Assembly: GCF_010671595.1 (NCBI RefSeq)
Contig: NZ_JAABOP010000001.1
Location: 806,001 to 870,000 of the forward strand
Source of the DNA: Muriicola jejuensis
GTDB lineage: Bacteria; Bacteroidota; Bacteroidia; Flavobacteriales; Flavobacteriaceae
Length of the DNA stretch: 64,000 nt
Reading direction: 5' to 3'
How positions within the stretch are numbered: the first letter of the stretch is position 1; each line of letters begins with the position of its first letter. Under the pieces are notes generated by a model, which worked only from the letters and a program-made list of their open reading frames with translations, made no database searches and was not told the DNA's origin. Made by a program: the position numbers and the translations under genes. Below, one piece after another: positions 1 to 64,000 of this stretch.

Positions 1-1191
1 CCGTTCTGGCCCCAGGATTTCCATCTCTTCGTGATCTCCATGATCACGGGTGTGATCTTTGTGGCCCTGTTTACCGTGGCCTTCGGCAGGATATTTTGCG
101 GGTGGATGTGTCCTCAGACCATCTTTATGGAAATGGTCTTCCGCAGGATAGAATACTGGATAGACGGAGACAGGGGAGCCCAAATGAGGCTTGCCAAACA
201 GGCGTGGAACGGAGAAAAGATCCGGAAACGCCTGGTAAAATGGAGTATTTTCTTCCTGATCTCTTTTGGGATTGCGAATGTATTCCTCGCCTATCTCATC
301 AGCAGCGAAACCCTGCTCCGCTACATTACCGACGGGCCTCAGCAGCACCTAAGCACATTGGTCTCTCTGCTGATCTTTACAGGGGTGTTCTACTTTGTCT
401 TCGCATGGTTCAGGGAACAGGTCTGTATCATCGCCTGCCCCTATGGAAGGCTGCAGGGCGTTTTGCTTGACAACAAATCCATCGTGGTCGCCTATGACCA
501 CAAAAGAGGAGAAGGCGACAAGGGCAGGAAGAAATTCCGAAAAGGCGAGGACCGGGAAGCTCTGGGACATGGGGATTGCATCGATTGTTTCCAATGTGTG
601 CACGTCTGTCCTACGGGAATTGACATCAGGAACGGGACCCAGCTCGAATGCGTGAACTGCACGGCCTGTATAGACGCCTGTGATGCCATTATGGAAAAGG
701 TAGATCTGCCCAAAGGGCTTATCCGTTATGCCAGTGAGGACCACATCGAGAAGAAGGCTAAGTTCACATTCACCCCCAGGATGATGGGATATTCCGCAGT
801 ATTAGTGATCCTCACCGGAGTGCTGGTAGGGATGCTTTTCCTCAGGAACGACCTCGAAGCCACCATTCTTCGACTGCCGGGGCAATTGTACGAGCGCAAG
901 GAGGAAAACATCATCAGCAATGTATACACCTTTAAACTGATCAACAAGACGACCCAGGATGTGGAAGATGTGAATTTCAGGCTGCTCTCCCATCCCGGGA
1001 AGATCGAAGTGGTCACCCATAAGAACTTTGAGGTGCCGGCTGAAAAATTGACAGAGGGAACCCTCTTTATCGAAATACACTCGGCAGACCTGAAGACTGA
1101 CAAGGACAAGCTAAAGATAGGGGTCTACAGCGGGCAAACCCTGCTGGAGACCACGACCACCCGATTCATGGGCCCGAGGAATTATTATTGA
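1..1191 (+). CDS. ccoG: Cytochrome c oxidase accessory protein CcoG (FixG/RdxA family), 5' partial
   Basis: Membrane-bound iron-sulfur protein needed to assemble the copper centre of cbb3-type cytochrome oxidase. The reading frame is open from base 1 (PFWPQDFHLF precedes the first GTG at 31), so the N-terminus lies outside the window. Visible are membrane segments around the start and near codons 70-90, 110-130 and 250-270, and two [4Fe-4S] cysteine clusters coded at about 574-690 (CIDCFQCVHVCP and CVNCTACIDAC). The C-terminal third is a periplasmic Ig-like domain, as in the family. fixH and a TauE/SafE-type gene follow directly, the usual cco assembly order, so the oxidase genes probably lie just upstream of the window. 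Confidence 0.95.
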   Translation, partial: PFWPQDFHLFVISMITGVIFVALFTVAFGRIFCGWMCPQTIFMEMVFRRIEYWIDGDRGAQMRLAKQAWNGEKIRKRLVKWSIFFLISFGIANVFLAYLISSETLLRYITDGPQQHLSTLVSLLIFTGVFYFVFAWFREQVCIIACPYGRLQGVLLDNKSIVVAYDHKRGEGDKGRKKFRKGEDREALGHGDCIDCFQCVHVCPTGIDIRNGTQLECVNCTACIDACDAIMEKVDLPKGLIRYASEDHIEKKAKFTFTPRMMGYSAVLVILTGVLVGMLFLRNDLEATILRLPGQLYERKEENIISNVYTFKLINKTTQDVEDVNFRLLSHPGKIEVVTHKNFEVPAEKLTEGTLFIEIHSADLKTDKDKLKIGVYSGQTLLETTTTRFMGPRNYY

Positions 1192-1223
1192 ATCTGGGGA
1201 ATGGAATTAATAAATCGAGAATT

Positions 1224-1670
1224 ATGAAACTGAACTGGGGAACTGGAATTGTTTTGGCCTTTGCAGGGTTTATCGGGTTTATCCTCTTCTTTGTCATCAG
1301 GATGAGCCTGGATGATAGGTCTAATCACGACCTGGTAACGGAAGACTATTACAAAAAGGAACTGGTCTTTCAGCAGGAGATCGATGCGATGAAAAGGGCA
1401 AAGGCCCTTACCCACCCACTGATGGTGGAAAGGACAGAGACAGGAATGCTGATCCGTTTTCCTGAGAGTATGTCCCCCGAAAAGATAAAAGGTAAAGTGT
1501 CCCTATACAGACCATCCAATAAACACTTGGATTTTGACTTTCCCATAAGTTTATCCAATGCACATTTGCTCATACCTGACAAACGTTTGTTGGATGGTCG
1601 CTGGGACATGACCGTATACTGGGAGTATGATGGAGAGACCTACCTTTTGAAAAAGAGTTTCATGTATTAA
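1224..1670 (+). CDS. fixH: FixH/CcoH family cbb3 oxidase assembly protein
   Basis: A 148-residue protein with one N-terminal membrane anchor (about residues 7-28) followed by a periplasmic domain, the architecture of FixH. The family helps mature or stabilise cbb3 oxidase. I start at the ATG at 1224. A longer reading from a TTG at 1188 would overlap the ccoG stop and has no better signal. The gene begins 32 bp after ccoG and ends 9 bp before the next gene's ATG, so the three are very probably cotranscribed. Family assignment rests on length, topology and context; sequence similarity within FixH is low. Confidence 0.85.
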   Translation: MKLNWGTGIVLAFAGFIGFILFFVIRMSLDDRSNHDLVTEDYYKKELVFQQEIDAMKRAKALTHPLMVERTETGMLIRFPESMSPEKIKGKVSLYRPSNKHLDFDFPISLSNAHLLIPDKRLLDGRWDMTVYWEYDGETYLLKKSFMY

Positions 1671-1679
1671 TTGATCGAA

Positions 1680-2387
1680 ATGGTCTATACCGCCTTTCTA
1701 CTGGGAATATTTGGCAGCCTTCACTGCGTGGGGATGTGCGGCCCCATTGCCTTTATGCTCCCCCTTAGCAGGGAGAGTAAAACCAGGATGTTCGGACAAC
1801 TCTTCCTTTACCACGCGGGAAGGATTGTCTCCTACGGACTTCTGGGGCTCGCCTTCGGGTTCTTTGGGAAAGGGCTCTACCTATTTGGGGCACAACAAAA
1901 CCTTTCGATCATTATCGGGATCCTGATCCTGGTTGCCCTTGTGATCCCCAAAAAGATCGCCCGGCTTTTTGAGGTTTCCCGACCTGTCTACAGATGGGTC
2001 GGCAAACTTAAATCCGGCCTGGGGAATGCCCTGAAAAAAAGAACGGCCGATACGTTCCTGACCATTGGGTTGTTAAACGGATTCCTGCCATGTGGCCTGG
2101 TCTATATGGCCCTGTTTGCCTCCATCGCCATGGGTTCCCCAGCAATGGGTGCCTCCTATATGGCCTTGTTCGGGCTGGGTACCATCCCCTTGATGAGTAC
2201 GGCTGCCTATCTTGGCGGAATTCTGAGGCCCGCGGTCCGCACCAGGATCCGGAGACTTATTCCTATCTTCGTGGCTATGGTTGGCGTGCTCTTTATACTC
2301 AGGGGCCTGGGCCTTGGGATCCCCTATGTTTCACCCAAACCGGCATCCCCGCAGGTTACGGCACAAATGGAATGTCATCAACCTTAG
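1680..2387 (+). CDS. TauE/SafE-type (heavy-metal transport/DsbD-like) membrane protein in cco locus
   Basis: A polytopic inner-membrane protein of 235 residues with about six helices. The first helix carries GSLHCVGMCGP and the fourth carries LNGFLPCGLVYMAL, paired cysteine-proline motifs typical of the sulfite exporter TauE/SafE and DsbD-like heavy-metal transport group commonly encoded after ccoG/fixH in Bacteroidota. The position suggests a role in copper or thiol supply for cbb3 oxidase, but this is inference; sulfite export cannot be excluded. I prefer the ATG at 1680 over a TTG at 1671 that abuts the fixH stop. Confidence 0.8.
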   Translation: MVYTAFLLGIFGSLHCVGMCGPIAFMLPLSRESKTRMFGQLFLYHAGRIVSYGLLGLAFGFFGKGLYLFGAQQNLSIIIGILILVALVIPKKIARLFEVSRPVYRWVGKLKSGLGNALKKRTADTFLTIGLLNGFLPCGLVYMALFASIAMGSPAMGASYMALFGLGTIPLMSTAAYLGGILRPAVRTRIRRLIPIFVAMVGVLFILRGLGLGIPYVSPKPASPQVTAQMECHQP

Positions 2388-2399
2388 TTTACTGAATCG

Positions 2400-2416
2400 A
2401 AGTGAGACTTTCACTT
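2400..2416. promoter_or_regulatory. Inverted repeat AAGTGA-N5-TCACTT upstream of the CoA-transferase gene
   Basis: Perfect 6-bp arms around a 5-bp spacer lie 13-50 bp after the membrane-protein gene and 22 bp before the next start codon. It could be an operator or a weak hairpin. No T-run follows, so it is not a convincing terminator. Confidence 0.3.
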
Positions 2417-2437
2417 AAATAATTTACGCTTAACCCT

Positions 2438-3709
2438 ATGAAAATTGTTACCAAGACCGAAGCTGCCTCCATGGTTAAATCGGGTGACCGGGTGTTCCTG
2501 CAGGGAGCAGCCATGACCCCCAATACCCTGATGAATGCCATCTGTGAGCGCTATATGGAACTATCAGACGTAGAGATCATATCCATACATACGGAAGGGG
2601 ATGTGATGTATGCCTCTCCTCCATACAACAAGGCATTTAGAATAAACAGTTGTTTTGTGGGCGGAAACGTCCGGAAGGCCGTCAATACAAATAAAGGGGA
2701 TTATATCCCCATCTTCCTCAGTGAGATCCACCTGCTTTTCAGGAGAAATATTCTGCCCCTGGACGTGGCCCTTATACAGGTCTCACCCCCGGACAAACAC
2801 GGCTACTGTTCCCTAGGGGTCTCGGTCGATGTAACCTTGCCCGCCATACAGACGGCCAAACTCGTCATTGCCCAGATCAATCCAAGAGTTCCCCGCACCC
2901 ACGGGGATGGGATCATCCATCAAAGTTCCATCCATGCGGCTATTGAAGTAGACAAACCCCTGCACGTACATCCCATGGGGGCCATTTCGGAAATAGAACA
3001 CAAGATCGGCAAACACGTTGCCGAGCTGATCGATGACGGTGCCACCCTGCAGTTGGGCATTGGCAATATCCCCAATGCCGTACTGACCAATCTGGACAAT
3101 CACCGGAGGTTAGGCGTGCACACGGAGATGTTCTCAGACGGCCTGCTGCCCCTGGTCGAAAGAGGGGTGATCACCGGAGAAGAGAAAACACTGAAATCGG
3201 GGCGGATTGTGACCTGTTTCGCCGCAGGTTCACAGAAACTGTACGACTTTGTCGATGACAATCCCATTGTGAATTTCAAGGAAGCAGCCTATACCAATGA
3301 CACGAACGTCATCCTGCAGAACCCGAAGGTGACCGCGATCAACAGTGCGGTTGAAATTGACCTGACGGGACAGATTTGCGCAGATAGCGTGGGGACCAAA
3401 CAGATCTCCGGGGTGGGCGGACAAATGGATTTTATCCGGGCGGCTTCCCTCTCCCATGGAGGAAAGCCTATTTTTGCCTTTACCTCCCAGACCAAGAATG
3501 GGGCCTCCAAGATCACTCCCCTGCTGAAAAGCGGGGCCGGGGTAACCACCACACGTGCACACGTTCACTATGTGGCAACGGAATACGGAGTAGTTAACCT
3601 GTTTGGTAAGAACCTCCATCAAAGAGCCAAGGCACTGATATCCATTGCTCACCCCGATCATCGGGAAGAACTCTCAAGGGCTGCATACGAGCGATTTGAA
3701 CGCGACTGA
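2438..3709 (+). CDS. Acetyl-CoA hydrolase/transferase family protein (4-hydroxybutyrate CoA-transferase-like)
   Basis: A 423-residue cytoplasmic CoA-transferase. The N-terminal half has the family's GDRVFLQGAAMTP start and a VSPPDKHGYCSLG segment; the C-terminal half has the ISGVGGQMDF glycine-rich motif and ends with LISIAHPDHREEL, both hallmarks of acetyl-CoA hydrolase/transferase (family I CoA-transferases). It would move CoA between acetate and another acyl group, or hydrolyse acetyl-CoA; the partner acid cannot be read from sequence. deoC starts 10 bp after its stop, so the three genes 2438-5073 could be one transcript, with acetaldehyde from DeoC a possible metabolic link (inference). 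Confidence 0.85.
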   Translation: MKIVTKTEAASMVKSGDRVFLQGAAMTPNTLMNAICERYMELSDVEIISIHTEGDVMYASPPYNKAFRINSCFVGGNVRKAVNTNKGDYIPIFLSEIHLLFRRNILPLDVALIQVSPPDKHGYCSLGVSVDVTLPAIQTAKLVIAQINPRVPRTHGDGIIHQSSIHAAIEVDKPLHVHPMGAISEIEHKIGKHVAELIDDGATLQLGIGNIPNAVLTNLDNHRRLGVHTEMFSDGLLPLVERGVITGEEKTLKSGRIVTCFAAGSQKLYDFVDDNPIVNFKEAAYTNDTNVILQNPKVTAINSAVEIDLTGQICADSVGTKQISGVGGQMDFIRAASLSHGGKPIFAFTSQTKNGASKITPLLKSGAGVTTTRAHVHYVATEYGVVNLFGKNLHQRAKALISIAHPDHREELSRAAYERFERD

Positions 3710-3719
3710 AAAGATTGAG

Positions 3720-4364
3720 ATGAAACCATTGAATACCTACATAGACCATACCCTTTTAAAGTCCACCGCCACTGTGAAGGAGATAAATACCCTTTGTAAA
3801 GAGGCAAAAGACTACGCTTTTTACGCGGTCTGTGTCAATAGCGGTTACCTCCCTCTGGCCAAAAACAACCTCCTGGGCAGCGGGGTCAAACTGGCAGCGG
3901 TAATCGGGTTTCCTCTGGGGGCCATGTCTACCGAATCCAAGATAGGGGAAGTCCGCTATTGCCTGGAACACGGGACAGATGAAATCGATATGGTCATGAA
4001 CCTTGGGTGGCTGAGGTCCGGGATGAGTAAGGAGATCGTACGGGAGATCGGCCTGATCAAGGATATCATGGGCCAACGCCTGCTCAAGGTCATCCTGGAA
4101 GTGGCTTACTTATCGGAAGAGGAGATACGTCATGCCTGCGACTGCTGCATCAAAGGAGGGGCTGATTTTGTGAAGACCTCCACGGGGTTTGGCCCGGGCG
4201 GTGCCACCCTGGAAGCAGTCAGGATCATGAGGGAAAGTGTAGGGAACAAGGCCCTGATCAAGGCGTCAGGAGGCATCAGGGACAAAAGCACGGCCCTGGA
4301 GTTCATACAGGCCGGGGCCAGCCGTATAGGTACCTCCTCCGGGGTGCAAATGATGAAGGAATAA
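3720..4364 (+). CDS. deoC: Deoxyribose-phosphate aldolase
   Basis: DeoC cleaves 2-deoxyribose 5-phosphate to glyceraldehyde 3-phosphate and acetaldehyde. The 214-residue protein begins MKPLNTYIDHTLLK, as in the family, and has the Schiff-base lysine in DFVKTSTGFGPGGAT and the KASGGIRD loop near the C-terminus, typical of a class I TIM-barrel aldolase. The ATG at 3720 is chosen because the family starts here. An in-frame upstream start at 3645 would read inside the preceding gene. Its stop lies 10 bp before deoD, the next enzyme upstream in deoxynucleoside breakdown, so the two act in one pathway. Confidence 0.96.
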   Translation: MKPLNTYIDHTLLKSTATVKEINTLCKEAKDYAFYAVCVNSGYLPLAKNNLLGSGVKLAAVIGFPLGAMSTESKIGEVRYCLEHGTDEIDMVMNLGWLRSGMSKEIVREIGLIKDIMGQRLLKVILEVAYLSEEEIRHACDCCIKGGADFVKTSTGFGPGGATLEAVRIMRESVGNKALIKASGGIRDKSTALEFIQAGASRIGTSSGVQMMKE

Positions 4365-4374
4365 AAACCGAAGT

Positions 4375-5073
4375 ATGGGAACACATATCCAGGCCCGACA
4401 GGGCGACATCGCAGAAACCGTTTTACTCCCGGGAGACCCCTTAAGGGCCAAATGGATCGCAGAGACCTTCCTCGAAAATGCCCGGTGTTACAACCAGGTA
4501 AGGGGTATGTTGGGCTTTACGGGGTATTTCATGGGTAAGCGGATTTCCGTTCAGGGCAGCGGGATGGGAATTCCTTCCGCAATGATCTATTACCACGAGC
4601 TGGTGACCAGGTACGGGGCCAAAACACTGATCAGGGTAGGCACTGCAGGAAGTTACCAGAAAGAAATCGGACTCAGGGATGTGATCCTGGCCATGTCGGC
4701 TTCCACCACCTCCTCCATCAATGATGAGCGTTTTCCCTCAGCCCATTATGCCCCTACAGCCAACTTCGAATTGCTCTTTAAGGCAGTACGTTATGCCGAG
4801 TCTCAGGAGATCCCCTTTAAAGCGGGAAATGTCCTCACCCATGACCTCTACTACGAAGATGACAGGGATGAGTATAAAAGGTGGGCAGAGTACGGGGTCC
4901 TTTGTGTTGAGATGGAGACAGCAGGGCTCTATACCCTGGCGGCCAAACACGGTGTCAGGGCGCTTTCAGTACTCACGATTTCCGATTCTCTGGTAACGGG
5001 TAAGGTTACCACTCCGGAGGACAGGGAACACAGCTTCACCGAAATGGTGAAGATCGCCCTGAATATTGCATAG
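4375..5073 (+). CDS. deoD: Purine-nucleoside phosphorylase, DeoD type
   Basis: DeoD converts purine (deoxy)ribonucleosides plus phosphate to free base and (deoxy)ribose 1-phosphate. The 232-residue length fits the hexameric DeoD class. Recognisable segments are the N-terminal GDIAETVLLPGDPLRAKW, the phosphate-site RVGTAGSY, the nucleoside-binding CVEMETAGLY and the TISDSLVTG loop carrying the catalytic aspartate. It follows deoC by 10 bp, forming a deoxynucleoside salvage pair. No phosphopentomutase is seen in the window. Confidence 0.96.
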   Translation: MGTHIQARQGDIAETVLLPGDPLRAKWIAETFLENARCYNQVRGMLGFTGYFMGKRISVQGSGMGIPSAMIYYHELVTRYGAKTLIRVGTAGSYQKEIGLRDVILAMSASTTSSINDERFPSAHYAPTANFELLFKAVRYAESQEIPFKAGNVLTHDLYYEDDRDEYKRWAEYGVLCVEMETAGLYTLAAKHGVRALSVLTISDSLVTGKVTTPEDREHSFTEMVKIALNIA

Positions 5074-5096
5074 ACCGTCATTCAAAAGAATGGACC

Positions 5097-5873
5097 ATGG
5101 AAGAAGAACGGGAAAATTTTAGACTACAGGCCCCGGAATCTGCATTCCTTGCAGGCCCCCTGTCCAGGTTCAGGGAATTTCTATTCACTTTCAGGGTGCA
5201 GTGGAGTTTTATCAGGGGATTCCGGAAAATGCACTTTATTGGCCCCTGCGTCACCGTCTTCGGTTCTGCGAGGTTCGACGCGGAAAACCCCTATTACAAA
5301 AAAGCAGAGGAGATCGGATCAGAGATGACCAAGCTTGGTTTTGCGGTCATGACGGGAGGCGGGCCCGGTATCATGGAAGCAGCGAACAAAGGGGCTTATG
5401 AGGCCGGGGGCTATTCCGTGGGATGCAACATCATCCTTCCCTTTGAACAGAAACCCAACCCATATCTGCACCGCTGGATCAATATTCCATATTTCTTCGT
5501 CCGGAAATTCCTCCTGCTAAAATACTCCTATGCTTTTATTGTGATGCCTGGTGGGATAGGAACGCTGGATGAATTGTTTGAATCCCTTACCCTCATACAG
5601 ACCAGGATGATCCAGAATTTCCCAGTGGTGATCTTCGGGTCTGAGTACCACAAGGAACTTTGCCAGCATATCGAAGTGATGGCCGAGAATGAAAGTATTA
5701 GTCCGGACGACATGAAGCTCCTTTTCGTGACGGATTCCGTACCCGATCTGGTGGAGCACATCCGACTTTACGCCATCAAACGCTTCCACCTTGAGAAAAA
5801 ACCGGTTTCCCCAAGCTGGTGGCTGGGCGAGCGAAAAAGGAAAGACACCGCACATCCCATTCCGGAGAGATAA
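5097..5873 (+). CDS. LOG family protein (TIGR00730; nucleoside 5'-monophosphate phosphoribohydrolase-like)
   Basis: A 258-residue Rossmann-fold protein with the two signature motifs of the LOG/TIGR00730 family: GGGPGIMEAANKGA and PGGIGTLDELFE, which line the active site of cytokinin/AMP phosphoribohydrolases. Some relatives cleave purine nucleoside monophosphates to base and ribose 5-phosphate, which would fit the preceding deoD, but the substrate is not visible from sequence. The ATG at 5097 gives a normal family length; another ATG 7 bp upstream is out of frame. The stop overlaps the start of the next gene by one base (TAATG), indicating translational coupling. Confidence 0.88.
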   Translation: MEEERENFRLQAPESAFLAGPLSRFREFLFTFRVQWSFIRGFRKMHFIGPCVTVFGSARFDAENPYYKKAEEIGSEMTKLGFAVMTGGGPGIMEAANKGAYEAGGYSVGCNIILPFEQKPNPYLHRWINIPYFFVRKFLLLKYSYAFIVMPGGIGTLDELFESLTLIQTRMIQNFPVVIFGSEYHKELCQHIEVMAENESISPDDMKLLFVTDSVPDLVEHIRLYAIKRFHLEKKPVSPSWWLGERKRKDTAHPIPER

Positions 5874-6376
5874 TGGCATTCCTCCACCTCCCGAATATCA
5901 CTGCCACTGCAGAATTTTCAGCATGCCGAAAATACCGGTATTGCCTGAACCTTGTTCTCACCTCACGCGCAATGGGAAAGACGGTCTGTGTGATCATGCA
6001 AAATCCCAGTGTTGCGGATGAGAAGGTCGCCGATAAATCGGTGCAGTTTCTGGAAAAACTGGTTTTTGAGAAGGGACTGCCGGAGTTTTCAGGTGTAAAT
6101 CGCTGTGTCGTCGTCAACCAGTTTGCCCGGGTACAAACCAAAGGGTTTGAGGGAAATAAAACAGATATCGGACATGAAAACAACCGCCATCTCAAAGCCG
6201 CTATCCGGATCGCCGACACGATCTTGATTGCCTGGGGAAAAAGAAATCCCTTTGAAGACCGCCAAAGCACCATCCTGAAGCTCTTGAAAAAAACAGAAGG
6301 GAAGAAGATCCTCAAAACCAGAAAACATCCTTCCAGAGGTTTTTACAGGGATTTTATCCTTCCCTTTCCGATTTAG
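5873..6376 (+). CDS. DUF1643 domain-containing protein
   Basis: A 167-residue protein of the DUF1643 family. Characteristic are the early MQNPSVADE segment, VVVNQFARVQTKG, a DIGHENNRHL block and the late ILIAWGKRNPF motif. Function is unknown; members occur singly in many bacteria. The ATG shares its first base with the stop codon of the upstream LOG gene, so the two are translationally coupled. A longer frame from 5819 would overlap that gene and is rejected. Its 3' end overlaps the convergent nosY gene by 4 bp, leaving no room for a terminator between them. Confidence 0.8.
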   Translation: MAFLHLPNITATAEFSACRKYRYCLNLVLTSRAMGKTVCVIMQNPSVADEKVADKSVQFLEKLVFEKGLPEFSGVNRCVVVNQFARVQTKGFEGNKTDIGHENNRHLKAAIRIADTILIAWGKRNPFEDRQSTILKLLKKTEGKKILKTRKHPSRGFYRDFILPFPI

Positions 6377-7155
6377 AAATCCTTTCGCTTCGCTACGTAC
6401 ACCATCCGCCATACAGGGAAAATGGTCCATAACAGAAGCATGACGGCAGATATGACTAGTCCGGCATTCGTGCCGAAAAATTGCTTAAAAACGGCACCTG
6501 TATATCCCAGAAGGGCAGAGATATCCAGCTTCAGGAGGATAAGGGTCCTGGACAGGTCCACAGGGTTCAGCAGGGTGGCCGCAATGGAAAAGTTGTCCAG
6601 GGGATACTCCTCGAAAATGACCAGGGAGATCAGGAACAAGCCGTCATAGATCACGGCCATAAACAACCAGAGGAGGACGGCATATCCAAAACCCATGATC
6701 CTGTTCTCGTTGGAGATGGCGATATTAAAAGCCAGGGCCGTAAAGATCAGGGTAAGAAAGGCACCTGTAACCAGCAGCAGCGAGAAATCGAAGATGGCAT
6801 CGCTCATAAATAATCCATATAGTACGAAGGGGATCCCGAGCCCAAAGATCAGGCTGAAGGTAAGGGAGGAAGCCACCCCTAAATACTGCCCGAGGAATAT
6901 AGATCTCCTGGGTATGGGCTGAGCAAGGAGGAGTTCTGTGAATTCCTTGGAATTGTAACAGTACATGATCCCGAAGATGGTTCCTATCAGTGGAACGAGC
7001 ACAATGATTATATTCATCAGGGTGATCACGGCCTTGGACACATCGTTGTTCAAAAAAAGCAGTACAAAGCCCAGCATTAAGTAGAACAAAAAGTATACGT
7101 AGCTCCACCGGCTTCGCATAAGGTCATAAAAACTGTACTTTAATATCTTAAGCAT
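6373..7155 (-). CDS. nosY: ABC transporter permease NosY
   Basis: A 260-residue integral membrane protein with about six helices, the permease partner of NosF in the NosDFY complex that supplies sulfur/copper-centre assembly of nitrous oxide reductase. The CYNSKEFTELLLAQPIPRRS stretch after the second helix is typical of NosY/ABC-2 permeases. It is the last gene of the nos operon: its start overlaps the end of nosF by 8 bp, a usual arrangement for this pair. The 3' end runs 4 bp into the opposing DUF1643 gene. Confidence 0.92.
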   Translation of the reverse strand: MLKILKYSFYDLMRSRWSYVYFLFYLMLGFVLLFLNNDVSKAVITLMNIIIVLVPLIGTIFGIMYCYNSKEFTELLLAQPIPRRSIFLGQYLGVASSLTFSLIFGLGIPFVLYGLFMSDAIFDFSLLLVTGAFLTLIFTALAFNIAISNENRIMGFGYAVLLWLFMAVIYDGLFLISLVIFEEYPLDNFSIAATLLNPVDLSRTLILLKLDISALLGYTGAVFKQFFGTNAGLVISAVMLLLWTIFPVWRMVYVAKRKDF

Positions 7156-7858
7156 TTTCGGGCGTAGCTGTTATGGCCGCAATGGCGTGTTCCAGATTGT
7201 TTTGTCTCGTTTTTTTCTTCAATTCATCCACAGTGCCCTGGAAATAGATCCTGCCTTCCAGCAGGTAGATGACCTCATCGGCCACCTCCGCGACGAATTC
7301 CATGATATGTGAGGTGATCAGTACGGTCTTCCCCCGGGATTTTTCCTCCCGAATCAATTCTTTAAGCCGGATTAGCGCAGCGGGGTCAAGACCTGTAGTA
7401 GGTTCATCGAGGATAAGTAAGGGGCAGTCGAACATAAAGGACAGGACTATATTCACCTTCTGCTTGGTCCCTCCTGAAAGGGTAGAGAGCCGTTTTTGCA
7501 GATGTGGCCCGAGGCCAAAGAGTTCCGCGAGTTCCTGCTGTCTGTCTGGTTGTTGCCTGAGATCTCTGATCATATCGAAGAGCTCTCTGACCTTGACATT
7601 TCCGGGGAAATCGGCAATCTGGGGCATATAATTGATCCCGGACCGATATTTCCAGGAGCCACGTATCGGGACATCCCCGATCTTTATGGTACCCTTGTCC
7701 GGGATGACCATCCCCAGGAGACATTTGATAAGGGTAGTTTTGCCAGACCCGTTAGGCCCCAGGATGGCTATGATCCCGCCATCTCCCATGACCAGATCCA
7801 AACCGTCGAGTACTTGGTTCTTGCCAAATTTCTTAAATAAGCCATTCACTTCAATCAT
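7148..7858 (-). CDS. nosF: ABC transporter ATP-binding protein NosF
   Basis: A 236-residue ABC ATPase with Walker A GPNGSGKTT near residues 34-42, signature LSGGTKQK and Walker B LLILDEPTTGLDP. With NosY and the periplasmic NosD it forms the transporter-like complex required to build the CuZ cluster of NosZ. The start overlaps the nosD stop by 4 bp and its end overlaps nosY by 8 bp, so nosDFY are translationally coupled. Assignment as NosF rather than a generic ABC protein rests on this strict nosD-F-Y order next to nosL and nosZ. Confidence 0.94.
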   Translation of the reverse strand: MIEVNGLFKKFGKNQVLDGLDLVMGDGGIIAILGPNGSGKTTLIKCLLGMVIPDKGTIKIGDVPIRGSWKYRSGINYMPQIADFPGNVKVRELFDMIRDLRQQPDRQQELAELFGLGPHLQKRLSTLSGGTKQKVNIVLSFMFDCPLLILDEPTTGLDPAALIRLKELIREEKSRGKTVLITSHIMEFVAEVADEVIYLLEGRIYFQGTVDELKKKTRQNNLEHAIAAITATPENA

Positions 7859-9093
7859 TGCCTTCTCTTCATTATGGGGTTAGCATCCACCAGGTTGTCC
7901 GGAGTGAAGATGGGTGAGACTTTCTCTGAGAAGTCGATGATATCCATAAACAGGCTGCGAAGCAAAATGATGGTTTCTGGTGTTCTGTTGACAATATAGG
8001 AAAACAGTTTCACAGGTCTGTAGGGCACGTCCCCAATGCCATCCTTATCCAGGTCATACCCTGTGTATTCACTCCAGTAATTCCCATCAAAAACATTGTC
8101 ATTCATTTTGCTATTATACGATATATCGAAGGAATTGTAGAGGAAGTTGTTATTCCTGAATGAATTGGTATAACAGGCTCCCAGCACCTTTACGGCCCAG
8201 CCGTTCTTAATGAAATGATTGTCTGTGTAGACCACACGGTTCGATCCGTCAATATTGATACCTACCGTATTCTCTTCGAAGGTGTTCCCCCGGATCTCAG
8301 CGTCGTTGATCTCTTTGAGCAAAAGGCCAAAAGCCGCACTGCCCCAATTCTTGCGAAAAGTATTCCCCGTCATGCTGATGTTCCTGGAAAACATCACAGC
8401 CACCCCGGCCCCGTTGTTTTCAAAGGTATTCCCCGTATAGCGGTCGTTATTCGAAAACATGAAATGGAGTCCGTACCTCAGGTTTTTTGTGCTGACGTTG
8501 TCAGCGATCACGACCTCATCTGCAAATTCGAGGTAGATACCATCCCTTACCCCCTGTACGTGGTTACCTCTCACTTCTACGTGCTTGGAATACCACAGCT
8601 GAATGCCGTTCCCCGAATTGTATTCGTCTTTGGCATCGCCGATTATGGTATTGTTCAGGACCTTACCGTTGTCGGATCTCTCGAGATAGATCCCGAAGAA
8701 CAGGTTCTTAAGGGTGACATGCTCAATCCGATAATACTCACTTTTAACAACGCGTATCGCCGCCCAGTCTGTCGTATAGCTGGTCCCTACATTCCTGATC
8801 TCGATCCCATCGACCGTCACACTATCCGCGAGGATCCGTAGGATCTCACCCTTATCTTGCCCGTCGATCACGGCACCGGGTTCCCCCAGAAGGGTCAGAG
8901 GCTTTTCTACTGCGATGTTGTACTCAAGGTAAGTCCCTTTACGTATCAGGACGGTATCCCCGACTCCAGCCTTTTCAATGCCTTTTTTAATCGTACTCAC
9001 CGCGCAATCCGGGCAAACTTCCACCTGCCCGGCAACCTGGGTCCAACCCGAGGGCAAGAGAAAGAAAAGGAATATTAGGAGGACTGACTTCAT
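7855..9093 (-). CDS. nosD: Periplasmic copper-site maturation protein NosD
   Basis: A 412-residue secreted protein: hydrophobic signal peptide (about residues 1-22), then a right-handed parallel beta-helix of repeated N-x-F/I-x-x-N type turns such as GNTFENN, GNTFRKN and GNTFEENTVGI between residues 120 and 320. This is the NosD architecture. NosD receives material from NosFY and helps assemble CuZ in NosZ. The gene follows the small cupin by 8 bp and overlaps nosF. The cysteine pair CPDC just after the signal peptide could take part in metal or thiol handling (inference). Confidence 0.94.
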   Translation of the reverse strand: MKSVLLIFLFFLLPSGWTQVAGQVEVCPDCAVSTIKKGIEKAGVGDTVLIRKGTYLEYNIAVEKPLTLLGEPGAVIDGQDKGEILRILADSVTVDGIEIRNVGTSYTTDWAAIRVVKSEYYRIEHVTLKNLFFGIYLERSDNGKVLNNTIIGDAKDEYNSGNGIQLWYSKHVEVRGNHVQGVRDGIYLEFADEVVIADNVSTKNLRYGLHFMFSNNDRYTGNTFENNGAGVAVMFSRNISMTGNTFRKNWGSAAFGLLLKEINDAEIRGNTFEENTVGINIDGSNRVVYTDNHFIKNGWAVKVLGACYTNSFRNNNFLYNSFDISYNSKMNDNVFDGNYWSEYTGYDLDKDGIGDVPYRPVKLFSYIVNRTPETIILLRSLFMDIIDFSEKVSPIFTPDNLVDANPIMKRRQ

Positions 9094-9101
9094 GGGTGAA
9101 T

Positions 9102-9401
9102 TTATCTGATAATTACGAATTTGGAATCCTCCAGCGCGTTTACGTAATGCGCAATGCGACCGGGAAAATGGAAGTGCTCCTGGCGTTGGAGCTCATAGGT
9201 ATTCCCCTGGATATGGAACAGGATTCTGCCTTCAAGGACCAGCAGGTGCGCATCCCTGGGCGAAATGTGCTCGGGGAAAGCATGTCCTTTTTCCAGGGAG
9301 ATCCCCAGGACCTCCAGGGCATCGGAGGCCACTAATTTTCTGATCTGGAGGGATTTGTACTCCAGGGATCTGAATCCTTTTTCTATCGAATACATCACCA
9401 T
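9102..9401 (-). CDS. Small cupin-domain protein inside the nos operon
   Basis: A 99-residue single-domain protein whose predicted beta strands and the motif GHAFPEHISPRDAHLLVLEG followed by HFHFPGRIAHYV fit a compact cupin. Histidines and an aspartate at the expected spacings could bind a metal. It starts at ATG 9401 (or 9395). A longer frame up to 9614 reads through nosL and is rejected. It lies 16 bp after nosL and 8 bp before nosD, so it is cotranscribed and presumably serves N2O respiration. It lacks a signal peptide, so a cytoplasmic role is expected. Exact function unknown. Confidence 0.75.
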   Translation of the reverse strand: MVMYSIEKGFRSLEYKSLQIRKLVASDALEVLGISLEKGHAFPEHISPRDAHLLVLEGRILFHIQGNTYELQRQEHFHFPGRIAHYVNALEDSKFVIIR

Positions 9402-9417
9402 TATGTTTTTAGGAGGG

Positions 9418-9852
9418 TCATTTGCTGAACCTTTCCAGGAGTTCCTCCCAGTTAAGTAATACACCTCCATTTGCCTGTCTGACCCTTTCAGCGGCCTCCC
9501 TGTTCTTGAAGGCGGAGAGATAGGCCCCCATCGGACTTGGGATATTCTCACTGATAAGGAAGGTAGCTGCCCTCGCATCCACAAGGTCTCCCGGGTTGGA
9601 GAAATCATTGACAAGGTAGAGGGCTATATCTGAATCTACCTGCTCATTTAAGTGATTGATCATACATTCCGAGGCATCGAACTTAAAGGCTTTGCCCTTT
9701 GAGGTCACCAATTCGGCTGCGTGTTGTCTGTCTACTATGGTCATGCTGCAGTAGCTGCACCCGTCCATCCCATACTGTATAGGTTCGGGTTTGATCGAAC
9801 AGGAAGCCAGAACGACAATTAGACCATAAGCCAGATATCTGAATATTTTCAT
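9418..9852 (-). CDS. nosL: NosL copper chaperone lipoprotein
   Basis: A 144-residue lipoprotein: signal peptide with lipobox VLASC (Cys18), then the NosL core with GMDGCSYCSMTIVDRQHAAEL, whose Cys-x2-Cys-x-Met motif binds Cu(I), and FDASECMINHL further on. NosL delivers copper to NosZ at the outer face of the membrane. It sits 14 bp after the nosB-like gene and is part of the nos transcript. Length and motif match family norms. Confidence 0.95.
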   Translation of the reverse strand: MKIFRYLAYGLIVVLASCSIKPEPIQYGMDGCSYCSMTIVDRQHAAELVTSKGKAFKFDASECMINHLNEQVDSDIALYLVNDFSNPGDLVDARAATFLISENIPSPMGAYLSAFKNREAAERVRQANGGVLLNWEELLERFSK

Positions 9853-9866
9853 TTTATCTCTCCGAT

Positions 9867-10490
9867 TCAGGTAAACAGTTTATTCGATCTCTGATGTTTG
9901 TGCCCCAGGAAAAAGGCTCCTATCGTCAGCATCATGCCCGTGAACATAAACCATGCTCCGGTCGCTGGCAAGGAAGTTACATCAAAATTCAGCATTTTAG
10001 TATGCCCGAACAGTGGCGGTTTGTAGGTCATGGGCGTACCGTCCGGATTGGCGAGTTTCATAATTGCATTGGGGTCGAGGTTGGTGCCGTAATCCACCAT
10101 CCACGCATTGAAGTCGTACATACCGAGAACCCCCAGTACAGACATAAGAAGGAACCATCCCAGGAACCATTTGTGGCTGAGTTTTCCCAGGTAAGCCAGA
10201 ATACCGATCAGAGATCCCAAAAAGACCATAAGGCCGATCACCTTTGGAAAGGTGTTGAATTCCCACATCTCCTCCGGTTTAGGCAGGGTTTTCATCCCTA
10301 TATAATGGTTGAGTCCGTCAATATTCTGAATGTCAAATTCATTGACATCCCGTATGCCGTCTATATGTATGTTTATGCCCAAAGGATCCGGGTATTGGGG
10401 TGCCCCGAGCATGATATTCCAGAGGGGGAACACATACAATCCCAGAAGGAACAGAGGGCCAACGATCATGAGTATGCTAGCTTTTTTCAT
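9867..10490 (-). CDS. Four-helix membrane protein of the nos operon (NosB-like position)
   Basis: A 207-residue membrane protein with helices near residues 5-27, 83-103, 108-128 and 180-198 and a large periplasmic segment between the first two. It lies directly downstream of nosZ, where clade II nos clusters usually encode the uncharacterised membrane protein NosB. Identity as NosB is inferred from position and topology, not from a motif. It is separated from nosZ by a hairpin terminator, so its expression is probably lower than that of nosZ. No haem or iron-sulfur motif is present. Confidence 0.75.
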   Translation of the reverse strand: MKKASILMIVGPLFLLGLYVFPLWNIMLGAPQYPDPLGINIHIDGIRDVNEFDIQNIDGLNHYIGMKTLPKPEEMWEFNTFPKVIGLMVFLGSLIGILAYLGKLSHKWFLGWFLLMSVLGVLGMYDFNAWMVDYGTNLDPNAIMKLANPDGTPMTYKPPLFGHTKMLNFDVTSLPATGAWFMFTGMMLTIGAFFLGHKHQRSNKLFT

Positions 10491-10537
10491 TTGGAGCTTA
10501 TCATTGTTAATTCAAAATACACATGGGATTACCCCGT

Positions 10538-10574
10538 AAAAAAAGCGGGCAGGATCTTGGTTCTACCCGCTTTT
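10538..10574 (-). terminator. Rho-independent terminator-like hairpin between nosZ and the nosB-like gene
   Basis: On the minus strand AAAAGCGGG pairs with CCCGCTTTT across a 19-base loop and is followed by a run of T. It sits about 20 bp after the nosZ stop, inside an otherwise tight operon, and so probably attenuates the accessory genes. Confidence 0.7.
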
Positions 10575-10595
10575 CTCCTGAAGGGAATCACCTGT

Positions 10596-12551
10596 TTATT
10601 CGCCTAACGACCAAGATAGTTCGACGTTGGCATTGGCGGGAGATACCCTTACGTAACCCTGCATTTCCTGGTGTAGTGCCGAACAGAAATCAGTACAGTA
10701 GAACGGCCACACACCTACCTGTTTAGGTTCCCAGACCGATGTCTTGGTCTGTCCGGGCATAACCAGTATCTCGGATGTATTTTGTCCGATGATAGAAAAA
10801 CCATGAGGCACATCAAAGTCCTGTTCGTGGTTGGTGATGTGGAAATACACCTTGTCCCCAACCTTGATCCCTTCGATATTATCCGGAGTAAAATGGCTGC
10901 GGATCGTAGACATATACACGTGTACCTCATTGCCATTTCGCTCCACCCTGGCCTGATCCGGACTACTAGTCACATATTTGTGTTTGTTCTCGTCCAGCCT
11001 GTAGATCTTCTTCGACCTGGGCTCCAGCAATTCTGCAGGACAACCCGCGGCATAATGAGGTTCTCCATGGGTGGGGAAGTCGTATAACAATTCCATTTTA
11101 TCCCCGGAGATGTCATAAATCTGGGCAGAGTGCTCCATTTCGGGACCTGTGGGCAAATACCTGTCCTTGGTGATCTTGTTCATGGCCACCAGATATTTGC
11201 TGAATGGCTTTCTGGAGTTTCCACCAGGGATCATGAGGTGACCTACGGAATAATAAGTGGGTTTCCTGTCCAGTACTTCCCAGGTCCCTACGTTCCATTT
11301 AACTACTTCCGATGAGATAAAGAAGGTGGTATATGCATTGCCCTTGTCGTCAAACTCGGTGTGTAATGGACCTAAGCCCCCGCTTTTTACGGTTCCGGCC
11401 ATCACTTCTTCAAACTTCAGGATAGGAATACCATAGGCTTCACCATCAAATTTCTTACCTTCTATGGCAGCCATCATCTTGTCAAAGGAGTGTACGGTTA
11501 TATCCGCAGACAGTTTGCCGCTTCCTATAATGTACTGACCACTAGGATCTACGTCACAACCGTGAGGGGATTTGGGTGTGGGAAGCAGGTAGAACGCCCC
11601 GGGAACATCTGTAGGATCTACAGTAATGACCTCTTTCTTCATGGTAGAGGTGCCGGTGTGGGTTTCTTCGTCATAGACATTGTGGGCATAATTAGCGGGC
11701 ATCTTTGTCCCGCCTCCGTTTTTCACATATTCCTCTATCTTCATCCAGTTCACTGCGGCGATGAAATCCTTATCGTTCTGGGATGCCATTACTTCCAGAA
11801 GTGAATTGGCCTCTTCTGTATTATAGGTTGAGAAGAAGAACCATCCATGAGATTTTGCCCTGCCAGGACGGGAAAGGTCATAGTTAAACCCGGGCATCAG
11901 GATCTGGAATTCCAGGTTGAGCCGACCGTTATCCGGTGCCACGCTGATGAAAGAAAGAGCTCCCTTAAAATTCCCTTTGTATTCATTGATGGGCATATCC
12001 CTTTGAGGAACCGGCACTGAAAAACGGGTTCCGGCAACCACGTATTCCGTGTTCTCAGTGATAAAGGAAGAACTGTGGTTTCCGGCACTGTTGGGGATCT
12101 CAATGATCTCCTCGGTCTCAAAAGTGCTCAGGCTGACCCGGGCGATACGGGGGGTATTGTTCCCGTTGACAAAGATCCATCGACCATCCAGTTCCCCGTT
12201 GGTCTGGGATATGTCCGGGTGGTGCAGGTCGTCCCAGGGTACAAATCCGAAAGAAGTATTAAGCATGGGCTTGGTCTCCTCGGAATACCCATACCCGGAG
12301 GTTGGGAATTGTGAGAATACAGGGATTTCCTTGAACATACGCCCGGAAGGAAGGCCATAGACCGTCAGGTTTCCACTGTATCCTCCGGAAAGGAAGGCGT
12401 AATAGGAATCCCTTTGCCCCGGAGCGATATAGACCTTTTCGGCTGCGCTGGAGGCCAGGGCTCCATTTGATGATTTACCCGGGTCATTACAGCCGATGAA
12501 GATCATCGACAGTCCGAGCAATCCAAGCATTGAATATTTGACTTTTTTCAT
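10596..12551 (-). CDS. nosZ: Nitrous oxide reductase NosZ, clade II (Sec-dependent lipoprotein)
   Basis: NosZ reduces N2O to N2, the last step of denitrification. The 651-residue protein starts with a Sec-type lipoprotein signal (IFIGC, Cys21) rather than the Tat signal of clade I, so it is a clade II enzyme. The seven-bladed propeller carries histidines expected for CuZ, such as DDLHHPD (near residue 112), SPHGCDVDPSG and GPLHTEFDDKG. The C-terminal cupredoxin domain has the CuA loop CTDFCSALHQEM (near residues 618-630) and the upstream HITNHEQDFDVPHG. The gene follows the fasciclin gene by 33 bp and ends with a terminator hairpin. No nosR is seen nearby. Confidence 0.98.
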   Translation of the reverse strand: MKKVKYSMLGLLGLSMIFIGCNDPGKSSNGALASSAAEKVYIAPGQRDSYYAFLSGGYSGNLTVYGLPSGRMFKEIPVFSQFPTSGYGYSEETKPMLNTSFGFVPWDDLHHPDISQTNGELDGRWIFVNGNNTPRIARVSLSTFETEEIIEIPNSAGNHSSSFITENTEYVVAGTRFSVPVPQRDMPINEYKGNFKGALSFISVAPDNGRLNLEFQILMPGFNYDLSRPGRAKSHGWFFFSTYNTEEANSLLEVMASQNDKDFIAAVNWMKIEEYVKNGGGTKMPANYAHNVYDEETHTGTSTMKKEVITVDPTDVPGAFYLLPTPKSPHGCDVDPSGQYIIGSGKLSADITVHSFDKMMAAIEGKKFDGEAYGIPILKFEEVMAGTVKSGGLGPLHTEFDDKGNAYTTFFISSEVVKWNVGTWEVLDRKPTYYSVGHLMIPGGNSRKPFSKYLVAMNKITKDRYLPTGPEMEHSAQIYDISGDKMELLYDFPTHGEPHYAAGCPAELLEPRSKKIYRLDENKHKYVTSSPDQARVERNGNEVHVYMSTIRSHFTPDNIEGIKVGDKVYFHITNHEQDFDVPHGFSIIGQNTSEILVMPGQTKTSVWEPKQVGVWPFYCTDFCSALHQEMQGYVRVSPANANVELSWSLGE

Positions 12552-12584
12552 TGTATTTGATTTATTTGATTCACGGTTTATCTA

Positions 12585-13166
12585 TTATTCTGAAGGAGGC
12601 AACATGACCTTGTCCACTACGTGTACGATCCCGTTTCCTGCATTGATGCTGGCTACGATCCTGGCCCCTCCTACGTAAACTTCTCCGTCTTTTACTTCGA
12701 TGGGGACACTTTGGTCGTTGGCCTGTCCAAGTTTCTTGAATTTCATCAGGAATTCCTTGCTGTAATTGCCAGGTGTAACGTGGTATTTTAAAATGTTGGC
12801 CAGGGCGTCCTTGTTCTCCGGTTTAAGAAGATCATCGACGGTACCGGCTGGCAGCGCATCAAAGGCTGCATTGGTGGGCGCAAAGACCATCAAGGGGCCT
12901 GCATTCACCAGGGCATTCTCAAGATCAGCAGCTTGTACGGCTGCTACCAGTGTGGTGTGGTCAGGAGATCCAATTGCGATCTGAAGGACATTGGGCACAG
13001 ATTCATCATCTTCGATAAAGGCCTGGCCCTGTTCTTTTGCCTCCGAGGTAGAGGCAGCAGGTGAGGTTGTTGCGGCTTCTGATTTTCCGTCATTCTTACA
13101 CCCGGTAAATACAGCCAGAGCTAATAATGACAACAGAATTAGTTTTAAGGTGCTAATTGTTTTCAT
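12585..13166 (-). CDS. Fasciclin-domain lipoprotein of the nos operon
   Basis: A 193-residue lipoprotein (lipobox VFTGC, Cys23), a low-complexity Ala/Ser/Thr linker to about residue 50, then one fasciclin (FAS1) domain with the conserved LMVFAPTNAAFDALP and the YHVTPG and GNGIVHVVDKVMLP segments. FAS1 domains mediate adhesion or protein contacts. Its place between the operon's cytochrome and nosZ suggests a scaffold or partner for periplasmic NosZ, but that is inference. Spacing is 11 bp from the cytochrome gene and 33 bp to nosZ. Confidence 0.9.
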   Translation of the reverse strand: MKTISTLKLILLSLLALAVFTGCKNDGKSEAATTSPAASTSEAKEQGQAFIEDDESVPNVLQIAIGSPDHTTLVAAVQAADLENALVNAGPLMVFAPTNAAFDALPAGTVDDLLKPENKDALANILKYHVTPGNYSKEFLMKFKKLGQANDQSVPIEVKDGEVYVGGARIVASINAGNGIVHVVDKVMLPPSE

Positions 13167-13177
13167 AGAAGTTTATC

Positions 13178-13681
13178 TTATAGGGTTCTGAAATATTCGA
13201 GGATTGCCCGGGTCTGTTCCAAGGTCAGGTTCTGATTGGCCATGGCCGCACCATTAAACTCTACCAACAGGTCTTTGGCACATCGGTCCTGCTCCGTCAT
13301 CAGTTGGGGATCCAGGATCATATTCATGATCCATTCCGGACTGCGTCTTTCCAAAATACCTTTGGGAGACGGGCCGATAAATCGCTTGTCTAACTTGTGA
13401 CAGGCAGTACAGTTGGTCTTGAAGATGGCCTCGCCTTCGGCAGCCATAGCGGTATTGATTTCGGGATCCAGGGTGATCTCTTTGATCTGGCCAACCCCTT
13501 TTTCATCCAGGGTGATGCGCTGGGAGGCAGGCACCTCATCGGATGCAACGGAAGTTTGGGCCGGAGCTTCCTCCACCTTGCTCCTTTCCAGGCTGAAACC
13601 GTCCTTTTTTTCTTCTTTGCCCCCGCAGGAGAAAAGCAGGATAGCACATAATAAGGCAATGAGTTTACTTGTAATTTTCAT
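13178..13681 (-). CDS. c-type cytochrome lipoprotein, first gene of the nos operon
   Basis: A 167-residue lipoprotein (lipobox LLFSC, Cys19) with an acidic linker and a C-terminal class I cytochrome c domain: haem motif CTACH near residue 92 and a likely axial methionine in GAAMANQ. It probably passes electrons to the CuA site of NosZ, the role proposed for small cytochromes of clade II clusters. It is promoter-proximal: its start faces the divergent rrf2 gene across 131 bp holding a 16-bp palindrome. A haem electron donor encoded here fits the absence of nosR. Confidence 0.93.
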   Translation of the reverse strand: MKITSKLIALLCAILLFSCGGKEEKKDGFSLERSKVEEAPAQTSVASDEVPASQRITLDEKGVGQIKEITLDPEINTAMAAEGEAIFKTNCTACHKLDKRFIGPSPKGILERRSPEWIMNMILDPQLMTEQDRCAKDLLVEFNGAAMANQNLTLEQTRAILEYFRTL

Positions 13682-13705
13682 GGATTTACGGATTAAATTT
13701 CGGGG

Positions 13706-13713
13706 CTAAATTA
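13706..13713 (-). promoter_or_regulatory. -7 promoter element of the nos operon
   Basis: TAATTTAG on the minus strand matches the Bacteroidetes TAnnTTTG box at all but one position, 25 bp upstream of the first nos gene. No clear -33 box is seen, as expected for an activator-dependent promoter. Confidence 0.5.
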
Positions 13714-13734
13714 TGTGCGGAAAAAGGGAAAAAG

Positions 13735-13750
13735 TATGATAATTATCATA
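13735..13750. promoter_or_regulatory. Perfect 16-bp palindrome between nos operon and rrf2 (candidate Crp/Fnr-type site)
   Basis: TATGATAATTATCATA is its own reverse complement. Its core ATGA-N6-TCAT is also found upstream of hemN. The centre is 36.5 bp from the inner end of both divergent -7 elements, a position suited to class II activation of both promoters. Confidence 0.65.
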
Positions 13751-13754
13751 TTTC

Positions 13755-13768
13755 GGATATTATTATCC
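13755..13768. promoter_or_regulatory. Inverted repeat GGATA-N4-TATCC, possible second operator
   Basis: Five-base arms around TTAT lie just upstream of the rrf2 -7 box. This could be a binding site for the Rrf2 protein itself (autoregulation). Weak on sequence alone. Confidence 0.3.
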
Positions 13769-13771
13769 TTT

Positions 13772-13779
13772 TATACTTG
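13772..13779 (+). promoter_or_regulatory. -7 promoter element of rrf2
   Basis: TATACTTG matches TAnnTTTG with one change and lies 33 bp before the rrf2 start. It is placed symmetrically to the nos -7 box around the palindrome. Confidence 0.45.
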
Positions 13780-13812
13780 TATTGTATTTTTTACGAACTT
13801 TACCGGAAAACT

Positions 13813-14250
13813 ATGTTCAGCAATTCCTCCAAGTACGCCCTAACGGCGGTGATCCATCTGGCTAGTCAAACCGATGAGGCTCATAAAAAAATGGTGAAAG
13901 ACCTGAGCCTGTATACCGATATCCCTAAAGCCTATCTCGCAAAACTCCTGCAACAACTCTCCAAACACCAGGTCATCTCTGCGACCAAGGGACCCAAAGG
14001 AGGGTATTATCTCACAGAAGAGAACAGGAAATTACCCGTATACAGGATCATAGAGGTGATCGATGGGACCCACAGACTGGAATCCTGTGTTCTGGGCTTG
14101 GAAGATTGTAACGCGGAGAACCCATGCCCCCTCCACGACTTAGTCAATCCAAGCAAAGCCATCCTATTGAACACCCTGAAACACATGAGCATTGAGGAAC
14201 TCGCCGGAAAACTCAACAAGAACGATGGTTTTTCCATCCCCGGAACCTGA
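13813..14250 (+). CDS. Rrf2 family transcriptional regulator with three cysteines (NsrR/IscR-like)
   Basis: A 145-residue regulator: winged helix-turn-helix in the first 80 residues (YALTAVIHLA, then KAYLAKLLQQLSKHQVI and KGPKGGYYL), followed by Cys-x6-Cys-x5-Cys and a nearby His (C in ESCVLG, DCNAEN, PCPLH). Such cysteines hold an iron-sulfur cluster in NsrR, IscR and relatives, which sense NO, oxygen or iron-sulfur status. Here the first spacing is six rather than the usual five. Divergence from the nos operon makes that operon its likely target. The start is ATG 13813; an upstream start at 13777 would extend past the domain. Confidence 0.88.
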   Translation: MFSNSSKYALTAVIHLASQTDEAHKKMVKDLSLYTDIPKAYLAKLLQQLSKHQVISATKGPKGGYYLTEENRKLPVYRIIEVIDGTHRLESCVLGLEDCNAENPCPLHDLVNPSKAILLNTLKHMSIEELAGKLNKNDGFSIPGT

Positions 14251-14301
14251 ACAAACGCTGAAAATTTCCTTACCTTTTAAGGCATAACACAACTGATATT
14301 T

Positions 14302-15693
14302 ATGAGTAATAAAGGATCCAGGCGCACTTTCATAAAAAAAGCTGCCCTGGGGAGTACTATGCTAGGCAGTGCTCCTTACATCATGGCAATGCCGCAAGGT
14401 GAATTGAGGACTTTGGAAAGGGTCTATCCTCAATTAAAGTACAGTGCAAATGACCAGGTGAACCTGGCCCTGATCGGTTCAGGGATTCAGGGGATATACG
14501 ACACCACCACGGCCCTGAAGGTTCCCGGAGTTCAGCTGGTGGCCGTGTGTGATCTCTATACAGGCCGACTGGCCCGTGCCAGGGAACTCTGGGGAGATCA
14601 CCTCTTCACGACCCGGGATTACAGGGAGATCCTCTCCCGCAAAGACATAGACGCTGTGATCGTGGCAACCCCTGACCACTGGCATACCAGAATTGCCGTC
14701 GATGCCTTGAATGCAGGCAAAGCAGTCTACTGCGAGAAGCCTATGGTACAGCGGTTTGAAGAAGGGAAAACTCTCATAGACGCCCAGAAAAGTTCCGGTT
14801 CCATTTGCCAGGTGGGCAGCCAGGGCATGTCCTCCCTAGGGAATGAAAAGGCACGGCAGCTGTACAAAGAAGGAGCTATAGGAGACATCGTACTGCTCGA
14901 CATGTACAACGACCGGTATTCTTCAGAAGGTGCCTGGCAATATCCCATTCCGACCGACGCCAGTTCAGAAACGGTTGATTTTGACACCTTCCTGGGCAAC
15001 GCCCCAAAAAGGCCATTCGACTCCACCCGTTTCTTCCGATGGAGAAATTACAGGGACTACGGTACAGGGGTTGCGGGAGATCTTTTTGTTCACGCCTTCT
15101 CAACCTTACACTACATCCTGGATTCCAAAGGCCCCGAGAGGGCCCTGTCTTCAGGCGGACTCCGCTATTGGAAGGACGGGCGGGATGTTCCGGATGTTAC
15201 CCTTACCCTGTATGACTACCCAAAAACGCCGACCCATGCGGCCTTCAATGCTTCCTTCAGGGTGAACTTCATAGCGGGCTCAGGCGATGGGGGCGGTTTT
15301 CGCCTGATCGGAACAGAAGGCGCCATGGAGGTCAGTCAGAATTCGGTTCGTCTACAGAGAAGTAAACTGGGAACAGTGCCTGGAGATTATTCTATGATCG
15401 CTTATACGGAGGAGGAACAAAAGCGGCTTCGCGAAAAGTTCCGGGCCAGTTCGAAAGATCGAAGGGCCGATGATCTATCCGCTGGTGAGACCCTATGGAA
15501 AGCCCCTTATGATTACCCGGGAGGTCATTACGATCATTTCAACAATTTCTTTAAGGCCATCAGAAATAAGGAACCTGTCCTACAGGACCCAACCTTTGGC
15601 ATGCGGGCGGCCGGTGCAGCCCTCCTTGCAAATGAGAGCTACAACACCGAGAAACCCGTTCGATGGGATCCGGAAAAGATGAGACTTGTCTGA
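14302..15693 (+). CDS. Gfo/Idh/MocA family oxidoreductase with Tat signal
   Basis: A 463-residue NAD(P)-dependent dehydrogenase exported by Tat: SRRTFIKKAALG in the first 17 residues. The Rossmann domain starts at LALIGSGIQGI (near residue 54), followed by VCDLYTGR and the family's CEKPMVQ, with the catalytic-domain region RNYRDYGTGVAGDLFVHAF. Secreted proteins of this type act on sugars in Bacteroidota, but the substrate is unknown. It stands alone, 51 bp after rrf2, with an unrelated minus-strand gene downstream; no sugar transporter is adjacent. Confidence 0.88.
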   Translation: MSNKGSRRTFIKKAALGSTMLGSAPYIMAMPQGELRTLERVYPQLKYSANDQVNLALIGSGIQGIYDTTTALKVPGVQLVAVCDLYTGRLARARELWGDHLFTTRDYREILSRKDIDAVIVATPDHWHTRIAVDALNAGKAVYCEKPMVQRFEEGKTLIDAQKSSGSICQVGSQGMSSLGNEKARQLYKEGAIGDIVLLDMYNDRYSSEGAWQYPIPTDASSETVDFDTFLGNAPKRPFDSTRFFRWRNYRDYGTGVAGDLFVHAFSTLHYILDSKGPERALSSGGLRYWKDGRDVPDVTLTLYDYPKTPTHAAFNASFRVNFIAGSGDGGGFRLIGTEGAMEVSQNSVRLQRSKLGTVPGDYSMIAYTEEEQKRLREKFRASSKDRRADDLSAGETLWKAPYDYPGGHYDHFNNFFKAIRNKEPVLQDPTFGMRAAGAALLANESYNTEKPVRWDPEKMRLV

Positions 15694-15741
15694 GAAGGGA
15701 AACAGTGCTTTGGATAACGCTCTTCCCGTTCGTTGACTACC

Positions 15742-16563
15742 TTAAATTTTAAAGGTGATCACAGGCACCTTGGAGTGGTTGGTGATATCCTCTCCTATAC
15801 TGCCCATAAAGAAATGGGACAGCCCTTTCCTTCCATGGGTGGGAATCCCTATCAGGTCTGCATGTATGCTCTCGCTGAAATTCAGCACCCCTTTCTCCAC
15901 GCTGTAATCATTGTAGATGGTCACCTCCTGTCCAGCCCCTGCCATTTCCAGATACTTGTTGATCTTCTCGTAAGCGTCCTGAGTGCTGAGGAAATCATCC
16001 CCTGGGGTGTTGATATAAACCATATGCAGTTTTGCTCCCAGTTTGGAGGCAAATTCGCGAGCCTTCTGGAAGGCGCTCAGGCTTTCGCTCTTGAAGTTAC
16101 AGGCGAAGACAAAATCGTCTATCTTAAAATCGGGAAGCTCGCTTTTCACAACCAGTACAGGGATCTCAGAATACCTGACCACCTTTTCGGCATTGGAACC
16201 CACAAAGATCTCCTTGAGGCCGTCAGAGCCGTGCGATCCCATGATGATCATGTCTGCATTGTGCTTCTCAGCAATATCGTTAACTTCCCCGAATACTTTA
16301 AAATGTTTGATCACCGGGGTGATCTTGATACCCTTTAAATAAGCCTTGTTCAGAAATTCTCCCAGCCTTTTCTCTGCGAGTTTAAGCAGAAATACGGTCT
16401 GTTCCGGATGGAATCCTTCCGAAGAGGTGATCATGGCCTCATTGAGTTCCAGCATATGCAGGACGAGGATCTCCGCCTTCTGTTTTCTGGCAAGGGAGGC
16501 TGCTACCTTGAGGGCATATTCAGATTGTTCTGAGAAATCGACAGGAACGATGATAGTTTTCAT
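15742..16563 (-). CDS. Universal stress protein, tandem UspA domains
   Basis: A 273-residue cytoplasmic protein made of two UspA domains. The first (1-145) begins MKTIIVPVDFSEQS and ends with the ATP-binding-like MGSHGSDGLKEIFVGSNAEKV. The second ends with GIPTHGRKGLSHFFMGSIGEDI. Both G-x2-G-x9-G motifs are recognisable, so nucleotide binding is plausible. It follows hemN by 17 bp on the same strand and is probably cotranscribed, linking it to the low-oxygen response. Tandem UspA proteins accompany anaerobic genes in many bacteria. Confidence 0.93.
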   Translation of the reverse strand: MKTIIVPVDFSEQSEYALKVAASLARKQKAEILVLHMLELNEAMITSSEGFHPEQTVFLLKLAEKRLGEFLNKAYLKGIKITPVIKHFKVFGEVNDIAEKHNADMIIMGSHGSDGLKEIFVGSNAEKVVRYSEIPVLVVKSELPDFKIDDFVFACNFKSESLSAFQKAREFASKLGAKLHMVYINTPGDDFLSTQDAYEKINKYLEMAGAGQEVTIYNDYSVEKGVLNFSESIHADLIGIPTHGRKGLSHFFMGSIGEDITNHSKVPVITFKI

Positions 16564-16580
16564 GGATAGGAATTAAAGGG

Positions 16581-17942
16581 TTAAATCGTCATTGAAAATA
16601 CTCTTTTTTCAGGAGCTTTTCTATGCAGTAACAGGTCAAAGGCCATACAGACGTTGCGGATAAATGGCCGCCCTGCTTCTGTAACGCTCAGGGAAGACGC
16701 CTTAGTATCCACGAGTCCGTCTATTTTCATCTCTTCCAGATGGTCCAGGACAAGGTCGAGGTCGTCAAATTTCAGTTGATCCTCCTCCCAGGAGGTTTCC
16801 AACCTGCACATTAAGTTAAGGATGTGGCGCCGGATTACCAAATCTTCCCTGTTGAGAATGTGTCCACGGTATATGGGAATAATACCGTCCTCGACCAGGT
16901 GCTGGTATTCCTCTATACTCTTTACATTCTGGGCGAATCCGTACCAGCTGTCGCCTATACTGGAAGCTCCCAGTCCGATCATCAACTGTGTCCTGGACGC
17001 TGTGTACCCCATAAAATTCCGATGCATCCGCTTCTCGGTGAATGATCTGTAAAGGCCATCGCTTTTGAGTGCAAAATGGTCCATCCCGATCTCGTAGTAG
17101 CCGGCCTCCGTCAGGAGTTTTTTTCCGTATTCGTATTGTTTTCTTTTTTCCTCAGCCGAAGGCAGGTCCTCATCCTTAAACCCCCTCTGTCCATTGCCTT
17201 TCATCCAGGGCACGTGGGCATAGCTGTAAAAGGCCAGCCTGTCCGGGCGCAAAGCCATGGTGCGCGCCATGGTCTCCTCAATGTCTTCCATTCTCTGGTG
17301 CGGCAGGCCGAAGATCAGGTCGTGCCCCACCGAGGTATACCCGATCTCCCTCGACCATTCGGTCACTTTTTTTACATTCTCAAAGGGCTGTATCCTGGAA
17401 ATAGCGCGCTGCACTTTTATACTGTAGTCCTGCACCCCGTAACTCACTCTCCTAAAACCCAGGTCGTAGAGGGTCTGAAGGTGTTCTCTGGTGGTATTGT
17501 TGGGATGACCTTCAAAACTAAACTCGCAGTCCTCCGCGATCTCCCCTCTCCTTAAAATCCCCCGAATCAACATGTTCAGGTGTTCCGGTGAAAAAAAGGT
17601 GGGTGTTCCTCCTCCCAGATGCAGTTCCTTTATTTTGGGTTTTGATGGGAAGAGATCGCAATAAAGTTGCCATTCCTTAAGGACCGACTTCACATAGGGG
17701 ATCTCCACTTCATGCCTCTTGGTAATGCGTTTGTGGCAGCCGCAAAAAGTACACATGCTCTCGCAATAGGGCAGGTGGATGTACAGGCTTATTCCTTCAT
17801 TTTCATTGCTTTCTTCAAAGCTCCTCCTCACGGTCTGTTTCCATGCCGAGCCCGAAAAGGTGTTTACATCCCAGTAAGGGACGGTCGGGTAACTGGTATA
17901 CCTGGGCCCCTGAACATTGTACTTTTGGATCAGATTGTTCAT
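16581..17942 (-). CDS. hemN: Oxygen-independent coproporphyrinogen III oxidase HemN
   Basis: Radical-SAM enzyme that converts coproporphyrinogen III to protoporphyrinogen IX without oxygen. The 453-residue length and the cluster motif C60-x3-C64-x2-C67 followed by GCH (YCESMCTFCGCH), plus the N-terminal YTSYPTVPYW and the GYTSVGHDLIFGLPHQ segment, are typical of true HemN rather than the shorter HemW. Its promoter carries the same ATGA-N6-TCAT repeat as the nos operon, which fits haem supply for anaerobic cytochromes. A usp gene follows 17 bp downstream. Confidence 0.97.
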   Translation of the reverse strand: MNNLIQKYNVQGPRYTSYPTVPYWDVNTFSGSAWKQTVRRSFEESNENEGISLYIHLPYCESMCTFCGCHKRITKRHEVEIPYVKSVLKEWQLYCDLFPSKPKIKELHLGGGTPTFFSPEHLNMLIRGILRRGEIAEDCEFSFEGHPNNTTREHLQTLYDLGFRRVSYGVQDYSIKVQRAISRIQPFENVKKVTEWSREIGYTSVGHDLIFGLPHQRMEDIEETMARTMALRPDRLAFYSYAHVPWMKGNGQRGFKDEDLPSAEEKRKQYEYGKKLLTEAGYYEIGMDHFALKSDGLYRSFTEKRMHRNFMGYTASRTQLMIGLGASSIGDSWYGFAQNVKSIEEYQHLVEDGIIPIYRGHILNREDLVIRRHILNLMCRLETSWEEDQLKFDDLDLVLDHLEEMKIDGLVDTKASSLSVTEAGRPFIRNVCMAFDLLLHRKAPEKRVFSMTI

Positions 17943-17958
17943 GCAAATAGATTTCCTT

Positions 17959-17966
17959 CAAAATTA
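17959..17966 (-). promoter_or_regulatory. -7 promoter element of hemN
   Basis: TAATTTTG on the minus strand is a perfect TAnnTTTG box 17 bp upstream of the hemN start. Confidence 0.55.
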
Positions 17967-17988
17967 CGCAGAGAAGGGCAGGTAAAAC

Positions 17989-18002
17989 ATGACAAAAATC
18001 AT
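17989..18002. promoter_or_regulatory. Candidate Crp/Fnr-type site upstream of hemN
   Basis: ATGACAAAAATCAT contains ATGA-N6-TCAT, the core of the nos palindrome, centred 36.5 bp from the end of the -7 box, the same distance as at the nos and rrf2 promoters. Confidence 0.55.
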
Positions 18003-18054
18003 CTGCGAACTCGGCTTACCAAATTGCTCTGAGTTGAGAAACCAATTATAATCA

Positions 18055-19413
18055 CTAGTACGTATCCTTTATCCAGGAATAGGGTTCCCGTCTGATCCAC
18101 ATACCACGGGTGAAATCCGGAAAGTCCTGGGGTTCACCCTTCCTGTTGATCGAGGCTTCGGACAATGGGGTTACCGCGCTCCAGGCCGCCGCATCATAGG
18201 CATCCATGGGGGGTGCTATGTTGGCTTTGGCCGATTCCACAAAGGCGTTCAGCACAAAGAAATCCATACCCCCATGGCCCGCACCTGCGGCATATTCCCC
18301 ATATTTTTTCCACAAAGGGTGGTCGTAACGCTCCAACCAGCCTGTGGCGTCATCCCATCTATGGGGTTCAGAAGACCCTTCTATATAGATGCGATTCCCG
18401 TCTACTTCCCAAAGACCGTTGGCACCCTGTACCCTGAATCCCAGGGAATAGGGCCTCGGCAGGTTGCAGTCGTGCGTGATGATGATGGTCTCCCCCCTGG
18501 CCGTATCCAGGGTCGTTGTGATCACATCCCCCTGCTTGAACTTCACCTTCGCATTGGGGTGGTCTTCTCCCCCATTCTTAACGATGTAGTTGTGCAGCCC
18601 GATCGACTTACTCGCATGGGATGTCAGGGAGACCAGGCGATTGCCCCGGTTGATGTCGGCCATCACTGCTACCGGCCCCAGGCCGTGTGTGGGGTAGACA
18701 TCTGCGTTCCTCTTCACGGAATGCAGGGTGCGCCACCGGGCTTCCGAAATGGCCTTCTCCCCGAATTCGACCCCTCCCCCATAAGGCTGTTTGCCGTCGT
18801 TGAATTTCACCTCCCGCAGGTCGTGTTGATACCCGCAGCGGAAATGGACCAATTCTCCGAAGATCCCTTGTTTTACCATGTTCAACACGGCGAGTATATC
18901 CCTCCTGTAATTGACGTTTTCCAGGATCATCATATGGGTCCCCGTGGCCTCGTGGGTATTGACCAGGTCCCAGCACTCCTCCAGGGTATTGGCAGCAGAG
19001 ACCTCAACACCGGCATATTTTCCCGCTTTCATGGCATCGACCGTCATACGGGTATGCCAGAGCCAGGGAGTGGAAATGATCACTGCATCCACCTGATCGG
19101 AAGACAGGAGGTTGAGATAATCCAGGTCATCTTTGCCATAGACCCTGGCCTTCCCTTTACCTTTTTCCCTGATCATGGCCTCACACAGGGTGATGCGATC
19201 CGGGTCTATATCACAGATCGCCGTGATTCGGACATCCTCTCTTTGGAGGAGATTCCTCAAGTGGTTGGTCCCCCGGAGTCCAACCCCGATAAGCCCCACC
19301 CTCAGTTCTTCTTTCGGCGATGGCCCCTGTACAGCCGCTGCATAGTGCGGCAGGATACTGAGCCCCGCCCCGGCGATTGCGGTATTCCGGATAAACTGCC
19401 TTCTGCTTGTCAT
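18055..19413 (-). CDS. GH109-like Gfo/Idh/MocA protein with Tat signal (alpha-N-acetylgalactosaminidase candidate)
   Basis: A 452-residue exported protein: Tat signal SRRQFIRNTAIAGAG, Rossmann domain starting VGLIGVGLRG (near residue 39), then the segments YPTHGLGPVAVMADINRG and HGGMDFFVLNAF that mark glycoside hydrolase family 109, where tightly bound NAD drives a redox-assisted hydrolysis of alpha-GalNAc. Start and length match that family. The divergent neighbours are a sugar-nucleotide transferase and a NahK-like kinase, which would use released amino sugars. Substrate remains inferred; other GH109-like enzymes act on different glycosides. Confidence 0.83.
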   Translation of the reverse strand: MTSRRQFIRNTAIAGAGLSILPHYAAAVQGPSPKEELRVGLIGVGLRGTNHLRNLLQREDVRITAICDIDPDRITLCEAMIREKGKGKARVYGKDDLDYLNLLSSDQVDAVIISTPWLWHTRMTVDAMKAGKYAGVEVSAANTLEECWDLVNTHEATGTHMMILENVNYRRDILAVLNMVKQGIFGELVHFRCGYQHDLREVKFNDGKQPYGGGVEFGEKAISEARWRTLHSVKRNADVYPTHGLGPVAVMADINRGNRLVSLTSHASKSIGLHNYIVKNGGEDHPNAKVKFKQGDVITTTLDTARGETIIITHDCNLPRPYSLGFRVQGANGLWEVDGNRIYIEGSSEPHRWDDATGWLERYDHPLWKKYGEYAAGAGHGGMDFFVLNAFVESAKANIAPPMDAYDAAAWSAVTPLSEASINRKGEPQDFPDFTRGMWIRREPYSWIKDTY

Positions 19414-19492
19414 CTCATTCTTATTGATTTGTTGATCGTCGATGAATTTATGAAATTCTCCCTGTCTGCCTTCGTATTCTATTGCAAAAACT

Positions 19493-19500
19493 TATTTTTG
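19493..19500 (+). promoter_or_regulatory. -7 promoter element of the nucleotidyltransferase-kinase pair
   Basis: TATTTTTG fits TAnnTTTG and lies 17 bp before the start codon at 19518. No strong -33 box is seen. Confidence 0.4.
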
Positions 19501-19517
19501 GGCTCAAATAAAGAACG

Positions 19518-20402
19518 ATGACCATATTACTGATGGCTGCCGGAAGGGGCAGCAGATACGGAGCCCTGAAACAGTTTGACGGCCTGGGACCCAAAGAAGA
19601 ATTCCTGATGGAGTTCAGCATATACGACGCACTGGAAAATGGATTCGACCATATTGTGGTGATCACCCAGAAAGACAATGTGAGCTTCCTTCAGGAATAT
19701 CTCTCGGCAAGGATCCCGAAAGGCGTAAAGCTCGATGTGGTCTCCCAGGACCTCAACGACCTGCCAGAGGGGGTATCCTACTCCGGGGAAAGGGCAAAAC
19801 CCTGGGGGACCGCCCACGCTGTGTGGTCTGCCCGAAAGGTCATAAACGGACCTTTTTCTGTAATAAATGCCGATGACTATTACGGGAAAAAGGCCTTTGA
19901 AAACGCCGCCAGATTTGTTGAACGCGACATGGGAGGCAACACTTTTGGCCTGGTCGCCTATACCCTGAAAGACACACTCTCTCCTTATGGTTCGGTATCC
20001 AGGGGCGTATGTGAGCAGGAAGGGAAATTCCTGAGTTCGGTGCAGGAGCGAACAGAGATCTCCGAAGACGAGAACGGGATTACCGATGCCGATTCAGGAA
20101 TAGTATTTACGGGGGATGAGCTGGTCAGCATGAATTTCTGGGTATGCAGGCCCTCTGTCTTTGAACGCATAGAGCAAGACCTGAAAAGTTTTCTCACCAA
20201 AGGGGAGAACCTGGAGAAAGGGGAGGTGTACCTGCCATTCGTGATCCAGGCCATGTTGCAGCAAGGCGAGACCCGAGTGGAGGTGATTCCATCCGAAAGT
20301 ATGTGGTTCGGGGTAACCTATGCCAATGACAAGGAAACGGCCATGGACCACCTGAAAATGATGACACAGGAGGGACAGTACCGTTCGCCCCTCTGGAACT
20401 AA
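19518..20402 (+). CDS. Sugar-phosphate nucleotidyltransferase family protein
   Basis: A 294-residue cytoplasmic enzyme with the nucleotidyltransferase start MTILLMAAGRGSRYG, the acceptor-site GTAHAVWSAR and the metal-binding NADDYYGKKAF motif near residue 118. The family couples a sugar 1-phosphate to a nucleoside triphosphate. It is followed 19 bp later by a kinase resembling N-acetylhexosamine 1-kinase, so the likely reaction is activation of an amino-sugar 1-phosphate. The preferred sugar and nucleotide are not visible. Confidence 0.85.
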   Translation: MTILLMAAGRGSRYGALKQFDGLGPKEEFLMEFSIYDALENGFDHIVVITQKDNVSFLQEYLSARIPKGVKLDVVSQDLNDLPEGVSYSGERAKPWGTAHAVWSARKVINGPFSVINADDYYGKKAFENAARFVERDMGGNTFGLVAYTLKDTLSPYGSVSRGVCEQEGKFLSSVQERTEISEDENGITDADSGIVFTGDELVSMNFWVCRPSVFERIEQDLKSFLTKGENLEKGEVYLPFVIQAMLQQGETRVEVIPSESMWFGVTYANDKETAMDHLKMMTQEGQYRSPLWN

Positions 20403-20421
20403 CCAGGCATAGACTGATTGG

Positions 20422-21492
20422 ATGAGAGGCATTACACCGGAAGAGGCTTTGGGTCATTTTGTGATCGAACGCAAATCGTACGGGATAGAGCCTCTGTTAC
20501 GGGGGTACATTAATGATACCTACACCATCAAGGACGGGCAGACTCCCGTCTTCCTGCTACAACGAATCAATAAAAATGTCTTCCGGGATATCCCCGGACT
20601 CATGGATAACCTGGAGGCCATCCTTCCATCCCTGAATGGAGAAGGGTATTATCCGGTTTCCTTCCTTTACACGAAATCCCGCCGTCCCTACTACAAGGAT
20701 GAAGAGGGTGAGTATTGGCGCCTGATGTCCTTTGTGCCCCATGCCGAATCCTTTGATTATACTTCCGATCCGGGCATAGCAACCGAGGCGGGCAGGATCC
20801 TGGGAATATTTCACAAACTAATTGGGGATATCCCGCCTGAGACCCTCAAGGAAGTTCTCCCGGGATTTCATGACCTGGGAAAAAGAAAGGAAGAGTTCAG
20901 GTCGGCCCTCGAGAACGCCTCCAGGGAAAGGAAAGAAAAAGCTGCCGAGCAAATTGCCTTTGCAGATCAACTCCTGGACGAATTGGAAAAAGAAGACCTG
21001 AAGGAACTTCCCATCCGCATTTGTCATAATGACACCAAGCTCAACAACTTCCTGTTTTCCTCTGAAACAGGGAAAGGACAATGCCTGGTGGACCTGGATA
21101 CGGTTATGCCCGGTTTCCTTCATTTCGACATGGGGGATGCCATCAGGACCCTGGCCAATCCAAACCCAGAGGATGAAATTGACTTAGCTAAAATCTCCTT
21201 TGATCTCAACATGGTGAGGTACTTCTTAAAAGGGATCAGGGAAAGCGGACTAGCCCTCAAAGGAGACGAAAAGCCTGCCATCGCCCATGGGGCAGTACTT
21301 ATGCCCTTTCTTCACGGGCTGAGGGCCCTCACGGATTTTCTCCAGAACGACCGCTACTACAGGGTTTCCTATCCGGATGAGAACCTGAACCGATGTAAAA
21401 GCCTTTTTGCCGTGGCTGAAAGAGCAAGAGACCATAAGGCCGAGATCATTGCGATCTCAGAGGAGGTCTTTGGGGGCGAAGAGATTATTTGA
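20422..21492 (+). CDS. APH-family sugar kinase resembling N-acetylhexosamine 1-kinase (NahK)
   Basis: A 356-residue phosphotransferase of the aminoglycoside phosphotransferase fold. The catalytic loop HNDTKLNNFLF (His-x-Asp...Asn) and the metal-binding LVDLDTVMPGFLHFDMGDAIR match the pattern of bifidobacterial NahK, which phosphorylates GlcNAc/GalNAc at C1. The upstream neighbour is a nucleotidyltransferase, giving a two-step salvage route from free amino sugar to sugar nucleotide, and a GH109-like hydrolase is divergent. An antibiotic-resistance role is unlikely in this context. The 3' end overlaps the convergent dehydrogenase gene by 8 bp. Confidence 0.8.
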   Translation: MRGITPEEALGHFVIERKSYGIEPLLRGYINDTYTIKDGQTPVFLLQRINKNVFRDIPGLMDNLEAILPSLNGEGYYPVSFLYTKSRRPYYKDEEGEYWRLMSFVPHAESFDYTSDPGIATEAGRILGIFHKLIGDIPPETLKEVLPGFHDLGKRKEEFRSALENASRERKEKAAEQIAFADQLLDELEKEDLKELPIRICHNDTKLNNFLFSSETGKGQCLVDLDTVMPGFLHFDMGDAIRTLANPNPEDEIDLAKISFDLNMVRYFLKGIRESGLALKGDEKPAIAHGAVLMPFLHGLRALTDFLQNDRYYRVSYPDENLNRCKSLFAVAERARDHKAEIIAISEEVFGGEEII

Positions 21493-22681
21493 AAGCCTGG
21501 TGTCCTGTGATGTCTGCTCCGGTGATTAACAGGTGGATATCGTGAGTCCCCTCGTAGGTGATCACGGATTCCAGGTTCATCATATGCCTCATGATGGGGT
21601 ATTCTCCCGTGATCCCCATTCCGCCCAGCACTTGTCTGGCTTCCCGGGCTATCTTAATCGCCATGTCCACATTATTCCTTTTGGCCATGGAGATCTGCGC
21701 GGTGGTAGCCTTGCCCTCGTTTTTCAATTGCCCCAGCCTGAAGGCGAGCAACTGAGCTTTGGTGATCTCGGTGATCATCTCAGCCAGTTTCTTTTGCTGC
21801 AGCTGTGTAGCCGCAATGGGTTTGCCAAACTGCACCCTTTCCTTGGCGTACCTAAGGGCCGTGTCATAGCAATCCATGGCAGCGCCTATGGCTCCCCATG
21901 CGATCCCGTAACGGGCAGAATCAAGGCATCCCAGAGGGGCTCCCAAACCGCTTTTCCCGGGCAGGAGGTTTTGCTTGGGGACTTTCACATTGTCGAAGAT
22001 GAGTTCCCCTGTAGCCGAAGCACGCAAAGACCATTTGTTGTGGGTCTCAGGGGTGGAAAACCCTTCCATACCCCTTTCGACAATCAGGCCGTGGATACGT
22101 CCCTCCTCGTTCTTGGCCCATACGATGGCGATATCCGCGAAGGGGGAGTTGGAGATCCACAGTTTCGCTCCGTTCAAAAGGAAGTGGTCTCCCTTGTCCT
22201 TGAAATTCGTGACCATTCCCCCGGGGTTGGAGCCGTGATCGGGTTCCGTAAGCCCGAAACAACCCATCAATTCACCAGTGGCTAGTTTCGGAAGGTATTT
22301 TTTCCTTTGCTCTTCAGTTCCATATGCGAAAATAGGGTACATCACCAGGGAGGACTGTACGGAAGCGGTAGACCGAACCCCGCTGTCACCCCTTTCGATC
22401 TCCTGCATAATAAGCCCATAGCTGATCTGGTCCAGTCCGGCACCCCCATACTCTTCGGGGATATAAGGGCCGAAAGCCCCGATCTCCGCCAGGCCTTTGA
22501 TGATCTGTGTAGGGAATTCCGCTTTCTGGGCGTATTCCTCTATGATGGGTGAAATATCCCTTTTTACCCATTGTCTGGCAGCATCCCGAACAAGGAGGTG
22601 CTCCTCGCTCAACAGGTCATCCAGGTTGTAGTAATCCGGTGCTTCAAAAAGATCGGGCCTCATAGGTGAAAATTTTGTCAA
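21485..22681 (-). CDS. Acyl-CoA dehydrogenase, glutaryl-CoA dehydrogenase type
   Basis: A 398-residue FAD enzyme of the acyl-CoA dehydrogenase fold. LTEPDHGSNPGGM binds substrate/FAD, and the catalytic base is Glu377 in TYEGTHDIH, followed by the ITG-x-D-ITGHQAF ending typical of glutaryl-CoA dehydrogenases. That class oxidises and decarboxylates glutaryl-CoA to crotonyl-CoA in lysine and tryptophan breakdown. No other genes of that route are adjacent, so the assignment rests on motif pattern. It is a monocistronic minus-strand gene with 64 bp to the Rieske gene upstream. Confidence 0.86.
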   Translation of the reverse strand: MTKFSPMRPDLFEAPDYYNLDDLLSEEHLLVRDAARQWVKRDISPIIEEYAQKAEFPTQIIKGLAEIGAFGPYIPEEYGGAGLDQISYGLIMQEIERGDSGVRSTASVQSSLVMYPIFAYGTEEQRKKYLPKLATGELMGCFGLTEPDHGSNPGGMVTNFKDKGDHFLLNGAKLWISNSPFADIAIVWAKNEEGRIHGLIVERGMEGFSTPETHNKWSLRASATGELIFDNVKVPKQNLLPGKSGLGAPLGCLDSARYGIAWGAIGAAMDCYDTALRYAKERVQFGKPIAATQLQQKKLAEMITEITKAQLLAFRLGQLKNEGKATTAQISMAKRNNVDMAIKIAREARQVLGGMGITGEYPIMRHMMNLESVITYEGTHDIHLLITGADITGHQAFK

Positions 22682-22745
22682 AGGTACTCAAAGGCCCAGA
22701 ACAAACCAATGGATAGAAATAGATATTCAGGGGAAAGAATCGATA

Positions 22746-23846
22746 TTATTTCTCTTCTGCCTTATCCAGAAAGCGGGCCAGGAGGGAATGAAAATGATGT
22801 ACTCCTTTTTCCCGGGTAGGGGAAAATCTGCCTGCCTGGTAATATCGGGATCGGATCCCTTTGTGGACTCCCTCCACGACCGCCTCATCTTCCATTTCCA
22901 CCTTGTCCAGACCTGTCCCGGCCCCCTTATCCAATTTGGTCGCATCATAGACATAATTCAGAAACGATACCTTGGTCTGGGATATGGATTGTGGCTGGAC
23001 CAGGTTGACAGACAGGCCCCAGGGGTAAAAATTGAACATCATATTGGGGAAGACCCAATAATAATAGGCCGCAACCTTTTTCCCGTAGTCGATATGCCCT
23101 TTGGGCAGGTCAAATACCTCATCCGTTCCCTCGGCATAACCGATCTGCAGGTTGCAATGGTCATAGAGGACCGTTTCGTAATTCCCGTAATCCAAAACCT
23201 CATTGAGATCCTCGTGAACAAAAGGAATGTGGAATCCTTCCAGATAATTGTCGCAATATAAGGCCCAGTGCGCTTGGATGGTGTAATCCTTATCCCTTTT
23301 CGCATCCCTTTTGAACTCAGTAAGGGGAAGGAATCCGATACGTTCGTCCATACAATCGATCACAGATTGGAAGTCGAATGCAGGAGACAGGCCGGCAAAG
23401 ACAAAAGGGCCCCATTGGCGAACGGGAAAAGTGTGCAGGTCATCACAAGGCCTCGGGAAATCCATGGTCTCCCCGAATTCGGGCATAAATTCAAAACGTC
23501 CGTCCAAACTGAACCTGCGACCGTGGTATCCACATACCAGTTTTCTGTACTTTCCGGGTCTTTCGACGACCAGGTTTCCCCTGTGCGTACACACATTGCT
23601 GAGACAGCGGACGGTCCCCTGCCCATCCCTGCTCATCAGCAAAGGCTCCTCCAGAAATCCCGGAAGGAGGGTAAAAGGGGAAACCGATCCCTTTTCTTTC
23701 AGGTCCAGGGTATCCCCTGCCCACTGCCAGGAACGGTAAAAAACTTTCTCCTTTAACGCTTCGAAGACCTCGGTGTGGCGATAGAAGTATGAAGGCAGGG
23801 TACTGGCTTTTCGGATATCCGGATCGATGAAGAATTTTGGGGCCAC
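22746..23846 (-). CDS. Aromatic ring-hydroxylating (Rieske) oxygenase alpha subunit
   Basis: A 366-residue Rieske non-haem iron oxygenase. The [2Fe-2S] ligands are C86-x-H88 and C105-x2-H108 (CTHRG and CGYHGR). The mononuclear iron site begins with the bridging Asp in DNYLEGFHIPFVH with His206 and His211, and a carboxylate near the C-terminus. The family needs a separate reductase, which is not encoded nearby. The substrate could be an aromatic acid or a quaternary amine, as in the carnitine and glycine-betaine oxygenases; sequence alone does not decide. It is divergent from the amino-acid permease. Confidence 0.87.
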   Translation of the reverse strand: MAPKFFIDPDIRKASTLPSYFYRHTEVFEALKEKVFYRSWQWAGDTLDLKEKGSVSPFTLLPGFLEEPLLMSRDGQGTVRCLSNVCTHRGNLVVERPGKYRKLVCGYHGRRFSLDGRFEFMPEFGETMDFPRPCDDLHTFPVRQWGPFVFAGLSPAFDFQSVIDCMDERIGFLPLTEFKRDAKRDKDYTIQAHWALYCDNYLEGFHIPFVHEDLNEVLDYGNYETVLYDHCNLQIGYAEGTDEVFDLPKGHIDYGKKVAAYYYWVFPNMMFNFYPWGLSVNLVQPQSISQTKVSFLNYVYDATKLDKGAGTGLDKVEMEDEAVVEGVHKGIRSRYYQAGRFSPTREKGVHHFHSLLARFLDKAEEK

Positions 23847-23905
23847 GTCTCTATTAATTTGTACATTTAAAATTATGGAATTCTTTTCGATTAACGGCCC
23901 GTCTT

Positions 23906-25219
23906 ATGTCTCCTAAATCGAGTAAGGGCAAATTGGGGATCTGGATGGCCACCTCCCTGGTCATAGGGAATATGATCGGCGCAGGAATCTTCATGATGCC
24001 GGCTGCACTGGCAGAATACGGCGGAATCAGTATCCTGGGTTGGCTGGCTTCCTCCATGGGGGCCCTTCTGCTCGCCCTGGTCTTCAGCAAGCTCAGCAAC
24101 ATGGTCCGGAATAATAATGGCGGACCCTATGCATTTGCCAGGGAAGGGTTCGGAGACTATGTGGGTTTTATGGTCGCATGGGGATACTGGATCGCTGTCT
24201 GGACCGCGGTTGCAGCCCTCTCCATTGCCTTTGTCAGTGCCCTCAGTATTTTTTTCCCGGTTTTGAATCACGAGCCTGTGGTGGCCCTGATGACCGGCCT
24301 GTCTGCGATATGGTTCCTTACCTGGGTCAACTCGAGGGGTGTTCGGTCCTCCGGAAAGATGCAGGTACTGACCACCATTCTTAAGCTTTCCCCCATTCTG
24401 GTGATCATACTTGGGGGCTTTTTCTTTTTTAAGGCGGATAATTTTATCCCGTTCAACGCCAGTGACACATCCTCCTTCAATGCGATTGCCATCACCGGAA
24501 CGATGACCCTTTACGCCTTCCTCGGCCTCGAATGTGCCACGATCCCGGCAGATAATGTCAAGGACCCGGAAAAGACCATCCCCAGGGCTACCCTTCTCGG
24601 GACATTGATCACCACCGCGGTATATATCCTCAGCACCGTTGCGGTAATGGGTCTGGTTCCCCTGGATGAATTGACGAATTCCCCGGCTCCTTTTGCCGAT
24701 GCGATGAAGGTCATGACCGGGGAAACAGGGAGTTATATCGTGGCCGGAGGTGCTGCCATTGCTGCCTTCGGCGCACTGAACGGTTGGATCCTGATCCAGA
24801 GTCAGCTGGCCAGGGCTATTTCCCGCGATGGGCTTTTCCCCAAGATATTTCAGAAAGAAAATTCTAACGGGGTTCCTGTCTGGGGAATTGTCATTGGCAG
24901 TGCCCTCAGTTCCCTGGTCATGCTTATGAATTACTCGGAAGGACTTGTGGAACAGTTCAAATTCATTATCCTTCTGTCTACCCTATGCACCCTGGTACCC
25001 TACCTGTTCTCTGCTTCGGCATACGTAACTATCTCCCTCGAGAGAAATGGAACCAAAAAGACAAAAACAGGGATCTTTGTCCTGGGAAGCCTCACCTTTG
25101 CCTACTCCCTGTGGGCTGTGTTCGGAGCAGGGGAAAAGGCAGTATTCTGGGGATTTATCCTGTTACTGGCAGGCACCCCTTTCTACGTTTGGCTGAAGTG
25201 GAAAAACAAATCTAAATAA
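23906..25219 (+). CDS. APC-family amino-acid permease (arginine/agmatine antiporter-like)
   Basis: A 437-residue permease with about twelve helices. The first has IGNMIGAGIFMMPAALAEYG, the G-[SA]-G-I-F substrate-carboxylate motif of the APC superfamily, and there is a conserved AIAITGTMTLYAFLGLECAT segment around helix 6. It resembles the AdiC/CadB-like subgroup. A DDAH-like guanidine hydrolase starts 9 bp downstream, so a methylated arginine or similar guanidino compound is a reasonable substrate guess (inference). The start is ATG 23906. Confidence 0.88.
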   Translation: MSPKSSKGKLGIWMATSLVIGNMIGAGIFMMPAALAEYGGISILGWLASSMGALLLALVFSKLSNMVRNNNGGPYAFAREGFGDYVGFMVAWGYWIAVWTAVAALSIAFVSALSIFFPVLNHEPVVALMTGLSAIWFLTWVNSRGVRSSGKMQVLTTILKLSPILVIILGGFFFFKADNFIPFNASDTSSFNAIAITGTMTLYAFLGLECATIPADNVKDPEKTIPRATLLGTLITTAVYILSTVAVMGLVPLDELTNSPAPFADAMKVMTGETGSYIVAGGAAIAAFGALNGWILIQSQLARAISRDGLFPKIFQKENSNGVPVWGIVIGSALSSLVMLMNYSEGLVEQFKFIILLSTLCTLVPYLFSASAYVTISLERNGTKKTKTGIFVLGSLTFAYSLWAVFGAGEKAVFWGFILLLAGTPFYVWLKWKNKSK

Positions 25220-25228
25220 CACGAGAGA

Positions 25229-26113
25229 ATGTCAGAAGAATACACTAGTCATTCGGAATACCTTCCTCTGGACAAGGTGTTCGTCATGCCGGCGAGAGAG
25301 GCTTTCCGAAATGAAAAGAAGGCACTGGCAGAATGGAGGTCACTCAATTTTACCTCAGTCCCGAAAATTCAAAAAGCCTTTGATGAATACGAAGGATTTC
25401 ATAAGACCCTGACAGATTCGGGAGCAGAGTTGTTGTACTTCACAGGAGAGGAATCCCTGACCCTGGATGCTATTTATTGCCGGGATGCCAGCATCATCAC
25501 GGACCAGGGCGTTATCCTTTGCAGGATGGGGAAAGTGCTAAGGCAGGGCGAACCTGCATCACAACAAAGATCTTATGAATCCCTGAATATTCCCATCCTA
25601 GGACAGATCGAACCGCCGGGAACTCTTGAGGGCGGTGACGTCGCCTGGTTAGACAGGCATACGCTAGCGGTGGGGCACAGTTACCGTACCAATCCATCGG
25701 GTATTGAACAATTGACCGGTCTGCTGAGGCCCATGGGAGTGGAGGTGATCGTAGTTCAACTACCCCATTTCAGGGGACCTTCGGATGTCTTCCACCTCAT
25801 GTCCGTACTGAGCCCCATAGACAGGGACCTGGCAGCCGTATATTCCCCCCTTATCCCCATAGCCTTTCGCAACACCCTGCTGGAAAGGGGATATCAGCTT
25901 GTGGAGGTCCCCGAAGCCGAATTCGACAGCCTGGGATGCAACATCCTGGCCACAGGGCCAAGGCGTTGTGTGATGGCAAAAGGAAATCCTGTCACCGAGC
26001 AACTGCTGCTTAAAGCTGGGTGCCAGGTCTCTACCTACGAGGGGAATGAGATCAGCGTCAAAGGGGGAGGCGGACCTACCTGCCTGACCCGTCCGCTGAG
26101 GAGAAAGATCTAG
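25229..26113 (+). CDS. Dimethylarginine dimethylaminohydrolase-like / amidinotransferase-fold protein
   Basis: A 294-residue enzyme of the guanidine-modifying superfamily. The expected catalytic triad is visible: acidic residue in LEGGDV, histidine in DVFHLMSVL and nucleophile Cys285 in GGGPTCLTRPL. These enzymes hydrolyse methylarginines (DDAH) or arginine, giving citrulline. Length fits DDAH more than the 400-residue arginine deiminases. It is almost certainly cotranscribed with the permease 9 bp upstream. The exact substrate is not determined; the 3' end is 1 bp from the opposing methyltransferase gene. Confidence 0.82.
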   Translation: MSEEYTSHSEYLPLDKVFVMPAREAFRNEKKALAEWRSLNFTSVPKIQKAFDEYEGFHKTLTDSGAELLYFTGEESLTLDAIYCRDASIITDQGVILCRMGKVLRQGEPASQQRSYESLNIPILGQIEPPGTLEGGDVAWLDRHTLAVGHSYRTNPSGIEQLTGLLRPMGVEVIVVQLPHFRGPSDVFHLMSVLSPIDRDLAAVYSPLIPIAFRNTLLERGYQLVEVPEAEFDSLGCNILATGPRRCVMAKGNPVTEQLLLKAGCQVSTYEGNEISVKGGGGPTCLTRPLRRKI

Positions 26114-26114
26114 T

Positions 26115-26843
26115 TTACATCTTCAGGTAGAAATCCCTGCACAGAGTTATGTAGGCCTCCGAGTACACATGACGTTCGAGTTCAATGACCAGTTCTTCCT
26201 CTACAAGAATTTTTTCTGATCTCGAAAATGCCAGCAAACTCCTCTTGATCGGCGATTGAGGGGTCCCTTTTACCCGGGTTGCCTTGATCAGGTGCAGGTT
26301 TACTCCCAATGCAGCGCTGATAATGGCATCCTCAGAACGGTAAGGGATGATCGTCGCAAAGATGCCTTTGGGATCCAGAAGCCTGTCCACTCCCAGCAGC
26401 AATTCCTCAACAGGGAGACTGCTATTCTGCCTGGCTTTGTTCCTGGCCTCAGATCCGCTGTCTACCTGTTCGGGATGGAAGGGTGGATTCGAGACGATCA
26501 GGTCGTAGGGTTCTTCCATTTCTTCAACCATCTCGTCCAACCCGGCGTGGTAACAGAAAAGTCGGTCGGCCCAGGGAGAGGCCTCAAAATTCTCCACACA
26601 TTGTTCGTAGGCCTCATCGTCTATTTCAAGGGCATCGATTGTTTCTGCCTCCGTACGTTGGGCCAGCATCAGGGCGATAAGCCCTGTCCCCGCTCCAATA
26701 TCCAGAACGGACGCGGGCCTTTTATCCACAGGGGCCCATGCCCCGAGGAGGACCCCGTCCGTACCCACCTTCATGGCACAGCGGTCCTGGTGGATATCAA
26801 ATTGTTTAAATCGAAATGGCTTTTTAGGGGATGAAGAATCCAT
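26115..26843 (-). CDS. tRNA1(Val) (adenine(37)-N6)-methyltransferase family protein
   Basis: A 242-residue SAM-dependent methyltransferase of the TrmN6/YfiC type. The start MDSSSPKKPFRFKQFDIHQ and the following CAMKVGTDGVLLGAW are typical, motif I is VLDIGAGTGLIALMLAQR and the N6-adenine methylase signature is VSNPPFHP. The family modifies A37 of tRNA-Val. I choose ATG 26843, where homologues begin, instead of a frame extension to 26909 that would overlap rimM. It lies 19 bp after rimM, suggesting a shared transcript with the ribosome-assembly genes. Confidence 0.88.
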   Translation of the reverse strand: MDSSSPKKPFRFKQFDIHQDRCAMKVGTDGVLLGAWAPVDKRPASVLDIGAGTGLIALMLAQRTEAETIDALEIDDEAYEQCVENFEASPWADRLFCYHAGLDEMVEEMEEPYDLIVSNPPFHPEQVDSGSEARNKARQNSSLPVEELLLGVDRLLDPKGIFATIIPYRSEDAIISAALGVNLHLIKATRVKGTPQSPIKRSLLAFSRSEKILVEEELVIELERHVYSEAYITLCRDFYLKM

Positions 26844-26862
26844 AAATCCCTCAGGTTTCAGG

Positions 26863-27408
26863 TTAATTCTCGAGGTAGAGGGAAACCAGGCCTTCAGGGG
26901 TGGTGACAAAAACAGTCTTCTTTGCCCGGTCTATCCCGGTGATTATATCATCGCTCACAGGGATAAGCAATTGCTTTCCGTCCTTTTCCGCTACAAATAG
27001 GGCCTGGGCAGCGGAATCGTTCACGGAAAGGATGTTCCCTATATCGCCGTACTGGCTGTCCATCAATGTGAACCCTACGACTTCGTGATAGTAAAATTTA
27101 TTACCGCTCAATTCCGGCAATAGATCTAAAGGAAGGTAGACCTCGGCCCCCAGGATCCTGTCGGCATCTGACTCGTTGCTGATCTCTTCGAAGTCGACCC
27201 GCAACAGGTTTGAACGGTGAAGCTGACTTTTACTAATAAAAAAAGGAACCAGGCTATTTCCAAGGGAAATGAACACTGATTCCAGATTTTCGTATAGTTC
27301 GGGTTCGTCTGTGTCTAGTTTGATCAGGACCTCCCCCTTAAAACTGTATTTGGAAACGATCTTGCCCAGGTAGAAGCATTCTTCCTTACGCATAGACCGC
27401 GATCCCAT
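26863..27408 (-). CDS. rimM: 16S rRNA processing protein RimM
   Basis: RimM binds S19 and helps mature the 30S head. The 181-residue protein has the N-terminal RimM barrel (CFYLGKIVSKYSFKGEVLIKL) and the C-terminal PRC-barrel (YYHEVVGFTLMDSQYGDIG ... LLIPVSDDII). ATG 27408 shares one base with the rpsP stop (TAATG), so the two are translationally coupled, the common rpsP-rimM arrangement. An alternative ATG at 27393 (MRKEECFYLG) is where many homologues start. Confidence 0.95.
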   Translation of the reverse strand: MGSRSMRKEECFYLGKIVSKYSFKGEVLIKLDTDEPELYENLESVFISLGNSLVPFFISKSQLHRSNLLRVDFEEISNESDADRILGAEVYLPLDLLPELSGNKFYYHEVVGFTLMDSQYGDIGNILSVNDSAAQALFVAEKDGKQLLIPVSDDIITGIDRAKKTVFVTTPEGLVSLYLEN

Positions 27409-28046
27409 TACTCTTTGTCTTCAGCCGGTTTTTTTTCCTCTTCGGGAGCTTCTTCGGTTTTGGCTTCTGGTGTTTCTTCAGCAGGAGCTTCTGCCGCTTC
27501 TGCTTCCTGAGCAACTGACTCTTCAGGAGTAGGGGCTGTTTCCAGAGCTGCTACTTCTTCTTCTGCAGGGACTTCCTCAGGGGCTTCAGGCAGTTCTGCT
27601 TCTGCAGCAGCCTGGGCCCTTTTCTCATTAACTTCTTTTTCCGCTTCCAGAGCCTTCTTCCTGGCCTCTTCCTGAGCTTTGCTCAAATTCTTTTCCTTAT
27701 CGGAAACCTTTTTAGATTTCTCTTCGACCCAGGCCTGGAATTTCTTTTCAGCCTCCTCCTCGGTAAGGGCTCCTTTACGAACACCTCCCATCAGGTGGTG
27801 TTTCAGGAGAACCCCTTTATAAGAAAGGATCCTTTTGGCAGTGTCTGACGGCTGAGCACCGTTGTTCAACCACTGAACGGATTGGTCTACATTGATGTCG
27901 ATGGTGGCAGGATTGGTATTCGGATTGTAGATCCCTAATTTCTCTAGGAATTTCCCATCCCTTTTAGCGCGGCTGTCCGCGGCTACGATCCAGTAAAAAG
28001 GTTTTCCTTTCTTACCGTGTCTTTGAAGTCTGATTCTAACTGGCAT
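27408..28046 (-). CDS. rpsP: 30S ribosomal protein S16 with long acidic C-terminal extension
   Basis: The first 85 or so residues are ordinary S16 (MPVRIRLQRHGKKGKPFYWI, AADSRAKRDGKFLEKLG, then LSYKGVLLKHHL). The remaining 120 residues form an extension: a charged helical stretch (residues about 95-150) followed by a low-complexity Ala/Glu/Pro tail. Bacterial S16 is usually 80-90 residues; extended forms are known in Bacteroidota. Coupled to rimM by a one-base overlap and driven from a TAnnTTTG promoter about 75 bp upstream. Confidence 0.97.
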   Translation of the reverse strand: MPVRIRLQRHGKKGKPFYWIVAADSRAKRDGKFLEKLGIYNPNTNPATIDINVDQSVQWLNNGAQPSDTAKRILSYKGVLLKHHLMGGVRKGALTEEEAEKKFQAWVEEKSKKVSDKEKNLSKAQEEARKKALEAEKEVNEKRAQAAAEAELPEAPEEVPAEEEVAALETAPTPEESVAQEAEAAEAPAEETPEAKTEEAPEEEKKPAEDKE

Positions 28047-28121
28047 ATCACATTAATTTTTGCAGGGTACCCGACCCTCGGTTATTAATTCTTCTTGTTC
28101 GCTTTTACTGTAAAGCGGGTG

Positions 28122-28129
28122 CAAATATA
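28122..28129 (-). promoter_or_regulatory. -7 promoter element for rpsP-rimM
   Basis: TATATTTG on the minus strand fits TAnnTTTG exactly, in an AT-rich leader 76 bp upstream of rpsP. Confidence 0.5.
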
Positions 28130-28191
28130 CATCTTCTTCGGGAAACAAAACGAAATAAAAGCAAAGAATTTTTGGTTCAAAAACCCCGGTT

Positions 28192-29133
28192 CTAATCTGT
28201 GGAGCGCTTCTTTTTCTCCCTCCTGGACATTTCTGCGGTGATGAGCTCCTCATGGATCGCAGCAGTGGCGAAATCCCCTTTTTTCAGCCGTTTGGTTCCC
28301 TCCGATGTTAAAAAAAGAGGATTGAGATGAGAATAAAAGACATTCCCGTCAGACATTCTTCTGGGGTTCCTTAGCACATCCCTGTCCAATTCATTGAGGT
28401 AGTAGACCCAGAACCTGAGTTGTTTGTTCTCTAATTTATCATAAGTGCCGGCCATTGCCAGGAAATCCCCCGGAAATACCGTCTGACCCACCTCCGGCAC
28501 AACACTGTTCTTTTCAAGGACATCATAGCGCGCCATGGTCCCATCCCTGTGTTCTATGATGACATAATTTGCCTCCTGCTTGAAGGAGTATTCCAGGTTG
28601 TAATCCCGGTCCTTGTCCTCCACAACTTCCACCACGAGACCCTTCCTTGCCACGAAGACACTATCGGATCTCGAAGAGGTCGTGAACATGAAAGCCTTCC
28701 AGTTTTCAGGTTTTCCAATACCTGCGCGCTCCTCAATCGCAGATAGTTCATCAACTTTGATCTCCTTTCCCTTCTTGAAAGGCAGGCTGTAGACAAAGTT
28801 GAAATCCGGTTTGGGATCATACTTACCCCGGATCGAACTGTAACTGAACCGAAAATTTATCCCTGTCTTTTCATTGATGGGTTTGAGGGTAAATAGGTTT
28901 CCACTTCTCCCGGAAACAGTTATAAACTCCCTGGGGGGTATGGCGTTGGTGATCTGCTGGATATCCAGAATTATAAGGTGACTCCCAGGGGTCTGTTTTT
29001 CATAGGTATAGGTGATGGAGTTATCTTCATTCCGACTGGAGGATATCTCAATCTTTTCCTGTGCATAACCATAGAAGGAAACCGTAATGCATAGTGTAAA
29101 ACATATTGCAGCAAGTATGGATGTGGACTTCAT
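28192..29133 (-). CDS. Exported M23 (LytM)-like protein, probably without peptidase activity
   Basis: A 313-residue protein with a cleavable signal peptide (ending ...FYGYAQ, about residue 24), an N-terminal beta-rich region, and a C-terminal half laid out like an M23/LytM domain (SVFVARKGLVVEVVED, YVIIEHRDGTMARYDVL, VGQTVFPGDFLAMAGT). The zinc ligands H-x3-D and H-x-H of active M23 peptidases are missing at those places (R-D-G-T-M-A-R-Y instead of H-x-Y-x-H-L). It may therefore bind peptidoglycan or regulate another hydrolase. The gene is monocistronic. Confidence 0.75.
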   Translation of the reverse strand: MKSTSILAAICFTLCITVSFYGYAQEKIEISSSRNEDNSITYTYEKQTPGSHLIILDIQQITNAIPPREFITVSGRSGNLFTLKPINEKTGINFRFSYSSIRGKYDPKPDFNFVYSLPFKKGKEIKVDELSAIEERAGIGKPENWKAFMFTTSSRSDSVFVARKGLVVEVVEDKDRDYNLEYSFKQEANYVIIEHRDGTMARYDVLEKNSVVPEVGQTVFPGDFLAMAGTYDKLENKQLRFWVYYLNELDRDVLRNPRRMSDGNVFYSHLNPLFLTSEGTKRLKKGDFATAAIHEELITAEMSRREKKKRSTD

Positions 29134-29458
29134 ATCAAAAAGCTGTTTGGATCGATTTTAAACCATAGTGATTCTCCATGACTTCGATGGTCAAAATAGG
29201 AATAATACTCATTTTTCATATGGATAAAAACCATAAAATACCTAAGGTTTATGTTGCGCCGAAACGACATCGCCCTAGGGGAAAATCATTCCCTTCGATT
29301 GAATTTTTCTACTGCATACCCGTTCTTTAACACCCTTTAAGGTTTTTCGTTAAATCTATTATAAAGTGCCTTATTTTCTTGGCTATCCGAGGATTTCTTA
29401 TATCTTATTATAGTTGTCGAGAGTCGATAACACTTGAATTTAAAATGACGATTGATTA
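29134..29458. other. Divergent intergenic region without a gene
   Basis: 325 AT-rich bases between the M23-like gene and the DUF2383 gene. I see no ORF of note, tRNA or strong hairpin. It must hold both promoters; a weak TAnnTTTG-like box (TATAGTTG) lies at 29409-29416 ahead of the plus-strand gene. Confidence 0.5.
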
Positions 29459-29914
29459 ATGAAGTATTCAGAAAAAATTTCAAACAAATTAAACGATTTA
29501 CTAATCCTGACATACGACGCAAAAAGGGGCTATTCCCTGGCTGCTGATAAGGTCGAAAATCCCTCCATTAAAAAATTTCTGGAAGACAAAGCAAACCAGC
29601 GATACAATTTTGGACAGGAGCTCAAATCCGAGATCCTCACCTACGGAAACCTTCCCGAAGACAGCAGAAGCATCAAAGGAGACTTCCACAGGCTGTGGAT
29701 GAAATTCATCTCCAGCGTAAGCTCCAATGAGACAGAAAAAATTCTCGACGAGGTGGAACGAGGAGAGAAAAAAATCCTGCAGGCGTACAAGGACATTCTG
29801 GAAAACAAGGAATGGATCCTGCCAAACTCCACCAGAGATCTGCTGAGCAAACAGCGTAATGCGATCGAAAAGGCACTGGAGACCTCCAGAATGTACGAAG
29901 AGATCGTCTCCTGA
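29459..29914 (+). CDS. DUF2383/PA2169-type ferritin-like four-helix protein
   Basis: A 151-residue, almost wholly helical protein. The first helix NKLNDLLILTYDAKRGYSLAAD and the DFHRLWMKFISSVSSN segment match the DUF2383 (PA2169) family, a four-helix bundle related to ferritin-like and bacterioferritin proteins and often stress-induced. Role unknown; storage, metal binding or stress protection have been suggested for relatives. It is monocistronic, with its own terminator 24 bp downstream. Confidence 0.82.
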   Translation: MKYSEKISNKLNDLLILTYDAKRGYSLAADKVENPSIKKFLEDKANQRYNFGQELKSEILTYGNLPEDSRSIKGDFHRLWMKFISSVSSNETEKILDEVERGEKKILQAYKDILENKEWILPNSTRDLLSKQRNAIEKALETSRMYEEIVS

Positions 29915-29937
29915 TCATCACATCACCCAAATCGAAG

Positions 29938-29963
29938 AATCCGGTTAACGCCGGATTTTTTTT
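29938..29963 (+). terminator. Rho-independent terminator after the DUF2383 gene
   Basis: AATCCGG and CCGGATT pair across a 6-base loop and are followed by T8. Confidence 0.85.
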
Positions 29964-30051
29964 GTGGTTGATAACTCCTGAGAAGAAGGTTTTTTTCGGC
30001 CTTCATAAATCTGTATTTTTAACCCTTCATTCAGCCTGCTAAGTAGTTCCT

Positions 30052-33000
30052 ATGTACCTGATTTTTGATACTGAGACCACCGGATTGCCCAAACGATGGA
30101 ATGCACCCGTCACTGATGTGGACAACTGGCCGAGATGCGTACAACTTGCCTGGCAGCTGCATGACGAGATGGGGAATCTCATCGAGCAAAAGGATTTTCT
30201 CATCAGGCCCGAAGGCTTCGACATCCCCTTCGATGCAGAGCAGATACACGGCATCTCAACCGAGTTGGCAGCAACAGAGGGTATCCCATTGTCTGAAGCC
30301 CTGCAACTCTTCAACAAAGCCCTGGAAAGAACGAATTTCCTGGTGGGTCAGAATGTAGGCTTCGATATCAATATCACGGGAGCTGAATTTCACAGGTCCG
30401 GCCTGGATTCCAAACTGCTCGGCCTGCCTGTGCTGGACACCTGTACCGAGGAGACCGCGGCCATTTGCCAGATCCCCGGAGGGCGGGGCGGAAAATTCAA
30501 GCTCCCCACCCTGACGGAACTTCACGAGTACCTCTTCCAGGAAACCTTTTCTGAAGCACATAACGCCTCCGCAGATGTGGAGGCCACCAGCCGTTGTTTT
30601 TTCGAACTCATTCGGCTGCAGGTATTCTCGGCCCGGGAATTAAATGCCGGTCCTGATTACTTCAGGCGTTTCAGCGAAGCGAACCCAGACACCATCCCCC
30701 TGCTGGGGCTTACCCACAAGAATCTGAAAGAGGCTTCGGAAGCTATCCAATCAAAACAGGTAAGTGACCAGCCCGATATTTCAAAAGAGGATATCAGGGC
30801 AAACCTCAAAAGCCTGGAAGATACTCCCTTTGTGCACCTGCACAACCATTCCCAGTTCTCAGTGCTCCAGTCTACCATCAGGATCCGGGACCTCGTGGCC
30901 GCAGCCGCAGAACAAAAAATGCCTGCAGTTGCCCTCACGGACCACGCCAATATGATGGGAGCCTTCCATTTTGTAAAGGAGGTAAAATCGCATAATGCCG
31001 CAGTCGCGGGCAGGAAGGTAAGTGCAGAAGAAGCCGGAGAGGATTTTGACGAAAAACCCATCCTGCCGATTCTGGGTTGCGAATTCTTTGTATGTGAGGA
31101 TCACCGCAACAAGAATCAGAAAGACTACGGATACCAGATCGTCTTCCTGGCCAAGAACAAAAAAGGGTATCACAACCTGGCCAAGATGGCATCCCTGGCT
31201 TACACCGATGGGTTCTATTACGTTCCCCGTATAGACCGTGAGATCGTCACCCGTTACAAGGACGACCTTATCGTTCTGAGCGGGAACCTCTACGGGGAGA
31301 TCGCCTCCAAGATCCTCAACACAGGAGAAAAACAGGCGGAGGAAGCCCTGGAATGGTGGCATGATCTGTTCGGGGAGGATTTTTACATCGAACTCATGCG
31401 ACATAACCAGGAGGACGAGGACAGGGCTAATCCGGTTCTTCTGGCCCTGGCCCAAAAACACGGCATCAAGGTGGTGGCCACCAACAACACCTACTACTGC
31501 AGGAAAGAGGAAGCGGAGGCCCATGACATCCTTCTGTGTGTAAAGGACGGGGAGAAACAGGCCACGCCCATAGGCAGGGGCCGCGGATATAGATACGGCC
31601 TGCCCAATCAGGAATATTATTTTAAGTCGTCCGAGGAAATGAAACTCCTTTTCAAAGATATCCCGGAGGCCATTTCGAATATACAGGAGATCGTAGACAA
31701 GATCGAACCCTATGACCTGGCCAGGGAAGTCTTGTTGCCCAAATTCGAGATCCCCACAGAATTCAGGGTGGTAGAAGATGAAAGCGATGGGGGAAAAAGG
31801 GGCGAGAACGCTTATCTGCGGCATATTACCTATCAGGGTGCCAAAGAGCGGTATGGGGACCTTACTCCTGAAATTGAGGAACGGATAAACTTTGAACTGG
31901 CGACCATAGAGAATTCCGGATACCCCGGGTATTTTCTTATCGTGGAGGATTTTATACGCGAAGCAAGGAATATGGGGGTCTCCGTGGGCCCGGGACGGGG
32001 TTCCGCCGCGGGTTCGGTTGTGGCCTACTGCCTGAGGATTACCAATATCGATCCCTTGAAGTACAACCTCCTGTTCGAGCGATTCCTCAACCCTGATCGG
32101 GTCTCCATGCCTGATATCGACATAGACTTCGACGATGAGGGCCGGGGCAAGGTCATGGAATACGTGATTGAGAAGTACGGGGCGAACCAGGTGGCCCAGA
32201 TCATCACCTATGGTACCATGGCGGCTAAATCCTCCATACGGGATACGGCCAGGGTGCTAGACCTCCCCTTACCGGATGCAGACCGCATCGCAAAACTTAT
32301 CCCTAACATGTCTAAGCTCGGAAAGATCTTCGGGGTCCCGGAAGAGGATCTGAGAAAGAAATTCAGGGCAGACGACATGGAAAAGATCAACCAGTTGCTG
32401 AACATTTCAGAAGGGGATGACCTGGAGGCACAGACGGTTAATATGGCCAGGGTACTTGAGGGTTCCCTTCGGAATACTGGTATCCATGCCTGCGGTGTCA
32501 TCATCACCCCGGATGACATCACCAATTTTGTTCCTGTCGCAACAGCCAAGGATTCTGACCTGTACGTCACCCAATTCGACAACTCCGTTGTGGAAAGCGC
32601 CGGCCTGCTCAAGATGGATTTCCTGGGGTTGAAAACGCTGACGCTGATCAAGGACACGGTCAAGATTGTAAAGGCAAAACACGGAGTGGAACTGGTGCCC
32701 GATGAATTCCCCCTGGATGACCAGAACACCTATGAACTCTTCCAGAGAGGGGACACCGTAGGGATCTTTCAGTATGAATCCCCCGGTATGCAAAAACACC
32801 TGAAGGAACTCAAGCCTACTGTCTTTGACGACCTGATCGCCATGAACGCCCTGTACCGGCCGGGACCCATGGAATACATCCCGAGTTTTATCGCAAGAAA
32901 ACACGGGAAGGAAGAGATCACCTACGACCTTCCAGAAATGGAAGAATACCTCAAGGATACGTACGGGATCACCGTCTACCAGGAACAGGTGATGTTGTTG

Positions 33001-34434
33001 TCCCAGGAGCTTGCCGGATTTTCCAAGGGCGAGGCAGACATCCTCCGAAAGGCCATGGGGAAAAAGATCTTCTCCCTGCTGCAAAAACTAAAACCTCAAT
33101 TCCTGGACGGGGGGGAAAAGAACGGGCATCCGAGAGAGGTCCTCGAGAAGATCTGGAAGGATTGGGAGGCTTTTGCTTCTTACGCCTTCAACAAGAGTCA
33201 TTCTACCTGCTATGCCTATATCGCCTACCAGACGGCCTATCTGAAAGCCCATTACCCTGCAGAGTATATGGCGGCCGTCCTGTCTAACAACATGAATGAC
33301 ATCAAGCAGGTGACTTTCTTTATGGAGGAGTGTAAACGGATGGGATTGGAGGTACTCGGGCCGGACGTCAATGAATCCTACTACAAATTCGCCGTCAACC
33401 GGGAGGGTGCCATCCGTTTCGGCATGGGTGCCATCAAGGGTGTGGGCCACTCTGCCGTGAAGACCATTGTGGAGGAGCGCAAGGCGAACGGGGCATACAG
33501 GTCCGTGTTCGATCTTGCTAAACGCATAGACCTCAGGGCAGCCAATAAAAAGGCCTTTGAGAACCTGGCCCTTGCCGGTGGGTTCGATTCTTTCGGAGAG
33601 ACCCACAGGGCACAGTACTTCCACCTGGAGGGAGAGGGGATCACTTTCCTTGAAAAGGTTATCCGGTACGGGGCCAAATACCAGGAAAACGAGAATTCTG
33701 CCCAGGTGAGCCTTTTCGGTGAGGCCAGCGAGGTCCAAATTCCGGAGCCGGTAGTACCCCCATGTACTGAATGGGGTACGATGGAAAAACTCAGGCGGGA
33801 GAAAGAGGTGGTAGGGATCTATATCTCGGGCCACCCCCTGGATGATTTTAAAGCCGAGATCAAGGCCTTTACGAACGCCAACATCTCCTTTTTCCACCAT
33901 CTTGATGACCAGATCAACCGGGAATTGAGTTTTGCGGGGGTGATCACGGACGTTCAGCACCGCGTTTCCAGAAACGGAAAGGGATGGGCCGTCTTTACGC
34001 TCGAAGATTATACGGACTCCTTTGAATTTCGCATTTTTGGGGAAGAGTACTTGAAATTCCGGCATTTCCTGATGATCAACTCCTTCGTTTTTATCAAGGT
34101 TTTTGTACGTGAAGGATGGGTGAACAGGGAGACCGGAAAAAAAGGAGAGCCCAGGCTGCAATTCAACCATTTTCTACTGTTGCAGGACGTAATGGAAAAT
34201 TTTGCTAAAAAGCTCACCATCAAACTCGACATAGATCAACTCCATGAGGAACGGATCCTCGACCTGAAGGATACCCTACGTTCCCATAAAGGAAAGCAAC
34301 CCCTGCATTTTACTGTATACGAGATGCAGGATGAGATCAAGGTCACTCTTTCGAGCAGGAAACAAAAAGTACAGATCAGCAGTGAACTGTTAGCCACACT
34401 GGAGGACAAGGAGGTACATTACAAACTCAATTGA
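30052..34434 (+). CDS. dnaE: DNA polymerase III alpha subunit with fused N-terminal DnaQ-type exonuclease
   Basis: Replicative polymerase of 1460 residues. Residues 1-190 form a DEDDh 3'-5' exonuclease (IFDTETTGLP, VGQNVGFDINI, HNASADVEAT), the proofreading function that is a separate epsilon subunit in E. coli. The PHP domain starts near 260 (FVHLHNHSQFSVLQST), the C-family polymerase core contains GPGRGSAAGSVVAYCL and the catalytic PDIDIDFDDEGR near residues 680-690, and an OB fold plus a C-terminal region follow from about 1290. Such fusions occur in Bacteroidota. A separate error-prone DnaE2 is encoded at 39852-42899. Confidence 0.97.
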   Translation: MYLIFDTETTGLPKRWNAPVTDVDNWPRCVQLAWQLHDEMGNLIEQKDFLIRPEGFDIPFDAEQIHGISTELAATEGIPLSEALQLFNKALERTNFLVGQNVGFDINITGAEFHRSGLDSKLLGLPVLDTCTEETAAICQIPGGRGGKFKLPTLTELHEYLFQETFSEAHNASADVEATSRCFFELIRLQVFSARELNAGPDYFRRFSEANPDTIPLLGLTHKNLKEASEAIQSKQVSDQPDISKEDIRANLKSLEDTPFVHLHNHSQFSVLQSTIRIRDLVAAAAEQKMPAVALTDHANMMGAFHFVKEVKSHNAAVAGRKVSAEEAGEDFDEKPILPILGCEFFVCEDHRNKNQKDYGYQIVFLAKNKKGYHNLAKMASLAYTDGFYYVPRIDREIVTRYKDDLIVLSGNLYGEIASKILNTGEKQAEEALEWWHDLFGEDFYIELMRHNQEDEDRANPVLLALAQKHGIKVVATNNTYYCRKEEAEAHDILLCVKDGEKQATPIGRGRGYRYGLPNQEYYFKSSEEMKLLFKDIPEAISNIQEIVDKIEPYDLAREVLLPKFEIPTEFRVVEDESDGGKRGENAYLRHITYQGAKERYGDLTPEIEERINFELATIENSGYPGYFLIVEDFIREARNMGVSVGPGRGSAAGSVVAYCLRITNIDPLKYNLLFERFLNPDRVSMPDIDIDFDDEGRGKVMEYVIEKYGANQVAQIITYGTMAAKSSIRDTARVLDLPLPDADRIAKLIPNMSKLGKIFGVPEEDLRKKFRADDMEKINQLLNISEGDDLEAQTVNMARVLEGSLRNTGIHACGVIITPDDITNFVPVATAKDSDLYVTQFDNSVVESAGLLKMDFLGLKTLTLIKDTVKIVKAKHGVELVPDEFPLDDQNTYELFQRGDTVGIFQYESPGMQKHLKELKPTVFDDLIAMNALYRPGPMEYIPSFIARKHGKEEITYDLPEMEEYLKDTYGITVYQEQVMLLSQELAGFSKGEADILRKAMGKKIFSLLQKLKPQFLDGGEKNGHPREVLEKIWKDWEAFASYAFNKSHSTCYAYIAYQTAYLKAHYPAEYMAAVLSNNMNDIKQVTFFMEECKRMGLEVLGPDVNESYYKFAVNREGAIRFGMGAIKGVGHSAVKTIVEERKANGAYRSVFDLAKRIDLRAANKKAFENLALAGGFDSFGETHRAQYFHLEGEGITFLEKVIRYGAKYQENENSAQVSLFGEASEVQIPEPVVPPCTEWGTMEKLRREKEVVGIYISGHPLDDFKAEIKAFTNANISFFHHLDDQINRELSFAGVITDVQHRVSRNGKGWAVFTLEDYTDSFEFRIFGEEYLKFRHFLMINSFVFIKVFVREGWVNRETGKKGEPRLQFNHFLLLQDVMENFAKKLTIKLDIDQLHEERILDLKDTLRSHKGKQPLHFTVYEMQDEIKVTLSSRKQKVQISSELLATLEDKEVHYKLN

Positions 34435-34503
34435 TAGCCTCAGGTAATGGTGTTATAGGGAAAACGAATTCGCAGGCTGTAAGGAATTCGGGAATTTATT
34501 GTC

Positions 34504-34511
34504 TAAATTTG
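34504..34511 (+). promoter_or_regulatory. -7 promoter element of trxA
   Basis: TAAATTTG, an exact TAnnTTTG box, lies 22 bp upstream of the chosen thioredoxin start. Confidence 0.5.
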
Positions 34512-34533
34512 CATGAATTTAAATCAGAAAATC

Positions 34534-34851
34534 ATGGCATTAGAAATAACAGATGCTACTTTTGATGAAGTGGTCTTAAAGAGTGACAAACCCGTGGTGG
34601 TCGACTTTTGGGCTGCCTGGTGTGGTCCATGCCGTATGGTAGGACCGATCATCGACGAAGTGAGCAGCGAATACGAAGGGAAAGCAGTAGTCGGCAAAGT
34701 GGATGTGGACAGCAATCAGGAATATGCCGCCAAATATGGGGTAAGAAACATTCCAACCGTTCTTGTCTTCAAGGATGGCGAGATCGTAAGCAGGCAGGTG
34801 GGAGTATCTCCCAAAAAAGTGTATACAGACGCTATAGACGCAGCGCTCTAA
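34534..34851 (+). CDS. trxA: Thioredoxin
   Basis: A 105-residue thioredoxin with the redox motif C30-G-P-C33 in FWAAWCGPCRM, and the cis-proline in IPTVLVFKDGE. It reduces disulfides in cytoplasmic proteins, fed by thioredoxin reductase (not in this window). I choose ATG 34534 (MALEITDATF), where the family begins. An in-frame ATG 21 bases upstream (34513) is possible but sits just behind the promoter box. It is a single gene with its own promoter and a strong terminator. Confidence 0.96.
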   Translation: MALEITDATFDEVVLKSDKPVVVDFWAAWCGPCRMVGPIIDEVSSEYEGKAVVGKVDVDSNQEYAAKYGVRNIPTVLVFKDGEIVSRQVGVSPKKVYTDAIDAAL

Positions 34852-34870
34852 TCATATTTTTTCAAATATT

Positions 34871-34897
34871 AAAGCCCGGTTCTGCCGGGCTTTTTTG
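34871..34897 (+). terminator. Rho-independent terminator after trxA
   Basis: AAAGCCCGG pairs with CCGGGCTTT around a 5-base loop and runs into T6. Confidence 0.9.
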
Positions 34898-34959
34898 TTT
34901 GGGGAAACGTAAATGGATAGTCTGGCCTAATTGTAAGGCCATATCCGTATCTTAGAAGC

Positions 34960-35889
34960 ATGGATCTGCAACAACACCTGGAACAAAGCGGACTCTTCCA
35001 GAACCTGGAACTCCTGGCGAGACAGGTAGTGGAGGGGTTTATCAGTGGGATACACAAGAGCCCTTTCCACGGGTTCTCTGCGGAATTTGCCGAACACAAG
35101 ATCTACAATACGGGCGAAAGCACGAAGCATATAGACTGGAAACTCTTTGGGAAAACAGACAAGCTCTACACAAAGCGGTACGAGGAGGAGACCAACCTCA
35201 GATGTCATATGATCCTCGACAATTCAGCCTCCATGTATTATCCGGAAGTAAAACAGCTCGGGCCGGACAACCTGAACAAGATCGGTTTTGGGGTACTCGC
35301 CATAGCCGCCCTGATGAATATTCTCAAAAAACAGAGGGATGCCGTGGGCTTGAGTATCTATTCAGATGAATACACCCATTACTCCCCTGAAAAGGGCAGC
35401 GAAAGACACCACCAGATGCTATTAGCCAGGCTCAATGAAGTTGGCACATTGAGAAGCTCAGGGAGTGGAACCAGGACCTATACCTATCTGCATCAGATCG
35501 CAGAAAAACTAAAGCGGCGCAGCCTGGTCTTCCTGTTTACCGATATGTTCCAGACAGAGGCGGAGGATGAACAGCTATTCGATGCCCTGCGGCATTTGAA
35601 GTTTAACAAACACGAGGTAGTGCTGTTCCATTTGCTGGACAGGGAAACAGAACTCTCCTTTAATTTCGAGAATACACCCAAACGTTACAAGGATGTGGAA
35701 ACGGGGATGCATATAGACCTTTTTGCAGATACCATCAGGGATGCCTATGAAGAGGAGGTCAGGGCGTTTATGTCTGCCTTAAAACTTACCTGTGCCAAGT
35801 ACAAGATCAAGTACGTACCGGTAGACATACGGGAATCCTTTGCCAAAGTGCTCAACACCTTTATGATTGAAAGGCAGGCATTTGGCTAG
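34960..35889 (+). CDS. DUF58 domain-containing protein
   Basis: A 309-residue protein of the DUF58 family, a von Willebrand A-like fold. The N-terminal FSAEFAEHKIYNTGESTKHI followed by DWK is the DUF58 core (usually R-x-Y-x-x-G-D-x-x-x-x-I-D-W), and ILDNSASM is the MIDAS-like D-x-S-x-S motif. Relatives are encoded with MoxR ATPases and vWA membrane proteins in metallo-chaperone-like operons, but here it stands alone between trxA and tRNA-Asp. It has no signal peptide or membrane helix. Function unknown. Confidence 0.88.
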   Translation: MDLQQHLEQSGLFQNLELLARQVVEGFISGIHKSPFHGFSAEFAEHKIYNTGESTKHIDWKLFGKTDKLYTKRYEEETNLRCHMILDNSASMYYPEVKQLGPDNLNKIGFGVLAIAALMNILKKQRDAVGLSIYSDEYTHYSPEKGSERHHQMLLARLNEVGTLRSSGSGTRTYTYLHQIAEKLKRRSLVFLFTDMFQTEAEDEQLFDALRHLKFNKHEVVLFHLLDRETELSFNFENTPKRYKDVETGMHIDLFADTIRDAYEEEVRAFMSALKLTCAKYKIKYVPVDIRESFAKVLNTFMIERQAFG

Positions 35890-35911
35890 GGGGTTTATTT
35901 TGCAGAAATTG

Positions 35912-35942
35912 TTTGTGTAATTCGAGAAGCGACGTATATTTG
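35912..35942 (+). promoter_or_regulatory. Consensus Bacteroidetes promoter upstream of tRNA-Asp
   Basis: TTTG (35912-35915), exactly 19 bp, then TATATTTG (35935-35942) fully match TTTG-N19-TAnnTTTG. Expected transcription start is near 35948, about 110 bp before the tRNA. Confidence 0.75.
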
Positions 35943-35947
35943 CATCC

Positions 35948-36061
35948 TCTTAAACACCTCCGTAGGTGTGGCCGAGAAAAAAACTAGCTTTCTAAAAGCA
36001 GTTGCAGCAAGATTTGAACCTGACTGTCGTCAGGGTTCGTTCAAAAACGGATAAAATCATT
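35948..36061 (+). other. Structured leader upstream of tRNA-Asp
   Basis: The transcript from the strong promoter would begin with a perfect hairpin ACACCT-CCGT-AGGTGT (35954-35969) and contain a second one, GAACCTGAC-TGTC-GTCAGGGTTC with one bulged G (36016-36038). No coding frame is convincing here. This may be a tRNA precursor leader or a small RNA; a degraded tRNA is another option because of GTGGCCGAG and GGTTCGTTC. Confidence 0.4.
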
Positions 36062-36135
36062 GGTCTGGTAGTTCAGTTGGTTAGAATACCTGCCTGTCAC
36101 GCAGGGGGTCGCGGGTTCGAGTCCCGTCCAGACCG
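36062..36135 (+). tRNA. tRNA-Asp (anticodon GTC)
   Basis: 74 nt with a perfect 7-bp acceptor stem (GGTCTGG/CCAGACC) and discriminator G, an anticodon arm CCTGC-CTGTCAC-GCAGG with GTC at 36096-36098, and a T arm GCGGGTTCGAGTCCCGT. CCA is not encoded. Confidence 0.97.
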
Positions 36136-36146
36136 CAGAGAAGCAG

Positions 36147-36177
36147 AGCCCTTCGCACAAAGTGTGGAGGGCTTTTT
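36147..36177 (+). terminator. Terminator hairpin after tRNA-Asp
   Basis: AGCCCTTCGCAC pairs imperfectly with GTGTGGAGGGCT around a 3-base loop and is followed by T5. Confidence 0.75.
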
Positions 36178-36273
36178 CATTTCGAAGCACCTGAGCTTGC
36201 TCAGAGTGCGAAGAAATGGAAAAAGACTACCGCCTGCTGTGCAGGCGGAAGGGCTCCGACTCATTTTGTGCAG
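36153..36273. repeat. Long imperfect foldback element downstream of tRNA-Asp
   Basis: The left arm, starting GCACAAAGTGTGGAGGGC and ending ATTTCGAAGCAC (36153-36190), is repeated inverted at 36200-36273 with a 25-bp insertion that itself contains the hairpin CGCCTGC-TGT-GCAGGCG. The tip holds CTGAGCTTGCTCAG. The following 250 bases to 36527 carry no gene that I can support. Confidence 0.55.
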
Positions 36274-36527
36274 CATTCTAATGTGGTCGTACCTTCCCTT
36301 TCCATTTGCGTTAAATACTACGGATCAACAGATGGACCTCCTGCCGTTACTTCGATATCTCCATGAAAAAAGTGCAAATACCACTAGATCCTGACAGGGC
36401 TATTTTAATCATTCGAAACGCCTGAAGACCATATAAGTTCTCCATTTTATCGTAGTCAAGAATAAAAATAGAAAGACCAGAGGGCGGCATAGAATCTATT
36501 TGCATAATGGGAAATTATGTTTATTCC
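36274..36527. other. AT-rich non-coding stretch
   Basis: 254 bases between the foldback and the end of the TPR gene. No ORF, RNA gene or strong hairpin is seen. Confidence 0.4.
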
Positions 36528-38429
36528 TTAATCCTTTCCATGTGAATAATATGAACATAAAAGCCTTATGGCATTGATCATTGATTGATCTCCCTGGTTT
36601 ATTGCCATTTGATGACGGTCATTCAATCCTTTTTCATTGAAACGCGTACGTCTGTTATCAATACGGTCAGCCTGATTAAGAAGCCATTGTCTTTGTATAT
36701 CCATTGATGGGAAAGGATTGACTACAGCAGACAAATTGAGAAAAGAAAAAGCAAGGTCTGCCTTACCACCACCCAGTTGTATGGAACATGACCTTATCCA
36801 CCACTTCACTGCATTTTTCAAATCCTGTAATTCCTCAAAGTATAGAGAACCCAAATCACCACACAGACCACCCTTGAGTTTTGCCTTATCAAGCCCCTCC
36901 TCCAATATTTCAATCGCCTTTGAAAAGTTTCCCATTCTCCTGTAAACTTGAGCTGACCAGCTATAAACGATATCAAAATCGCTGTATTCTGAAACTAGCT
37001 TACTCATCACCTCAAGTGCTTTATTCATATCGCCGGACCACTGGTAATGTTGGGCCTCTTTAATTTGCTTTATACTAAACCAATCTCTGCTATCCGGCAA
37101 TTCCTGGTAATTAATTGTAAAGCAGTCATCAACATATGCATCTCCCGTAAATGGAGGTACCTCTATTTGAATCCATTCCTTTTGTTTTGTGAGATTTTGC
37201 CCCAATTCCCGGAGCCCGGTATCTTTTTCATGAATATTGGAGCCGAGATCAATAGAAGGTACCTGTCTTAAACGACTTAGGCCTTTCTTATCAGATACCA
37301 CATGGACAAAAGGATCAAATCCTAATTCCATAAACTGGTCTAGTTTACTTTGTTCCTTTAATAATAATAAGGTATCCAGGTCCCATGCGGACTGAAGTGC
37401 AGAGGGTATGTAATCCCAGCCAAATGTCATCGCGCTTGTAACCAGAATCATTTCGCATGCTTTCAACATCTCCAGTTTTGTTTCTTCAAATGGTTTGTGT
37501 TCATGCTTATCAGCCGTTTGAAATTTTACAATGGCTGTTCGAGCATAATACCATTGTGTCAGGATTTTCAACTCAAAACTGTTGGTTTGATCTATTCGTT
37601 CATCAAACTTTACAATGCCTTGTTCATAAGTCTGTAAACCAGATATCCCCGCATACCCTTCAAACTCTCTGTAAAGGCTCTCGATAATCTGTGTTACATT
37701 CAAAGACGGCCCGTTTCCCTCCAAACTTTTGAGCGCATTTTGACCCACCGTACGCTGGAGTATTCTGGCCAGATATAGAAAGAATGCTTTATCCGGCAAT
37801 GAAAGAATATTATTGGTTGTGACCTCAACTGGATCCTGATCTTGAATCTTATTTGTGGCTTGAGATGTATTGGAACCCTTATCCCTTTTTAGATTTTCCG
37901 GGTGCTCAAAAAGTTCAGGTATTTTTCCTCCTAATTGCTTAATTTTTAGTTGAGATTCTTTCCAAACAGATGATTCAGGAGTTGCTTTTTGATAAACTTC
38001 ACAATAGCATCCAATAGCAAGGTTTTTCTCACCCAGCTTTTCATGCAGTTTGCCCATGCTAAACCGAACATTCCAATTATTGGGATCAACATCTTCAGCA
38101 ATGATGAACTGCACTTCTGCTTCAACATCCCTGTCACATTCCATTAATGCCTCCCCGTACATTCGTTCAATTTCAGAGCAGTCGGGCGAATTATCGGGAG
38201 TGATCTTTACAGCCTTATAATACCAATCGGCTGCTTCCTTTTTATGACCACATCTTCCAAGATTTTCTGCAAGATGTATAAAAGTTGCTTTCTGGTCCGG
38301 TATTAAGTAGCCATAACGATTCCAGATTTTTGCCACTTCTAAGTAATCGTCCCGTGCTTCAAGTTCTCCTGCTTTTGCCTTCAGTTCTTCATATGAGGGC
38401 CTCTTTTTGAAAATATCTAAAAACCCCAT
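36528..38429 (-). CDS. TPR-repeat protein of unknown function, AT-rich
   Basis: A 633-residue cytoplasmic protein not recognised beyond its repeats. Tetratricopeptide-like pairs occur near residues 30-160 (HLAENLGRCGHKKEAADWYY, NVRFSMGKLHEKLGEKNLAI) and 465-550 (IKEAQHYQWSGDMNKALEVM, WSAQVYRRMGNFSKAIEILEE). Between them is a non-repeat middle, about 185-460, with no known motif. There is no signal peptide or membrane helix. Base composition is clearly more AT-rich than in neighbouring genes and the gene lies between repeat elements next to a tRNA, so recent transfer is likely. It has no operon partner. Confidence 0.7.
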   Translation of the reverse strand: MGFLDIFKKRPSYEELKAKAGELEARDDYLEVAKIWNRYGYLIPDQKATFIHLAENLGRCGHKKEAADWYYKAVKITPDNSPDCSEIERMYGEALMECDRDVEAEVQFIIAEDVDPNNWNVRFSMGKLHEKLGEKNLAIGCYCEVYQKATPESSVWKESQLKIKQLGGKIPELFEHPENLKRDKGSNTSQATNKIQDQDPVEVTTNNILSLPDKAFFLYLARILQRTVGQNALKSLEGNGPSLNVTQIIESLYREFEGYAGISGLQTYEQGIVKFDERIDQTNSFELKILTQWYYARTAIVKFQTADKHEHKPFEETKLEMLKACEMILVTSAMTFGWDYIPSALQSAWDLDTLLLLKEQSKLDQFMELGFDPFVHVVSDKKGLSRLRQVPSIDLGSNIHEKDTGLRELGQNLTKQKEWIQIEVPPFTGDAYVDDCFTINYQELPDSRDWFSIKQIKEAQHYQWSGDMNKALEVMSKLVSEYSDFDIVYSWSAQVYRRMGNFSKAIEILEEGLDKAKLKGGLCGDLGSLYFEELQDLKNAVKWWIRSCSIQLGGGKADLAFSFLNLSAVVNPFPSMDIQRQWLLNQADRIDNRRTRFNEKGLNDRHQMAINQGDQSMINAIRLLCSYYSHGKD

Positions 38430-38639
38430 GTGTCTTGAATTTGATTCGGTTTGCGCGCCTTTTTGTTTAACGGTCTTTTTTAAAACGTAAAAAGGTGAAA
38501 TTCACAAAATAGATTGTTAAGATATTGATTTTCAATATCAAGAACCTATGTAAGGTAGGAATTTCTCTTCTCATAGAGCCAAGTCAATACCAAAAAAAAA
38601 GTAAACAGAGTGATTGAAGTTTAAAATTATTAATCATCC
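38430..38639. other. Upstream region of the TPR gene, with a 19-bp inverted repeat
   Basis: AT-rich non-coding DNA. GATATTGA-TTT-TCAATATC at 38521-38539 is a perfect inverted repeat about 95 bp upstream of the TPR gene and could be its operator. No gene is seen. Confidence 0.4.
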
Positions 38640-38870
38640 TAAATGGAAATTTCCATTTCTTCGCCTTGAAAAGTAGAAATTGGAAACGCATTCCTGCATA
38701 GAAGGCGAAGGGATTCCGCATCTCTGCAGGACCACTCCTGATAGCTATCGGGAAGGATTCCCGAGCAAAGTGAGGGAATCAATCCCGGACGTATAATCAC
38801 TTGAAGAAAGAAATAGAATAAGACCACTGACTGCGACAGCAGTCGGAAGGGCTTGGGCACGAATTTCGGC
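38640..38870. repeat. Palindrome-rich repeat region downstream of the alpha/beta hydrolase gene
   Basis: Contains the perfect 18-bp palindrome AAATGGAAATTTCCATTT (38641-38658), TCCTGATAGCTATCGGGA (38736-38753), the hairpin GATTCCC/GGGAATC (38756-38780) and GACTGC-GACA-GCAGTC (38829-38844). The right end resembles the tRNA-Asp foldback: GAAGAAA, then AAGAC, a short hairpin, then CGGAAGGGCT. A 79-codon minus-strand frame here has no credible protein character. Confidence 0.5.
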
Positions 38871-39788
38871 TCAGTCAACCAGGAGATATTCTCTTATAAA
38901 CCCACTGATCTTCTCCTGCAGATCCAAAATATCTGCCTCACCCCAGTCATCCCCGTGGCCTCCGGAATAAATGGTAAAATCATGGGGGATGCCATTGGCC
39001 GTTAAGGCTGAATCGAGGGCTACACCGTTGTCTAGCGGCACCAGGGGATCCTGATCCCCGTAGAAAAGGGCCACCGGACTACTCTGCGGATTCACCTGAA
39101 ATACCGGACTGGTGGCTTTGGCGTAATCCGTGCCTGTTGGGTACTGGCTTTCATCCACAAAAAGGGATAGGGCAAGTTCAAAATTTGGGTCTTCGGAAAA
39201 GAAGGGATGTGTAAAATCCGTCGGGCCAACGATATCCACTACGAATTTTATCCTGTCCCCTTCATCGTATACAAAGTCGTACATAAGGGAAAGGTGTGCT
39301 CCTGCACTCGTGCCGATCATCCCGAATTCGGGCAGGATCTGCAGAGCCTCCTTTTCGGCTACCAGTTTTTCAACCACCCGGTCGATATCCAGGAACTGAT
39401 TGGGGAAGGCAGGGACTACCGGGACCGGGGTGGCCAGCACGTAGTTCATATTGACTATGGCGTGATCGGGATGTCGTTCCTTGATGAGGTCGATAAAGGG
39501 TGTCATACTCGACTTATCCCCTTCTATCCACCCGCCCCCATGGACGAGTACTAATACTTTGGTCCTGGAAGAGGAACGGTCGGCCGGCAGATACAGATCG
39601 TACTTCTGCTGGGGATGTTGGCCATAGGCCACATCCGTCAAAGTAGTTGCGGTCAAAGGAAGGGGTTGTTCCTCCTGATTATCTTCCTGCTTTGGACTTG
39701 TTTCTACTTCAGAAGAAGAACAAGAGATCATGCCAATCATCAGGAAACAAACCATCCAATGGATCCCAATTTTTTTGTTTTTGCTCAT
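38871..39788 (-). CDS. Alpha/beta hydrolase lipoprotein (carboxylesterase-like)
   Basis: An exported lipoprotein (lipobox MISC, then a Ser/Glu-rich linker) with an alpha/beta-hydrolase fold. The oxyanion-hole motif HGGGW is near residue 85, the nucleophile serine is in GTSAGAH, the acid in YGDQDPLVP and the histidine in SGGHGDDW. This fits the esterase/lipase HSL-BD-FAE group; a sugar-ester or xenobiotic ester could be the substrate. ATG 39788 gives a standard lipoprotein signal; in-frame ATGs at 39812 and 39797 are alternatives. It lies 63 bp after dnaE2 on the same strand but is functionally unrelated. Confidence 0.85.
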   Translation of the reverse strand: MSKNKKIGIHWMVCFLMIGMISCSSSEVETSPKQEDNQEEQPLPLTATTLTDVAYGQHPQQKYDLYLPADRSSSRTKVLVLVHGGGWIEGDKSSMTPFIDLIKERHPDHAIVNMNYVLATPVPVVPAFPNQFLDIDRVVEKLVAEKEALQILPEFGMIGTSAGAHLSLMYDFVYDEGDRIKFVVDIVGPTDFTHPFFSEDPNFELALSLFVDESQYPTGTDYAKATSPVFQVNPQSSPVALFYGDQDPLVPLDNGVALDSALTANGIPHDFTIYSGGHGDDWGEADILDLQEKISGFIREYLLVD

Positions 39789-39851
39789 TTTTAGCATGTT
39801 TGTTTCCGGCATAACTTTCCTTCAAAGATATTCAATTGTCCCGGTTAATAT

Positions 39852-42800
39852 TCAGGATGTTCCTGCCCGGGTTGCACCTTTATCAATGACTTCTTTACCC
39901 CTATCCCTTAACAGCCTGTTCTGCGTAGCCGTCTTCATTTCGGCATATCGTGGGTCCTGTATGTAATCCTCCTTTTGCATCTTCATCACCTCTATGCTCA
40001 GGAAGCCAAACTCGCTCACCACCTTGCCATAAAAACGGTAGATCCCCCGCCCCCTGAAACGGTATTTGGCAGCCACAGGCGGAAAGAGGACCGTGTCAAA
40101 CACCTCCCCCTGCTGGTCTACAAGGGTGGCGAAGTTCATCCGCTTGCCCGTATGGGTCTTGGTGTTCTTTACCGTGACCAGGTAGCCATAGATGTCGATA
40201 TAACGGCCCTCGTACCGTGGGAGGTCCTTGCTGCCGTGGTCGTTCCTGGGAGGTTCCTTCAGCAGGGAAAAAGGGCTGCAGAGGCAGAACCCCAGGAGCT
40301 CCCACTGGGTAAAGGCCGTCTCCAGGTCTGTGGAGTGAAGCTGTGGAATACTGAAATCCTGGTGGACGGGCGGGAAGAGTTTAGGATGGTCTATCGCATT
40401 TCCTTTGTTGAGGAACAGATGGGCTTCCCACAGGAGTTCGTGCTTATTGATCCCTGTAAAGCGGAAGGCATCGATGCGGATCAGGATGCTCACCTGCTCG
40501 ATGGAGATAACCACCCGGTCCAGGAAATCCTCCAGGGAACCAAAAGGCCCTCGGGCCCTTCGTTCCTTCAGGATGCGGTCCATCACCCGGGCCTCCAGTT
40601 CCTTCAGGTATGCAAATCCCAGGTAGATCTCCTTTCCGTAAATACAGTTCACCGCTGTACTCCTGTTCACACAGGGGGCATGGATCACAGCGCCCAGCAT
40701 ACGCGCCTCGTGCACGTAGAACTCCGGTCGGTAGAAACCGCCCCCGTTGTTGAGCACCGCCACCAGATATTCGAGGGGGTAGTAGGTCCTCAAAAACAGG
40801 CTCTGATAGCTCTCCACGGCATAGGAGGCCGAGTGGCCCTTGGCAAAGGCATAGCCCGCAAAGCTGGCCACCTGATGCCAGACCTCGTCGATGAGGGAGT
40901 CCTCGTAGCCCTTCCTGCGGCAGTTTTCCACAAACTTCTCCCTGATCTTCTGAAACTCTTCCCGGGAGCGGTACTTCCCGCTCATTCCCCTGCGAAGCAC
41001 GTCGGCCTCCCCCAGGGTGAGACCTGCAAAATAGTGGGCCACCTTGATCACATCCTCCTGGTAGACCATCACCCCGTAGGTGTCGGGCATGATGTCGAGC
41101 ATTACCGGATGTCCCTTCTCCTCTGCCCTGCCGGGATTTCGGTGCCTCATGATATACTCCCGCATCATCCCGCTCTGGGCCACCCCTGGCCTGATGATGG
41201 AACTGGCAGCCACCAGGCCCAGGTAGGTGTCTACCTCCAGTTTCCTGAGCAGCATTCGCATGGCAGGCGATTCCACATAGAAACAGCCCATACACTGGGC
41301 AGACCGTATCATGCCGTTGATCTGCGGGTCCTGCTTAAAGGCCTTGATGTCGTGTATGTCGATGGAGGCGTGTTCCTCCGGCTGGTTGAAGGCCAGGATC
41401 TCTATGGCCTCTTTGATCTTGGCCAGGCCCCGCTGCCCCAGGATGTCGAACTTGTACAGGCCTACGTCCTCGGCGATCACCATGTCGAACTGGGTAGTGG
41501 CAAAACCTTTGGGAGGGAGGTGGGTGGCGGAAAAACAGTGGAGGGATCTGTCACTGATGAGGATCCCCCCGGCGTGGATACTGAGGTAATTGGGCATGTC
41601 CTTGATCAGGTTGCCGTATTTGAGGACCAGGAGGGAGACCCCATCCAGGTCAGAGGGGTTGTAATGCCCTTCGCAGAGGAAGTCGATCTCCGCCTTGGGC
41701 AGTCCAAAGACCTTGCCGAGTTCCCGGATCACACCTCTCGACTTAAAGGTGACATAAGTGCCTAGCAGGGCGACATGCGGAAAGCGGTCAAAGATGTACC
41801 GGGTGATCTCCTCCCGGTCCTTCCATGAAAAATCGATGTCGAAATCGGGCGGATTGGTCCGGTAGAGGTTGATAAAACGTTCAAAGTAGAGGTCGAGTTC
41901 AATGGGGTCTACATCGGTGATCCGCAACAGGTAGGCCACGATGCTGTTGGCCCCGCTCCCCCGCCCCACGTAGTAGAAGCCGCGCCTTCTCGCTTCGGAG
42001 ACGATATCCCAGTTGATGAGGAAGTAGGAGACGAACCCCTTGTCCTTGATAAGGTCCAGCTCCTTTGCCATGCGGTTTAGGATACGGTCGTCTACCTCCG
42101 GGTAGCGGTAGGGTAGCCCTTTTTGGCACAATTCTTCCAGGAGAGTCTCGTCTGCCTCCCGGCTTCCGAGATAAGTGCTCAGGTTCTGCGGTTTTCGTTC
42201 TGAGGAGAAGTCGAAATGGATGCTGCACAATTGCATGAGCTGTTCCGTGTTCTTCAGGATGAAGGAATATTCGGAAAAGACCTCCGCCAGGTTGCGGACG
42301 GGAAACATCTTTTCCTCGGGGGAGGCCTGCTCTTCTTCCGGCAACTTGCTCAGCAACACATTATTGTCGATGGCGCGGAGGAGACGGTGCGCATTGAAAT
42401 CGCGCTTATTCCTGAAGGTGACGGGTTGTAAGACCACCAATTTGTCCCTGTATTCTATAAGCCTGGAAAAGGGCAACCGCCTCAGGTCTGCCACCGAGAT
42501 GCCGATGTATTCAAATTCCGAAAAGTGGTACTGGTCATTGAGGAGTACTTTCTCGAAGGGGTAGATCACATAGGCGTTTTGAAAAGCAGGGGCCTTTCCG
42601 GGAATTTTTTTCTCCCTGTGGAGGTGATCCGAAAGGAATTCGTTGAGCTCTCGGTACCCTTCATTGTTTTTGGCGATCCCCACAAAACAGGTATCCACCC
42701 CGTTGCGGAAATCGATCCCTAAAATGGGCTGTATCCCAAAATCCGCTGCCCTGCGGACAAAGTTGAGGCAGGCCGAGGTATTATTGATATCGGTAAGGGC

Positions 42801-42899
42801 CAGGCGGGTGACTTCATTTTCCCGGGCCAGTTCCAACAGGGCCACCTCGGAGAAGGTGCCGTAGCGGAGGCTGTAGTATGTATGGCAATTCAAATACAC
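39852..42899 (-). CDS. dnaE2: Error-prone DNA polymerase DnaE2-like (C-family alpha subunit)
   Basis: A 1015-residue C-family polymerase without an exonuclease domain: PHP domain at the N-terminus (YLNCHTYYSLRYGTFSE), polymerase core with GRGSGANSIVAYLLRITDVDP and catalytic PPDFDIDFSWKDR near residue 340, KGHSASYAVESYQ near 680, and a C-terminal OB fold. Paired with dinB it forms a mutagenesis cassette for lesion bypass. I start at GTG 42899, where homologues begin. A frame extension to 42929 would translate the AAATTCC repeat (MEFGIWNF) and is probably not native. Separated from dinB by the S23 element. Confidence 0.9.
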   Translation of the reverse strand: MYLNCHTYYSLRYGTFSEVALLELARENEVTRLALTDINNTSACLNFVRRAADFGIQPILGIDFRNGVDTCFVGIAKNNEGYRELNEFLSDHLHREKKIPGKAPAFQNAYVIYPFEKVLLNDQYHFSEFEYIGISVADLRRLPFSRLIEYRDKLVVLQPVTFRNKRDFNAHRLLRAIDNNVLLSKLPEEEQASPEEKMFPVRNLAEVFSEYSFILKNTEQLMQLCSIHFDFSSERKPQNLSTYLGSREADETLLEELCQKGLPYRYPEVDDRILNRMAKELDLIKDKGFVSYFLINWDIVSEARRRGFYYVGRGSGANSIVAYLLRITDVDPIELDLYFERFINLYRTNPPDFDIDFSWKDREEITRYIFDRFPHVALLGTYVTFKSRGVIRELGKVFGLPKAEIDFLCEGHYNPSDLDGVSLLVLKYGNLIKDMPNYLSIHAGGILISDRSLHCFSATHLPPKGFATTQFDMVIAEDVGLYKFDILGQRGLAKIKEAIEILAFNQPEEHASIDIHDIKAFKQDPQINGMIRSAQCMGCFYVESPAMRMLLRKLEVDTYLGLVAASSIIRPGVAQSGMMREYIMRHRNPGRAEEKGHPVMLDIMPDTYGVMVYQEDVIKVAHYFAGLTLGEADVLRRGMSGKYRSREEFQKIREKFVENCRRKGYEDSLIDEVWHQVASFAGYAFAKGHSASYAVESYQSLFLRTYYPLEYLVAVLNNGGGFYRPEFYVHEARMLGAVIHAPCVNRSTAVNCIYGKEIYLGFAYLKELEARVMDRILKERRARGPFGSLEDFLDRVVISIEQVSILIRIDAFRFTGINKHELLWEAHLFLNKGNAIDHPKLFPPVHQDFSIPQLHSTDLETAFTQWELLGFCLCSPFSLLKEPPRNDHGSKDLPRYEGRYIDIYGYLVTVKNTKTHTGKRMNFATLVDQQGEVFDTVLFPPVAAKYRFRGRGIYRFYGKVVSEFGFLSIEVMKMQKEDYIQDPRYAEMKTATQNRLLRDRGKEVIDKGATRAGTS

Positions 42900-42906
42900 C
42901 TGAGAA

Positions 42907-42936
42907 AAATTCCAAATTCCAAATTCCAAATTCCAA
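42907..42936. repeat. Left inverted repeat of the S23 element, (AAATTCC)x4+AA
   Basis: Four perfect tandem 7-bp units followed by AA, 8 bp from the dnaE2 GTG. It is the exact reverse complement of 43357-43386. Confidence 0.9.
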
Positions 42937-42964
42937 CTTTGGATAAATGCTGACGAATTCTATT

Positions 42965-43354
42965 TTATATAATCTCTTCTTTGGATTTTGATACTTTGTT
43001 GAGAATGGAAGAGAGGATCATTCTTAACTGCAGTACCTCATCGATCAATATTTCGGCTTCTTTTTCATATGTATCATTCATATCCCTTAAAAGTCTTAAC
43101 CAGTAGGAAGCTTCCTTGGCTTCTTTTCTGGCAATTTTGAGCCTCATGTAAAGATCTCTCTCACCTAATTTTTCATTTGCCTCAATGTAATTGGCCCCAA
43201 TAGAACCTGAAGATTTGATAAGCTGTTTACCATCTTCCACATTGCCGAGAGTTTTTGGTAATTTCTTTATAAATATTCTGCAATCTCTAGCAAACGAGTA
43301 CGTCCGCTCTTCCAGATCATATACCTTTCTATTTTTCATCATTTTCTCTCTCAT
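42965..43354 (-). CDS. Four-helix bundle protein (S23/IVS-type, TIGR02436 family)
   Basis: A 129-residue all-helical protein with the family marks DLEERTYSFARDCRIFIKKLP, SSGSIGANYIEANE and ARKEAKEASYWLRLL. The family is encoded in intervening sequences of 23S rRNA and in scattered chromosomal sites, and the related Avd protein serves diversity-generating retroelements; function of solo copies is unknown. Start may be ATG 43354, 43342 or 43339. The gene is more AT-rich than dinB and dnaE2 and lies between inverted heptamer repeats, so it looks inserted into that operon. Confidence 0.9.
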   Translation of the reverse strand: MREKMMKNRKVYDLEERTYSFARDCRIFIKKLPKTLGNVEDGKQLIKSSGSIGANYIEANEKLGERDLYMRLKIARKEAKEASYWLRLLRDMNDTYEKEAEILIDEVLQLRMILSSILNKVSKSKEEII

Positions 43355-43356
43355 TT

Positions 43357-43386
43357 TTGGAATTTGGAATTTGGAATTTGGAATTT
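43357..43386. repeat. Right inverted repeat of the S23 element, TT+(GGAATTT)x4
   Basis: Four perfect 7-bp units, 1 bp from the dinB stop and 2 bp upstream of the S23 gene's first ATG. Reverse complement of 42907-42936. Confidence 0.9.
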
Positions 43387-43387
43387 A

Positions 43388-44602
43388 TTATTGTTTGCGA
43401 TGAGCAAGAATGATCGGCGGTTGTCCATTGAACGGGTTCACCATCCTCCCGATAGTCTTCGCCCCCATGCCCGAGGCGCGGATAACGCTCTTGTCGCCGA
43501 AGCGCTCCCGAAGCCGGTCCATGGCCGCGTAGAGGTTCAGGGCCTCCTCCGTGTCCTCGAACAGGTTGATCTGGTAATTCCCGGGTACCAGATGGCTGAA
43601 CCTGATCCCGACCAGGCGGACCAGCATCCGTTTGTTGTACAGACTGTTGAACAGTTCCAGGATCCTGGGGATGAGGATATGGTCTGCGCTGGTGTAGGGG
43701 ATGCGCATCTGTTTGGAGTAGGTGTTGAAATCCGAATAGCGCACCTTCACCGCGATACAGGCCGTGAGCTTTTCGCCCCGCCTCAACTGGTAGGCCAGGT
43801 TCTCCGTCATAGCGATCAGGATCCCCCTCAGCCTGACGACATCTATGGTATCCCTGTCGAAAGTGCGTTCGGTGGAGATGGATTTGCGGTCCGAAAAAGG
43901 GATGACCGGGGTGTTGTCTACCCCGTTGGCCCGCTTCCAGATCACCTTCCCGTTGGCCCCCAGTACGCGCTGCATCACATCCACGGGCATTTCCTGTATG
44001 GTCCTGACCTGTCTCAGGCCCAGGTTGCGCAGGATCTGGTAGGTCTTATCGCCCACCATGGGGATCTTCTTGATGGAGAGGGGAGCCAGAAAGGGCTTCT
44101 CATAACCGAGATCTACCTTGAGCTGGTTGTTGGGTTTGGCCTCGTTGGTGGCCACCTTGGAGACCACCTTGTTTACGGACAGGCCAAAGGAGATAGGCAG
44201 GCCCGTTTCCCTCATGATGGTCCTGCGCAGTTCGGATGCATAACGGTAGCAACCAAAAAAACGGTCCATGCCTGAGAGGTCTGCATAAAACTCGTCAATG
44301 CTCGATTTTTCGAAGACGGGGACCTTCTCTTTGATGATCTCGGTCACCAGGTCCGAATGCTTGCTGTAGGTCCCGGCATTGCCGCGTATCACCACCGCCT
44401 CCGGGCAGAGTTCCCGCGCCATCTTCATGGGCATGCCGGAATGCACCCCGAAGCCCCGGGTCTCGTAGCTGCACGCAGCCACCACACCCCGGTCACTGGT
44501 GCCCCCTACCAGGATGGGTTTATTTTTGAGCTCGCTGTTGATGAGTCGCTCCACAGACACAAAAAACGTGTCGAGATCCAGATGTAAAATCGTCTTTTGC
44601 AT
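43388..44602 (-). CDS. dinB: Y-family DNA polymerase (DinB/Pol IV)
   Basis: A 404-residue translesion polymerase. Catalytic carboxylates are Asp9 in HLDLDTFF and Asp103-Glu104 in SSIDEFYADL; the helix-hairpin-helix region (IPMVGDKTYQILRNLG) and little-finger domain follow. Near the C-terminus QINLF fits a beta-clamp binding motif. It is the first gene of a dinB-(S23)-dnaE2 cassette, akin to imuB/dnaE2 pairs that cause damage-induced mutation, but it keeps the catalytic residues missing in ImuB. A palindrome overlaps its presumed promoter. Confidence 0.95.
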   Translation of the reverse strand: MQKTILHLDLDTFFVSVERLINSELKNKPILVGGTSDRGVVAACSYETRGFGVHSGMPMKMARELCPEAVVIRGNAGTYSKHSDLVTEIIKEKVPVFEKSSIDEFYADLSGMDRFFGCYRYASELRRTIMRETGLPISFGLSVNKVVSKVATNEAKPNNQLKVDLGYEKPFLAPLSIKKIPMVGDKTYQILRNLGLRQVRTIQEMPVDVMQRVLGANGKVIWKRANGVDNTPVIPFSDRKSISTERTFDRDTIDVVRLRGILIAMTENLAYQLRRGEKLTACIAVKVRYSDFNTYSKQMRIPYTSADHILIPRILELFNSLYNKRMLVRLVGIRFSHLVPGNYQINLFEDTEEALNLYAAMDRLRERFGDKSVIRASGMGAKTIGRMVNPFNGQPPIILAHRKQ

Positions 44603-44627
44603 ACGGTCGAAAAAGGATAGCTAAAAT

Positions 44628-44642
44628 ATGGAATATTTCCAT
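44628..44642. promoter_or_regulatory. Inverted repeat ATGGAA-TAT-TTCCAT at the dinB promoter (candidate SOS operator)
   Basis: The 15-bp inverted repeat abuts a minus-strand TATTTTAG box (44621-44628), a near match to TAnnTTTG, 26 bp upstream of dinB. The half-site TTCCATG recurs at 44657-44662. A repressor bound here would block the promoter; LexA-like control is a guess, since no lexA is in the window. Confidence 0.45.
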
Positions 44643-44683
44643 GTATTTGGATTTTTTCCATGTTAAAATTCGTATGCTAAAAG

Positions 44684-44713
44684 AAAAAGGCCGTACACCT
44701 GGTGTGTACGGCC
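44684..44713 (-). terminator. Rho-independent terminator for the microprotein genes
   Basis: On the minus strand GGCCGTACAC pairs with GTGTACGGCC around a 5-base loop and is followed by T5. It isolates dinB from the two small genes upstream. Confidence 0.85.
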
Positions 44714-44748
44714 TGTACGAATATTGGGACCGTTTGGCCCACCCTGCT

Positions 44749-44850
44749 CTAGAGCGACTGAAAAGCCTGAATGATCAGGAACACCATAAAAGAGATGAAC
44801 AGGCATCCCACCAGGATGAACAGGTCGATCAGGTCAAACTTTTTCCGCAT
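44749..44850 (-). CDS. Membrane microprotein, 33 aa
   Basis: A short frame MRKKFDLIDLFILVGCLF... ending QAFQSL. It has a positively charged start and one membrane helix (about residues 8-29), so insertion with the N-terminus inside is expected. It begins 25 bp after the 56-aa microprotein gene and ends 35 bp before a strong terminator, which supports a real two-gene transcript. I do not recognise the family. Too short for standard gene calls. Confidence 0.55.
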   Translation of the reverse strand: MRKKFDLIDLFILVGCLFISFMVFLIIQAFQSL

Positions 44851-44875
44851 GGGGCAGGTAATTCAGATTCTGTCT

Positions 44876-45046
44876 TTAGTCGAAGGGAAACCCGGTGAAG
44901 AGGCGGAACACGAAAGCGTACAGCACCACCAGGAACATGATAAAGCTAAACCAGGCAAAGATTTTAAAGAATTTCCTGACGAAAAAAATCTCCAGTGCCT
45001 TGAAAGCTTCCACGTAAATCTCCCTCATGAGTAATAGTGTCTTCAT
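44876..45046 (-). CDS. Small membrane protein, 56 aa (DUF6747-like)
   Basis: The frame starts MKTLLLMREIYVEAFKALE, continues with a basic KFF segment and ends with a hydrophobic helix (about residues 30-48) and RLFTGFPFD. From memory this pattern resembles the small Flavobacteriaceae family DUF6747, which I could not verify. An alternative start is Met7 at 45028. It is followed by the 33-aa gene and a terminator, and preceded by an inverted repeat at 45049-45074, so it probably forms its own regulated unit. Function unknown. Confidence 0.65.
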   Translation of the reverse strand: MKTLLLMREIYVEAFKALEIFFVRKFFKIFAWFSFIMFLVVLYAFVFRLFTGFPFD

Positions 45047-45048
45047 AT

Positions 45049-45074
45049 AGTACAATTTTCATTTCAATAGTACT
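45049..45074. promoter_or_regulatory. Inverted repeat at the microprotein promoter
   Basis: AGTACAATT (45049-45057) and AATAGTACT (45066-45074) are inverted with one mismatch, directly upstream of the 56-aa gene. Could be an operator or a 5' UTR hairpin. Confidence 0.35.
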
Positions 45075-45612
45075 CACAAAGCTACCGGGCACACCATTGG
45101 GATACAGAACTTTTAGCCGACCGATGTTGAAAGTTGGACCAACCGCAGGGTGCCGGAAGATCACCGAAAGAAAGTACCGTTCATCGAGACCTGTCGAATT
45201 GCCCTGAGCAGATGTATAGCAGGAGTTAATCGACAAACTGCAGGGCGACATCCCCCAGCCAAATGCCTAGGGAATACAGATAAGGAATTAGTCCAGATGA
45301 GGGCTGCTGAACCCGAGGCGGGAAAGCCCGGTTTTCAATTCAGGGCATGACATAAAGAGTTCCCTCAACAACCCGGTCCGGTAATTCTCGATCATCATAA
45401 CGATCGGGGGCTCACCTCTGCGGGATCCTGGCCTTTTTCCGAACACATCAGGAAAGAAGCTATCATCAGTTCCCCCATAAAATTAAGACAAGGCCTTTAT
45501 GATGTTTCACTCTGTATAATTTGCGTTCAATGTAAAGTTAGGCGATAATCCTGACGGATATCATAGTTCTCCATGGCATTATATCATATTTTTCGGATCC
45601 AATCTTTTAGAG
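45075..45612. other. 538-bp region without a recognisable gene
   Basis: Short frames on both strands (66 and 95 codons) lack protein-like character. No tRNA or strong terminator is seen. Near its right end TATAATTTG (about 45513) could be a -7 box for the next plus-strand gene. It may be decayed coding DNA or hold an unrecognised RNA. Confidence 0.4.
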
Positions 45613-45993
45613 TTGAAAAAGAAGCGTAAAATACTGTACTGGTCTCCCAGGGTCCTAGGGATCCTGGCCATCCTCTTTATAAGCATTTTCGCACTCGATG
45701 CCTTCGAACCGGGCCTGACGCTCTGGCAACAGCTCGGGGCCTTCCTCATCCACCTTATCCCGTCGTTCGTCTTGCTCCTGCTTCTGCTAATTGCATGGAA
45801 ACGGGAAATGCTGGGAGGTATACTCTTCTTCATCCTGGGTCTGGTGCTGAGTCCGGTCGTCTTCACCCTGAATTACAACATGAACCATTCGGTTTGGATG
45901 AGTCTCGGGATCATTGGGGTTATTACCATCCCCTTCGTGATCACAGGTGCGCTATTCGTGGCTAATGCCATGCAAAAAGAAGGTGGCGTCTGA
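45613..45993 (+). CDS. Small membrane protein with four predicted helices
   Basis: A 126-residue integral membrane protein, helices about residues 10-30, 40-62, 66-86 and 92-116, starting with the basic stretch KKKRKILYWSPRVLGILAI. The start codon is TTG at 45613 preceded by an A-rich stretch; no ATG precedes the first helix. Similar small membrane proteins with a KxLYWxPRxL start are common in Bacteroidota as unknown proteins (DUF7670-like, from memory). No neighbour suggests a role. Confidence 0.7.
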   Translation: MKKKRKILYWSPRVLGILAILFISIFALDAFEPGLTLWQQLGAFLIHLIPSFVLLLLLLIAWKREMLGGILFFILGLVLSPVVFTLNYNMNHSVWMSLGIIGVITIPFVITGALFVANAMQKEGGV

Positions 45994-46100
45994 AGAAGAC
46001 CCCGCCCACCCACTGCGCGAAGAGTGTCACTTCGTAGAAATTTTCCGACCAATTATGATCACAAAAGTGCGAAGTTTACAACTTCGCACAGCGTAGCACA

Positions 46101-46189
46101 TCAAAAATCGCCGGGATTGCTTGCCTGACGGCAAGCTTCCCTTCGAGCTCGTTTTGAAAACCGCAAAAAGAAGTATTTCGTTTACTTCT
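46101..46189. repeat. Direct repeat copy 1 (89 bp) downstream of tRNA-Leu
   Basis: About 92 % identical (7 mismatches by hand alignment) to 46217-46305, 116 bp away. Each copy holds the hairpin GCTTGCC-TGAC-GGCAAGC and CTTCGAGCTCG. The stretch 45994-46100 before it holds no gene. Confidence 0.8.
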
Positions 46190-46216
46190 CAATAAAACCC
46201 GCTGCACAACTCATGC

Positions 46217-46305
46217 ATCAAAACTCGCTGGGATTGCTTGCCTGACGGCAAGCTTCCCTTCGAGCTCGTTTTGAAAACCACAAAAGCAAGCATTTCGTTC
46301 ACTTC
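46217..46305. repeat. Direct repeat copy 2 (89 bp) downstream of tRNA-Leu
   Basis: Second copy, ending where the tRNA-Leu terminator begins. No transposase or ORF lies between the copies. Confidence 0.8.
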
Positions 46306-46341
46306 AAAAAAAGAAGCGAGCTTCTTTTTTTGAAGCTCGCT
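46306..46341 (-). terminator. Terminator hairpin after tRNA-Leu
   Basis: On the minus strand AGCGAGCTTC pairs with GAAGCTCGCT across A7 and is followed by TC and T7. Confidence 0.85.
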
Positions 46342-46370
46342 CATACTTCCACTCTTTTGTGGTTTATCCG

Positions 46371-46454
46371 TACCTCGGGTGGGAATCGAACCCACACGAT
46401 ATTGCTATCACTGGATTTTGAATCCAGCGCGTCTACCAATTCCGCCACCGAGGC
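46371..46454 (-). tRNA. tRNA-Leu (anticodon CAA)
   Basis: 84 nt with acceptor GCCTCGG/CCGAGGT, discriminator A, anticodon arm CTGGA-TTCAAAA-TCCAG reading CAA, a long variable arm typical of leucine tRNA, and a T arm GTGGGTTCGATTCCCAC. CCA is not encoded. Confidence 0.97.
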
Positions 46455-46465
46455 AAATGGGTTTG

Positions 46466-46473
46466 CAAAGCTA
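46466..46473 (-). promoter_or_regulatory. -7 promoter element of tRNA-Leu
   Basis: TAGCTTTG on the minus strand fits TAnnTTTG and lies 11 bp before the tRNA 5' end. Confidence 0.5.
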
Positions 46474-46538
46474 AAAAATAATTTGTTTTGAGCCCTTAAA
46501 ATTCTGCCCATTAATCGGCCTTTACACAAATATTTGTT

Positions 46539-46546
46539 TAAATTTG
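46539..46546 (+). promoter_or_regulatory. -7 promoter element of prsA
   Basis: TAAATTTG fits TAnnTTTG exactly, 52 bp upstream of the prsA start. Confidence 0.45.
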
Positions 46547-46598
46547 CACCTCCTTTGTAAAAAGGCGCCCTAAAAAACTAGCGAACAAGGATTTAGAC

Positions 46599-47540
46599 AT
46601 GCCGTACCAAGTGCCCGAACCGAAAATATTTGCCTGTACCCAGAGTATGGAACTGGGGCAAAAAATCGCCAAATCCTACGGGACGGATCTGGGGAAGGTA
46701 TTGTTTTCACGCTACAGCGACGGGGAATTCCAACCCTCCTTCGAGGAGTCTATACGAGGTACCCGCATCTTTATCATCGGCTCTACTCATCCGGGCCCGG
46801 AAAACCTGATGGAGATGCTACTGATGATCGATGCTGCCAAAAGGGCCTCGGCCAGGCATATCACCGCTGTAATGCCCTATTTCGGGTGGGCCCGCCAGGA
46901 CCGCAAAGACAAGCCCCGGGTACCCATAGCCGCTAAACTGGTCGCGAAAATGCTGGAGACCGCAGGTGCCACACGCATCATTACCATGGACCTGCATGCA
47001 GACCAGATACAGGGTTTTTTCGAAAAGCCGGTAGACCATTTGTTTGCCTCTACCCTCTTCCTGCCCTACCTGGAAAAACTCAAGCTGAAGAACCTCACCA
47101 TCGCCTCCCCTGACATGGGTGGATCCAAAAGGGCATATGCCTATTCCAAGGCCCTTTCCAGCGATGTGGTGATCTGCTATAAACAACGGGCCAAGGCCAA
47201 CAAGATCTCCCATATGGAACTCATTGGGGAGGTCAAAGACAGGAATGTGGTCCTCGTAGACGATATGGTAGATACCGCCGGCACACTCACCAAGGCGGCA
47301 GACCTCATGATGGAACGCGGAGCCCTGAGTGTGCGCGCCATCACCACACACGGATTGCTGTCTGGCAATGCGTATGAAAGAATTCAGAAGTCGAAATTAC
47401 AGGAACTCATCATTACGGATTCCATCCCGACTCACGCCAAAAGCGATAAAATAAAGGTATTGAGCTGCGCAGATCTCTTCGCAGATGTGATGCACCGGGT
47501 GCACCACAACACCTCGATCGCTTCAAAATTCATCATGTAA
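46599..47540 (+). CDS. prsA: Ribose-phosphate pyrophosphokinase
   Basis: Makes PRPP from ribose 5-phosphate and ATP for nucleotide, histidine and tryptophan synthesis. The 313-residue protein contains the flexible ATP loop YFGWARQDRKDKPRVPI, DLHADQIQGFF and the PRPP-binding VVLVDDMVDTAGT loop near residue 215, as in class I PRPP synthetases. It is followed 21 bp later by rplY. The same prs-rplY-pth order is common in bacteria, and all three are present here in that order. Confidence 0.98.
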   Translation: MPYQVPEPKIFACTQSMELGQKIAKSYGTDLGKVLFSRYSDGEFQPSFEESIRGTRIFIIGSTHPGPENLMEMLLMIDAAKRASARHITAVMPYFGWARQDRKDKPRVPIAAKLVAKMLETAGATRIITMDLHADQIQGFFEKPVDHLFASTLFLPYLEKLKLKNLTIASPDMGGSKRAYAYSKALSSDVVICYKQRAKANKISHMELIGEVKDRNVVLVDDMVDTAGTLTKAADLMMERGALSVRAITTHGLLSGNAYERIQKSKLQELIITDSIPTHAKSDKIKVLSCADLFADVMHRVHHNTSIASKFIM

Positions 47541-47561
47541 ATATCAATTTAAATCTAAATA

Positions 47562-48224
47562 ATGAAGTCAATTACAATCAAAGGATCAGAAAGAGAAAGC
47601 GTGGGCAAGAAGGCAACGAAGGCCCTACGTAATGCTGGAAAGGTCCCTTGCGTGGTATACGGAGGGGAACAGCCATTGCACTTTGCAGCAGATGAACTAT
47701 CGTTCAGAGACCTGGTGTACACCCCCAACGCCCACACTGTTGTGGTTGAACTGGAAGGCGGGAAGAAGGTGAATGCCATCATGCAGGACATTCAATTCCA
47801 TCCGGTAACGGATAGCATCCTGCACATCGATTTCTATCAGCTGTTCGAGGACAAGGAACTCACCATGAACATTCCCGTTCGTCTGCACGGGAATTCTCCA
47901 GGGGTAAGGAACGGGGGTCGACTCCTCTTCAGGAAAAGGAAACTGGCCATCAGGGCGCTTCCTGCAAACCTGCCGGATTTCTTCGACATCGATATTTCTA
48001 CCCTCAAGATCGGGGACAACATCACCGTTGAATCCCTGCTGAACGACAAATTCACCATCCTCCATCCCGATACTACGGTTGTGGTACAGGTTAAGATGGC
48101 CCGTGCCGCTGTGGTGGTCGAGGAAGAAGGTGATGATGAAGAACTGGAAGGCGCTGAAGCGACTGCAGAAGGAGAAGCTGCTCCTGCTGAAGCTGCTGAA
48201 GCCTCTGCTGAAGAGAAGGAATAA
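47562..48224 (+). CDS. rplY: 50S ribosomal protein L25/general stress protein Ctc
   Basis: Binds 5S rRNA. The 220-residue protein is of the long, Ctc type: N-terminal L25 domain (residues 1-95, with [15 protein letters not shown] and [22 protein letters not shown]) and a C-terminal beta domain (95-185), followed by a low-complexity Glu/Ala tail of about 30 residues. The tail resembles that of the S16 protein in this genome. It lies 21 bp after prsA, and a terminator follows 18 bp downstream. Confidence 0.96.
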
Positions 48225-48242
48225 TTTTTACGAGAACATTCA

Positions 48243-48277
48243 AAAAGCATCCCGGGTCCAATCTTGGGATGCTTTTG
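48243..48277 (+). terminator. Rho-independent terminator after rplY
   Basis: AAAAGCATCCC pairs with GGGATGCTTTT around a 12-base loop with a short T-rich end. Confidence 0.8.
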
Positions 48278-48303
48278 TATTTTAGCCGGGTGAGTTTCCT
48301 AAT

Positions 48304-48933
48304 ATGCGCTCTTTATTCTCATTCCTTTTCGGCAAATCTTCAACCCTTCTAAACGAAGAAGACCCCATGAAAAAATATCTGATCGCAGGCCTTGGCAATA
48401 TTGGATTGGAATACGTCCACACCAGGCATAATATAGGCTTCCAGGTGCTGGATGCTCTTGCCGGAAAAAAAGAAATTAGCTTTGCCCCCAACAAACTGGG
48501 GGACACTGCGTCCTTCAAGATCAAGGGGCGTAGCGTGCTCCTGCTGAAGCCTTCCACCTTTATGAATCGCAGCGGTAAAGCCGTTCACTACTGGCTGGAA
48601 AAGGAGAAGATTCCCCTGGAACACCTTTTGATCATCACCGATGATATCAACCTTCCTTTTGGCACCCTTCGACTAAAGACCAAGGGAAGCGACGGAGGTC
48701 ATAACGGCCTGGCAGATGTGCAACAAACCCTCCAGACCGCTACTTACAACCGGCTCCGGTTCGGACTCGGGTCTGATTTCCCCAAAGGCAGACAGGTAGA
48801 ATACGTCCTGGGAAGATGGAATGAGGAAGAGGACAAAGCCTTGCCAGAGCGACTGGACAGGTGCGCTTCTCTCATAGAATCCTTTGTACTACAGGGGGTG
48901 AACATCACCATGAATACCTTCAACAACACCTGA
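48304..48933 (+). CDS. pth: Peptidyl-tRNA hydrolase
   Basis: Releases peptides from tRNAs dropped by stalled ribosomes. The catalytic core runs from KKYLIAGLGNIGLEY, with the active-site histidine in TRHNIGF, and contains KPSTFMNRSGKAV and the GSDGGHNGLADV motif. From ATG 48304 there is a 21-residue extension ahead of the core, as in other flavobacterial homologues; the core itself could start at ATG 48367. The gene lies behind the rplY terminator and its stop abuts the convergent lipoprotein gene. Confidence 0.95.
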   Translation: MRSLFSFLFGKSSTLLNEEDPMKKYLIAGLGNIGLEYVHTRHNIGFQVLDALAGKKEISFAPNKLGDTASFKIKGRSVLLLKPSTFMNRSGKAVHYWLEKEKIPLEHLLIITDDINLPFGTLRLKTKGSDGGHNGLADVQQTLQTATYNRLRFGLGSDFPKGRQVEYVLGRWNEEEDKALPERLDRCASLIESFVLQGVNITMNTFNNT

Positions 48934-49617
48934 TCACCGGATCACCCTGAAGGAATACACCCCTGAATCCGAGATATTCCCGGCCCTGTCGAGAGTGAGT
49001 ACCTTCCAGTAATAGACCGTATCAATAGCCACACTGGCCTTTACCTGGGTGATACTCACCGAAGGGGAAGCCACCAGCTGCTGGGGGTCGGGATCCGTAT
49101 CCAGGTAGACCTCGTAGGATTGGATATCATTATCGGCGTCGCCACTCGTCCATTTAAGCGTAATCTCATTGTTGAGGTCCCTGACCACAGGTGTACCGGA
49201 TGCCGGCTCAATCAACTGGGCCGGAAAGGGCGGATAGGTAGTCTGGGTCCCGGCATTGTAGAAGAACCATTCCTCACTGAATCCGATCTCCTGTGTCTCC
49301 GTATTCCTTGTGGTGATCCTCCATTTATAGGGAGTACCTTTTAGGACGGGTACAAAGGAACTGAGGGCAGTGGTCGGGGCGTTGGTGATGGACAGGCCGG
49401 TAAGGACGTTTGTCACCTTTAATTCATAGGTGTCTGCGTACCGGGCTTCCTGCCATCTGAATTCGACCTGACTCGTATTATTGTTCAGGCTCACACCCGT
49501 AGTACACTCGGAATTCTGCAAGGGAAAACTCAGCAAGGCGGCCTCGGGTGGTTTGGGTGAATCCTTCCCGCAAGCCATCGCCAAAATCCCCAGGTATAAA
49601 ACAAATTCTTTTCTCAT
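48934..49617 (-). CDS. Lipoprotein with two fibronectin type III-like domains
   Basis: A 227-residue lipoprotein (lipobox AMAC, Cys16) containing two beta-sandwich repeats of fibronectin III character: about 35-120 (EFRWQEARYADTYELKV ... YKWRITTRN) and 130-225 (ITLKWTSGDADNDIQSYEVY ... YYWKVLTLDRAGN). No enzyme motif is present. Its start overlaps the end of the large exported protease by 4 bp, so the two are coupled. It may bind the protease or its surface target (inference). Confidence 0.78.
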   Translation of the reverse strand: MRKEFVLYLGILAMACGKDSPKPPEAALLSFPLQNSECTTGVSLNNNTSQVEFRWQEARYADTYELKVTNVLTGLSITNAPTTALSSFVPVLKGTPYKWRITTRNTETQEIGFSEEWFFYNAGTQTTYPPFPAQLIEPASGTPVVRDLNNEITLKWTSGDADNDIQSYEVYLDTDPDPQQLVASPSVSITQVKASVAIDTVYYWKVLTLDRAGNISDSGVYSFRVIR

Positions 49618-52600
49618 CGCTTTATGACCTTAGTTGAATAGTTGATATACTCCCCGCTTACCCTGAGCAGATATACACCCGCCGGCAAACTGCCGAGTTC
49701 CATCCGTATGGATTCTTCTCCGCCCGCATACTGTGCGCTGTGCACCAACTGCCCAAGGAGGTTGTAAATATTTACTTGAATCCTTTCACCCACCGGGGGT
49801 ACAAATACCTCCAATTCTCCCTGGAACGGGTTGGGGTATACCACCGGATCCCGGCCTACCAGGACCACTTCTTCATATACTCCCTGGCAGGACAACGCAC
49901 CTGTGACCTTGATAGTATTTAATCCTGTCTTAAGGTTAAGGGTGTATTCCGCACCGGTCGTTTGGGTCAGGATTCCGTTTAGTTCCACATTGTAAAATTG
50001 AGACCCGCTGAGGCTGAGGGTGGCCCGAGATGCATCGGGATCCAGTGAGATGAGCACAGAGAGAGGATCAGGTTCGGAGATGACAAAATCAAAACAAAAT
50101 TCCTCATAGGTGATGCTTCCATCCGTGCCGTTAATACAGGCCGTATAATTTCCAGCAGACAGGTTTGTCAATTCAAAGGTGTTGTTGAAAGCGGAGGTCT
50201 CATTGATTCCATTCCCTGTGATGGAGAGGGAGTAGTCCAGAGCCGCATTTGCCGTGATCCGGATCACCCCGTCATTATTGCTTATACAGGACTCACTGGT
50301 AAGCTGTACGTTGAAATTGTTCTGCTCAAAGCGGTACACCGGGCATCCGTTTGCGTTAACCTCCGTATTCGGGGGCGTTCCCAGGCAGAGGTCGTCTCCG
50401 TCATCAAAAACGTTATCCCCGTCCGCATCAGGCCTGAATACGCCCTCCACACAGAGCTCCAGAGTAAAGTCCTGTATAAGTCCGCCATCGGCAGGGGCCG
50501 TATCCCTGACCAGCAAAATCCACTCTCCGAAAGAGGATTCCCCATTGAAGGAGGCCAGGGATCCCAGGGGTTTTACCGTACCACTGATGGCAGGGTTGCC
50601 CCCACAGACAAAAGGAGGTGCATCGTCGTCAAAAACTGCATTGACATTTTCCAGCTGTCCACAGGAATTGGAGGTCAGGATAACCTCGGTACCGGCCGGT
50701 GAGATCAGGCTGATGATGAGGTCGGATAAAAAGGTGTGATCGATATTTAAAGAGACATTGATATCCGCCACAGGCAGGTCATCCACCACAAGTATTCTAG
50801 CCTGTACCGTTGGCGTACCCGTTGAGGAGATGGATACCGGCAGACCCTGGGCGCTTTTGAATTTGCAGTTTACCGGCAGGGTTGTAAAACTGAAGGCACT
50901 TCCATAGACTCCTTCCCCGCAGTTTGTAACCGGTTTAACCCTCCAGTAATAGGTGGTTTCGGGCAACAGGGCCTCCGCTGTATAACTCTTGTCGATAATC
51001 CTGGCAGACTGTACGATGTTCGTGAATGAGGGGTCTGAAGCTATCTGTACATCATAGGTATTGTTGATGGCCGGAGTGTCCCAGCTCAGGATTGGCCTCA
51101 GCGGTATTCCTGAGGAGGAATTCGCGGGACTCAGAAGAGTGACCTCCGGGAATTCTGTGTCGAAGACATTCAGGAGCACGGTAACCTCCTGGGTAAAGGA
51201 TGGGGCTGTTGCTCTGATCTGTATGGGATATTGACCCTCTGCAACGGAGGAGGTATTGGAGATGGTCAGGTCTACCGGGGTTCCGTTGGCAGTAGCGGTC
51301 CCGGGCAGGAAGCTCGCCCCTAGTCCACCGGGTAAGCCGACAGCACTGAAGGTCACCTCCTCATTAAAACCCCCGTAGGTCTGGTACACAAACGGAATGA
51401 CCTCGTCTGCCGGCTGGCAGACGTCAAAGGCCAGGTCCTCCAACTGGAGTACAAAGGGAGATTCCTCAATGGTGAAATTGGTACTGTTCAGCGCGAAGAA
51501 CACATTCTGCAGGCCTTTAACCATGATCCGGGCCGTAGAGGTGGCATCCCCCGGCAGCAATACCTCATGAGATCCATCGTTCTCCGCCTTATCTGACAGG
51601 ACGATCGGAAAGGTGAGGCCTCCGTCAAGAGACAGGAGGATTTCTACGAATTGAGCATTTATTGGTGGGGAGTTGGTGTTGGCCACATCCCAGGTCACGG
51701 TTTGAACGGTCCCGGCACTATAGGTCTCAGATGCAGACTGAGAGAGAACCGTAAAAGGCCCGGCCGCATTGCTGACACGTATATTCAACACATCAGAAGC
51801 GACCTGCCCCCCTTCCGCTGCATTGTCCCTTACAGTCAGGGCAAAATTCATCTCCCTCTGTACATTGGAAACGGATTCCCAGGCAGAGTTGATGGGCGGA
51901 TTGGTCTGCGTTAACTGACCCTGTACCACTCGGGAAAGCCTTGGGAAGTATCGTTTCGGGGAGGTGGTTGGCGGCAGGGATCGGAAATTGGCCCCACTGG
52001 CATTCTGGGGGCCGAAAGTACTGGTGGTGACCACCCCGTTGTCTATCTGTTCCCAAGTGTAGGTTAGCACGTCTGATGGGTCGGGGTCAGAGGCTACACC
52101 GGACAGGACAAATGCGGTACCCTTCGGAATCACATAGTCTTCAGATGGGGTAATTACAGGGGGTGAGTTGGCAATTGCGGTCTCCACCGCACAGCTGGTG
52201 GTAAGGACATAGGCCGAGATCTGAAAGATGCTGTAATAGTGAAAATAATCATCTCCGTTACTCTGAACATTCTCCCCCTGAACTATTCCCGCGTATCCCA
52301 TAATCGTGGAACCGCTGGCGGGCTCTGCCTGTACTCCGGTCCCTTCGGAATCGAATGACCAGGTGTGATTGGCCCCGAACTGGTGGCCCAGTTCATGAGA
52401 CACATAATCCAGGTCGAACAGGTCTCCTTGCGGGTTCAGGGCTGCCGAATAGGCACTTCCCTTCTGGTTGGTCCGGCAAACCGACCCGATAAAACCGGCA
52501 TTCCCCCCATTGGTATCTTCGTGGAACAGGTGCCCTACGTCGTAATTGAGGTCGCCTATCAAATTGTTTAGGGTGGTTTGTACCTCTGAATTGAGATTCG

Positions 52601-53390
52601 CCTGGTAAGGATCTGTCTCCGGATTCGTATAGATAACCAGATCATTGTCAGCAACCAGTTCCAGGGTGATGCCCAGATCCGTGATGAATACTTCGTTCAC
52701 CCTGGTGAGCGTGGCATTGATGGCAGCCAGGGCATCTGCGACCGTTCCCCCGTGATACTGAGTGTATTCTCCTGTGGCAGAAACAGCAATCCTGTATTTC
52801 CTCAGGCGCTGATCATCAACGAGTTTGGCCGTACTTTCCCGGGCAGATTCCATCCGTTTGTCCTCAGTGGCACACACGAATTTATCGGCTTCCCCAGAAT
52901 CCCCTTTCCGGTTGTAGAGGACGTACTCCTCTGACTGGCGGGTAACCCTCTGCATAAACCACTTTCTCTCTTCTCCCGAAATGACGAACATGGCTTCGAT
53001 CCCGTTTTGTGAGACACTGAAGCGAACCCTCTTGTTGGGATCATTTACAGCCGTACCAGTGAAGGATCTGATCTGTGGATACCGGGCTGTGAGCCCCGGG
53101 TCAAAAACGGGGGTTTCTTCCACCGTATACGCCTCCAGTCTACCCTCGGGGGAAGGGAAAAATACCTGAGTCTTGTCAGTTGTTTTGGAAGTGATACGGG
53201 TGAGTTCCCTGTTGAGGTTTTCATTCTCCAGGGAATAAAATCGAAGTTGTTGGTCGTTCAGCCTTTCAATATCCGGGGGCAGGAGTTCGTTCTTTACCTC
53301 GGCGGGTTGCCAGTATCCCGTTTGCCCTGCAGCGTAAAAGCAGGCAAATAACATGGTTATTGGCAAAACAAGACGTAGTTTTGTCGTCAT
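49614..53390 (-). CDS. Reprolysin-type metalloprotease with P-domain and T9SS sorting domain
   Basis: A 1258-residue secreted protein. After the signal peptide (about 1-22) and a pro-region comes a metzincin catalytic domain with the zinc motif HELGHQFGANH near residues 332-342 (HExxHxxGxxH). Ig/fibronectin-like modules follow, then a proprotein-convertase P domain near 870-970 (LNIDHTFLSDLIISLISPAG). The last 75 residues form the type A C-terminal domain of type IX secretion (VYPNPFQGELEVFV ... GVYLLRVSG). It is therefore exported to the surface or medium, presumably to degrade proteins. Translationally coupled to the lipoprotein gene. Confidence 0.93.
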   Translation of the reverse strand: MTTKLRLVLPITMLFACFYAAGQTGYWQPAEVKNELLPPDIERLNDQQLRFYSLENENLNRELTRITSKTTDKTQVFFPSPEGRLEAYTVEETPVFDPGLTARYPQIRSFTGTAVNDPNKRVRFSVSQNGIEAMFVISGEERKWFMQRVTRQSEEYVLYNRKGDSGEADKFVCATEDKRMESARESTAKLVDDQRLRKYRIAVSATGEYTQYHGGTVADALAAINATLTRVNEVFITDLGITLELVADNDLVIYTNPETDPYQANLNSEVQTTLNNLIGDLNYDVGHLFHEDTNGGNAGFIGSVCRTNQKGSAYSAALNPQGDLFDLDYVSHELGHQFGANHTWSFDSEGTGVQAEPASGSTIMGYAGIVQGENVQSNGDDYFHYYSIFQISAYVLTTSCAVETAIANSPPVITPSEDYVIPKGTAFVLSGVASDPDPSDVLTYTWEQIDNGVVTTSTFGPQNASGANFRSLPPTTSPKRYFPRLSRVVQGQLTQTNPPINSAWESVSNVQREMNFALTVRDNAAEGGQVASDVLNIRVSNAAGPFTVLSQSASETYSAGTVQTVTWDVANTNSPPINAQFVEILLSLDGGLTFPIVLSDKAENDGSHEVLLPGDATSTARIMVKGLQNVFFALNSTNFTIEESPFVLQLEDLAFDVCQPADEVIPFVYQTYGGFNEEVTFSAVGLPGGLGASFLPGTATANGTPVDLTISNTSSVAEGQYPIQIRATAPSFTQEVTVLLNVFDTEFPEVTLLSPANSSSGIPLRPILSWDTPAINNTYDVQIASDPSFTNIVQSARIIDKSYTAEALLPETTYYWRVKPVTNCGEGVYGSAFSFTTLPVNCKFKSAQGLPVSISSTGTPTVQARILVVDDLPVADINVSLNIDHTFLSDLIISLISPAGTEVILTSNSCGQLENVNAVFDDDAPPFVCGGNPAISGTVKPLGSLASFNGESSFGEWILLVRDTAPADGGLIQDFTLELCVEGVFRPDADGDNVFDDGDDLCLGTPPNTEVNANGCPVYRFEQNNFNVQLTSESCISNNDGVIRITANAALDYSLSITGNGINETSAFNNTFELTNLSAGNYTACINGTDGSITYEEFCFDFVISEPDPLSVLISLDPDASRATLSLSGSQFYNVELNGILTQTTGAEYTLNLKTGLNTIKVTGALSCQGVYEEVVLVGRDPVVYPNPFQGELEVFVPPVGERIQVNIYNLLGQLVHSAQYAGGEESIRMELGSLPAGVYLLRVSGEYINYSTKVIKR

Positions 53391-53438
53391 TCGGGGACTT
53401 TAAAAAATTAAAAATAAGTTTTTTTATTTTTCCAGCGA

Positions 53439-54365
53439 GTGATTACAGTCCAAAGCATTTCTAAATACGATAAAAACCAGGCCTCGGTCATAACCATAGG
53501 TACTTTTGACGGGGTCCATATTGGCCACAGGCTTATCCTGGAGCGCCTCATAAATGATGCCAGAATGAATAAGCGGGTGGCTATCGTACTGACCTTTTTC
53601 CCCCACCCCAGGATGGTTCTGCAGAAGGACACAGATCTGAAACTCCTCAATACCATCGAAGAAAAAAAGCAGATTCTCGACAGTCTCGGTATAGATTATC
53701 TCATCATCCAGCCCTTTACCAAGACCTTTTCCAGGCTGAGCGCAACGGCCTTTGTCAGGGATGTCCTGGTCAATGCGCTTCATACCAAAAAAGTCATCAT
53801 TGGATATGACCACCGTTTCGGGCGTAACCGGAACGCCAATATCAACGACCTTATCGCCTTTGGCAACGCCCTTGATTTTGAGGTGGAGGAGATCCCGGCT
53901 CAGGAAATAGAAGCCGTTGCGGTGAGTTCTACTAAGATCAGGAATGCTCTGCTCCAGGGGGATGTGGCCACGGCCAATGCCTACCTGGGCTACGACTTTA
54001 TGCTCACTGGAAAGGTCATCAAGGGGAAAGGCCTGGGTAAACAGCTCGGTTATCCCACGGCTAATTTAAAGATCGAAGAATCCTATAAGCTGATCCCTAA
54101 AAACGGGGTGTATGTAGTCAGGAGTACCCTTATGGGGCGAACCGTTCACGGGATGATGAACATAGGGTACAACCCCACCGTAAACGGTCAGGAGCACGGC
54201 ATTGAGGTCCATTTCTTCGATTTGGACACAGACCTTTACCATCAAACCATACAGGTCCATATCCTGGAGTGGATCCGGGAGGAACAAAAGTTCAACTCCC
54301 TGGACGACCTGAAGGATCAATTGTCCAGGGACACGGAGAGCGCGAAACGTATAATTTCGGGTTAA
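53439..54365 (+). CDS. ribF: Bifunctional riboflavin kinase/FAD synthetase
   Basis: Converts riboflavin to FMN and FAD. The 308-residue protein has the N-terminal adenylyltransferase domain (ITIGTFDGVHIGHRLILERL, GYDHRFGRNRN, SSTKIRNALLQGDV) and the C-terminal flavokinase domain (GKGLGKQLGYPTANL, NIGYNPTVNG). The start codon is GTG at 53439, 48 bp from the divergent protease gene in a very AT-rich gap. The next gene begins on the base after its stop. No FMN riboswitch is visible. Confidence 0.97.
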   Translation: MITVQSISKYDKNQASVITIGTFDGVHIGHRLILERLINDARMNKRVAIVLTFFPHPRMVLQKDTDLKLLNTIEEKKQILDSLGIDYLIIQPFTKTFSRLSATAFVRDVLVNALHTKKVIIGYDHRFGRNRNANINDLIAFGNALDFEVEEIPAQEIEAVAVSSTKIRNALLQGDVATANAYLGYDFMLTGKVIKGKGLGKQLGYPTANLKIEESYKLIPKNGVYVVRSTLMGRTVHGMMNIGYNPTVNGQEHGIEVHFFDLDTDLYHQTIQVHILEWIREEQKFNSLDDLKDQLSRDTESAKRIISG

Positions 54366-55688
54366 ATGTGGCAGCAGGCGTTATTTAAAAGGGTAGACAA
54401 CACTCCCCTAATCGTCTTCAGGATCTTTTTTGGACTGCTGATCAGCTTCGAATGTTTTGGTGCCATCCTCACAGGCTGGGTGCGAAGGGTCTTTATTGAA
54501 CCGGCCTTCACTTTTACTTTCATAGGTTTTGAATGGCTGCAACCCCTGCCGGGAAACTGGATGTATTTGTACTTTGCACTCATGGGTACCCTGGGCCTTT
54601 GCATCGCCCTTGGTTATAAATACCGGTGGAGTATCATAACCTTCACCCTGATGTGGACCGCGGTCTACCTCATGCAAAAAACCGCCTATAACAACCATTA
54701 CTACCTGCTCATCCTCATCTCCTTCCTGATGTGTTTCACACCGGCAGAGCGATATGCTTCCCTCGACAGCAGGAAAAACCCAACCCTGCTTTCCAACCAT
54801 ATGCCTGCCTGGGTGAGGTGGACCGTGATCTTCCAGTTGTTTATAGTTTATACCTACGCAGCCATCGCCAAGCTTTATGGAGACTGGCTCGATTTCTCCA
54901 TCATTGCCATCCTTCTAAAGGGAAAGGCCTCCTATCCCCTCATTGGGGAGTGGCTGCAGCACCCCTGGGTGCATTATGTGGTAGGTGTTACGGGTATCGT
55001 GTTCGACATGCTGATCGTACCGGCCCTCCTCTGGAAACCCACAAGGAAATGGGCCTTCGGATTTTCTATCTTTTTCCACCTGTTCAATTCCATCGTGTTC
55101 CAGATCGGCATTTTCCCCTATCTGGCCCTGGCCTTTACAGTCTTTTTCTTTCCGCCTGAAACGATCCGCAGGATCTTCCTTCCGGGAAAAACCCCGTATG
55201 CAGGAGAAGAGATCCGCGTTCCTACATACAAAAAGCCTCTCCTGCTCGGCCTGGGGATCTATTTCATATTCCAGATCGGGCTGCCACTGCGCCATCACTT
55301 TATAGCGGATGACGTCCTTTGGACAGAGGAAGGCCACCGAATGAGCTGGAGGATGATGCTGAGGGCGCGATCCGGCCTGGTGCAGTTTATGGTCAGGGAA
55401 AATCAGACAGGGGAGACTTCCGTCGTTCATCCGGGTTTATACCTGAGTTCCCAACAGTTGGAAAAGGTATCCTGTTACCCGGACTATATCTGGCAGTTTG
55501 CCCAGTTCCTGCGAAAGGAATACGCCAAGGAAGGAAAGGAGGTCTCGGTCTTTGCCAAAGCACGCGTTAGCATCAACGGAAAGCCACTCCAGCCATTTAC
55601 CGACCCTTCGGTGGACTTGGCCGCCGAAAAGTGGAGTCATTTCAAACACCATTCCTGGATCCTGCCATCCCCCCTCAGATCGGATTGA
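54366..55688 (+). CDS. HTTM domain membrane protein (vitamin K gamma-carboxylase-like)
   Basis: A 440-residue membrane protein of the HTTM family, related to the membrane part of vitamin K-dependent gamma-glutamyl carboxylase. Several helices between residues 15 and 260 include MQKTAYNNHYYLLILISFLM, FQLFIVYTYAAIAKLYGDW and a histidine-containing FSIFFHLFNSIVFQIGIFPY. The C-terminal 150 residues form a soluble domain (RHHFIADDVLWTEEGHRMSW). In bacteria its reaction is unknown. It starts directly after the ribF stop, so it is probably cotranslated. Confidence 0.85.
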   Translation: MWQQALFKRVDNTPLIVFRIFFGLLISFECFGAILTGWVRRVFIEPAFTFTFIGFEWLQPLPGNWMYLYFALMGTLGLCIALGYKYRWSIITFTLMWTAVYLMQKTAYNNHYYLLILISFLMCFTPAERYASLDSRKNPTLLSNHMPAWVRWTVIFQLFIVYTYAAIAKLYGDWLDFSIIAILLKGKASYPLIGEWLQHPWVHYVVGVTGIVFDMLIVPALLWKPTRKWAFGFSIFFHLFNSIVFQIGIFPYLALAFTVFFFPPETIRRIFLPGKTPYAGEEIRVPTYKKPLLLGLGIYFIFQIGLPLRHHFIADDVLWTEEGHRMSWRMMLRARSGLVQFMVRENQTGETSVVHPGLYLSSQQLEKVSCYPDYIWQFAQFLRKEYAKEGKEVSVFAKARVSINGKPLQPFTDPSVDLAAEKWSHFKHHSWILPSPLRSD

Positions 55689-55756
55689 AATTCCCTGGCA
55701 GGCGGTCCCTTCGATTTCGCCAATTAAGCGTAAATTTGTGCCCTAATCTCAGGTGA

Positions 55757-57028
55757 ATGCTAGTATTACAAACCGTACGGGAAAACAGGGAAGACCTTAT
55801 CAAGGCGCTGAAAAAAAGGAATCTTGATGCAGAGCCCCTGCTCAACCAGGTTTCCGAACTCGATGAAAAACGCAGGGCCATTCAAACGCGAATGGACGCA
55901 ACCCTGGCCCAGCTGAATGCCACCTCAAAGGAGATCGGGATCCTGTTCAAATCCGGGAAAGCCAAAGAAGCACAGGAACTCAAGGAGAGATCTGCACAGT
56001 TCAAAGAAGAATCCAAAAAACTGGGAGAGGAGTTAAATGAAGTGACCTCGGCACTGGACCAGGCCCTCTATCTCATCCCCAATGTACCCCACCACCTGGT
56101 CCCTGCCGGAAATTCTTCTGAGGACAATGAGGAGGTCATGAGGGAAGGGGACATTCCTGTTCTCATGGAGGGAGCACTACCCCACTGGGAACTCGCTAAA
56201 AAATACGACATCATTGACTTTGAGCTGGGCGTAAAGATCACAGGGGCAGGTTTCCCTGTGTACAAGGGAAAAGGCGCTAAATTACAACGCGCCCTAATCA
56301 CCTACTTCCTGGACCGGAATACAGCCGCGGGATACCAGGAGATACAGGTCCCACACCTGGTGAATGCAGCCTCAGGTTTTGGTACGGGTCAGCTCCCCGA
56401 CAAGGAAGGCCAGATGTATCACGTGACGGCAGACGACCTCTACCTTATCCCTACCGCGGAGGTGCCTGTGACGAATATACTCAGGGATACCATCCTCCAG
56501 GCAAAGGACCTGCCTGTTTGTTATACGGGATATACCCCTTGTTTCAGGCGGGAAGCGGGCAGTTACGGGTCGCATGTACGCGGACTCAACCGCCTGCACC
56601 AATTTGACAAGGTTGAGATCGTGCGGGTTGAGGAACCTTCTAATTCCTACAAAGCCCTGGACGCCATGGTAGAACACGTCAAAGGCATTTTGAGAGAGCT
56701 GAAACTACCCTACCGGGTGCTGCGCCTCTGCGGAGGCGACCTGGGGTTCACCTCCGCCCTTACCTACGATTTCGAGGTTTTCTCCACAGCACAGGACAAA
56801 TGGCTGGAGATCAGCTCAGTATCCAATTTTGAGACCTATCAGGCCAACCGCCTGAAACTCAGGTACAGGGATGAAAACGGAAAGACCCAGTTGGCCCATA
56901 CCCTCAACGGCAGCTCCCTGGCTCTCCCAAGGGTACTGGCAGGGATCCTGGAGAACTACCAGACGGAAAAGGGCATCAAAGTTCCGGAGGTCCTCATACC
57001 CTACACGGGTTTTGACATCATAGATTAA
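55757..57028 (+). CDS. serS: Seryl-tRNA synthetase
   Basis: Charges tRNA-Ser. The 423-residue class II synthetase has an N-terminal coiled-coil arm (about residues 30-105), the TAEVPVTN and TPCFRREAGSYG segments (motif 2, serine and ATP site) and motif 3 NGSSLALPRVLAGILENYQ near the C-terminus. Length fits the bacterial norm of about 420-430. A 68-bp gap with no visible promoter separates it from the HTTM gene. Confidence 0.98.
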   Translation: MLVLQTVRENREDLIKALKKRNLDAEPLLNQVSELDEKRRAIQTRMDATLAQLNATSKEIGILFKSGKAKEAQELKERSAQFKEESKKLGEELNEVTSALDQALYLIPNVPHHLVPAGNSSEDNEEVMREGDIPVLMEGALPHWELAKKYDIIDFELGVKITGAGFPVYKGKGAKLQRALITYFLDRNTAAGYQEIQVPHLVNAASGFGTGQLPDKEGQMYHVTADDLYLIPTAEVPVTNILRDTILQAKDLPVCYTGYTPCFRREAGSYGSHVRGLNRLHQFDKVEIVRVEEPSNSYKALDAMVEHVKGILRELKLPYRVLRLCGGDLGFTSALTYDFEVFSTAQDKWLEISSVSNFETYQANRLKLRYRDENGKTQLAHTLNGSSLALPRVLAGILENYQTEKGIKVPEVLIPYTGFDIID

Positions 57029-57080
57029 GATTTCCTAAATAGTATTTCTTCCCTGATTGGATTACCTTTGAGTTAGATCC

Positions 57081-58868
57081 ATGAAGAAGACCTTTGTTTT
57101 ATGGTTATGCCTTGTTCTTTCCTTCCCTTTGTGGGGTCAGGATGATTTCCTTGCCAAACAATACCTGAACAACGGGGAATACGAGAAAGCCATGGCCTTT
57201 TATGAACGCCTCGTAGCACAGAATCCGAGGAGGATGGACTTTGCAGAGAACCTGGTGAATTGTTACCAGCAACTGGAGGAATACGCCAAGGCTGAGGCAT
57301 TTTTGCAGGGCAGGATCGCCACGGGCAGTGCCTACCCCACCATTTACATAGACCTCGGATATAATTACCGGCTGCAGAACAAGGTCGATCAGGCGCTATC
57401 GAACTACGAGAAGGCCCTGGAGGCCATTGAGAAGAACCCCAACTACGGCTACGGAATAGGCGTGGGTTTTCAGCGTTATGCCCTTTTGGATTATGCCCTG
57501 AAAGCCTATGAAAGGGCTATGGAACTCAATCCTGATCTGGACTATCACTTTCAGATCGCCCTGATCTATGGGGAACAGGGAAATATTGAAAAAATGTTTC
57601 AGGCCTATTTGGAACTTCTGGGCAATGGCAGGGCCAGTATTGGCAATGTCCTTGGCAAGATCGGTGATTTTATCAGTGAAGACCCCACCGCAGAGAACAA
57701 CCAATTGCTGAAGAAGGTAGTACTGGAAAAAGCACAAAAGGAACCCGCCATTTTGTGGAATGAGATGCTGAGCTGGTTGTTTGTACAGCAAAGGCAGTTC
57801 AACTCGGCCTTCCTGCAGGAAAAGGCCATATACAAGAGGACCGGTGAAGCCTCCATGGAAAGGGTGATCTCCCTCGGCAACAATGCCCTTAATGAGGGAT
57901 CTTCCTCCGTTGCATCCGAAATATTCAGCTATATAGAAAAGAACAGCAACGATCCCGTCACAAAGCTGAATGCCCAGCTCAACCTCATAGACATCGAGCT
58001 CCTCACAGCCTCTCCAAAGGACTTTCCCGGTATAGAAAAGCAGTTCCAGGAACTCGTCACCACCTATGGGTATCAAGCCAATACCTTGCAACTACAGGTC
58101 GCCTATGCGAATTTCCTGACCTTTAAGCTGGGTGAATCAGCCAAGGCCATCCCCATCCTGAAAAGATCCCTGGAACTCCCTTTGCCGAAATACGCAGAAG
58201 CCTACATCAAAATGGCCCTGGGGGATATCCTGGTCTTTGATCAGCGCTTTAACGAGGCCCTTATCTATTTTTCCCAGATCCAGAAAAGCCTTAAGAACGA
58301 TATCCTCGGGCAGGAAGCCAGGTTCAAGGTGGCCCAGACCAGTTTCTACAAAGGGGATTTCCAGTGGGCACTGACCCAGTTGAAGGTGCTGAGAGGCTCC
58401 ACCTCACAGCTCACGGCCAACGATGCCATGCAGCTTAGTTTGCTGATCTCTGACAACTCCCTGGAAGATTCTACCCAAACTGCCCTGAAGAAATATGCCC
58501 GGGCAGACCTGCTCGCCTATCAAAACAAAAAGCGAGAAGCCATTGCGGTCCTGGACGAGATCCTGCTTCAGCACAAAGGTGAGAGCATTGAGGACGAAGC
58601 CTTATTGAAGCAGGCACAATTGCTGGCCGAAGCAGGGGACTACGATGCAGCCCTCTTTAATTACACGAAGATCATAGAATTCTACGCGGACGACATCCTT
58701 GCAGATGATGCCCATTTCGCCATGGCCGAATTATTCAGAACGGTGCTGGATCAGCCTGAAAAGGCCAAATACCATTACGAGCAGATCCTGTACAAATACC
58801 AGGACAGTTATTTTTTCCCCCAGGCCAGGAAGTATTTCAGGATCCTCAGAGGGGATGTGATCAATTAA
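57081..58868 (+). CDS. Exported TPR-repeat protein
   Basis: A 595-residue protein with a signal peptide (MKKTFVLWLCLVLSFPLWG) and tetratricopeptide repeats along its length, e.g. KQYLNNGEYEKAMAFYERLV (27-46), GYNYRLQNKVDQALSNYEKA (near 95), LDYALKAYERAMELNPDLDY (near 140), and in the last third AEAGDYDAALFNYTKIIEFY and DQPEKAKYHYEQILYKYQDS. It is likely a periplasmic scaffold for protein contacts. It precedes DUF4286-GGCT and rsmA at 10-bp spacing, a conserved neighbourhood in flavobacteria, but its specific role is unknown. Confidence 0.85.
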   Translation: MKKTFVLWLCLVLSFPLWGQDDFLAKQYLNNGEYEKAMAFYERLVAQNPRRMDFAENLVNCYQQLEEYAKAEAFLQGRIATGSAYPTIYIDLGYNYRLQNKVDQALSNYEKALEAIEKNPNYGYGIGVGFQRYALLDYALKAYERAMELNPDLDYHFQIALIYGEQGNIEKMFQAYLELLGNGRASIGNVLGKIGDFISEDPTAENNQLLKKVVLEKAQKEPAILWNEMLSWLFVQQRQFNSAFLQEKAIYKRTGEASMERVISLGNNALNEGSSSVASEIFSYIEKNSNDPVTKLNAQLNLIDIELLTASPKDFPGIEKQFQELVTTYGYQANTLQLQVAYANFLTFKLGESAKAIPILKRSLELPLPKYAEAYIKMALGDILVFDQRFNEALIYFSQIQKSLKNDILGQEARFKVAQTSFYKGDFQWALTQLKVLRGSTSQLTANDAMQLSLLISDNSLEDSTQTALKKYARADLLAYQNKKREAIAVLDEILLQHKGESIEDEALLKQAQLLAEAGDYDAALFNYTKIIEFYADDILADDAHFAMAELFRTVLDQPEKAKYHYEQILYKYQDSYFFPQARKYFRILRGDVIN

Positions 58869-58878
58869 AAAGGCCTTT

Positions 58879-59520
58879 ATGCTGATATACAATGTGACCC
58901 TGCACGTGGAAAATTCTATCCTTGCCCATTGGCTCGACTGGATGAAATCCACCCATATCCCCGAAGTGCTGGCCACCGGTAAATTTCTGGAAGCTACCAT
59001 GACCAGGATCCTCTCAGAGGAGGATACCGGGGGCACCTCCTATTCGGTGCAGTATAAGACCAGGGACCGCGACACCCTTGAACGCTACTACAGGGAAGAT
59101 GCCCCGAGACTTAGAAAGGAGACCGAGAAACTATTCGGGGATTCCGTTATCGCATTCAGGACAGAACTGGAGGTCCTGACCATTGAGAAAGCCCCTATGA
59201 AAAGTGCCACGGCCTATCTTTTTTCCTATGGTACCCTGCAGGAATCAGATGTTCAGAAAATGATCTTCTCCCGCACCCTGAGAGGGATCAAGGACAGCCT
59301 GAGGTCACATACCCTTTCGGAGGAAATGGTGGGTGGACTCTACCCCACGATCCGAAGTTCAGAAAACACAGATGACAGCGTACATGGTTTCGTCTATGTC
59401 ATCAGTGAAGAAGAGCTGACGCTGGTAGACGCCTATGAAGGAGAGGCCTATGAGAGGAAGCATGTAACCCTTGAATCAGGGATCAAAGCCTGGGTCTACC
59501 TCGGGAAAACCGGGTTTTAA
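58879..59520 (+). CDS. DUF4286 - gamma-glutamylcyclotransferase-like fusion protein
   Basis: A 213-residue two-domain protein. Residues 1-105 are a DUF4286 domain ([39 protein letters not shown]), a small ferredoxin-like unit normally encoded alone next to rsmA. Residues 112-213 are a GGCT/AIG2-like domain with [13 protein letters not shown], the turn [11 protein letters not shown] and the catalytic-type glutamate in [11 protein letters not shown]. The junction is an ordinary linker ([10 protein letters not shown]) with a possible internal ATG at 59197. The GGCT fold acts on gamma-glutamyl amines or peptides; the fused substrate is unknown. Confidence 0.82.
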
Positions 59521-59531
59521 TCACAGTTTTC

Positions 59532-60404
59532 ATGAGTAAACGAAACCGGAATTTTTCAGGCGGATCGAAGAGGAAGAGTCGGGCGCATGACCAGGACAAA
59601 GGGCCGGTGAGGGCCAAGAAACACCTGGGGCAGCATTTCCTGAAAAGCGAAGAGATCGCAAAAAGGATCGCCACCACCCTCTCTTTGGAAGGGTACAGGG
59701 ATGTCCTGGAAATCGGGCCGGGTACCGGGGTACTGACCAAATATCTGCTTTTGAGGGATGTGGACCTGATTGCTATGGACCTCGATTCGGATTCTATCGT
59801 TTACCTCAACCACAGCTTTCCTCTGGAGCACCCTAAACTGGCAAAGAGAGAAGGTTCATTCAGGGTGGTGGAGGCTGATTTCCTCCAGTCAGACCTGAGT
59901 GAATACTTCGGGAACAGACCCTTCGCCATCATCGGCAATTTCCCCTACAACATCTCCACCCAGATCGTTTTTAAGTTGCTGGAGCACAGGAAACAAATCC
60001 CGGAATTCTCAGGCATGTTCCAAAAGGAGGTCGCCAAAAGGATATGCGAGCAGGAAGGAAGCAAGACCTATGGCATCCTCTCCGTCCTGGTGCAGGCATT
60101 TTACCACGCGGAATACCTCTTTACGGTACATCCCGAAGTCTTTGATCCCCCACCCAAGGTGCAGTCGGGCGTACTGAGGCTAAGGCGAAAAGAACAGCAG
60201 GAGATCGGCTGTGACGAGGCCCTGTTTTTCAGGGTGGTCAAGACCGCTTTTAACCAGAGGCGCAAGACCCTGAGGAACAGTTTAAAAACCATGAACCTCT
60301 CCGATAATCTCAAAGAAGATGCTATCTTTGACCGACGCCCGGAACAACTGGGTATTGCGGAATTTATTTCGCTGACAAGGAAGATAGCTGATGACACCCT
60401 TTAA
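59532..60404 (+). CDS. rsmA: 16S rRNA (adenine(1518)-N6/adenine(1519)-N6)-dimethyltransferase
   Basis: Dimethylates two adjacent adenines in helix 45 of 16S rRNA. The 290-residue protein has a basic N-terminal tail ([19 protein letters not shown]), then [21 protein letters not shown] motif [14 protein letters not shown], and the catalytic NFPYNIS. The tail makes it slightly longer than the E. coli enzyme. Its last 14 bp overlap the start of mgtE, indicating coupled translation. It starts 11 bp after the DUF4286-GGCT gene. Confidence 0.97.
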
Positions 60405-61743
60405 GCTCACAGAGGAATTACTGCAAGAGATCGCGGAGCTCATTGATGCCCGAAAGGACGATGACCTGCGGGATCTCATGAAGGAGGTGCATTTTGCCGA
60501 TGTGGCTGAGATCGCCAATGAACTCAACGAGGAACAGGCCACCTATCTCATCAAGCTCCTGGACAGTGATAAAACTTCCGATGTCCTCACGGAACTCGAC
60601 GAGGATGTAAGGGAAGCCATCCTGAACAACCTTTCCTCCAAGGAAATTGCCGAAGAACTGGCGGAACTCGACACGGATGATGCCGCAGACATCATCGCAG
60701 AACTCCCCAAGGAGATCGTTCAGGAGGTCATCTCCGAGATCGAAGACAGGGAGCACGCCCGGCATATTGTTGACCTGCTGCGTTACGACGAGAACTCCGC
60801 AGGGGGTCTGATGGCCAAGGAGCTGGTGAAAGTGAATGAGAACTGGACCGTCCTCAGGTGTGTCAAGGAAATGAGGGCTCAGGCAGAGAATGTGACCCGT
60901 GTCCACTCCATCTACGTAGTCGATGACGAGGATAAATTAAAAGGCCGCCTCTCCCTGAAAGACCTGCTGACGACCTCCACGACCAACCCAATCAAGGACG
61001 TGTACATCCCCCAGGTAGATTTCGTAAACGTGAACGAAAAACCCGAGGAGGTAGCCAAGATCATGTCTAAATACGACCTGGAGGCCATCCCGGTGGTCGA
61101 TGAGATCGGAAGGCTGGTTGGTAGGATCACGATTGACGACATTGTGGACGTGATCCGGGAAGAAGCGGAGAAGGATTACCAGCTTGCAGCCGGTATTTCC
61201 CAGGACGTGGAGGCCGATGACAGTATTTGGATCCTTACCCGGGCCAGGCTGCCCTGGTTGTTCCTGGGGCTTTTGGGCGGACTCGGGGCTGCCGCCATCA
61301 TGGGGGGATTTGAGGAAATGATCAGCAAGCATGCCATCCTCTTTTTCTTTACCCCTCTCATAGCCGCTATGGCGGGAAATGTGGGCGTGCAATCCAGCGC
61401 CATCATCGTGCAGGGACTGGCGAACGACGACCTCAAAGGAAGTATTGGAAACAGGCTCATCAAGGAGATGTTCCTGGCACTGCTCAACGGTTTTGTACTG
61501 GCCGTTGTACTACTTTTCTTTACCTGGTTTTGGAAGGGGACCTTTGTCACCGCCCTGGCTATATCCATCTCCCTGATCACGGTCATCGTAGTGGCTGGAA
61601 TCATAGGGACATTCACACCCCTATTTCTACACAAAAGAGGTATCGATCCCGCTATTGCCACGGGTCCTTTTATCACAACCAGCAATGATATTTTCGGGAT
61701 CCTGATCTACTTTACCATTGCCAAGCTGCTGCTGGGCATCTGA
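60391..61743 (+). CDS. mgtE: Magnesium transporter MgtE
   Basis: Mg2+ channel of 450 residues: N-terminal superhelical domain (1-130, with [19 protein letters not shown]), two CBS domains (about 135-255, e.g. [17 protein letters not shown] and [16 protein letters not shown]) that sense intracellular Mg2+, and a C-terminal domain of five membrane helices with [17 protein letters not shown] and the P-[FI]-T-T-x-x-D-x-x-G motif ([17 protein letters not shown]) at the pore. The start overlaps rsmA by 14 bp. No M-box riboswitch is possible in that overlap. Confidence 0.97.
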
Positions 61744-61790
61744 ATGTGATCGAAATATCATACCTTAATCCTGAAAAATTCGCCAGATCT

Positions 61791-62723
61791 ATGCCTATAA
61801 AAGTTGGAGTTGTCCAGGACAGTCCCGTCTTTTTCGACAGGGACAAGACAATAGCCAAAATAGAAGAACTTCTAGACCGGTACGCAAGCCTGGAATGCGA
61901 TCTTCTCGTGTTCCCGGAATCCTTTATCCCGGGATATCCGCGTGGATTCTCCTTTGGCGCCACAGTGGGTAACCGCACCGAAGAAGGCCGAAGGCTCTAT
62001 GGCGCATACCACAAGAACAGCGTTGAACTCCGATCCAAGGAAGTCCGCAAACTCGAAGAACTATCCAAAAAACACAAGGCCTACCTGGTGATGGGCGTAA
62101 CCGAGAAGAAAGACCTCAACGGCAGCCTTTACTGTTCCATGCTTTACATTTCACCCCTAAAAGGCTTGCTGGGGGTGCATCGGAAAATAAAGCCCACGGG
62201 CTCGGAAAGGATCATCTGGGACGAGGCAGCGGGAGAAGACCTGGTGACCTTTAAAACCGCGGTCGGGAAAATAGGCGGACTCATATGCTGGGAAAATTAT
62301 ATGCCTCTGGCGAGGATGGCCATGTACCGGCAGGGAGTTGAGATCTATATCGCCCCTACTGCAGATGCGAGAGAGTCCTGGATACCTACCATGAGGCATA
62401 TTGCCCTGGAGGGCCGCTGCTTTGTCCTGGGATGCAATGAATACTATTCGGAGGCCATGCTGCCTGCGCAGTACAAGGATTTGCTCGAAGACACATCTGC
62501 TGTGAACTGTCCCGGGGGCAGCGTGATCGTTTCTCCGAGAGGGGAAATCCTGGCCGGACCCTTATGGGGAGAAGCAGGCATCCTTACGGCTACCCTCGAC
62601 CTGGATGAGGTCACCGCCAGCAAGCTGGATTTTGATGTGAACGGTCATTATGGGAGGAATGACATCTTCCATCTTTCTGTCCTGGGTCAACCCCCTTTAA
62701 AGGATGAAAAATCAATCAAGTAA
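61791..62723 (+). CDS. Nitrilase (carbon-nitrogen hydrolase family)
   Basis: A 310-residue member of the nitrilase branch. The catalytic triad is Glu43 (FPESFIPGYPRG), Lys134 (HRKIKPT) and Cys166 (LICWENYMPLAR). CWENYMPLAR is characteristic of true nitrilases, which hydrolyse organic nitriles to acid plus ammonia. The start ATG 61791 is chosen because the fold begins at PIKVGVVQDSP; a GTG at 61746 would add 15 residues. It is followed 6 bp later by a cupin gene and then by a 2-hydroxyacid dehydrogenase, a likely transcript of linked function. Natural substrate unknown. Confidence 0.9.
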   Translation: MPIKVGVVQDSPVFFDRDKTIAKIEELLDRYASLECDLLVFPESFIPGYPRGFSFGATVGNRTEEGRRLYGAYHKNSVELRSKEVRKLEELSKKHKAYLVMGVTEKKDLNGSLYCSMLYISPLKGLLGVHRKIKPTGSERIIWDEAAGEDLVTFKTAVGKIGGLICWENYMPLARMAMYRQGVEIYIAPTADARESWIPTMRHIALEGRCFVLGCNEYYSEAMLPAQYKDLLEDTSAVNCPGGSVIVSPRGEILAGPLWGEAGILTATLDLDEVTASKLDFDVNGHYGRNDIFHLSVLGQPPLKDEKSIK

Positions 62724-62729
62724 TTACCC

Positions 62730-63095
62730 ATGATTGCGATTAATTTAATGGAAAAATATTCCTTGATAAGCGAAACTTGGCATCCACACCAGATTGCCCG
62801 GGTGGATGACATGCATGTCTTACTGGCCAGGTTAAAAGGAGAGTTCGTCTGGCATGCGCACGAGGAGGAAGACGAATTGTTCCAGGTGCTACAAGGTACA
62901 CTTTATATGCAGTTCAGGGACAGAACCGAGGTCGTCAGGGAAGGGGAGATCATCGTCGTACCCAGGGGGATAGAACACTGCCCGGCTACGAAGGATGGGG
63001 AGGAGGTCCTTGTTATGCTCTTCGAAAAGCAATCCACCGCCCATACCGGAAACGTACTGGACGCCAGGACCCAAACAGAATATCCAAAGATCTGA
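62730..63095 (+). CDS. Cupin domain-containing protein
   Basis: A 121-residue single cupin. The first motif GEFVWHAHEEEDELFQVLQG carries the metal-binding His-x-His and Glu, the second motif PRGIEHCPATKDGEE the last His. It is probably a small metal-dependent isomerase, oxygenase or binding protein. It lies 6 bp after the nitrilase and 4 bp before the dehydrogenase gene, so all three are cotranscribed. Start ATG 62730; ATG 62748 (MEKYSLISET) is an alternative and fits many homologues. Confidence 0.88.
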   Translation: MIAINLMEKYSLISETWHPHQIARVDDMHVLLARLKGEFVWHAHEEEDELFQVLQGTLYMQFRDRTEVVREGEIIVVPRGIEHCPATKDGEEVLVMLFEKQSTAHTGNVLDARTQTEYPKI

Positions 63096-63099
63096 GCCC

Positions 63100-64000
63100 G
63101 TGAAAGTACTGCATCTGGATACGAACCATCCGCTTCTGATACGGCAACTTGCCGCCCTGGGTTGCCAAAATACGGAGGAATACAGCGCCCCCAAAAATGA
63201 GGTTGAAAAGATCATCCACGAATTTGAAGGGGTGATCATCCGCAGCCGATTCAAAATAGACAAGACTTTCCTGGAGAAAGCGACCCGATTGAAATTTATC
63301 GGGAGGGTCGGGGCCGGGCTTGAGAACATCGATGTGGATTACGCCCGGGAAAAGGGGATCTTTCTGGCGGCAGCGCCGGAAGGGAACCGGAATGCCGTGG
63401 GAGAGCAGGCCTTGGGAATGCTGCTGTCCCTGATGAACAACCTCAACAAGGCAGACCGGGAGGTACGCCAGGGGATCTGGGACCGGGAAGGCAACAGGGG
63501 CTGGGAACTGGATGGTAAGACCGTCGGGCTCATTGGCTACGGAAATACTGGCCAGGCATTTGCAAAGAAACTCTCCGGTTTTGATGTGGAGATCCTTTGC
63601 CATGACATCCTCGAGGGCGTAGGCAATGCATTTGCCAGGCAGGTGGGTATTGAGGAATTGCAGGAAAAAGCCGATGTGGTAAGCCTCCATGTCCCTCAGA
63701 CATCCCTGACCCTGGGCATGGTGAACACCTCCTTTATCAAGAACTTCGCCAAGCCATTCTGGTTCCTGAATACGGCCAGGGGTAAGTGCGTAAAAACGGC
63801 AGATCTGGTGGAGGCCCTAAAGACGGGTAAGGTACTCGGCGCCGGACTCGACGTCCTGGAATACGAGAAGACCTCTTTTGAGGACCTCTTTGAAAAGGGA
63901 GCCATGCCAGAGGATTTCAAGTACCTGGTGAATTCGGATCGCGTCCTTCTGAGTCCGCATATCGCAGGTTGGACGCAGGAGAGCAAGGTAAAACTCGCCC
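63100..64000 (+). CDS. D-isomer 2-hydroxyacid dehydrogenase family protein, 3' partial
   Basis: The frame begins at GTG 63100 (VKVLHLDTNHPLL) and is open to the window edge, about 300 codons. It is an NAD-dependent dehydrogenase resembling 3-phosphoglycerate dehydrogenase: VGAGLENIDVDYA, nucleotide-binding GLIGYGNTGQAFAKKL, then the catalytic arginine in LNTARGKCVK, glutamate after GLDVLEYE and histidine in LSPHIAGWT. A biosynthetic SerA role is possible, but placement after a nitrilase and a cupin leaves the substrate open. The C-terminus is missing. Confidence 0.9.
   Translation, partial: MKVLHLDTNHPLLIRQLAALGCQNTEEYSAPKNEVEKIIHEFEGVIIRSRFKIDKTFLEKATRLKFIGRVGAGLENIDVDYAREKGIFLAAAPEGNRNAVGEQALGMLLSLMNNLNKADREVRQGIWDREGNRGWELDGKTVGLIGYGNTGQAFAKKLSGFDVEILCHDILEGVGNAFARQVGIEELQEKADVVSLHVPQTSLTLGMVNTSFIKNFAKPFWFLNTARGKCVKTADLVEALKTGKVLGAGLDVLEYEKTSFEDLFEKGAMPEDFKYLVNSDRVLLSPHIAGWTQESKVKLA

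Follow-up and report, generated by a model that had tools for sequence, protein, structure and literature searches.

In Coxiella, the intervening sequence (IVS) of 23S rRNA is 428-444 nt long, carries tandem heptamers just upstream of an S23 open reading frame, has a 28-bp stem, and is excised by RNase III; the same paper also describes reductive evolution in Coxiella (PMC4990558). Tandem 7-bp units are likewise known from intergenic regions. The Xanthomonas unit is GGGAATC, with 70 and 75 inverted pairs counted in two strains, and that of Nostoc is GGGGA(C/T)T; the paper on these repeats remarks, in 2015, that heptameric repeats lacked any detailed literature (PMC4692102). A further unit, TAACTGA, is known from Beggiatoaceae, cyanobacteria, and five Bacteroidetes, and regulators of the S1, Csp, or Csr type have been suggested to bind such heptamers (PMC4679880). 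The element described below shares intergenic 7-bp units with these repeats and adds an S23 gene, whereas the term S23 is absent from the texts of PMC4692102 and PMC4679880. In the open-access literature (subscription papers and preprints fell outside this scope), we found no statement of a general link between S23 and heptads. This link is the new part of our analysis; it ties a protein described as having no known function in the 23S IVS paper (PMC4990558) to a little-studied class of repeats (PMC4692102) by a subfamily-specific unit.

Anatomy of the element between dinB and dnaE2

The minus strand of the window (the whole 64-kb stretch of DNA analysed) carries dinB, an S23 gene, and dnaE2, and the order in the mRNA would therefore be dinB, AAATTCC arm, S23, GGAATTT arm, dnaE2. 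The upstream gene, dinB (DNA polymerase IV; 43388..44602), matches Pfam IMS and IMS_C above cut-off and the NCBIfam DNA polymerase IV models below theirs. The downstream gene (39852..42899, minus strand), called dnaE2 in the original prediction, is of DNA polymerase III alpha type; its product scores above the cut-off of TIGR00594 and below that of the error-prone polymerase model PRK05672. We place its start at the GTG at 42899. A longer frame from a TTG at 42929 enters the 3′ arm, and the heptamers had accordingly been read as a possible N-terminal extension of DnaE2; this is most likely an effect of the ORF caller, because, in a comparison of 49 loci, homologous genes start at the GTG-encoded residue even where no heptads precede it.

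Between the two genes lies an element of 480 bp (42907..43386, minus strand), delimited by its arms, the enclosed ORF, and the short gap seen at this position in other genera. In mRNA sense, it opens with a 5′ arm of four AAATTCC units plus AA (43357..43386) and closes with a 3′ arm of TT plus four GGAATTT units (42907..42936), identified by a repeat search and Tandem Repeats Finder. As had been proposed, the arms are perfect reverse complements over 30 bp, with (AAATTCC)4AA at 42907-42936 of the forward strand, and the spacings also proved correct: 1 bp separates the dinB stop (43388) from the 5′ arm (43386), and 7 bp separate the 3′ arm (42907) from the dnaE2 GTG (42899). The 5′ arm ends 2 nt ahead of the S23 ATG. 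At a minimum score of 40, the two arms were the only period-7 arrays that Tandem Repeats Finder reported for the whole window, and AAATTCCAAATTCC, with at most one mismatch, matches the window six times, against a mean of 0.10 and a maximum of 1 in 100 shuffles, which rules out a chance repeat. Predicted folding of a 511-nt RNA stretch gives a closing stem of 30 bp (z -4.2), with none of 100 shuffles equally good.

The arms enclose a gene for a 129-aa S23 (23S rRNA-intervening-sequence) protein (42965..43354, minus strand), of the TIGR02436 type as expected (63.4 bits, cut-off 24, E 1.9e-17), which also matches PF05635 (48.5 bits, cut-off 33.8, E 1.1e-12) and, by sequence, PDB 2rld, an entry with five chains (E 2e-8). 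A related fold is that of Avd, the accessory protein of diversity-generating retroelements, which is a four-helix-bundle pentamer. To our knowledge, S23 has no known catalytic domain; its profile scan matched no transposase family, and a comparison with PADLOC defence families up to E 1 gave no match. The profile scans covered the products of dinB, S23, and dnaE2; the only other ORF of at least 60 aa in the 480 bp is a plus-strand ORF of 70 aa that overlaps S23.

This layout agrees with that of the 23S IVS, to which the element had been likened: in both systems an S23 ORF lies within a long stem of complementary ends (here 30-bp arms), and heptamers stand upstream of the ORF in Coxiella and form the arms of a 23S-borne copy in Azospirillum. 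The window copy differs in lying between two protein genes of an mRNA operon rather than in an rRNA gene, so that cutting it, if it occurs as in Coxiella, would split a message.

Occupancy of the junction and recurrence of the arms

Nine genomes of the genus were searched, eight of which have DinB. S23 occupies two of the eight junctions, that of the window's own genome (L133) and L135, where AAATCTC stands in place of one AAATTCC and is mirrored by GAGATTT. One further junction (L137) retains a relict 5′ arm without S23, and the other five (L134, L136, L138, L139, and L140) hold other inserts that lack S23. A clean insertion among close relatives is thus borne out only in part by these mixed junctions; the refuting case, in which every close relative would have the gene and none an empty site, does not apply, since the gene is carried by one of the seven congeners with a readable junction, the own genome excluded. 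More distantly, DinB was found in 65 of 120 genomes. Among the best 30 loci, 29 of which represent new genera, the dinB-dnaE2 gap is at most 9 nt in 14 of the 29 other genera, S23 is present at a single junction, and heptad hairpins without S23 were recognised by eye at L300, L310, and L312. Junctions free of the element therefore exist, in line with the prediction of an inserted unit, and would be consistent with past joint movement of gene and arms. No clear target-site duplication was visible by eye, in a comparison where loci with a gap of at most 9 nt have DinB 70-88% identical to that of the window.

Inverted heptad pairs around S23 genes, which the original prediction had proposed to seek in other Bacteroidota, recur far beyond this locus. 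We compared S23 loci, taken as the best-scoring matches listed in S23 searches of three Bacteroidota sets, with 639 control ORFs from 800 kb of same-family (Flavobacteriaceae) genomes, these being raw ORFs, some perhaps not genes, with no cyanobacterial control among them. The flank inverted-repeat score exceeds the 99% control quantile at 41 of 109 loci in the family sample, at 58 of 79 in the window subfamily (80 loci, one without flank), and at 12 of 29 in the phylum sample; 68 family loci and 17 phylum loci lie below that level. Across six arm-search settings, the family count ranges from 16 to 42 of 109, in a set that was reduced from 110 by one duplicate and lacks the own locus (L009), missed by the first profile. 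Loci L170 and L171, identical over 6354 bp, were counted as two. Period-7 runs are found at 25% of family loci, 19% of window-subfamily loci, and 3% of phylum loci, against 1.7% of controls. Among 12 plasmid loci, sampled from 26 records, ten have inverted arms scoring at least 14, and in nine of these ten (the exception being L330) the locus's own arms outscore all mismatched pairs.

These inverted arms at many other S23 loci rule out an element unique to dinB-dnaE2. A Flavobacterium operon of rimM and a methyltransferase gene carries an S23 element, as do a cyanobacterial cas6-cas4 pair (by annotation) and operons that we take to include hisH-hisA-, suf-, and metH-like genes; dinB-dnaE2 and other conserved operons can thus carry an inserted stem-loop, which may split or regulate their messages. 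One plasmid locus lies inside an Azospirillum 23S rRNA gene and has heptad arms, and the 23S rRNA IVS with an S23 ORF would be the member of the same class that is located in rRNA. An RNA-family search of six loci returned only an S16 leader, in two loci and outside the element; 23S rRNA was matched at L338.

Heptad units, S23 subfamilies, and competing readings

The heptad unit follows the S23 subfamily, even among differing neighbour genes. In the 127 of 218 loci kept for this comparison (arm score of at least 13 and an intact ORF), arms have more 6-mers in common the higher the S23 identity (Mantel r 0.78; 0 of 2000 permutations), as they do in the family set of 52 elements (r 0.55; 0 of 2000). 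Where no shared flanking gene was detected, arms are shared by 11 of 13 S23 pairs at 60-70% identity, by 23% of 71 pairs at 50-60%, and by 2-4% of 1156 pairs below 50%; where both flanks are shared but the S23 proteins are only 30-50% identical, none of 18 pairs shares arms. The subfamilies include a TAGTATTGAG type and the window type; of the 80 loci of the latter, 67 have AAATTCC on the upstream side and GGAATTT on the downstream side, at six or more junctions. Polarity of the arms is also fixed by subfamily, with 28 G-rich and 0 C-rich of 51 in the family set and 0 and 41 of 63 in the window subfamily (controls, 41 and 49 of 630).

Orthologous elements, moreover, alter the heptads of both arms together. 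Own arms match better than swapped ones among 12 dinB-dnaE2 orthologues (equalled in 33 of 20000 permutations) and among 46 orthologues at a Flavobacterium junction (in 0 of 20000). In only 4 of the 12 and 10 of the 46 does no other locus's arm fit better than the locus's own, and in the window subfamily, which shares its unit, just 12 of 79 loci have arms that outscore mismatched pairs at the 95% level. The prediction of a stem with the S23 ORF in its loop is upheld by this co-variation as far as sequence goes. Arm mismatches show no excess of G-U over A-C (102 vs 129) and thus give no sign of selection for an RNA duplex, a point against the RNA-level reading set out below.

With a probability of roughly 0.6, we read the window element as one copy of a widespread class, in which an S23 gene lies between inverted 7-bp arrays proper to its subfamily and which would loop out, be cut by RNase III, and be recognised by S23. 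The element would be transcribed together with its operon; its two arrays would pair into a long stem with the S23 ORF looped out; RNase III would cut this stem, as published for 23S IVSs; and the S23 protein, recognising its own heptads, might protect, process, or spread the element. The window copy would then probably be a once-mobile S23/heptad hairpin, built and probably processed like a 23S IVS, in an mRNA operon. More tentatively, and with the odds somewhat against it, S23 proteins could be sequence-specific readers of heptads, one unit per subfamily; S23 and arms would form an RNA-level mobile class in several phyla with the rRNA IVS as one habitat, the heptameric repeats of Bacteroidota, cyanobacteria, and perhaps Xanthomonas would be footprints or non-autonomous copies, and insertion into an operon would create a cleavable joint.

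A different and rather unlikely explanation is that the arms resemble each other through mutual correction, by recombination between them or by template switching during replication, leaving a functionless stem with S23 as passenger. The lack of a G-U excess would fit, and in one locus of Flavobacterium succinicans (L159) S23 points the other way between unchanged neighbours, the product expected from recombination between arms. Against mutual correction stand the fixed polarity and the persistence of the arms: among S23 homologues of at least 55% identity without shared flanks, arms are kept better (0.219 in the family set, 0.461 in the window subfamily) than spacers (0.042 and 0.163) and outer flanks (0.037 and 0.049). 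In addition, a median dN/dS of 0.125 over 121 non-independent pairs indicates purifying selection on S23, and the gene looks maintained here, as opposed to the reductive evolution described for Coxiella (PMC4990558).

It is less probable still that S23 or another factor binds the heptads as double-stranded DNA, in an autoregulated operator whose arms pair only incidentally. Such an operator would explain why heptad sequence tracks S23 subfamily, why the 5′ arm abuts the S23 start at the window locus, and why AAATTCC arrays are enriched in genomes with a cognate S23 (P 0.0065, own genome excluded), but it needs neither co-changing inverted arms around the gene nor a location inside 23S rRNA. 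The enrichment itself comes from 149 genomes, five of which have array and cognate S23 together; cognate S23 (E 1e-20) is missing from 11 of the 16 genomes with an AAATTCC array, the exact array is missing from 5 of the 10 with cognate S23, and in the four shared genomes besides the own one the arrays are not at the S23 gene. Such partial co-occurrence also weighs against the element class favoured above.

We give a similarly low standing to a unit resembling a DNA transposon, which would have terminal inverted repeats, carry S23 as cargo, and be mobilised in trans by a transposase whose gene lies elsewhere. The inverted ends, the sites without the element, and the several contexts per subfamily are all reminiscent of insertion sequences and DNA transposons, and non-autonomous copies could account for the S23-less heptad hairpins that were seen by eye at L300, L310, and L312 and at other places in the own genome. 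REP and REPIN elements, with their RAYT transposases, likewise consist of short inverted repeats with or without an enclosed coding gene; here an array of heptads takes the place of a fixed palindrome. Against transposition stand the lack of a transposase match for S23 and of a visible target duplication, ends that differ widely between subfamilies, and a co-directional bias unexpected of DNA transposition without selection: S23 reads in the same direction as the genes on either side in 93 of 104 loci, compared with 45 of 109 control small ORFs (Fisher 4.8e-14), in a tally that still counts one duplicate locus and omits unclassified rows (6 family, 2 phylum, 4 window subfamily, and 35 control).

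Heptad arrays do occur widely without S23, as an association by coincidence would have it, with no S23 within 1.5 kb at any of 10 fetched array sites and none nearby at three of the four heptad places in the own genome, yet S23 genes are enriched for inverted arms; the refuting case of widespread arrays unconnected with S23 thus applies by half, and the S23-less arrays weigh against the element class favoured above. That arrays are a general genome feature where S23 merely tends to sit, with no common element, is very unlikely, since, for all the arrays that lack S23, heptads are subfamily-specific across differing neighbours and genera, and different S23 genes of one genome have different arms (one of 11 same-genome pairs below 50% identity shares them).

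The element at the dinB–dnaE2 junction

All parts of the element lie on the minus strand of the window. In mRNA order, dinB (44602–43388) is followed by a 30-nt AAATTCC array, the 5′ arm (43386–43357), then by the S23 gene (43354–42965), the 3′ arm (42936–42907), and finally dnaE2, a polymerase III alpha-type gene read from a GTG at 42899. The original prediction of an S23 gene within perfect inverted heptamer arrays at this junction holds: both arrays are in place as exact reverse complements, at a frequency well over chance expectation, and no other period-7 array with a TRF score of at least 40 was found in the 64 kb. In the predicted RNA fold of the element, the 30-bp stem would form the closing helix (z −4.2). 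The suggested extension of DnaE2 at its N terminus by the heptamers (42899–42929, MEFGIWNF...) is likely a misannotation: ORF callers may place the start in the 3′ array.

The Muriicola jejuensis genome contains a single S23 gene and 14 matches to AAATTCCAAATTCC at four places (reversed control, 0). A profile search found no S23 at the other three places, two of them hairpins or arrays on contig C11 and the third a repeated segment of contig C22 with four copies; thus, the heptad by itself is not exclusive to S23. At 4000–4720 of the C22 locus (L011), four GGAATTTGGAATTT copies occur in longer repeated segments, adjoined by a tRNA-like stretch and without S23. Of 149 Flavobacteriaceae genomes, 16 contain TTTGGAATTTGGAATTTGG, 10 encode a cognate S23 (E 1e-20), and five have both (P 0.0014); leaving out the M. 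jejuensis genome, four have both (P 0.0065). This association is loose, with phylogeny not factored into the P values, and in all four other genomes the arrays sit away from the S23 gene. The idea that heptamer arrays are widespread without any link to S23 is half right: S23-less arrays exist (three of the four places in this genome), but S23 flanks are enriched for inverted arms.

Inverted arms and their coupling to the S23 protein

At least 113 of the 149 family genomes, which represent one genus each, and at least 223 of 296 phylum genomes have an S23 gene. We scored inverted pairs between the 250 nt upstream and the 250 nt downstream of each gene, with 639 ORFs from 40 20-kb stretches of same-family genomes as controls. 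The 99% control quantile was exceeded by 41 of 109 family, 58 of 79 window-subfamily, and 12 of 29 phylum loci. Compared with mismatched pairs from their own set, the 95% level was passed by 52 of the 109 family loci and the 99% level by 20. In the window subfamily, whose loci have the unit in common, the corresponding counts were only 12 and one of 79. Runs of period 7 were found at 25% of family, 19% of window-subfamily, and 3% of phylum loci (controls, 1.7%), so that exact period 7 is clear in the first two samples and not in the phylum sample, in which several sub-threshold loci with heptads degenerate by eye were excluded from the counts. Period-8 runs reached 7%, 0%, and 7%, respectively (controls, 0.5%), and periods 4, 5, 6, 9, and 10 only 0–1%. 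Inverted arms are enriched at S23 genes in all three samples from Bacteroidota, with 68 of 109 family and 17 of 29 phylum loci under the 99% control level.

Heptads vary among loci (TAGTATTGAG-type, TTAGCTA, GTTGTTG, AGTTCTT, GTATAGT, and others), and arm similarity rises with S23 identity, both in the set of 127 elements, out of 218 loci, whose arms are clear and whose ORF is intact (Mantel r 0.78; 0/2000 permutations) and among 52 family elements (r 0.55; 0/2000). Taking 6-mer overlap of at least 0.2 as sharing, pairs with no detected flanking gene in common shared arms in 11 of 13 cases at 60–70% S23 identity, 23% of 71 at 50–60%, and 2–4% of 1156 below 50%. The 13 pairs are mutually non-independent; their neighbours differ on inspection. 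Since arms were shared without common flanks, and in none of 18 pairs with both flanks common and 30–50% S23 identity, the coupling is more than orthology. Within one genome, pairs below 50% identity shared arms in one of 11 cases. An S23 gene with cognate inverted heptad arms very likely constitutes an element class, and the unit–protein coupling suggests that S23 may recognise its own heptads. In the open-access literature, heptads are described in one 23S rRNA intervening sequence (IVS; PMC4990558) and heptad repeats from several phyla; a general link between S23 genes and heptad arms was not found there.

Junctions, gain, and loss

In the window subfamily (80 loci in named genomes), AAATTCC upstream and GGAATTT downstream of S23 were found in 67, with the opposite unit also upstream in 22 and downstream in five. 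Clear arms are present at 63 of these loci: a single Flavobacterium junction accounts for 46, dinB–dnaE2 for eight, and another junction for five, and the remaining four occupy unlinked contexts. The Flavobacterium junction, where Rfam detects an S16 leader, presumably follows rpsP and rimM and precedes a methyltransferase gene. One of these four, L159, is an inverted copy at the Flavobacterium junction, so the subfamily occupies at least six junctions. In L159 (2132–3952, Flavobacterium succinicans), the S23 gene points the opposite way to its two neighbours, with an ORF of just 90 codons; in the subfamily member L162 (3001–3255, Muricauda myxillae), S23 has a premature stop and the arms are retained. 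Median dN/dS of S23 was 0.125 over 121 non-independent subfamily pairs with usable dS; between the window copy and congener L135, dN was 0.20, with no dS obtainable.

Comparison of orthologous junctions agrees with an inserted unit. The best loci among 65 genomes with DinB gave 29 junctions from other genera: the two genes overlap or are separated by no more than 9 nt in 14, with gaps of 28–83 nt in 10 and of at least 121 nt without S23 in four. The one left, L306 (518-nt gap), is perhaps a decaying element, having an open S23 ORF, an altered conserved motif, and almost fully eroded arms. By eye, heptad hairpins of different units, with no S23, are present here in L300, L310, and L312. Four congeners (L134, L136, L139, L140) have other hairpin-rich inserts of the CTTTTCTTTG...CAAAGAAAAG type, and L138 a further, different one; the junction looks like a repeat hot spot. 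Ten of the 12 dinB–dnaE2 orthologues with S23 were picked by S23 similarity and so give no frequency estimate; a single gain with subsequent losses would account for the junction's history as well as recurrent gain would.

Arm co-variation and the 23S rRNA intervening sequence

At dinB–dnaE2 in L135, AAATCTC replaces one AAATTCC of the 5′ arm and GAGATTT faces it in the 3′ arm; L151 has AAAACCC/GGGTTTT and AAATCCC/GGGATTT in facing arms. Own arms aligned better than swapped ones among the 12 dinB–dnaE2 orthologues (33/20000 permutations) and the 46 loci at the Flavobacterium junction (0/20000; unchanged for the 37 left after removal of near-identical genes, 0/20000), the own arm being best or tied partner in only 4/12, 10/46, and 8/37. 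Single-strand pairing would explain this co-variation; correction between inverted repeats, keeping the arms alike, would explain it equally, arm mismatches showing no wobble signal (G-U 102 vs A-C 129). Arm G/C polarity is constant within each subfamily, and S23 is co-directional with both neighbours in 93/104 family, 22/27 phylum, and 72/76 window-subfamily loci (control small ORFs, 45/109); both features argue for a role at the RNA level or, at a minimum, for reliance on transcription of the operon. Across 124 elements, the 5′ arm starts a median of 4 nt past the upstream stop codon (interquartile range −2 to 11). RNA pairing of the arms with RNase III processing is, from the IVS analogy, somewhat more probable than not.

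One report describes, in the Coxiella IVS, tandem GACAGAT heptamers right before the S23 start and a 28-bp stem with RNase III excision (PMC4990558). On Azospirillum lipoferum AZO_p2, an S23 reading frame with heptad arms lies within a 23S rRNA gene (Rfam RF02541). S23, inverted arms, and heptads are thus common to IVS and operon element; the window copy is constructed like a 23S IVS, but is not one by location. Among 12 plasmid loci (of 26 records with an S23 match; 11 cyanobacterial), 10 (nine cyanobacterial) have arms scoring at least 14, with L332 and L337 below, and by eye the arms are heptads in most and seemingly of period 8 in L335. On three cyanobacterial plasmids (L329, L330, L335), armed S23 genes sit in CRISPR operons, as cas6–S23–cas4 in two and between cas10 and a Cmr3 family gene in one.
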